Virus record (IMG/VR): IMGVR_UViG_3300050018_000004
Location: 1 to 24,129 of that record
Strand: one strand, 5' to 3'
Source: a virus
DNA length: 24,129 bases
Positions 1-24,129 of the stretch are shown piece after piece. Numbering within the stretch: the first letter of the stretch is position 1; each line of letters starts with the position of its first letter. A program made the translations under genes and the position numbers. The notes beneath the pieces are model-generated. The model had not been told where the DNA came from, did not search any database, and was given only the letters and a program-made list of their open reading frames with translations.

Positions 1-2
1 GA

Positions 3-1256
3 GACATCGAGCAGTACCTAGGACAGGCGTACCCTGCCATCCTAGTTGACGAATGTGGTCAGTTCTCACCGGATGCATGGATGATGTTGTTCCAACGTAA
101 CATCGTCAACCCGGCTTGCGAACGGGATGAGATGGGAAACCTGCCCATCCCCGCCATTGTTGGGTGTACGAACCCTCTGGGTCCACACTACGAATACTAT
201 CGCACCTTGTTCGTACAGAAGGAACCATGGAACCCAGGTGAAGGCGCTAAGCGTGACCCTGTGGATGGGTCATGGTGGATTCAGGAAGCGGGAGAGTGGA
301 TTAAGATTTACGATCCCGAAGCGTACGCTTATCAGCGTTCGACAGTTATGGATAACCCAGAACTGCTCGCACGCGATCCCGGCATCATTGCACGTTTGAT
401 GTCAATGCCGAAGGCGAAGCGCGACAAAGTTCTATACGGATATGATGGTGTTGTTGAAGGACAATACTTCGACTGCTTTGATCCTTCATATCACGTGATC
501 AATTTACGAGAAGACCCCGAGTCTATCATCTGGCAAGACTGGCAACCGTGCTGGGCTGGAGAAGATTGGGGCATGCAGCACGCTAACGCAACGTATTTAT
601 TTACGAAGGCGTTGGTGAAGGACTCAATTGGAGACAACTATAGACTCAAGACTGTTTGCTTCCAAGAGATTGTCGTTACGGGTGGCAAGACGATGGACGA
701 GTTAGCCTCGATCATCAAAGCAAAAGCACACTTGCCAAACGGAAAGCCAGTCACACTCAAAGCAATATACTTCTCGCACGAGAAGTTCAATCGACAAATG
801 GACGTACGCACACCAGCGGATGAGTACTCACGAGCATTGAAACTTGTGGGCCTGCCGCCTGTTACGTCAGCGACACGAGACCGCATAGGTTCTGCGTCAT
901 TGATGTACAACGCCATCAAGAAGGGCGAACTAGTAATCCTCGACATATGCAAGGAAATCATCCTTGCTATCCCGTCGTTGATGCGAAACCCCGACCTGAT
1001 GGATGATGTGCTGAAGGTCAGTGCTAAAGGTGATGACTGCTACGACGGTTTCCGATACGGACTGTATGGACACCTCGGAGCAAAGAAAAAGCCTGAAGCA
1101 CAGGTCGAAGCAGAGAGAGTTGCAAAGTTGAAAAAGATTGATCCATTAGCCGCCTACTTCCTCAAGATGAAAATCGACGCGGAGAACGAGAATAAAACAT
1201 CGTCATTCAGACAGAGTGAACAGCCTGTGTGGATGGGAAAGCAGGATCAGGGATGA
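3..1256 (+). CDS. terL: Terminase large subunit, C-terminal part (5' truncated by window)
   Basis: This is the ATP-driven DNA-packaging motor and headful or site-specific nuclease that docks on the portal. The frame is open from base 3, so the gene begins upstream; 417 residues are visible. A Walker B motif (ILVDE, window residues 13-17, Asp16-Glu17) is followed by a CGQFSPDAW stretch, as in terminase ATPases. The RNase H-like nuclease domain starts near WAGEDWGMQHANATYL (Asp about residue 188). It ends with an acidic motif, GDDCYDGFRYGL (about residues 342-353), matching the DDxxDxxRYG pattern of TerL nucleases. The Walker A motif must lie left of the window. The stop overlaps the next start (ATGA). 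The gene starts the usual TerL-portal-capsid order. The family call is firm; the packaging type cannot be told. Confidence 0.93.
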   Translation, partial: DIEQYLGQAYPAILVDECGQFSPDAWMMLFQRNIVNPACERDEMGNLPIPAIVGCTNPLGPHYEYYRTLFVQKEPWNPGEGAKRDPVDGSWWIQEAGEWIKIYDPEAYAYQRSTVMDNPELLARDPGIIARLMSMPKAKRDKVLYGYDGVVEGQYFDCFDPSYHVINLREDPESIIWQDWQPCWAGEDWGMQHANATYLFTKALVKDSIGDNYRLKTVCFQEIVVTGGKTMDELASIIKAKAHLPNGKPVTLKAIYFSHEKFNRQMDVRTPADEYSRALKLVGLPPVTSATRDRIGSASLMYNAIKKGELVILDICKEIILAIPSLMRNPDLMDDVLKVSAKGDDCYDGFRYGLYGHLGAKKKPEAQVEAERVAKLKKIDPLAAYFLKMKIDAENENKTSSFRQSEQPVWMGKQDQG

Positions 1257-1489
1257 TTAACTGTGACCGTTGTCATGAAGATGTAGATGGCTATGTGAAT
1301 ACACCGGGGTCCACCATGTCTGCCGGATATTACGTCGGGTGGTCTAAGTTTATGGATGCAGGAGAGAACATCATATGTGACTCTTGCATGTGGTCTGATC
1401 CTCGCTACATAATGGACTCTACCAGTGACTTAACAAGGTGTACGGTGAGGCCAAGGTCTCTACTCAGGAGGCACGATGAGTGTAGCTGA
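1253..1489 (+). CDS. Small zinc-ribbon-like protein, 78 aa
   Basis: A 78-residue protein of unknown role. It has two CxxC knuckles, CDRC near residue 4 and CDSC near residue 44, separated by an aromatic and Gly-rich stretch (SAGYYVGWSKF). That layout suggests one bound zinc. I chose the ATG at 1253 because it overlaps the terminase stop as ATGA and follows a purine-rich AGGATCAGGG. An in-frame ATG lies 24 nt upstream inside terminase and is less likely. The C-terminal part is Arg-rich and overlaps the next gene by 14 nt, so the two are probably translationally coupled. Its function cannot be read from the sequence. A nucleic-acid-binding or packaging accessory role is only a guess from its place beside terL. 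Confidence 0.75.
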   Translation: MINCDRCHEDVDGYVNTPGSTMSAGYYVGWSKFMDAGENIICDSCMWSDPRYIMDSTSDLTRCTVRPRSLLRRHDECS

Positions 1490-1847
1490 AAGTATCAGAG
1501 GGTTCTGGGATGACCTGTTCTACTCATCCTTAGTGCAGCGACTGGAACAAGACCTAATGCTGCTCCGCGCAGACTTGCAACAGCTTCGTCAAGATAAAGA
1601 TGCAGTAATTGGTGATCTACGTTCGGAGAAAGCATTGCTTCAGGCAAAGGTTGGGATGTATGAACTGAACATCAATCGGCGCGTAGGCATTGATCCATCT
1701 GCAAAGAAAGCAGACAAACCTAGTTTCGCCAGCTTCGAGTCACCGCGAGTGAAGACACGTTGGCAGGCCGAACAGGAAGCACACGACGCGCAGAACGAAA
1801 AAGAACTGAAGGAAGAAGCAGAAGCGGCAGCCGCCGCCAAGGTGTAA
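1476..1847 (+). CDS. Coiled-coil protein, 123 aa
   Basis: Unknown function. Residues about 15-62 form a strong heptad-like coiled coil, rich in Leu, Gln, Asp and Arg (LVQRLEQDLMLLRADLQQLR and onward). A Lys/Ser linker follows, then a charged Ala/Glu-rich C-terminus (KELKEEAEAAAAAKV) that is also likely helical. The start has a strong site, CTCAGGAGGCACG before ATG, and sits within the end of the preceding zinc-ribbon gene. A small, fully helical protein next to terL could be a structural or packaging accessory, but no specific homology is visible. It carries no signal peptide or membrane segment. Confidence 0.75.
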   Translation: MSVAESIRGFWDDLFYSSLVQRLEQDLMLLRADLQQLRQDKDAVIGDLRSEKALLQAKVGMYELNINRRVGIDPSAKKADKPSFASFESPRVKTRWQAEQEAHDAQNEKELKEEAEAAAAAKV

Positions 1848-1885
1848 ACATGGGAAGTTATGGAAACATTCCCCAAGGACGGATC

Positions 1886-2089
1886 ATGGCAGAAAAAGAA
1901 AAAGGCAAGTTGACCAGTTTCGAAGTCGAGATTGCAAAGAACGGCTACGAAATCAGAGCGCGCTATGCACCCAAGAAGTCCTTGTCCCAGAAAAAGGGAT
2001 GGGTTCCTGAGTCTTACTGTGAACCTGAGAAGACCGTAGCAACCAGCAAGCCAGAATTGATCAAACAGATCAACGAACTTTTGAAGTAA
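1886..2089 (+). CDS. Small basic hypothetical protein, 67 aa
   Basis: Unknown function. The protein is Lys-rich (17 Lys of 67) with a probable beta segment (SFEVEIAKNGYEIRARY) and a C-terminal helix (KPELIKQINELLK). Two starts are possible. ATG 1886 has AAGGAC seven bases upstream. ATG 1850 lies two bases after the previous stop, is preceded by AAGG, and would add 12 residues. I prefer 1886 because MAEKEKGK begins the conserved-looking part. Reading further upstream would give an Arg/Ser-rich stretch antiparallel in character to the overlapping coiled-coil gene, which is a shadow. Confidence 0.65.
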   Translation: MAEKEKGKLTSFEVEIAKNGYEIRARYAPKKSLSQKKGWVPESYCEPEKTVATSKPELIKQINELLK

Positions 2090-2102
2090 CTAGGAGATTA
2101 AA

Positions 2103-2627
2103 ATGTACGAGTCCAAGAAAACCCCCGGTAAGAAGTTCGGAAGTAGCTTTGCCGGGAAGCACTACGACGAAAACCACAGCGAAGACGGCATGCACAGTGA
2201 ATCTCCTGAGCATGAAGCCAAGGAGACACCAGAGTTTGAGGCTGGTGAGCACGAAGGCGTCGAAATGAACGAGGGCAAAGAGCACAACGGCGAGATGAAT
2301 GAGCATGAAGAGCACGTAGGCGACGAGCAGAACGGTGAAGAGCAACACCCTATGGTTGCTGAGCACGGCCCTGCTAACAAGGTTGTGATCCACCACGACG
2401 AAGCCACTGGACGCCACACAGTCACCTCGCACCACAAAGACGGACACGTTCACACGAACGTACACGAGCACGCGCACAAGGCGCATGACGAAGCTCGCAG
2501 TCTGGCAGGCGTACCACCTGCAGGCAAAGAAGAGAACGAAGAGAAGCCCGGATTCAATCATAGTGACAAGGGACAGCAAGGCGCACTATCTGAAGAAGAT
2601 GGATTCGCAATGCCAAATCTTGTGTAA
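2103..2627 (+). CDS. His/Glu-rich acidic low-complexity protein, 174 aa
   Basis: Unknown function and probably intrinsically disordered. It contains 22 histidines and very many Glu. The centre (about residues 48-82) is built of imperfect repeats around an EH(N/E)GE(M/Q)NE unit. A His-dense stretch follows at about 99-130 (HHDEATGRH, HHKDGHVH, HEHAHKAH). The N-terminus is basic (KKTPGKKFGSSFAGKHY), and the C-terminus ends in an acidic stretch then FAMPNLV. TAGGAGATTAAA gives a good ribosome site. The composition suggests metal binding, pH sensing or a scaffold-like role, but that is inference. The reverse strand here is also open for 169 codons, which follows from the skewed codon composition and is not a gene. 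Confidence 0.75.
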   Translation: MYESKKTPGKKFGSSFAGKHYDENHSEDGMHSESPEHEAKETPEFEAGEHEGVEMNEGKEHNGEMNEHEEHVGDEQNGEEQHPMVAEHGPANKVVIHHDEATGRHTVTSHHKDGHVHTNVHEHAHKAHDEARSLAGVPPAGKEENEEKPGFNHSDKGQQGALSEEDGFAMPNLV

Positions 2628-2640
2628 ATTTTGAAACATC

Positions 2641-2660
2641 CTCAGGGGTTGCTCCCTGAG
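2641..2660 (+). other. Perfect hairpin after the His/Glu-rich gene
   Basis: CTCAGGG (2641-2647) and CCCTGAG (2654-2660) form a perfect 7-bp stem with loop GTTGCT, 13 nt after the stop codon at 2627. No T-run follows, so it is not a canonical intrinsic terminator. It may protect the 3' end or be part of the leader of the endonuclease gene. Confidence 0.5.
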
Positions 2661-2665
2661 TCAGT

Positions 2666-2712
2666 GCAGGGAGGAGCCGCAATCTCCTCCTGCGCGAACC
2701 TATTGCGGAGGA
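2666..2712 (+). promoter_or_regulatory. Leader RNA with competing stems or pseudoknot over the ribosome site of the endonuclease gene
   Basis: GCAGGGAGGAG (2666-2676) pairs with CTCCTCCTGC (2684-2693) with one bulged G. The 7-nt loop CCGCAAT (2677-2683) is perfectly complementary to ATTGCGG (2702-2708), which runs into the Shine-Dalgarno GGAGG (2707-2711). TCCTCC (2685-2690) can also pair with GGAGGA (2707-2712). The RNA can therefore form either an H-type pseudoknot or a hairpin hiding the ribosome site before ATG 2716. The pairings are read directly from the sequence; the regulatory role is inferred. Confidence 0.5.
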
Positions 2713-2715
2713 ATA

Positions 2716-3162
2716 ATGAAGAAATCAACATGCCATCCAGAGGTAGAGGAGTTTGCTAAAGGATTATGCCAAAGATGTTATATGAGTCAATGGCGAGTCG
2801 GTAAGGATAGGTCCAAAGAAAACCACACACCTAAAGCAATCATCCGAATGAGAAGTTGGTATGAGAAGAACAAGAATGATAACTTCTCTATGCGTAAAGA
2901 GACAACCATAAAACACAGGTATGGTATCTCACTAGAAGAGTATCAACAAAGATTGGAAAGACAAAACAACCTGTGCGCCCTTTGCGGAGAAGCCTTCTAT
3001 GGTGGACCCAAAGGTTCAGGTCGTCCAGTACTAGACCATAATCACGAGTATAGCACGTTGCGAGAGTTTATACACAGCAAGTGCAATGTCGGAATAGGTC
3101 ATTTTGATGACAACCCAGAACGCCTTAGAAAGGCAGCAATTTACTTGGAGAAATTCTTATGA
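2716..3162 (+). CDS. Recombination endonuclease VII-like HNH nuclease, 148 aa
   Basis: This is likely a beta-beta-alpha metal endonuclease of the endonuclease VII type. T4 gp49, of that family, resolves branched DNA before packaging. An N-terminal Cys motif (CHPEVEEFAKGLCQRC) resembles the short zinc motif common in these proteins. The catalytic part runs from NLCALCGEAF (CxxC) through LDHNHEYSTLREFIHSKCNVGIGHFDDNPERLRKA (given in pieces: DHNH, then HSKCN, then DNPERL). It matches the usual DH-H-, CN-, G-, DNPxxLxxA order. Two 60-base stretches that I counted inside it have 23 G+C each, clearly lower than the neighbouring genes, which hints at a separate origin. Its start lies behind a structured leader and its stop overlaps the next ATG. 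A homing-type HNH is the alternative to a packaging resolvase. Confidence 0.85.
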   Translation: MKKSTCHPEVEEFAKGLCQRCYMSQWRVGKDRSKENHTPKAIIRMRSWYEKNKNDNFSMRKETTIKHRYGISLEEYQQRLERQNNLCALCGEAFYGGPKGSGRPVLDHNHEYSTLREFIHSKCNVGIGHFDDNPERLRKAAIYLEKFL

Positions 3163-3533
3163 GTACTGGTACGAATATAAACGGTAAACTCGTCAGCGTC
3201 AATGACTCCGTTAGCATACTGGGCAAAGTAGTGTCCGTATCTGGCACAGGATCACTCGCTGTAGTTACGGTGCAGCCTCCCACAGCACCTGCCTCTGGAC
3301 AGTTCAATGCAAAGGCAAACGACATGGAAGCCGTACAGCACACAGTGGATGCATCACATCCTGCACTGAGCATAGACGGAAAAGCGTTCGGTTTAGTGGA
3401 CAATGATGTGTCAGTGTTGGGCGTAGTCACTGCCATTTCAGGTAGTGGACAAACAGCTTCCCTTACAGTCACGTTAAAGACCTCTGGCGCGAGCATAACT
3501 GTACCAGCAGGCAGCGTCAACAGCGCAACATAA
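3159..3533 (+). CDS. Beta-rich two-repeat small protein, 124 aa
   Basis: Unknown; possibly a capsid-associated or decoration protein. It holds two copies of one unit, about residues 6-62 and 71-124: (D/N)GK, then VNDSVS or DNDVS, then G-VV--(V/I)SG(T/S)G, then A--TV. A one-unit paralogue lies at 8561-8770. The unit looks like a small beta sandwich or SH3-like barrel, rich in Val, Ser, Thr and Gly, with no Cys and no signal peptide. The start overlaps the endonuclease stop as ATGA, with GGAGAAATTCTT upstream. The repeat relation is seen in the sequence. The decoration role is inferred from composition and from the paralogue lying just before the capsid gene. Confidence 0.75.
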   Translation: MSTGTNINGKLVSVNDSVSILGKVVSVSGTGSLAVVTVQPPTAPASGQFNAKANDMEAVQHTVDASHPALSIDGKAFGLVDNDVSVLGVVTAISGSGQTASLTVTLKTSGASITVPAGSVNSAT

Positions 3534-3544
3534 AGGAGTTCACT

Positions 3545-3754
3545 GTGCCTTGGAACGAAGTGATGGACAAGTGGAAGACTGGCAAGTTGAAGAGCGGCAA
3601 CAAAGAAACTGGGAAGCCTGTGCATAACCAGAAGCAGGCTGTCGCAATAATGCTGTCGGAGAAGCGTGCAGCAGAAGGCGGCAAGGACGAATACAAAGCC
3701 AAGAAGGCACCCGGCCTTGGACGCAAGAAAGTCAGGGATTCCGACTATGCCTAA
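3545..3754 (+). CDS. Small basic DUF6496-like protein, 69 aa (GTG start)
   Basis: Small Lys-rich protein resembling a widespread uncharacterised family (DUF6496-type). It has an N-terminal MPWNEVMDKWKTGKLKSG, then a motif of the form K.V.N.KQA.AI.LSE (here KPVHNQKQAVAIMLSEKR) and a basic tail. It starts with GTG at 3545, with AAAGGAG six bases upstream, which decides the start. It overlaps the next gene by 8 nt. Its function is unknown. The charge suggests DNA or RNA binding, perhaps inside the head, but that is inference. Confidence 0.75.
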   Translation: MPWNEVMDKWKTGKLKSGNKETGKPVHNQKQAVAIMLSEKRAAEGGKDEYKAKKAPGLGRKKVRDSDYA

Positions 3755-3974
3755 GTTCTCAAGTATGGCAGCACAAGCCAAGGAACCCAAGACTGGCTAC
3801 GTTGACTACAAAGTTGGTGGAGCGAAGCATTGCTTCAACTGTGAGTACTTCAAGAAAGAAACTAGAAGTTGCTCTGGGCCTAATATGGAGAAGCTAAGCG
3901 AGAGGCCAAAACTTCCCAATGGAGAAGTGAAGGTTCACCCAGTTGGTCTGTGCAAATTTTGGGAGGCGGAATGA
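3747..3974 (+). CDS. Cys-rich small protein, HiPIP- or zinc-like spacing, 75 aa
   Basis: Unknown function. Four cysteines are arranged as CFNC, a third Cys eight residues on (RSCSGPNM), and a fourth near the C-terminus (GLCKFWE). This CxxC-x8-C-x23-C layout, with aromatic residues after each, recalls small high-potential iron-sulfur-like or zinc-binding phage proteins. The motif P-G-CKFW at the end is typical of them. I chose ATG 3747 (AGGGA upstream, overlapping the previous gene by 8 nt) over more upstream in-frame codons, whose translation is a shadow of that gene. The stop overlaps the next ATG as ATGA. The bound metal cannot be told from sequence alone. Confidence 0.75.
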   Translation: MPKFSSMAAQAKEPKTGYVDYKVGGAKHCFNCEYFKKETRSCSGPNMEKLSERPKLPNGEVKVHPVGLCKFWEAE

Positions 3975-4150
3975 TCGGCCTTGGAGCACCAAAGAAGAAA
4001 CCCGTAGCACCTGCGGAGACTGAATCGTTAGATGCTACCCAGATGCCAGCGTGGATGGGCGGCGAAGCACCAACGCCAGCGCCGCGCCGCAAGAAGCCGC
4101 GTATAGACAGCGGTGGACAACTCGCAAGAGGAAGTATGAGGGCAGCATAA
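3971..4150 (+). CDS. Pro/Lys-rich small protein, 59 aa
   Basis: Unknown and probably disordered. The protein is MIGLGAPKKKPVAPAE onward, with AWMGGEAPTPAP in the middle and a basic RRKKPR patch. The start overlaps the previous stop as ATGA, behind a strong GGGAGGCGGA. The stretch PAWMG is echoed near the end of the terminase (PVWMG), so a shared short linear motif is possible. It may be a minor virion or adaptor peptide; I cannot assign a role. Confidence 0.65.
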   Translation: MIGLGAPKKKPVAPAETESLDATQMPAWMGGEAPTPAPRRKKPRIDSGGQLARGSMRAA

Positions 4151-4159
4151 GGAGACACT

Positions 4160-4363
4160 ATGGCAATCGGACACAAGAGTCATAAGGTGAATCTAGGTTC
4201 GCACGGTTCATTCCAAGTAAAGAAGGGTGGACTCCATGATGCGCTTGGTGTTCCCCGAGGAAAGAAACTAACGGCTGCTGAAAAAGAACCCAAGCCGGGA
4301 GACAGTTCTCATGTAAAGCACATGAAGGCCAGCGCAAAAGGGTTCGCTGCAATGCAACACTAG
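4160..4363 (+). CDS. Small basic protein found next to portals, 67 aa
   Basis: Unknown function. The core FQVKKGGLHDALGVPRGKKL resembles a short motif in uncharacterised phage proteins of the form 'KKG.LH..LG.P.GKK(I/L)'. The rest is Lys/His/Ala-rich and positively charged. TAAGGAGACACT gives a strong ribosome site, and the portal gene follows after 7 nt. The charge and location suggest an internal head or nucleic-acid-binding protein, by inference only. Confidence 0.7.
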   Translation: MAIGHKSHKVNLGSHGSFQVKKGGLHDALGVPRGKKLTAAEKEPKPGDSSHVKHMKASAKGFAAMQH

Positions 4364-4370
4364 GAGTACC

Positions 4371-6968
4371 ATGGCAGACGACATTTCACAAGTTGTAGGG
4401 ACGGGGACAGAAGGTGCAAAGGGCGGGTCTGATGCCCAGCCTGAAAGTCCTAGTGATAGTCCTCTGGGCGTCTACGCCCCGTTCCCATATTCACCAGAGC
4501 CGTTTGCTGAGTTGAGTGATGGGGCACGCGGTACGTTAATCTCACTCGATGACATCTGCATGAAAGCCGATGTTGCTGCACGCCGCATGGAAGTTGAGCA
4601 GGCGTGGGAAGCGCTGCATTTCGAGAGAGGGTACCAGCACTTGCTGCGCGGAAAACGCGGAGGCTGGGAACTACCCGGTGGCGGACAAGGCAAGAAAGCC
4701 AACGAACGAAACCACAACAGCATCTATGACACAAACGTGTATGGCCCTAAGGGAGACATAATCGTCTCCGCGCTGTCGCGTGAAGTGCCTAAGGTAGAGT
4801 TCTCCCCCGCTAACCCCGAATGGGGACCGGACAAGATTGCAGCCGAAGAGGCTGATAGATTCAAAGATATCTGGTCGCGCAACAACAATCTGCATGATCT
4901 TTTAGTGCAATGCGCCAGAGTGTTCTGGAATGAAGACCGCGTACTTCTATGGACGCGCTACGAATTAAATGGGCAAAAGTATGGCTTCGAAGAAGATCAG
5001 ACTACGCCTACCGTTCCTGATGACTTACTCAATCCACCCGACGACACACCAACAGGACAAGAGGGACAGGAAGACTTCTTACAAGTCACCGAGTCCACAG
5101 CAGATTCTGGTGGAGAGATTGACGGCATGCTGGATTCAGCAGGCATCGGAAACAACGCGAAGAAACCACTCGGTATGGAAGTCACTACATGTCACGGTAA
5201 ACTGGACCACAAGGTTCCCATCTCCGTTGACAACTTCTCCGAGATGCAGTTTGTGCAGTTGATGCTGGACTATGACGTTGCTATGGTTCGCGGTATGTTC
5301 CCGTGGATTGCGAGCAAGATTAGCCCCGGCACCGATGGACAATCAGCGACACAGCTTGATCGCATTGCAAGAGAGAACGTACGCCAAGCAGTACTCGGTG
5401 CGTATGTCACAGGAGACTCATTGAGTCGCCACACCACTGTGAAGTACACGTGGATGCGCCCTTCGATGTTCCTCGATCAAGCCGTAAGCGATGAATCCAA
5501 AGCAGAACTGCTGGAGGCATTCCCAGATGGAGTGCTACTGGCTCGCGCAGGACAAGAGTACGCCTTCTCTCGTAACGAGAAGATGGATGACCACATCGCC
5601 ATCGGACACCCGACAGCAGGCAAAGGTCAGAATCGCAGAGCTATGGGCACAGCCCTTATCTCAATTCAGAAACGCATCAACGATTGGGTTGATCTTCTGG
5701 ATGACTTCTTCAAGCGCACTATTCCTAAGAAGTGGATGAACTCCGAAGCGTTCGACATGGACGCTATTAAGAATGAGCCAAATATTCCCGGTAACACAGG
5801 TCCGTTCATACCACAACCCGGACTTACAACCGAAAGTCAATACATAATGGTAGAGCCGACGCCGCAGCATCAGCCTGCGCTGCCTGACTTCATCAAGTGG
5901 TTCATCACTACTCTCTCCGAGGAAATCTCGGGCGCACTGCCTTCCTTGTTTGGTAATGCTACAGGCGAGAACACCGTAGGCAATGCAGTCATTCAACGTG
6001 ACCAAGCACTACAACGCGTGGGCTGTCCATGGAATAACATTCAGGACTTGTTCGCTACCGCCGCTAGACAGGCCGTGAAATGTGCAGCAGAGTGCCGTGA
6101 TGGTAAGACAATTTCGCAGAATATACCAGAACGCGGAAACATAAAGGTAAACACTGCTAACCTTCTCGGTGGAAACGTTCTCTGTTACCCAGAGAGTAAT
6201 CCATCTATTCCAGAGACTGAAGAGCAAAAGGCTGTAAAGATCATGGGTATGATCGACAAAGCTATAACTGCTCCAGCTACTCCGTTTGCACAATGGGTAT
6301 TCAGTCCATCGAACCTAGCGGAAACAGCATCCTCTCTACGCATGAAGAACTACAAAGTGCAAGGTGCATCATCGGTCACCAAGCAGCGGTGTGAATTTGA
6401 AACACTGCTACGCGGTGGACCAATGCCGAACCCACAGCGTATTCAAATGCAGGACGCCGCCCAAAAGATAACGGGTGGCATGCAAGTCGCGCAGACAACT
6501 GGGCAACAAATCCCACCTGAAGCGGCAGCAATGGTTCAGAAGATGCAACAGGGTATACAGTCTCTACCTCAATTGGTGAGCACTATACCTGTAGCTCAGG
6601 ATGAAAGTGAGAACCACGGTGTCGAAGCGAACGAATGCTTTGAGTGGATGAACTCCACTGAAGGACAGAAGTTCAAATATGGCACAGCAGTACAACGTGC
6701 AGGCTACGAGAATATCCATTTACATTGGACTGAACACGTGGCTATGGCAAAGAAGATTGCAGCGGCTAATAAACTACCGGACAAACCACCTTCCGAGTCT
6801 ATTAGCGTCGATGTATCTAAGATGCCCGGACCTGTGGCAGTTCAAGCCTTAGCGAAGATGGGAATACAAAGTACTCCAGCGTTGTTTGAGCAAGCGGCAG
6901 GAACTGCACTTGATCATAAGATTGCTGGTAAGGCTATCCCAGAAGCACTGAAGCAACCAGCACAGTAA
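4371..6968 (+). CDS. Portal protein, 865 aa
   Basis: This is the dodecameric ring at the unique capsid vertex. It is the DNA entry channel, docks the terminase and nucleates head assembly. The length fits large P22/podophage-like portals rather than the 400-500 aa siphophage type. Features in order: a disordered acidic N-terminus (1-45); a helical clip/wing region with YDTNVYGPKGDIIVSALSRE (about 118-137) and a PKVEFSPANP strand; and an acidic Pro-rich insertion (about 210-255). The central stem and crown region includes RINDWVDLLDDFFKRTIPKK (about 433-452) and ISGALPSLFG. A Gln/Met-rich helical C-terminus (about 690-740) and an Ala-rich tail resemble a barrel helix. CTAGGAGTACC precedes the ATG. 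The assignment rests on size, order after terL and before scaffold and capsid, and general portal-like features; I do not see a family-specific signature. Confidence 0.82.
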   Translation: MADDISQVVGTGTEGAKGGSDAQPESPSDSPLGVYAPFPYSPEPFAELSDGARGTLISLDDICMKADVAARRMEVEQAWEALHFERGYQHLLRGKRGGWELPGGGQGKKANERNHNSIYDTNVYGPKGDIIVSALSREVPKVEFSPANPEWGPDKIAAEEADRFKDIWSRNNNLHDLLVQCARVFWNEDRVLLWTRYELNGQKYGFEEDQTTPTVPDDLLNPPDDTPTGQEGQEDFLQVTESTADSGGEIDGMLDSAGIGNNAKKPLGMEVTTCHGKLDHKVPISVDNFSEMQFVQLMLDYDVAMVRGMFPWIASKISPGTDGQSATQLDRIARENVRQAVLGAYVTGDSLSRHTTVKYTWMRPSMFLDQAVSDESKAELLEAFPDGVLLARAGQEYAFSRNEKMDDHIAIGHPTAGKGQNRRAMGTALISIQKRINDWVDLLDDFFKRTIPKKWMNSEAFDMDAIKNEPNIPGNTGPFIPQPGLTTESQYIMVEPTPQHQPALPDFIKWFITTLSEEISGALPSLFGNATGENTVGNAVIQRDQALQRVGCPWNNIQDLFATAARQAVKCAAECRDGKTISQNIPERGNIKVNTANLLGGNVLCYPESNPSIPETEEQKAVKIMGMIDKAITAPATPFAQWVFSPSNLAETASSLRMKNYKVQGASSVTKQRCEFETLLRGGPMPNPQRIQMQDAAQKITGGMQVAQTTGQQIPPEAAAMVQKMQQGIQSLPQLVSTIPVAQDESENHGVEANECFEWMNSTEGQKFKYGTAVQRAGYENIHLHWTEHVAMAKKIAAANKLPDKPPSESISVDVSKMPGPVAVQALAKMGIQSTPALFEQAAGTALDHKIAGKAIPEALKQPAQ

Positions 6969-6976
6969 GAACAAGG

Positions 6977-6996
6977 GGCCGTGTTAGTTCACGGCC
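6977..6996 (+). other. Hairpin after the portal gene
   Basis: GGCCGTG (6977-6983) and CACGGCC (6990-6996) make a perfect 7-bp stem with loop TTAGTT, extendable by a G-T and a G-C pair. It starts 9 nt after the portal stop. No T-run follows, so it is more likely an mRNA end-protection or processing element than a terminator. Confidence 0.5.
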
Positions 6997-7003
6997 TCAA
7001 CTC

Positions 7004-7034
7004 AACTCAGAAGAACTCAGAAGAAGGACTCAAG
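7004..7034 (+). repeat. Tandem ACTCA repeats leading into the scaffold-like gene
   Basis: AACTCAGAAG occurs twice in direct tandem (7004-7013, 7014-7023) and is followed by AAGGACTCAAG and the start codon. These are three 10-11 bp copies of the ACTCA element seen in front of many genes in this window. The last copy carries the ribosome site. Confidence 0.6.
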
Positions 7035-8522
7035 ATGGCCGATGGACTTGTAGATTTCGCAATGGTGGATACATCCACCACAGTAGCAGACTCAGCAGTA
7101 GTCGATACACCAGTCGTAGACTCAACGATTGACACACCAGTTGTCGATGTCACCACAGTAGTCGATGAAGCAACTGGGAAAGAAACTGAAACACTCAATG
7201 CGGATGGTACGGATAAGACGCCCGAACAACAAGAAGCGTTCAAGACCGCTGCCGCTGCAAAAGTAGGACCACCAACAGAAGCCACACCTGCCAACATCCG
7301 CACAGCATTGAAGGCTATGCGCGATGCAGACCCAAAGAACGCAGGAGTGGTGAAGGAGTTGCACGGTGCATTTGAACGTTGGAACGCTGCTAAGGAAGTC
7401 TTTCCTAAAGGCGTTGCCGAGATGCAGGAAGCCAAGGCATTCATCGACTCAGTAGGTGGTCCTGAAGGCTACCAAAAGATGCAGCAGGCGTTCGAGCAGG
7501 TATCTGCAACCGACGAACTACTGTATTCTGCCAACCCTGAGTTGTGGGATAACGTCATAGCCGATCTGAAGGCTAGTGGTCATCCTGAAGCATTGGGAGC
7601 ATTGGCACCATCACTGCTACAGAAGTTGAAGACGCATGACTCCGAAGCATTTTACAACACCACGATCCCTGTAGTCGCAAACGCACTGAAGGAAATCCAC
7701 ATGGATGCCTTCGTGAGTCAGTTCAATGAGGCAGTCACCGCAAAGGACGCCACGGGAGCGACGGTACCAAACATTGCCAAGATCACTGAACTTATCAAGA
7801 GCCTTACCGACTGGTACGGTGACCTCGATAAGGATGCCAAGACCAGAACGACTGCCCCGGTGGATACACCAGAGCGCAAGAAGTTCCTAGCGGAGAAGAC
7901 AGCGTTCGAGAAAACAAAAAGTGATGCCGCTACCGCTGACCGCACCAAGTTTGAAAGCGGAGTTGCGGAAGAGTGTGACAAACGAAACAACGTTATCCTT
8001 GGTAAGTCGCTAGGCGGCTTCCTGAAGATGCCGTTCTTTAAGGATTTCCCACGTGAGACGCTTATTGATCTCGGCAACGGGATCAAGGAAAGTCTGTACG
8101 CCGCGCTGAAGGCCAACAAAGGCTACCAGATACAGATGGATGCGATGTGGAAGCAGAAGAGCCCCGACCGTGCCAAGATGGTGCAGTACCACGAGGCGGC
8201 GGTTCAGGCGATTGCTAACGACATTGTTACCAAGAAAATTCAAAGCCGTTACCCCGGTTATGCCAAGGGTGGTAGCGCGGCTGGTAAACAGGCCGCTGCG
8301 GTGGTAAAGAAAGACGATGCAGCAAAGGCAGCTATAAAGTCTGTTACCACAGGCAAGCCTATCTACGTTGCCACACGTCCCGAGAATATTGTACGCGACC
8401 CGATCAAGGTTGGCGGCAGGGATTACTCAACGGCTGATCTCATTAACTTGCAGATTACAGGCAAGGGTTTTGTGAAGACATCAGATGGAAAGTCCGTCAA
8501 GTTTGTAACGTGGCGGAAATAA
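7035..8522 (+). CDS. Scaffold-like virion assembly protein, 495 aa
   Basis: Probably the scaffold or a head-assembly protein, judged by position between portal and capsid and by composition. The N-terminus (about 1-60) is low-complexity and acidic, with repeats of (V/I)DTPVVD. The middle is almost all predicted helix (TPANIRTALKAMRDADPKN onward), including charged stretches such as KKFLAEKTAFEKTKSDAAT. The C-terminal part is basic and Ala/Lys-rich (KGGSAAGKQAAAVVKKDDAA), and scaffolds often bind coat through a basic C-terminal helix. I chose ATG 7035 (AAGGACTCAAG upstream). An in-frame ATG at 6981 would translate the hairpin and repeats. A capsid protease fusion is not evident. An ejection or internal head protein is the alternative. 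Confidence 0.6.
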   Translation: MADGLVDFAMVDTSTTVADSAVVDTPVVDSTIDTPVVDVTTVVDEATGKETETLNADGTDKTPEQQEAFKTAAAAKVGPPTEATPANIRTALKAMRDADPKNAGVVKELHGAFERWNAAKEVFPKGVAEMQEAKAFIDSVGGPEGYQKMQQAFEQVSATDELLYSANPELWDNVIADLKASGHPEALGALAPSLLQKLKTHDSEAFYNTTIPVVANALKEIHMDAFVSQFNEAVTAKDATGATVPNIAKITELIKSLTDWYGDLDKDAKTRTTAPVDTPERKKFLAEKTAFEKTKSDAATADRTKFESGVAEECDKRNNVILGKSLGGFLKMPFFKDFPRETLIDLGNGIKESLYAALKANKGYQIQMDAMWKQKSPDRAKMVQYHEAAVQAIANDIVTKKIQSRYPGYAKGGSAAGKQAAAVVKKDDAAKAAIKSVTTGKPIYVATRPENIVRDPIKVGGRDYSTADLINLQITGKGFVKTSDGKSVKFVTWRK

Positions 8523-8560
8523 CAACGTTGTAAACTGACTTCAGAGAAAAGAGAACCACA

Positions 8561-8770
8561 ATGTCAACAGGAACAACCAAAGACGGCAAGCCCGTACAAG
8601 TCAACGATCAGGTTTCAGTATCTGGCGTTGTAATCGCAGTATCTGGCTCTGGAAGTCAGGCATCATTGACTATCCAGTGCAACGGCACAGCCGCCAATCC
8701 TCTGGCTGTGAACGTGCCTTACAACATCACTGTTCTGGCCGCTGATCTAGTTGCCACGCAGTCGCTGTAA
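8561..8770 (+). CDS. One-unit beta-rich small protein, paralogue of 3159-3533, 69 aa
   Basis: It begins MSTGTTKDGKPVQVNDQVSV and continues G-V-I-AVSGSGS-ASLT, matching both units of the 124-residue protein at 3159-3533 nearly motif for motif. It lies between the scaffold-like and capsid genes, a common place for head-decoration proteins, so that role is plausible but not shown. The ribosome site is weak (AGAGAAAAGAGAACCACA), unlike its neighbours. There is no Cys, signal peptide or membrane segment. Confidence 0.75.
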   Translation: MSTGTTKDGKPVQVNDQVSVSGVVIAVSGSGSQASLTIQCNGTAANPLAVNVPYNITVLAADLVATQSL

Positions 8771-8800
8771 GTTGTAACCAAATTCAAAAAGGAGGTGACC

Positions 8801-8818
8801 ATGGCGATTAACCTATAG
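8801..8818 (+). CDS. Five-codon minigene (MAINL) with near-perfect ribosome site
   Basis: ATG GCG ATT AAC CTA TAG is preceded by AAGGAGGTGA (8789-8798), a close match to the full anti-Shine-Dalgarno complement, with a 5-nt spacing from GGAGG. Its stop codon overlaps the AGGAGG (8817-8822) of the next gene. It is most likely a leader peptide or translational coupler rather than a functional product. That it is translated is inference. Confidence 0.45.
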   Translation: MAINL

Positions 8819-8826
8819 GAGGTTAA
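8808..8826 (+). promoter_or_regulatory. Hairpin sequestering the ribosome site of the 8830 gene
   Basis: TTAACCT (8808-8814) pairs perfectly with AGGTTAA (8820-8826) around loop ATAGG. The stem covers the end of the minigene and most of the downstream Shine-Dalgarno AGGAGG. A ribosome translating the minigene would open it, which suggests coupled translation. Confidence 0.5.
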
Positions 8827-8829
8827 CTC

Positions 8830-9009
8830 ATGCGTACACCCGAACAAAGATTGGCAACCAAACTCCGCAAAGAAGGAGAGAGGGAAGCACACCGCGAACG
8901 AGTGTTGATACAACACCCACTCTCGGTGCGCTACGCCAAAGCAAAGTTCAAAAAAGGGAAGAAACACGCTCCCAAGAAACACGCTCCGATCAAACTCGGA
9001 GTGCAATAA
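8830..9009 (+). CDS. Very basic small protein, 59 aa
   Basis: A 59-residue Lys/Arg/His-rich protein beginning MRTPEQRLATKLRKEGERE. It has a helical charged first half and a tail with a short repeat (KKHAPKKHAPIKL). AGGAGG sits seven bases before ATG, inside a hairpin and overlapping the minigene stop. Such charge suggests nucleic-acid binding or packaging inside the head. No family is recognised. It lies directly upstream of the long capsid leader. Confidence 0.65.
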   Translation: MRTPEQRLATKLRKEGEREAHRERVLIQHPLSVRYAKAKFKKGKKHAPKKHAPIKLGVQ

Positions 9010-9036
9010 TTTCGTGGATTTGGCCGCTACCAAGAA

Positions 9037-9077
9037 GCTCCGTGCGAACCGGAGCACCCTTTAGATTTTGATCTAAA
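9037..9077 (+). promoter_or_regulatory. Two consecutive hairpins in the capsid leader
   Basis: GCTCCG (9037-9042) pairs with CGGAGC (9050-9055), loop TGCGAAC. Five bases on, TTTAGAT (9060-9066) pairs with ATCTAAA (9071-9077), loop TTTG. The 238-nt gap 9010-9247 holds these, an ACTCAG copy near 9152 and otherwise nothing I can name. I see no convincing sigma-70 promoter. The hairpins may terminate or process the upstream message, or stabilise the capsid mRNA. Confidence 0.5.
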
Positions 9078-9247
9078 CACCACCAAAGCCCGAATGGCCT
9101 CGAAGGCTACAGTTCTCGACACGGCAGCGGCGTGGTAAGGAATAGTAAGAACTCAGCGTTTGGCCTGTGCGTATTGCAGGCTCGACAGACCCGCGTGTAC
9201 ACTCAGAATCACGCGATGTGGTACTTTGTTTTAAGGAACTATTCTAT

Positions 9248-10579
9248 ATGGCGCTACTTGAGGCTGCTGTTGAAGCAGTCGAGTTAGATGCTTTCGCCAA
9301 GGAAATCCCCGATCTAATTTTCCACGGGACTACGGCGTACAGCATGTTTAAGGCAGAAGCTACAAAGATTCCTGTATCCAACCAAAGCAATGCGGGTGGA
9401 ACACAGAGAGCATCATTCCGAGTGCCCTTCAGGGTGCAGGCTGGTGCGGCAATTACGCAAGGCACGGGCAACGCAGACAGCATGCTCCGTGGCAGCGGTT
9501 CGCAATGGGCTTCCTTCGCTCTGGCCCCAGTGTACCTGTTCAACGTCTGCGAGATTTCGTGGTTAGCTCAGGCTTCCACCGACTCCAAGCAGAAGGGTCT
9601 CTTCGCTGTGAAGGCACAGGAAATGAAGAACTCCTTGGACAGCGCTATGCAGGGCATCGAAGGCTTGATCAATGCTGATGGTACTGGCATGATCGACCAG
9701 ATTCCTGCTACTGCGATCATCGTTCTGAGTGGTGGGACTCCCGCAGCCCAGACCGCCAGTATCGCAGGCATCAACGTCGCCGTAGCTTTCACCGACCAAC
9801 AGGTCGTGAAGTTCTACAGCACGGGTGGTGTGCAGCGTACAGGTGGAGCGACACAGGCTACGATCAGCTATTCTGACGGTCCTAGCAATACCCTGTTTTT
9901 CAGCACCGTTCTCCCCTCCGACGTGGTTGTGACTGACTACATCGTCGTGGCTGGTGCTGCGTATGGCAGCGGCAACTCGATCCTAGGCATCAAGGCTTGG
10001 GACGTGAACTCAAACACTGGAACCATCGGTGGTTTGAACCGCAACGCGTACCCCGGACGTTTGAGCACCCCGACCATTAACCTGAATGGCGCGGCAATCA
10101 CTCCCGGTATCGCACAGCGCGCCGAAGTGCTTTTGACCCGTGCATTGGGTCCAGACGCAGAGTCCCTGAAGTCGGGCATCTGGTATGGTCCTCTTGAGCA
10201 GGCTTTTGCACAGAGCAACCTGATGTACAACGTCCAGATCGTCAACGCTCAAGAAGTCAAGGGCGAGAAGACTCTGGATATGTCCAAGCGTTACTTCTCG
10301 GACACGTTCGGTGGACGCAAGTACCACAAGAGCGCGACCGCGACTGCTAGCCGCATGGACCTCCTGTTGATGGAGAACTGGTACATCGGTGAGTTGTCTC
10401 CTCTGGAACTGTACGATTTCGGCGGCGGCAACGTTGTGGCCCCAGTGCCTGACGTGAACACCACGAACGGTACGTATTTGACCTCGCACATGTTCGCCTA
10501 CAACACCTGCTTCAACTTGGCGAACGCTGCTCCACGTGCTGGTCTGTACATCCAGAACGCCGCAGTGCCAACGATCTAA
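9248..10579 (+). CDS. Major capsid protein, probably HK97-fold, 443 aa
   Basis: The main shell protein. I assign it from position (portal, scaffold-like, then this), from size and from architecture. An N-terminal helix (MALLEAAVEAVELDAFAKEI) is followed by an extended Gly/Ser-rich segment (about 45-95) that could be the E-loop. A long helix (about 110-145, DSKQKGLFAVKAQEMKNSLD) resembles the spine helix. A beta-rich insertion (about 160-250, many Thr/Val/Gly) could be a surface domain. C-terminal A- and P-domain-like strands end at IQNAAVPTI. I chose ATG 9248 (AAGGA ten bases upstream). An upstream in-frame extension would lie in the leader and has no better site. Related hairpins flank the gene, consistent with a separately processed, highly expressed message. 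Confidence 0.82.
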   Translation: MALLEAAVEAVELDAFAKEIPDLIFHGTTAYSMFKAEATKIPVSNQSNAGGTQRASFRVPFRVQAGAAITQGTGNADSMLRGSGSQWASFALAPVYLFNVCEISWLAQASTDSKQKGLFAVKAQEMKNSLDSAMQGIEGLINADGTGMIDQIPATAIIVLSGGTPAAQTASIAGINVAVAFTDQQVVKFYSTGGVQRTGGATQATISYSDGPSNTLFFSTVLPSDVVVTDYIVVAGAAYGSGNSILGIKAWDVNSNTGTIGGLNRNAYPGRLSTPTINLNGAAITPGIAQRAEVLLTRALGPDAESLKSGIWYGPLEQAFAQSNLMYNVQIVNAQEVKGEKTLDMSKRYFSDTFGGRKYHKSATATASRMDLLLMENWYIGELSPLELYDFGGGNVVAPVPDVNTTNGTYLTSHMFAYNTCFNLANAAPRAGLYIQNAAVPTI

Positions 10580-10595
10580 GTTGGTGTAACACCTT

Positions 10596-10621
10596 GATGC
10601 TCCGTGTAGAGACGGAGCATC
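10596..10621 (+). terminator. Strong hairpin after the capsid gene
   Basis: GATGCTCCGT (10596-10605) and ACGGAGCATC (10612-10621) form a perfect 10-bp stem with loop GTAGAG, 17 nt after the capsid stop. No T-run follows directly. It shares GCTCCGTG with the hairpin in front of the capsid gene. Confidence 0.5.
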
Positions 10622-10624
10622 GCC

Positions 10625-10662
10625 CCACGCTCACTCGTGGCTCTACCCGCTAGTGAGCGTGG
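10625..10662 (+). terminator. Second strong hairpin, possible partial terminator
   Basis: CCACGCTCACT (10625-10635) pairs perfectly with AGTGAGCGTGG (10652-10662) over a 16-nt loop, followed by CTCTAATTTCTTAA. With the hairpin before it, this looks like an end or attenuation point for capsid transcription. The T-tract is weak, so efficiency is uncertain. The rest of the gap to 10791 holds one further inverted repeat. Confidence 0.55.
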
Positions 10663-10725
10663 CTCTAATTTCTTAACGACCTTCGTCTCAGTGTCTTTGC
10701 GGACAATTGAGCGATTTCCTTGGCC

Positions 10726-10757
10726 CCAGTCTCGTCGCGCAAACGTACCTAGACTGG
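10726..10757 (+). other. Inverted repeat before the post-capsid gene block
   Basis: CCAGTCT (10726-10732) and AGACTGG (10751-10757) are perfect 7-bp complements with an 18-nt spacer. It could be a protein-binding operator or an RNA stem. I see no clear promoter around it. Confidence 0.35.
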
Positions 10758-10775
10758 TGTGCCGGGGAGGAAAGA

Positions 10776-10791
10776 CTCAGGAGACTCAGCA
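10776..10791 (+). repeat. Tandem copies of the GACTCAG start element
   Basis: AGACTCAGGAGACTCAGCA precedes ATG 10792, giving two direct copies of GACTCAG nine bases apart. The second includes the ribosome site GGAGA. The same 15 bases, GGAGACTCAGCAATG, recur before the next gene at 10965. Confidence 0.65.
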
Positions 10792-10968
10792 ATGATCGTG
10801 ACCATAAAGAACGTAACGCCGGAAGAAGAGATTAAGTTGTTTGTACTGTGGATGAGAATGCACAAAGGCGAGGACTTAAAAGAGGGTGATTTTAAGTACG
10901 AATTAGAACCCCAAGACTCCGTAGAGGTGACCATAGAAAACAGGCCGTTTCAGGAGACTCAGCAATGA
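10792..10968 (+). CDS. Small acidic hypothetical protein, 58 aa
   Basis: Unknown function. It has a short beta-helix-beta composition: MIVTIKNVTPEEEIKLFVLW, then a helix with Lys/Glu, then YELEPQDSVEVTIENRPF. ATG 10792 has GGAGACTCAGCA upstream. A GTG at 10759 would translate the start element itself and is rejected. The last residues, QETQQ, are encoded by the start element of the next gene, which overlaps as ATGA. It opens the run of genes after the capsid transcript end. Confidence 0.7.
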   Translation: MIVTIKNVTPEEEIKLFVLWMRMHKGEDLKEGDFKYELEPQDSVEVTIENRPFQETQQ

Positions 10969-11231
10969 ATACAGTAAAGGTACTGGTGGTGTTGGTACTG
11001 TCTGCAGCCCTTGCATTCGCTCAGGGACACAATAAACCTGAGGAGCCACACGCGAATTGCTGCCTGTGCATGTGTCACGCTAAAGACGAGACACTGTGCT
11101 CTAAGATGTGCATACGTCTGCAACACGGAAAGAAAATTGTGTACGAACCAGAGATGGACGTGTGCACTAAGGAATGCGCAAGAGTGCATGTGAAGACAGT
11201 GGAGTATGATTCGACTCAGGAGACTCAATGA
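10965..11231 (+). CDS. Exported cysteine-rich small protein, 88 aa
   Basis: Unknown function. A clear Sec-type signal peptide (MNTVKVLVVLVLSAALAFA, probable cleavage after AFA at residue 19) is followed by a 69-residue mature part. That part has eight Cys: CCLCMCH, then CSKMC, then CTKEC about 18 residues later. The paired CxxxC motifs suggest disulfides in the periplasm or a metal cluster. Export from a phage late operon suggests action on the envelope, such as lysis help, superinfection exclusion or periplasmic chaperoning of a tail part. This is inference. There is no lipobox. Its last residues QETQ are again encoded by the next gene's start element. Confidence 0.78.
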   Translation: MNTVKVLVVLVLSAALAFAQGHNKPEEPHANCCLCMCHAKDETLCSKMCIRLQHGKKIVYEPEMDVCTKECARVHVKTVEYDSTQETQ

Positions 11232-11977
11232 ACAACGGTGGGGATGTACTAGCACGAGGAGCACGAAGCGCACAGTTTGCAGCAGGCGGAAGCGAGTTGT
11301 CAGACTTTGAGTATGACCTTCGCACTCGCAATGAACTTGTTGGGCAGAAGTATGGACTTAGCCCCACAGAGATTGAAAGTTACATGATCCGACTCAATGC
11401 TGGGGAACGACTAGAACTAAAATCCACAGCACTCGTTGAAGAGTTAGGCGCTGGCATAGAAGTGATTGACCGCCGCCGCAGTTACTCAACGGAAGTAGCG
11501 GAAGTTACGGCAGCCCCAGTGGCCCCAAAGAAGTATCCAGAAAAGAAATTCTCAGCGTTCTCTCCTATTCTCGACCGCATCCTAGTGAAGCGATGTGCCG
11601 AGGGTCCGGATATGAAGATCATGGAGGATGGCAGCGTCCTCAATACGAAGACTGGACTAGTCATTGCTGCTAAGTACCGACAGCATTCCAACATCGGCAT
11701 TGTGCTAGCCACAGGGAAACTTGTTATCCTCGGTGGGCAGCGTCTTGCGATGAGCGAAGTGGTTCGCGTGGGAGACCGCGTGACCTACGGCGACTACAAC
11801 TCAGAAGTATTTCTCATGAACGAAGACAAGGTTAAGGAACTGTGCGACAGCGTGCAGATGAACTACGAGCCCGATCCAGAGGGCCTTCGCATTGTGCGTG
11901 TGCAGGACGTACGCGGCACAGAGCGCGAGGACACCACAGTAGAAGAGTTCTTCTCTCTGGAGGGCAACAATGTCTAA
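11228..11977 (+). CDS. Protein with C-terminal GroES-like co-chaperonin domain, 249 aa
   Basis: GroES-type proteins cap GroEL during folding; phages such as T4 (gp31) carry their own so that the capsid protein folds. Residues about 108-230 match the Cpn10 pattern: FSPILDRILVKR, then TGLVIAAK, then GIVLATGKLV, then VVRVGDRVTYGDYNSEVF, ending RIVRVQDVRG, the usual last strand. The N-terminal 105 residues are extra. They include a helical FEYDLRTRNELVGQKYGLSP segment that looks like a small separate domain, plus a Pro/Lys linker. A standard GroES is about 95 residues, so this is a fusion. The start overlaps the previous stop (ATGA) behind GGAGACTCA. Its place soon after the capsid gene fits a capsid-folding role. 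Confidence 0.8.
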   Translation: MNNGGDVLARGARSAQFAAGGSELSDFEYDLRTRNELVGQKYGLSPTEIESYMIRLNAGERLELKSTALVEELGAGIEVIDRRRSYSTEVAEVTAAPVAPKKYPEKKFSAFSPILDRILVKRCAEGPDMKIMEDGSVLNTKTGLVIAAKYRQHSNIGIVLATGKLVILGGQRLAMSEVVRVGDRVTYGDYNSEVFLMNEDKVKELCDSVQMNYEPDPEGLRIVRVQDVRGTEREDTTVEEFFSLEGNNV

Positions 11978-12284
11978 CCTCATTCTCAGTGGAGATTCAC
12001 CCGTACAGCAACCTTACGATAAGTACTGGGATGCACCTATGTCCCGGCGCGAGGCACATAGACTGTTCCTGAAACTGGCCTCCAACGACTCCGAACTCAT
12101 GGGCATGGCAGACACCGCAGCATTGCTGCTCAACTTCATCTGTGAAAAGAAACTCGGTATCACAGATCGCATTGAGATTGATGCGTACGTAGAAGTGAAG
12201 AAGGCGCAACTGGCTGCACAGCGTGCTGCGATGAAGGACGCAGAGAACCAAGGACAAACAGCCGATGCCCAGCCCAACAGCTAG
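11970..12284 (+). CDS. Hypothetical helical protein, 104 aa
   Basis: Unknown function. It is mostly predicted helix: RREAHRLFLKLASND, then MADTAALLLNFICEKKLGI, then an Ala/Lys/Gln-rich C-terminal helix (EVKKAQLAAQRAAMKDAEN) and a disordered tail. GGAGGGCAACA gives a good start. It overlaps the co-chaperonin gene by 8 nt and the next gene by 20 nt, so translation is likely coupled. No membrane segment or motif is recognised. Confidence 0.75.
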   Translation: MSNLILSGDSPVQQPYDKYWDAPMSRREAHRLFLKLASNDSELMGMADTAALLLNFICEKKLGITDRIEIDAYVEVKKAQLAAQRAAMKDAENQGQTADAQPNS

Positions 12285-12996
12285 TTATCAGCAGTACATC
12301 TGCCCCGAAGAGTTCCAAGAAAGATTGACGGACATTGGTGGCTTGAACGTCTATGATGAACCTAACTTCATACTTGTGTGGTCACAAGGTGGAGGACCAA
12401 ACGCCACGTATAGAGCAGGTGGATCATGGGCGGGAGAGGATCAAGTATCCTACAAAGGATACCGCGATCTTCTCATAGGTGGTGGAGTACCATGCTGGGC
12501 ACTGATGCAATGGCACAAGCCAGAAGAGTACGGCACACCAGAGATATACTACATGCAGAACTTCGATGAGGAGTCGGGTCTGCAGACGCTTGGTGAGTAC
12601 CCATACCACGGTCGCTATCAAATGTTGTACAACTTACGCTGGAGCGAGATGCGGAACGGTCATATGTACTTCGAGATGATGCCGCTCAACACGTTCCTGC
12701 TAGACACCGTAGTTCCTATCATCACTGCAGCCAAAGACATCAGTTGGGAAAAGACCAAGGCTGTTATGCAGGACTTAAAGGAGCGCGAGGACCAAGCAGA
12801 CATCGACATGATCGAGGATGTTATGCGGTCGAACTCGCTCGCCTTCAAAGGGAACGCAGTGTCGTACCAGAAGCAGGGATGTAGGACTGCTCTGGTGGAC
12901 AAGAAGATCGAAGCAATGCAACGGAACTGGAACAAGATGATGACAACCGCGAGCAGACTCGGACGCGGCCTGTCATCCCACTCCAATCCGATTTAA
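12265..12996 (+). CDS. Hypothetical protein, possible virion component, 243 aa
   Basis: Unknown. The first half is rich in aromatics and Gly (NFILVWSQGGGPNATYRAGG, then YKGYRDLLIGGGVPCWALMQW, then PEIYYMQNFDEESG), suggesting a compact beta-containing domain. The second half is helical and charged (KAVMQDLKEREDQADIDMIE, then KKIEAMQRNWNKMMTTASR). ATG 12265 has AAGGA eleven bases upstream, inside the end of the previous gene. Nothing identifies it as an enzyme. Location among structural genes suggests a head or neck protein, with low certainty. Confidence 0.72.
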   Translation: MPSPTASYQQYICPEEFQERLTDIGGLNVYDEPNFILVWSQGGGPNATYRAGGSWAGEDQVSYKGYRDLLIGGGVPCWALMQWHKPEEYGTPEIYYMQNFDEESGLQTLGEYPYHGRYQMLYNLRWSEMRNGHMYFEMMPLNTFLLDTVVPIITAAKDISWEKTKAVMQDLKEREDQADIDMIEDVMRSNSLAFKGNAVSYQKQGCRTALVDKKIEAMQRNWNKMMTTASRLGRGLSSHSNPI

Positions 12997-13004
12997 CTCA
13001 GAAT

Positions 13005-13017
13005 GGCGCATAGCGCC
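13005..13017 (+). other. Small perfect hairpin between genes
   Basis: GGCGC (13005-13009) and GCGCC (13013-13017) form a 5-bp GC stem with an ATA loop, flanked by AACTCAG before and AGAAGGACTCA after. It lies in the 34-nt gap before ATG 13031, between two copies of the start element. Confidence 0.45.
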
Positions 13018-13030
13018 AGAAGGACTCAAT

Positions 13031-13852
13031 ATGGACGCAACATGCAGTTCACCAACAACGCGGGGCGACCTTAGCTCTGCGATGACTCGGGCAAATAACA
13101 TGGACTGGAACTTCTCAACGGCAGATTATATGTTGAGTCGCCCAGCCGACTTCTTTGTGTACCTATTCAACATCGCCAAGCAGCGGTACGAGGTTTCTCG
13201 CCTGCCACTGTTAAAGGATATGATTATCCCTGCGCGTCGAGAAGGTACGAAGTACGCACTAATCACCAAGCTGCCGTCACCGTTCAAGTTCCCCAAGGGG
13301 AATGTGGACTCCAATGATATCGACATCGTTGTCATGGACGGACGACGCATGGCAATGGACATTATCAACCCTGACAACTTTTCGTTGGATCAGGATGCTG
13401 TTATCACGAAAAGTGAGTCCGTGGGACAGAACCTAGGCAAACTAGGAGTGTTCTGGTCGTTGAACGCAGAGCCAACAGACATCGAACTAGCTGCAGTAAC
13501 TAGGCGTTTAGAAGCACACTACCGTAGTCTGCTTACAGATGCGCGTACTGTGGAAACGTCGAATCCTGCCGCTCTTCCTGCGATCTTAACCCCGGCCCAT
13601 CACGCGGCTGCGGATTACTTCCACGAGACGTTCAATTGGCACAAGAAAGAAGTGCACTTAGAGAACTGCGAACGTTGCGGTTCACCAGCGCGTGTCGGAG
13701 CACCTTTCCATCCTATGGACGGTGGTGGTCTGTGCGTTGGAGATTGGGCCGCAGCCATCAAGGCTGGCGTCCGCAGTCGTGCGCAAGCCTACGAAGCAAC
13801 GGAAGACGAGAAGTACGCACCGCGAGCAGTCAAGGTCGCGGAGCAGGAGTAA
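13031..13852 (+). CDS. Hypothetical protein with C-terminal zinc-binding motif, 273 aa
   Basis: Unknown. Residues 1-130 are mixed helix and strand (WNFSTADYMLSRPADFFVYL, then FNIAKQRYEVSRLPLLKDM). The middle has IDIVVMDGRRMAMDIINPDN. About residues 165-210 form a helix with HHAAADYFHETFNWHKKE. A CERCG knuckle lies near 214-218, with a further Cys about 20 residues on (GGGLCVGDW). The four ligands for zinc are not all obvious, and a nearby His could complete them. AAGGACTCAAT precedes ATG. A possible role in the neck or tail is inferred only from position. Confidence 0.72.
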   Translation: MDATCSSPTTRGDLSSAMTRANNMDWNFSTADYMLSRPADFFVYLFNIAKQRYEVSRLPLLKDMIIPARREGTKYALITKLPSPFKFPKGNVDSNDIDIVVMDGRRMAMDIINPDNFSLDQDAVITKSESVGQNLGKLGVFWSLNAEPTDIELAAVTRRLEAHYRSLLTDARTVETSNPAALPAILTPAHHAAADYFHETFNWHKKEVHLENCERCGSPARVGAPFHPMDGGGLCVGDWAAAIKAGVRSRAQAYEATEDEKYAPRAVKVAEQE

Positions 13853-13858
13853 GTTAGT

Positions 13859-13979
13859 CACGTGCTGCGGTACATGAGTCCGCCTCTTCATCAAAGCGGC
13901 CAGCACGTGCACATCTTGGTACGCCTAGCCCCGCTTAGCCTTGGGGTTCTGAGTCCCCCGTAGTCTGGGTTAGGCTAGG
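13859..13979 (+). other. Structured intergenic RNA, first half
   Basis: CACGTGCTG (13859-13867) pairs with CAGCACGTG (13901-13909), with an inner CCGC/GCGG stem (13880-13883 with 13896-13899). Downstream, CCTAGCC (13924-13930) pairs with GGCTAGG (13973-13979), enclosing GGGG/CCCC complementarity. No reading frame with a ribosome site is evident. It could be a small RNA, a processed leader, or a protein-binding region. Confidence 0.45.
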
Positions 13980-14007
13980 GTGCCATGTAATTTCAACACT
14001 ACGACCT

Positions 14008-14076
14008 TAGGGGGAAGTGTGAACTAGTAACGCAGTGATCTGAGTCCACGGCGCAACTTTGTTCCACTTCCCCCTA
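14008..14076 (+). promoter_or_regulatory. Long inverted repeat before the adaptor-like gene
   Basis: TAGGGGGAAGTG (14008-14019) is perfectly complementary to CACTTCCCCCTA (14065-14076). After one bulged T, GAAC (14021-14024) pairs with GTTC (14061-14064), giving 16 bp in all around a 36-nt loop. TGCTTATTTTAAA follows, then the ribosome site. It resembles a terminator or attenuator stem placed directly in front of the next gene. Confidence 0.5.
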
Positions 14077-14098
14077 TGCTTATTTTAAAGGAGATTCC

Positions 14099-14956
14099 AT
14101 GGGTGGCTCACCAACAATCAATGTTCCTCAGGCGAATGGTAGCACGTCGTTAGCGACAATCATGGACCTCGTACGCAGTCTCGTCAATGACACCCAAGCA
14201 GGTGCTACGGACACTCCGGGTGAAGGTCAGATTTTTACGAACAACCCTGCTATCTCTCCCTTCACGCAACCCTTCCTTAATAGTTCCATTCGAGAACTGT
14301 ACCGCGAGCTACGCAACGTAGGCGAGCCCGTCCTAATCAAGGACAACATCATAATCACTGGGCTTCCCATCATAAACAGCCCGACGCAGGGGTTAGGAGC
14401 AGTGGACCCTGCCGTGCAAACTGTCCTGTCAACCTCTGGTTACTTCGATGGTGTGCAGATATGGCCCAACTTCCCACTGCCGGGGGACATGTTGTACCCC
14501 ACATGCGTGTCGGAACGCCAAACTGGAAGCAACGACGTGTTCCATTCCATGGATGTTCCATCAGGCGGACTGCCAAGCGCTATGCAGGGGCCGTACTTGA
14601 AGCAATGGGAATGGCGCAATAACAACCTGAACTTCCGTGGAGCCACGCAGAACGTAGACATACGTATGCGGTACTATTGCGCGCTGCCACAGTTCTTCAG
14701 TCAGACGCTGGACTTTTCTGCAACGTACGTACCTGTGCTAGACTGCACAGATGCAGTGGCTTATATGACTGCGGTCAAGTACGCCCGTATGCTAGGGTCA
14801 CCGGGATTAGCTGACCTACTGGCAGAGTCTAAGAATCAGATGTTCCAGTTGAAGAACGCAAATGCGCGCCGTATGCAGCATGAGGATTTCTCCCGTATAC
14901 CGTTCGGAAACAGCGACGGCGACCTGAACAACGAGTTTTCGTTTATGTCGTGGTAG
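14099..14956 (+). CDS. Possible head-tail adaptor/connector protein, 285 aa
   Basis: Probably a neck protein. The N-terminal helical part (SLATIMDLVRSLVNDTQAGA, about 17-36; then FLNSSIRELYRELRNVGEPV, about 59-78) resembles the opening of adaptor proteins that bind under the portal. In those, a helix with 'LVRxLVxD' is followed by 'lN.a.rel...l...G'. The rest is beta-rich with many aromatics (YFDGVQIWPNFPLPGDMLYP, then QWEWRNNNLNFRG). It ends with a helix (AVKYARMLGSPGLADLLAES) and a polar tail. AAAGGAGATTCC gives a clear start behind a long inverted repeat. I rate adaptor as likely but not certain; a minor head protein is the alternative. Confidence 0.6.
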   Translation: MGGSPTINVPQANGSTSLATIMDLVRSLVNDTQAGATDTPGEGQIFTNNPAISPFTQPFLNSSIRELYRELRNVGEPVLIKDNIIITGLPIINSPTQGLGAVDPAVQTVLSTSGYFDGVQIWPNFPLPGDMLYPTCVSERQTGSNDVFHSMDVPSGGLPSAMQGPYLKQWEWRNNNLNFRGATQNVDIRMRYYCALPQFFSQTLDFSATYVPVLDCTDAVAYMTAVKYARMLGSPGLADLLAESKNQMFQLKNANARRMQHEDFSRIPFGNSDGDLNNEFSFMSW

Positions 14957-14963
14957 GTAATAC

Positions 14964-15071
14964 ATGGTGTACCCAATGTGGATGCGTAAGTGTCCGATAT
15001 GTGGAAAAGAACTACGCAAGACAAGTTTAGCCGAAGCGTTAAAATGCGCGTGTGGCTGGTTATGGGGATAG
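14964..15071 (+). CDS. 35-residue zinc-ribbon miniprotein
   Basis: ATG 14964 to TAG 15071 encodes 35 residues with CPICG (residues 10-14) and CACG (28-31), a complete C4 zinc ribbon. It fits neatly between the adaptor-like gene (7 nt) and the fibre-like gene (3 nt). TAGGTAA upstream is a modest ribosome site; in-frame ATGs at 14976 and 14982 are alternatives. The function is unknown. Confidence 0.6.
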   Translation: MVYPMWMRKCPICGKELRKTSLAEALKCACGWLWG

Positions 15072-15074
15072 AAA

Positions 15075-16145
15075 ATGTCAAACTACTTTAGAACAGACGG
15101 ATGGGTGAAGAGTGCGCAAGGCGCAGCCATACCGGGAGCACAGATTTACGTGTGCACACAGCCTGCGAACGTGGCTTCTCTTCCGCCATCACCGCTAGCT
15201 GCTATCTTCTCTGATCCCTTCGGACTTGTGCCTATCTCACAGCCTATAATCACTGATGGATTCGGCCACTACGACTTCTACACAACGCCGGGAGTTTACA
15301 CGGTGGTAGTTGGGCTAGGTGGTGTCACACAGCAAGTCTACCCCGACCAGTCTGTCGGTGGTGGTACACAAGGTGGAGGAACGGCTTTAGCCCTACAGGT
15401 GAACGGAGCACCTACCACTAATCAACTGCTGGCAAACTTCCGAGGGGCAGGCAGCGTTACAATCAGCGCGGACAGTCTTGGGGACATCACGATCACAGGT
15501 GCATCCCTTGCACTACAAACCAACAGCACAGCCAATGCACTGCAGAGTGTTCTGAACTTGAAGTCAGGAACAGCCATTATCCTTGTACCAGATGGAGTGG
15601 GTGGAGTCACTTTCAACAGTACTGCAAGTGGATTGGCAGTACCTTTTTTCCTTGGTCCCGGTGTTACAACCAATGCTGCAGCTACACAGTCTGGTGGAGT
15701 TTCGTTTGTTGCCAACAACGGTCAAGTAGCAGTATTTGAGTTCTTTTTGCCGGGCAGCATAACCATACACCAAGTCTCCGTTTCAAGAATAAGTGGCTCA
15801 GCAGGAGTCATGTCCTTCGGCATATATTCTCTGGCTGGAAGTTTACTTGTGGACTCGGGAGTGTTTAACCACGGCAGTGCCGCAGTTCTTACCAACGCAA
15901 TAACCCCTGTTGTGTTACCTTCTGGTAGTTACTATTTTGCACAGGCTGGCACTAGCGGCACCCTGACTGTACAAGGACTTTCAGCGCAGACTGAAGGATT
16001 CATAGACATGTCTAACGTCAGCGCCAATCTAGCAGCAACTGCTGCAAATGCGTACAATGGTACTAACCTACCAGCGACGTTAGGTGCTATTACAGCTATG
16101 AGCGTCAGCACGTACGGGGGAATCACTTACCCGATATTCTCATAA
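15075..16145 (+). CDS. Fibre-like or tail appendage protein, 356 aa
   Basis: Probably a virion appendage that may contact the host. An N-terminal Ig/carboxypeptidase-regulatory-like domain (about 1-90) has GWVKSAQGAAIPGAQIYVCT and ITDGFGHYDFYTTPGVYTVV, the 'G.PIPGA.V.V...tD..G.y.f...PG.Y.v' pattern common at the start of phage head or tail fibres. A Gly-rich hinge (GGGTQGGGT, about 94-102) leads to Ser/Thr/Ala/Gly-rich beta repeats (about 105-200) and a C-terminal beta domain (FFLPGSITIHQVSVSRISG, then LPSGSYYFAQAGTSGTLTV) that resembles a jelly roll. GGGGATAGAAA precedes ATG. The Ser/Thr-rich surface would be a reasonable acceptor for glycans from the genes that follow, but that is speculation. 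Confidence 0.7.
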   Translation: MSNYFRTDGWVKSAQGAAIPGAQIYVCTQPANVASLPPSPLAAIFSDPFGLVPISQPIITDGFGHYDFYTTPGVYTVVVGLGGVTQQVYPDQSVGGGTQGGGTALALQVNGAPTTNQLLANFRGAGSVTISADSLGDITITGASLALQTNSTANALQSVLNLKSGTAIILVPDGVGGVTFNSTASGLAVPFFLGPGVTTNAAATQSGGVSFVANNGQVAVFEFFLPGSITIHQVSVSRISGSAGVMSFGIYSLAGSLLVDSGVFNHGSAAVLTNAITPVVLPSGSYYFAQAGTSGTLTVQGLSAQTEGFIDMSNVSANLAATAANAYNGTNLPATLGAITAMSVSTYGGITYPIFS

Positions 16146-16155
16146 GGAGACTCAG

Positions 16156-16482
16156 ATGTTCTTAACAAAAGTATGGTCGTGGCTTGGCAGAGCGCTAAGC
16201 GATGAGCATGGCCCTAGCGCCTCGCGTATCATCAGTTCGTGGTTGAGTGTATCTTCCATGTCATTGATATGGTGGATCAGCCATCACATGATGCAGCAAC
16301 CTGCGGACAAGTTGGCCGTGTGGGCAGCAAACCTCCCAATGCTGGTCGGGGCACTTGCGACATTTTCCACTGCTCCATACGGTATTGGCAGACTATCGGA
16401 GATGTTCAAGAAGACTGGCGATAAAGTAGTTGACCACGAAGAGCACCACGAAGACGCAGTTGATAATCCAGATAAAAAGTAA
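16156..16482 (+). CDS. Holin-like two-span membrane protein, 108 aa
   Basis: Two membrane segments are visible: about residues 24-45 (ISSWLSVSSMSLIWWISHHM) and 55-78 (ANLPMLVGALATFSTAPYGI). A short charged N-terminus and an acidic His-rich C-terminus (DHEEHHEDAVDNPDKK) surround them. The size and layout fit a class II-like holin, which would permeabilise the inner membrane for lysis. No endolysin lies in the window, so the lysis role is inferred from topology alone. The start has AAGGAGACTCAG directly before ATG. It stands at the junction between virion genes and the glycan locus. Confidence 0.65.
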   Translation: MFLTKVWSWLGRALSDEHGPSASRIISSWLSVSSMSLIWWISHHMMQQPADKLAVWAANLPMLVGALATFSTAPYGIGRLSEMFKKTGDKVVDHEEHHEDAVDNPDKK

Positions 16483-16493
16483 GGACTCAGGAA

Positions 16494-17885
16494 ATGAAGG
16501 TACTCATAGCAGTTTTGTCTTGTGAACTGTACAGAACCAATGGCAACAACCAAGCCCTTAGGGACACGTGGCTTCCATCCATCGTGGGAGCAGACTACAA
16601 GTTCTTCATGGGGCAAGGCAGCACGTGCTCAGAGTCCGATGAAGTCTACCTCGATGTCCCCGATGACTATGGGCACGTGACCTACAAGACACGCGCCATA
16701 TACAAGTGGGCGTTAGAGCAGGGCTACGACTACATTTTCAAGTGCTTCTCTGACACCTATGTGTGCCCAGATAGGCTGCTACGCAGTGGCTTCGAGAACT
16801 ATGACTATATAGGAAACTTTGCGTGCAGGCCACAAGGAAGTTTTGCGTACTGCACTGGTGGTGCTGGGTATTGGCTAAGCAAGAAGGCGTATGGCCCACT
16901 TGCAACGGCGCACATCCCAGTAGATGACCTAGTTGTTGTGATACCTCCGAACAGGCGGTCCCTTAGGGGTCGAGCCCCTACCCGTCAAACTCACATACCC
17001 TCAATAACAAAGGTTCCCAACACACTGGTGTGGGCTGAGGACAGGTGGACTGGCGGCCTAGTGTACACGCACGAAGACTTGAAAATATTCCACGACACTC
17101 GCTATGAGGAAAATGTGTACGGTAGAGGTCCAGAGCACAGCAACAACACCATCAGCATACACCTATCACGCACAAAGTACGTAGAGGGTTCGCCATCTAC
17201 GTATGATAACGCGTGGATGCGTGACAAGCACAATGCGTGGTTACGGGGCATTGTCGTCCCAGTGTCAGGGTTCCACAACAAAGACATCCGCGAGTTCTAC
17301 GACTGGGAGCATGAGATGTTTGATCCAGCAGGAAGAGAGCACACGATAAACAAGATTGCTGTGGTCACTCCTACGGTTCCTAACCGAAGCAGTCTGCTGG
17401 AGGAGTGCAAGGCATCGGTCAAGGCCCAGACGTGGGGAGGAGACATCCTTCACGCCGTTGGAGAAGACCATGCAAACGTCGGTGCCGCTGCCATGCGCAA
17501 CGATATAGTACAAGGCATTGACCCGTCGTACGAATGGCTCGCGTTCTGCGATGACGATGATGTGTTGTTGCCAGACCATCTGGCCACGTTGGCAGCAGCC
17601 AGCAATGGTGCCGACATCATATATTCTGATTGCCGCGAAAAGGGTTTTACAAAGACGTGGAAGACAAGACCTTTCAACTACGAGGAAGTCAAAGCAGCAA
17701 ACTACATCCCTGTAACGGTACTCATGCGACGTAGTATGTTTGAAAAGGTAGGAGGATTCCAATCCGAACCCTACCCCGGAGAGGATCAGCATCTATGGCT
17801 CAGGGCCGCTTTAGCAGGGGCGAGGTTCGTTTACGTGCCACAGACCACGTGGACGTACCGCCAGCACCCGCAGTACCGAACGTAA
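16494..17885 (+). CDS. Two-domain glycosyltransferase, GT31-like plus GT2-like, 463 aa
   Basis: Two catalytic modules in one chain. Residues 1-about 250 resemble GT31 (beta-1,3-galactosyl/GlcNAc transferases). They contain [10 protein letters not shown], then NNQALRDTWLP, KFFMGQG, KTRAIYKWALEQGYDYIFK, FSDTYV (Asp87, the metal-binding motif position), YCTGGAGYWLS and WAEDRWTGG. Residues about 285-463 are GT2-like: NKIAVVTPTVPNRSSLLEEC, a DXD-type metal site FCDDDD (Asp353-356), and GEDQHLWLRAALAG. A 30-odd-residue segment rich in Arg and Pro (about 144-177) splits the GT31 module near its catalytic end and contains a DNA palindrome. The stop overlaps the next start (TAATG). It is likely to add two sugars in sequence to one glycan. 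Donor and acceptor are unknown. Confidence 0.82.
   Translation: MKVLIAVLSCELYRTNGNNQALRDTWLPSIVGADYKFFMGQGSTCSESDEVYLDVPDDYGHVTYKTRAIYKWALEQGYDYIFKCFSDTYVCPDRLLRSGFENYDYIGNFACRPQGSFAYCTGGAGYWLSKKAYGPLATAHIPVDDLVVVIPPNRRSLRGRAPTRQTHIPSITKVPNTLVWAEDRWTGGLVYTHEDLKIFHDTRYEENVYGRGPEHSNNTISIHLSRTKYVEGSPSTYDNAWMRDKHNAWLRGIVVPVSGFHNKDIREFYDWEHEMFDPAGREHTINKIAVVTPTVPNRSSLLEECKASVKAQTWGGDILHAVGEDHANVGAAAMRNDIVQGIDPSYEWLAFCDDDDVLLPDHLATLAAASNGADIIYSDCREKGFTKTWKTRPFNYEEVKAANYIPVTVLMRRSMFEKVGGFQSEPYPGEDQHLWLRAALAGARFVYVPQTTWTYRQHPQYRT
16964..16980 (+). repeat. Palindrome inside the GT31-like module
   Basis: TAGGGG (16964-16969) and CCCCTA (16975-16980) are perfect complements around TCGAG, inside an Arg/Pro-rich stretch that the paralogous enzyme at 21338-22045 lacks. 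It resembles a tRNA T-arm only superficially: acceptor and other arms are absent. Confidence 0.45.
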
Positions 17886-18571
17886 TGGCTTCCGATATCC
17901 CGGTGTACATCAACAACCGCGACCGCCTAAGCAGCATGACGAGGCTGGTAGAGTGGCTGATCAACGCAGGGACTAAGCGCATTGTGATCTTAGACAACGC
18001 ATCTACGTACCCTCCTCTTCTGAAGTGGTACAAGAACCTGCCTAGGGATGGTGTAAGTGTTAGGCTACAAAACAACCTAGGGCCGTGGTCCTTCTGGGAA
18101 CAGGGGCTGCATTTAGAGCAGAGTACACCGTACGTGGTAACTGACGCCGACCTAGTGCCGAGTGATTGTTGCCCATCAGATTTGAAAGAAGTATGCTACA
18201 AACTTCTGACAAATAACCCCGGCTGTGGCAAGGTTGGCCCCGGCCTGCGGCTCGACAACATACCAGAACTAAGCAGGAACTTCATCACCAACGGCGATGG
18301 AAAAGGTTGGGAAGGTGAAGGCGTGTTCTGGAAGCGTAGGCACTCCTCAGGAGCGTTCAATGCACCGCTGGACACAACCTTCGCAATATACAACGCCTAC
18401 TCCCCATGGATAGGCGCAGGTTGGCAGAATATCAGAACTGATCTTCCTTACGTAGTGGAGCACACCCCATGGTACGTCACCAAGCCTTTCTCCGAAGAGG
18501 AGCAATACTACCGCGACCACGCGAGCAATACATGGTCACACGTCACGTGGCCCAGCCCCATCAACAACTAG
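17885..18571 (+). CDS. GT-A fold glycosyltransferase, 228 aa
   Basis: A nucleotide-sugar transferase of the GT2-like superfamily. It opens with IPVYINNRDRLSSMTRLVEW (a nucleotide-binding first strand and helix), then RIVILDNASTYPPLL, the typical 'D(N/S)xS' region. It has a metal-binding DAD (Asp87-Ala88-Asp89 in VVTDADLVPSD), preceded by NNLGPWSFWEQGL, which matches the 'N.G...a.N.g' position. The C-terminal half carries many Trp and Pro (PWIGAGWQNIRTDLPYVVEH). ATG 17885 overlaps the upstream stop as TAATG, so no strong ribosome site is needed; a further upstream frame extension would be a shadow. Substrate unknown. Its place between a GT31/GT2 fusion and a fucosyltransferase suggests the same glycan. 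Confidence 0.75.
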   Translation: MASDIPVYINNRDRLSSMTRLVEWLINAGTKRIVILDNASTYPPLLKWYKNLPRDGVSVRLQNNLGPWSFWEQGLHLEQSTPYVVTDADLVPSDCCPSDLKEVCYKLLTNNPGCGKVGPGLRLDNIPELSRNFITNGDGKGWEGEGVFWKRRHSSGAFNAPLDTTFAIYNAYSPWIGAGWQNIRTDLPYVVEHTPWYVTKPFSEEEQYYRDHASNTWSHVTWPSPINN

Positions 18572-18579
18572 GACTCAGA

Positions 18580-19311
18580 ATGATCACAGTCAACACATGT
18601 GGAGGGTTAGGAAACCAACTCTTCCAGTACGCCTTTGCTCGTTCATTGGTAGGAAAGTATGTTGTGAATCTTACCGATGCGTGTAATCAGTATGGCCTTC
18701 AGTTGAATCACTTCAACATTACCTTGCCGATTATCCCACACCCAGGCTGGCGCTGGATTGCAGAGCGCTCACTAAGATTCGATCCACTCCCCGAAATAGA
18801 GGACAACGCAATTATCGCTGGGTACTGGCAGTGTGAAAAGTACTTCAGCCACATGGCAGACGTGCTGAAAACCGAGTTGACCCTTAGAGTTCCACCAAGT
18901 GTTACCGCCCAACGGTTTGCTGAACAAATAGACGTAACGCCGAACAGCGTAATGGTACACGTCCGCCGAGGGGACTACCTGACGTGGGCGGCACAGCGTC
19001 ACGGCGCTCTACCGATGCATTACTACGAACAGGCTCTGTCACGGTTTACGAATCACAAAGTTTTTCTGTTCTCTGACGATCCGAGTTGTCCGTTTCCTAC
19101 TCCATACACCAGAGTTCAGTGTCTGCCACACGAAGAGTTGTGGCTTATGAGCAAATGCAAGAACGCCATCATCGCCAATAGTTCTTTCAGTTGGTGGGGT
19201 GCCTACTTAGGCGCAGATAAGACTGGAATCGTAGTAGCTCCACAGCAGTGGTTCAGAACCGGGAACGAAGACGCAGCAGATATTGTCCCAGATCGTTGGC
19301 TCAGACTATGA
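18580..19311 (+). CDS. Alpha-1,2-fucosyltransferase, GT11 family, 243 aa
   Basis: Transfers L-fucose from GDP-fucose to the 2-OH of a galactose-type acceptor. The family signatures are all present: GGLGNQLFQYA (residues 8-18), the GDP-binding HVRRGDY (127-133, the HxRRxD motif) and the C-terminal ANSSFSWWGAYLG (about 199-211). Length is slightly short for bacterial GT11 enzymes (about 280-300). I chose ATG 18580, directly behind AGGACTCAGA, because the core motif starts right there. A longer upstream reading frame would overlap the previous gene. The stop overlaps the next ATG. E. coli and Helicobacter relatives modify O-antigens and Lewis-type glycans. Members of this family also accept GDP-colitose-like donors, so the donor is not fixed by sequence. 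Confidence 0.92.
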   Translation: MITVNTCGGLGNQLFQYAFARSLVGKYVVNLTDACNQYGLQLNHFNITLPIIPHPGWRWIAERSLRFDPLPEIEDNAIIAGYWQCEKYFSHMADVLKTELTLRVPPSVTAQRFAEQIDVTPNSVMVHVRRGDYLTWAAQRHGALPMHYYEQALSRFTNHKVFLFSDDPSCPFPTPYTRVQCLPHEELWLMSKCKNAIIANSSFSWWGAYLGADKTGIVVAPQQWFRTGNEDAADIVPDRWLRL

Positions 19312-19469
19312 AGTGGAAAAAGATGGCGTTGGAGTTGTTCTTCTTTAGATTCGGAAGACGCTGCGTGCTGTGCTCCAAACTCGTAGATACAGCGGACGCA
19401 CATATAGAGATTAGGGACAAAGAGTACTACCTCATGCACAAGGCATGCAAGGCTCAGGAGACGAAATGA
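19308..19469 (+). CDS. 53-residue zinc-finger-like miniprotein
   Basis: [20 protein letters not shown], then CVLC and a later HKAC give a C-x2-C ... H-x2-C zinc-binding arrangement. It is flanked on both sides by ATGA overlaps, with the fucosyltransferase before it and gmd after it. Its end, AQETK, is encoded by the start element CAGGAGACGAA. Function unknown; it could be a translation coupler or a small regulator of the glycan genes. Confidence 0.65.
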
Positions 19470-20431
19470 AAGCCCTAGTTACAGGCATCACAGGACAAGA
19501 CGGCTCCTACTTAGCGGAATTGCTGCTAAAGAAGGGGTACACAGTGCACGGATTGATGCGGCGATCATCCAGCTTCAACACAGGGCGCATTGAGCACATC
19601 TTTGACCAGTTGAATCTGCATTTCGGTGACCTTAGCGATGGCAGTGCACTAGGTGCACTTTTGGCAAAAGTACAGCCCGACGAAGTGTACAATTTGGGGG
19701 CGCAGTCCCACGTGCGCGTGTCATTTGATTGCCCTGAATACACGGCAGATGTGGATGCCATGGGAACACTCAGGCTCTTAGAGGCAGTAACGGCGCACTG
19801 TCCAAAGGCACGGTACTACCAAGCAAGCTCTTCGGAGTTGTTCGGCAAGGTGCTGGAGACTCCACAGACGGAAACAACGCCATTCTACCCCCGCAGTCCC
19901 TATGGGATTGCCAAGCAGTTCGCATACTGGTGCACAGTGAATGCCCGTGAGCAGGGTATGCACGCCAGCAACGGTATTCTGTTTAACCATGAGAGTCCTC
20001 GGCGCGGAGAAACGTTCGTCACGCACAAAGTCACCAAGGCGGCAGTCAAGATATACCTTGGACACCAGCACTCTTTGTATCTAGGAAATCTGGATGCTAA
20101 ACGTGACTGGGGACACGCCAAAGACTACGTTGAGGCGATGTGGCTCATGCTACAGCAGGAAACCCCAGACGACTACGTGATCGCCACCGGAGAAACGCAC
20201 ACCATACGAGACCTCCTAGACGTAGCCTTTGGTCACTTCGGTCTGGATTGGCACAGCTACGTGAGCGTTGACCCAAAGTACTACCGCCCCACCGAGGTTG
20301 ACATCCTGCAGGGTGATGCATCGAAGGCTAAGCGAGTGCTTGGTTGGGAACCAAAGATCAGATTCAAAGAACTCATTAAGGAAATGGTTGACTCAGACTT
20401 TTGTGAGGTTCAGAATGAACTTAGAACTTAA
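19466..20431 (+). CDS. gmd: GDP-mannose 4,6-dehydratase, 321 aa
   Basis: Converts GDP-D-mannose to GDP-4-keto-6-deoxy-D-mannose, the branch point to GDP-fucose, -rhamnose, -perosamine and -colitose. It is a short-chain dehydrogenase of the extended type with NADP-binding [12 protein letters not shown] (Gly7, Gly10, Gly13). The catalytic set is Ser123-Glu124 in SSSELFG and Tyr146-x3-Lys150 in SPYGIAK. Gmd-typical runs include [27 protein letters not shown] and a late YYRPTEVD. Length is close to the usual 320-370. ATG 19466 overlaps the previous stop, with CTCAGGAGACGAA before it. It overlaps fcl by 17 nt, the usual gmd-fcl pair order. Likely cytoplasmic and dependent on host GDP-mannose. Confidence 0.95.
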
Positions 20432-21341
20432 ACGAGTACTGGTGACGGGTGGGACAGGCTTCCTAGGGTCACACATTGTGGACAAGTTGTACGATCATGG
20501 CTGCTTGAGCGTGGTTGTGCCAGAGCATTCCCAGTATGATCTACGACGCCGCGAAGAAGTCTGCGACATGTACCGTAATTTCAGCCCAGACATTGTTATC
20601 CACGCTGCAGCGATGTGTGGAGGCATACAATCCTGCTCAGCAAACCCTGCGCGGTTCCTGTACGACAACTTGACGATGGGACTCGAAGTGCTCGAAGGGG
20701 CCAGAGAGTACAAAGTTGAGAAGTTCGTAGCCATCAGCAGTGTGTGCGCTTACCCTTTGAATGTGTCGTTGCCGGCGAAGGAAGATGACCTGTGGAACGG
20801 CTACCCAGAAGCAACGAACGCTCCTTATGGGATTGCCAAGCGTGTCCTTCTGGAACAGTGCAAGGCGTACCGCAATCAATACGCCATGAACTGCATCGGA
20901 TTGGTGCCAGTGAACATGTACGGACCACGAGACAGTTTTGAGCCTGTGCGTTCCCATGTTATTCCGTCCCTCATACGCAAGTGCATAGAGGCTAAGCGTG
21001 ACGGAACAGACTTCACAGTGTGGGGCACAGGGAAAGCCAGCCGAGAGTTCCTGTACGTTGAGGACTGCGCGGAGGCTGTGGTGCTCGCAACGGAGAAGCA
21101 CAACGGTGAAGAGCCCGTAAACATAGCCACAGGTGACGAAACGCCTATAGAGAACGTGGTTGGGATAATTTCATCACTATTGGCATACCGTGGGTTAGTA
21201 AAATGGGACATCAGTAAACCAGACGGGCAACCACGCCGATTGTTCGATACGTCTCGCGCCAAGGAGTTTGGGTTCAAAGCAACGACACCGCTGTGGCAGG
21301 GGCTGAGCAAAACTATCGAGTGGTACATGGATAGACTATGA
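20415..21341 (+). CDS. fcl: GDP-L-fucose synthase (or ColC-like relative), 308 aa
   Basis: 3,5-Epimerase/4-reductase that turns GDP-4-keto-6-deoxymannose into GDP-L-fucose with NADPH. Catalytic residues line up with the E. coli enzyme at an offset of two: Ser109 in ISSVCAYP, Cys111, Tyr138 and Lys142 in APYGIAKR, and His181 in SHVIPSLI. The cofactor motif is GGTGFLG (Gly12, Gly15, Gly18). It overlaps gmd by 17 nt, and its stop overlaps the next ATG. GAGGTTCAGA precedes the start. ColC, the bifunctional enzyme of GDP-colitose synthesis, is a close relative and could look similar. The following DegT-type gene makes that worth considering. Confidence 0.9.
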
Positions 21342-22045
21342 AAGTGCTTATAGCAGTGCTCAGTTGTATACCGCACGCCGTTAACGGGTGCAACCAAGTC
21401 ATGAGAGATACGTGGCTAAAAGACACAGGAAGCGCAGAGTACCACTTCTTCATAGGAGACGGAACTGCCCCCACCGAAGACATGACACTCTTAGATGCGT
21501 CATGGAAAAAAGAGTCTCCTGCGTATACAAAAAGCACGTTCTCAAACGAAGCAGCTACGGGGTACGAAAAAAGAGAAGATGAAGTCCTCCTAGCAGTCTC
21601 TGACAAATACGAGCACATGCCTCTCAAATTAAAGGAGACTCTTCGCTGGAGTTTGGGTCACAACTTTGACTTTGTTTTTGTCTGCCTAACCGATACTTAT
21701 GCTTCTATTGAGCGCTTGCTGAATAGTGGCTTTGAAAAGTGCGAATACTGCGGAACTGCGTATTATGTAGTGGGCGGCGGTCCCGGTATGTGGCTCAGTA
21801 GACGGTCGATTGAGTTCTTAGTGAATGCTCCTATAACCAACTGGGCTTACGATAAGTGGGTAGGAGAAGTGTTGTTGTCGAACGAAGTGCCTATGACCAA
21901 TGACAAGCGGTACTCGAACCTCGACCTAGGAGATGATCCTCCCCTACCGAACAACGCAATCATCACTTCACACATCGCCAATAGAGATCGTACCATATAC
22001 TACCCAAGCATGATGACAAAGTTGCACGAAAGGTCGCAGGCATGA
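21338..22045 (+). CDS. GT31-like glycosyltransferase, 235 aa
   Basis: Stand-alone paralogue of the first module of the 463-residue fusion: [10 protein letters not shown], then NGCNQVMRDTWL, YHFFIGDG, LKETLRWSLGHNFDFVFV, LTDTYAS, a Cys-containing gap, GGGPGMWLSRRS, and W-Y-K-W. It lacks the Arg/Pro-rich insert of the fusion. In its place the NAPITNWAYDKWVGEVL segment joins the core directly. The xDTY metal-binding motif is shared. A Lys/Glu-rich insertion (TKSTFSNEAATGYEKREDEV) is unique to it. The stop overlaps the next ATG. A beta-1,3-linked galactose or GlcNAc transfer is plausible from the family, but the substrate is unknown. Confidence 0.8.
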   Translation: MKVLIAVLSCIPHAVNGCNQVMRDTWLKDTGSAEYHFFIGDGTAPTEDMTLLDASWKKESPAYTKSTFSNEAATGYEKREDEVLLAVSDKYEHMPLKLKETLRWSLGHNFDFVFVCLTDTYASIERLLNSGFEKCEYCGTAYYVVGGGPGMWLSRRSIEFLVNAPITNWAYDKWVGEVLLSNEVPMTNDKRYSNLDLGDDPPLPNNAIITSHIANRDRTIYYPSMMTKLHERSQA

Positions 22046-22770
22046 CAGTCGTTCAAAGTTTATGGATGGGCAGTGGAAGTTTGTCCGACGTGGAGAGACT
22101 GGCTATAAACTCATTCATAAAAAATGGCCATGAATTTCATCTGTACACCTACGGACATATGGAGAACGTACCCACAGCAGCCATTGTAAAGGATGCAAAC
22201 GAGATAATTCCACAGGATAAGTCCTTCGTGATAAACCCTGTGGCTCACGTCAACGGATGTTACTCCAGCTTTTCAGACTTCTTCCGATGGAAGTTGATAC
22301 TCGACAGAGGTGGATGGTGGGTAGATTGCGACCTAGTGTGCCTAAAGCCTTTTGACATCACCAGTGAGTACGTGTTTGTCGGAGGTCAGGGCAAACCCGG
22401 ATCAGACGACTGTATTGCCAGCCATGTATTCAGGTCTCCAAAGGGCAGCGCCATTATGCAGTGGAGTTGGGAACAATGCCAGACTATGAACCCACACACA
22501 ATGTCATGGGGAGCAGGTGGACCGCCGTTGATTACAGAAGCAGTTGACAAGTTTGGGTTCTTGAAGGACATCTTACCCCTAATGCAGTTCTGCCCCATAC
22601 ACTACCGAGACTTTCCGGCAGCGTGGTTAACGCCAGATGCCCCACCCCTGCCCGATGTGTACGCCATACATTTCTTCAGCAGTCAATGGCGCATCAAAGG
22701 AATAGACAAAAATGGGACGTACCCTGCAACGTGTCTTTACGAGCAACTTAAAAAGAGATTCAGCAGTTAA
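22042..22770 (+). CDS. GT32-type glycosyltransferase, 242 aa
   Basis: DXD-containing transferase related to the OCH1 / alpha-1,4-galactosyltransferase group (GT32). It begins VVQSLWMGSGSLSDVERLAI. It has the DXD site in GGWWVDCDLVCLKPF (Asp95 and Asp97), preceded by SDFFRWKLILDRGG, a typical 'sD..Ry..L...GG.y.D.D' arrangement. A later GPPLITEAVDKFG and a C-terminal HFFSSQWRIKG follow the family order. ATG 22042 overlaps the previous stop (ATGA) with AAAGG upstream. It probably extends the glycan with an alpha-linked hexose or HexNAc. Soluble, no signal peptide. Confidence 0.82.
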   Translation: MTVVQSLWMGSGSLSDVERLAINSFIKNGHEFHLYTYGHMENVPTAAIVKDANEIIPQDKSFVINPVAHVNGCYSSFSDFFRWKLILDRGGWWVDCDLVCLKPFDITSEYVFVGGQGKPGSDDCIASHVFRSPKGSAIMQWSWEQCQTMNPHTMSWGAGGPPLITEAVDKFGFLKDILPLMQFCPIHYRDFPAAWLTPDAPPLPDVYAIHFFSSQWRIKGIDKNGTYPATCLYEQLKKRFSS

Positions 22771-22783
22771 CACGGAGACTCAG

Positions 22784-23560
22784 ATGTTCAAGACAGTAAC
22801 CATAGGCGGAACTCTACACAATCACTTTGCAGATCAGGTCAGACCTGTGTCCATAGCCACCGACACCTTCGACTTCACCGACACCACAGAGTACAAGGTT
22901 TTTTACCAACTTGAGCCGCCTGACATTGTGCCTACGGAACAGGCATTGCTAGACAGCCATACGTTTTACGACCTTATCCTAGCATGGAACCAAAGAGTGC
23001 TAGACGGGTGCCCAAATAACGCGCACAAGTTCATCTTTGGGACATGCCGATGGGCAGAAGACCCAGCCGATGACTGCGATGTGTCTAAGAAGCAGTTCGC
23101 CGCGTCTTACTTGACCAGTTCCAAGACGATGTGCAAGGGACACCACTTCAGACACGATGTTTTCAACGGTCTATCAGCGCAGGTTGGACAAGTTCCTATT
23201 ACCAAGCACATGTCACCTCCGTATGTAGAAGACAAAAAGGAGTTTCTGTATCCTTTCCAGTACGCCATCGTCATGGAGAATGGCAGGCGCACTAACTGGA
23301 TAACAGAAAAGTTGATTGACTGCTTGGTGTCACGTACGATTCCGATCTATTGGGGCTGTCCCAACGTCGGAGAGTACTTCAACACAGACAGCATACTGTC
23401 GTTCGAGACACAAAGTGATCTCATGGCAGTTTTGGGACAACTTTCGTCAAGTTTTTATGCATCAAAACTTGACGCAATTGACGCCAACCTGCACGAAGCT
23501 ATGAAGTACACCAATCTGCACAAACGGATTGATGAAGAGATAAGGAAAAGACTGCAATAG
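22784..23560 (+). CDS. Alpha-1,3-fucosyltransferase, GT10 family, 258 aa
   Basis: Adds fucose in alpha-1,3 linkage to GlcNAc or Glc-type residues. The diagnostic GT10 motif is present at about residues 155-185: FQYAIVMENGRRTNWITEKL, then a IPIYWGCPNVGEYFN tail. The N-terminal part (MFKTVTIGGTLHNHFADQVR) and the FGTCRWAED region fit a GT-B fold with the acceptor side first. Length is shorter than Helicobacter enzymes (about 350 and over) because their heptad repeats and membrane tail are lacking. ATG 22784 lies directly after CGGAGACTCAG; an upstream in-frame extension would overlap the previous gene. Together with the GT11 enzyme it could make doubly fucosylated, Lewis-like ends. Confidence 0.9.
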   Translation: MFKTVTIGGTLHNHFADQVRPVSIATDTFDFTDTTEYKVFYQLEPPDIVPTEQALLDSHTFYDLILAWNQRVLDGCPNNAHKFIFGTCRWAEDPADDCDVSKKQFAASYLTSSKTMCKGHHFRHDVFNGLSAQVGQVPITKHMSPPYVEDKKEFLYPFQYAIVMENGRRTNWITEKLIDCLVSRTIPIYWGCPNVGEYFNTDSILSFETQSDLMAVLGQLSSSFYASKLDAIDANLHEAMKYTNLHKRIDEEIRKRLQ

Positions 23561-23572
23561 GGGACGACTCAG

Positions 23573-24129
23573 ATGATTACACTAGGTACTCTATCAATCA
23601 GCGACCAAGGTAAGAAGTACGTAAATGATTGCCTCGATAACAACAGACTTTCTCGTGGAAAGTACACGGAAAAGTTTGAGCAGGACTTTGCTAGGCTGCA
23701 CGACTGCAAATACGGTGTATTCTGCAACAGCGGCACGTCGGCATTGCAGATTGCATTGGCAACGCTTAAAGAACGACACAAAGACGATTACCAAGATGAC
23801 TCCGAGGTCTTGGTCCCTGCAATTACTTTCATAGCCACGTCGAACGTGGTGATCCAGAACAACTTGAGGCCAGTATTCGTGGACGTGGACCCTGTTACGT
23901 TCAACATGGACCCAGAGAAGATCGCAGACAAGATCACACCACGGACTAGAGCCATCATTCCAGTTCATCTCTTCGGTCTCCCGGCCAACATGCCACGCAT
24001 CATGATGATTGCTAAACACTGGGGCTTGGATGTGATTGAGGACTCCTGCGAGACAATGTTTGCAGGCATTAACGGTAGGTCAGTCGGCACGTTTGGTAAC
24101 ATGGCGTGCTTCAGCACTTACGTCGCGCA
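23573..24129 (+). CDS. DegT/DnrJ/EryC1/StrS-family PLP enzyme, N-terminal part (3' truncated by window)
   Basis: Sugar-modifying PLP enzyme, fold-type I; 185 residues are visible. Family marks: CNSGTSALQIAL (phosphate cup), VLVPAITFIATSNVV, PVHLFGLPANM, and IEDSCETMF with the PLP-binding Asp157. The window ends at CFSTYVA followed by the partial codon CA-. In this family the PLP-bound Lys is the seventh residue counted from FS (FSxxxxK). Here that codon can only be His or Gln, as in the sugar 3-dehydratases ColD and RfbH, which have His. If confirmed, the substrate would be GDP-4-keto-6-deoxymannose from Gmd, giving a 3,6-dideoxy sugar rather than perosamine. GGGACGACTCAG precedes ATG. The family call is firm; the reaction type is inference. 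Confidence 0.85.
   Translation, partial: MITLGTLSISDQGKKYVNDCLDNNRLSRGKYTEKFEQDFARLHDCKYGVFCNSGTSALQIALATLKERHKDDYQDDSEVLVPAITFIATSNVVIQNNLRPVFVDVDPVTFNMDPEKIADKITPRTRAIIPVHLFGLPANMPRIMMIAKHWGLDVIEDSCETMFAGINGRSVGTFGNMACFSTYVA

Follow-up and report, generated by a model that had tools for sequence, protein, structure and literature searches.

Sugar genes at the end of the window

The stretch of DNA analysed here, referred to as the window, is a complete IMG/VR virus record of 24,129 bases, and its final open reading frame (23573-24127), which begins with ATG and ends EDSCETMFAGINGRSVGTFGNMACFSTYVA, belongs to a DegT-type gene that runs off the 3' end. A run of sugar-nucleotide and glycosyltransferase genes precedes it, and the features are as follows.

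16494..17885, plus strand: two-part glycosyltransferase, galactosyltransferase-like plus GT2-like (weak Pfam matches PF01762 and PF13641; syntenic gene in L002 78% identical)
17795..18571, plus strand: conserved protein of the cassette, probably a glycosyltransferase, with an uncertain start (syntenic gene in L002 75% identical; no Pfam match)
18580..19311, plus strand: GT11 glycosyltransferase, from the fucosyl/colitosyltransferase family of WbgN (PF01531, E 2.5e-19; 31% identity to the E. coli O55 GT11)
19469..20431, plus strand: Gmd, GDP-mannose 4,6-dehydratase (TIGR01472, 503.9 bits, cut-off 415; SSSELFG and YGIAK motifs)
20415..21341, plus strand: Fcl/ColC-type 5-epimerase/4-reductase, a GDP-fucose or GDP-colitose synthase (NF047922, 278 bits, under the cut-off of 500)
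21338..22045, plus strand: cassette protein akin to the first half of the 16494..17885 product, probable glycosyltransferase (29-32% identity to relatives of that 463-aa protein)
22042..22770, plus strand: DXD-type sugar transferase (PF04488, E 2.5e-4, just below cut-off; gene in L010 and L011 55% identical)
22712..23560, plus strand: GT10-like fucosyltransferase (PF00852, 25.8 bits, cut-off 23.9)
23573..24129, plus strand: His-type DegT-family enzyme, predicted GDP-4-keto-6-deoxymannose 3-dehydratase, truncated at its 3' side by the contig end (PF01041, E 3.9e-57)
24038..24061, plus strand: EDSCETMF motif, with the Asp for the PLP/PMP ring and a Cys-Glu pair, by alignment
24128..24129, plus strand: incomplete codon CA- for the catalytic Lys/His residue, read as His from its homologues

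A preliminary description of this DNA had placed Gmd and a relative of Fcl or ColC upstream of the DegT gene, and both identifications hold, the former by its TIGR01472 score and the latter by the intact catalytic residues Ser107, Cys109, Tyr136, Lys140 and His179. With its sub-threshold score to the Fcl model NF047922, the 20415..21341 product is about equally distant from Fcl (34% identity) and ColC (31%), and an attempt to assign it to one or the other was given up because these identities are nearly equal and the catalytic residues are common to both. The colitose cluster of E. coli O55 has the same gene set as the window, namely gmd, a GT11 colitosyltransferase, ColC and ColD. The short-chain dehydrogenase/reductase (SDR) proteins of the window have no above-cut-off match to CDP-glucose dehydratase, and neither a CDP-sugar partner nor a ferredoxin-reductase partner was seen in the window.

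Elsewhere in the phage, PHROGs matches were limited to the terminase, a GroES-like stretch and an 'aminotransferase'. The second of these lies in the structural-gene region, in a 249-aa protein at 11228-11977 with a stretch resembling the co-chaperonin GroES (PHROG 3188, E 1.3e-5). Small ORFs judged by eye to be GIY-YIG- or HNH-like homing endonucleases occur in the window (2716-3162) and in the viral relatives L002 (5768-6304) and L011 (7327-7995), where the ORF separates Gmd from the Fcl-like gene in L002, and the Fcl-like gene from the DegT gene in L011.

The catalytic position in the truncated gene and its relatives

Membership of the fragment in the DegT/DnrJ/EryC1/StrS family (PF01041) is established by profile score, residues 11-183 covering profile positions 5-171 at 194.6 bits against a cut-off of 19.8, and by the fold of the relative L002. 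The codon for A185 occupies 24125-24127, and the two bases that close the record, CA, begin a codon that on the DNA of the window alone is either His or Gln. The preliminary description had read the frame as ending CFSTYVA followed by CA-, such that the next residue could never be Lys, and both frame and bases were confirmed. Set against ColD, RfbH, two perosamine synthases, ArnB and WecE, the residue after A185 aligns exactly to the Lys/His column, and no neighbouring Lys takes its place. The earlier description thus had the column right; its spacing of seven positions from FS needs a slight correction, as the residue lies six after F180, or seven if F180 itself is counted.

Complete relatives were then used to read this column. 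A scan of viral records with peptide patterns that leave out the catalytic site returned 27 loci, 45-85% identical to the window protein, and all 27 have His at the catalytic column, with neither Gln nor Lys in any. Their complete ORFs run to 365-411 residues, and the VA is followed by HLIVGGVGG, HLLVTGVGG or a close variant, so that the signature around the catalytic His can be written as AHLxVxGVGG. Several of these records are near-copies (L006/L007; L008/L009/L027/L028; L012/L013). A second scan, with degenerate DNA for CFSTYVA only and the following codon left free, gave 15 matches, eight of which are in the DegT frame and continue with CAT in every case, the other seven being unrelated frames. 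Among relatives inspected as DNA, the codon is CAT or CAC. The genome scan retained 80 loci, again all with His, for a viral and genomic total of 107 of 107, although one of the two genome patterns included the His itself and these two counts are partly biased for that reason. Lys-type DegT control genes from the same genomes have Lys at the catalytic column throughout.

Because every complete relative has His, the partial codon of the window most likely encodes His as well. The bases CA by themselves would equally permit Gln (CAA or CAG), giving an inactive or altered enzyme in this particular phage, an outcome the preliminary description had allowed for; with relatives up to 85% identical all carrying His, none carrying Gln, and the DNA-level reads giving CAT or CAC, we regard it as scarcely credible. 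Other positions are kept along with the His in relatives spanning 40-86% identity: D157, S158-C159-E160, S181 and H213-G214. The Cys-Glu/Asp pair that follows ED-x is common to the window family, ColD (EDNCES) and RfbH (EDCCDA), and is missing from the aligned Lys-type references, apart from one with Cys at the second place.

Family placement, tree and fold

As reviewed elsewhere (PMC8987622), the 3-dehydratases ColD, E1/RfbH and SpnQ bear His instead of Lys, and an iron-sulphur cluster is found in E1 and SpnQ but not in ColD, which is recycled by glutamate. The Lys-to-His exchange that marks the His-type NDP-sugar 3-dehydratases (ColD, E1 and SpnQ) is present in the relatives, the window itself showing CA- only. 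None of the RfbH iron-sulphur cysteines (the CYC...C...C block) is found in the window family at the corresponding alignment columns, an absence that is a ColD-like trait, and the family also ends in GxHQ as ColD does.

All NCBIfam models scored below cut-off for the family members tested. The best full-length score is to RfbH (NF011936), at 231 bits for L002 and 190-256 bits over five relatives, against a cut-off of 423. RfbH/E1, the CDP-4-keto-6-deoxyglucose 3-dehydratase (PDB 3bcx), further resembles the window family in having the catalytic-column His directly after Ala and in its WGRD/HGRD motif. Membership in RfbH was nevertheless rejected on the combination of the sub-threshold score and the missing cysteines. 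The comparison with ColD (WbdK; E. coli O55/O111 and Y. pseudotuberculosis; PDB 2gms, 3b8x), the GDP-4-keto-6-deoxy-D-mannose 3-dehydratase, is closer. Both share the His-for-Lys column, the EDxCES-type and HG(W/R) motifs, and a gene cluster that also holds Gmd, an Fcl/ColC-type SDR and GT11. However, ColD is only about 28-29% identical to the window family by structural alignment, and it reads HHxxTxEGG where the window family has a single His, then Leu/Ile and GVGG.

Of two trees, with 69 and 52 rows, one was built after deleting the His column. In both, the window family forms its own clade (support 100/100), separate from ColD plus RfbH (100/98) and from the Lys enzymes (100/99). The midpoint roots differ between the trees, leaving an unrooted trichotomy of these three groups. 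The window family therefore falls outside the ColD+RfbH clade and, as judged from sequence, is a third His-type clade apart from both. The likeness to ColD and RfbH drawn in the preliminary description is accurate for the His at the catalytic column; the placement of the enzyme is where it departs.

The best phmmer match is GDP-perosamine synthase, at 35% identity. Structure prediction for the L002 protein (mean pLDDT 89.3) likewise gives GDP-perosamine synthase (PerA; PDB 3bn1/3dr4/3dr7) as the nearest solved fold (Z 49.8, rmsd 1.5 over 361 residues), followed by E1 (Z 48.0) and ColD (Z 46.8) amid many aminotransferases, so that the fold alone is no proof of function. Unlike the window family, which has VAH, the perosamine synthase carries a catalytic Lys (FGNK); this internal-aldimine Lys is missing in the window family, with His at that column in the relatives.

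We tentatively raise, as a reading that has a real but minor share of the probability, that the AHLxVxGVGG clade is a third class of sugar 3-dehydratase, with its own Lys-to-His change from an aminotransferase resembling GDP-perosamine synthase, separate from that of ColD/E1; phages might then have built cassettes for 3,6-dideoxy sugars two or more times, around different dehydratases. The clade ranges over phages, Patescibacteria, DPANN archaea, Omnitrophota and Acidobacteria. It is this widespread, separate His-type clade that is new, its members being named aminotransferases in families such as PHROG 3139. Public names say aminotransferase, yet 0 of 107 relatives have the transamination Lys. 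Under a new name, many uncultured bacteria, archaea and phages would be predicted to have a 3,6-dideoxy sugar as their surface sugar where an amino sugar is now expected.

Gene neighbourhoods and the predicted sugar

Three viral relatives (L002-L004) are nearly syntenic with the window. Gmd occurs on 15 of the 27 viral records, representing about ten distinct lineages and including all of the records closest to the window, with no Gmd nearby on the other 12. What looked like a TGA inside the L012 Gmd frame is the ordinary stop codon, close to where the match ends. An Fcl-type gene is found on seven of the 15 Gmd-bearing records, and Gmd together with a ColC-type synthase stands alongside the His-type DegT gene in the window, L002-L004, L006, L007, L010 and L011. 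The remaining eight Gmd-bearing records (four distinct lineages) have an SDR and an RmlC gene directly before the DegT gene, and Fcl is absent anywhere on these records of 27-186 kb. In this SDR, Cys109 and His179 are replaced by Glu and Arg, and the one RmlC tested passes TIGR01221, the RGLHFQ and YKC motifs being kept in the group. As the SDR lacks the epimerase residues and RmlC lies beside it, the epimerase function is present once per gene set. The Fcl-less phages retain GT11 and GT10 genes, which fits a non-fucose donor.

From these data we consider it probable that the truncated gene encodes a PMP/PLP-dependent, ColD-like GDP-4-keto-6-deoxymannose 3-dehydratase, providing GDP-colitose or a close relative to GT11/GT10. 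The preliminary description had proposed a colitose-type 3-dehydratase, and this proposal gains from the His in every complete relative and from the gmd/GT11/ColC/ColD set of E. coli O55. Also counted for this substrate is the fact that perosamine synthase, the nearest fold, acts on GDP-4-keto-6-deoxymannose. Counted against it are the position of the clade outside ColD/RfbH and below every NCBIfam cut-off, the sequence HLIVGGVGG after the catalytic position versus HHIATMEGG in ColD, and the sufficiency of Gmd and the Fcl-type enzyme of the window for GDP-fucose. A literature search found no measured activity for any member of the AHLxVxGVGG clade.

Under the proposed pathway, Gmd would convert GDP-mannose to GDP-4-keto-6-deoxy-D-mannose, a step well supported by its family. 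Going by the conserved residues, the DegT-type enzyme, with His replacing the Schiff-base lysine, would bind free PMP and form a ketimine with C4 of the sugar; His would take the C4' proton of PMP and the C3 hydroxyl would leave. Hydrolysis would yield GDP-4-keto-3,6-dideoxymannose and PLP, and PMP would probably be restored by glutamate as in ColD, without an iron-sulphur partner. The Fcl/ColC-type enzyme would then epimerise C5 and reduce C4 to give GDP-L-colitose, probably also making GDP-L-fucose from undehydrated substrate, and GT11 and GT10 would attach the sugar to a host-surface or virion glycan. In the related Fcl-less phages, the last step is presumably shared by two proteins, an RmlC-type epimerase and a reductase. 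Nature would thus have solved this step in two ways, by a bifunctional enzyme or by an epimerase plus a reductase, and the two are directly comparable. The product may be colitose itself, one of its stereoisomers or a 3,6-dideoxy sugar carrying a further modification, and in the window it may be made either together with fucose or instead of it.

The sufficiency of Gmd and an Fcl-type enzyme for GDP-fucose, together with the lack of an above-cut-off match to any curated family, would also suit a dead or repurposed aminotransferase homologue in a cassette for GDP-fucose only. The invariant His and the other kept positions listed above are unexpected in a dead enzyme, and eight phage records carry Gmd and the His-type DegT gene with Fcl absent, so we hold this to be highly improbable.

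Among bacterial and archaeal relatives, 28-31 of the 80 loci have a same-strand Gmd no more than about 4 kb away, which is the immediate neighbour in 24, and an Fcl/ColC-type SDR with C109 and H179 is near 25. No Gmd and no SDR of either kind is nearby at 30 of the 80 loci; therefore the substrate need not be common to all members, and some, also on the 12 viral records lacking Gmd nearby, may act on another sugar. As a control, the other DegT genes of 20 genomes had Gmd within 1.5 kb in 0 of 23 cases versus 7 of 7 for the His family, although these genomes were picked for Gmd near the His family, so that the 0 of 23 is the one count that carries information by itself. Such data bear on whether the enzyme instead acts, like RfbH/E1, on host-supplied CDP- or dTDP-4-keto-6-deoxyglucose, with Gmd and Fcl serving fucose only. 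The many genomic loci without nearby Gmd and the top NCBIfam score to RfbH would agree with such a role, which we judge improbable given the missed RfbH cut-off, the missing CYC...C...C cysteines, the lack of an above-cut-off CDP-glucose dehydratase match among the window SDRs, the enrichment of Gmd beside the His family rather than beside the remaining DegT genes in those genomes, and the retention of Gmd in Fcl-less phages.

A short gene pair resembling pyruvate dehydrogenase E1 alpha and beta accompanies the His-type DegT gene in several relatives. It directly precedes SDR-RmlC-DegT in the phages L005 (5270-6420) and L012/L013 (L012 5349-6469), and follows DegT in the bacterium L096 (10647-11700), an arrangement that may indicate a branched 3,6-dideoxy sugar built with the help of a TPP enzyme. 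Yersiniose and avilamycin are precedents for TPP enzymes that add two carbons. For the window, a 3,6-dideoxy GDP-sugar other than L-colitose, whether another C5/C4 stereoisomer or such a TPP-dependent branched sugar, seems to us rather unlikely: no E1 pair is seen near the genes of the window or L002-L004, and these have a bifunctional Fcl/ColC-type enzyme with complete catalytic residues, an enzyme type known to give the L-galacto-type outcome.

Known systems offer several parallels to this reading. The GT11 of E. coli O55 (WbgN) reportedly accepts GDP-colitose as well as GDP-fucose (PMC12723683, PMC11987014). The C. jejuni HS:5 pathway to a GDP-3,6-dideoxyheptose, in which a 4,6-dehydratase, a PLP C3-dehydratase, a separate epimerase and a C4-reductase have been proven biochemically (PMC10440746), has the same split enzyme layout as the L005, L008, L012 and L014 phages; it differs in using a heptose substrate and in its dehydratase, which is 62-67% identical to ColD and outside the window's clade. 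Gmd, GDP-fucose synthase and a GT11-type fucosyltransferase have been reported from the isolated cyanophage S-SCSM1 (PMC9602691). The isolated cyanomyoviruses S-CAM7 (KU686212) and ACG-2014f (NC_026927) carry Gmd-Fcl-ColD-GT11 cassettes with the same four-step gene logic as the window, but use a ColD-type dehydratase (FGHHMTTxEGG), 28% identical to the window family. These cassettes, colitose-type by look (KU686212.1, L029, 4067-7921; NC_026927.1, L164, 2990-6903), are annotated as epimerases and an aminotransferase or CDP-sugar dehydrase, and none of the papers searched names colitose together with cyanophage. Phage colitose-type cassettes are accordingly already present as sequence, and the idea has partial precedents. 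O-antigens are known to end in colitose-type sugars, and a phage with its own pathway could alter the host surface, for example versus competing phages, or decorate its own particle.

Among cellular relatives, the nearest (64% identity) is on an Acidobacteria MAG contig (L032, 5875-9224), where Gmd, an Fcl-type gene and the His-type DegT gene lie in one row. Its DegT protein groups as sister to the phage clade that includes the window, and acidobacteria may be the host or the source of the gene for the phage. The same contig has an RfbH-type DegT gene at about 13456-14800 (VSFYPAHHITMGEGG), and thus both His-type classes can co-occur in one organism. About 230 extra C-terminal residues are found on the His-type DegT proteins of L045 (4912-6837), L066 (8004-9872), L078 (3559-5406), L079 (8004-9866), L087 (8004-9875), L096 (8004-9902), L100 (4192-6033) and L108 (8001-9902). 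In L096 this extension has a weak GT2 glycosyltransferase match, and several of the extended genes are followed by an Fcl-type gene downstream.
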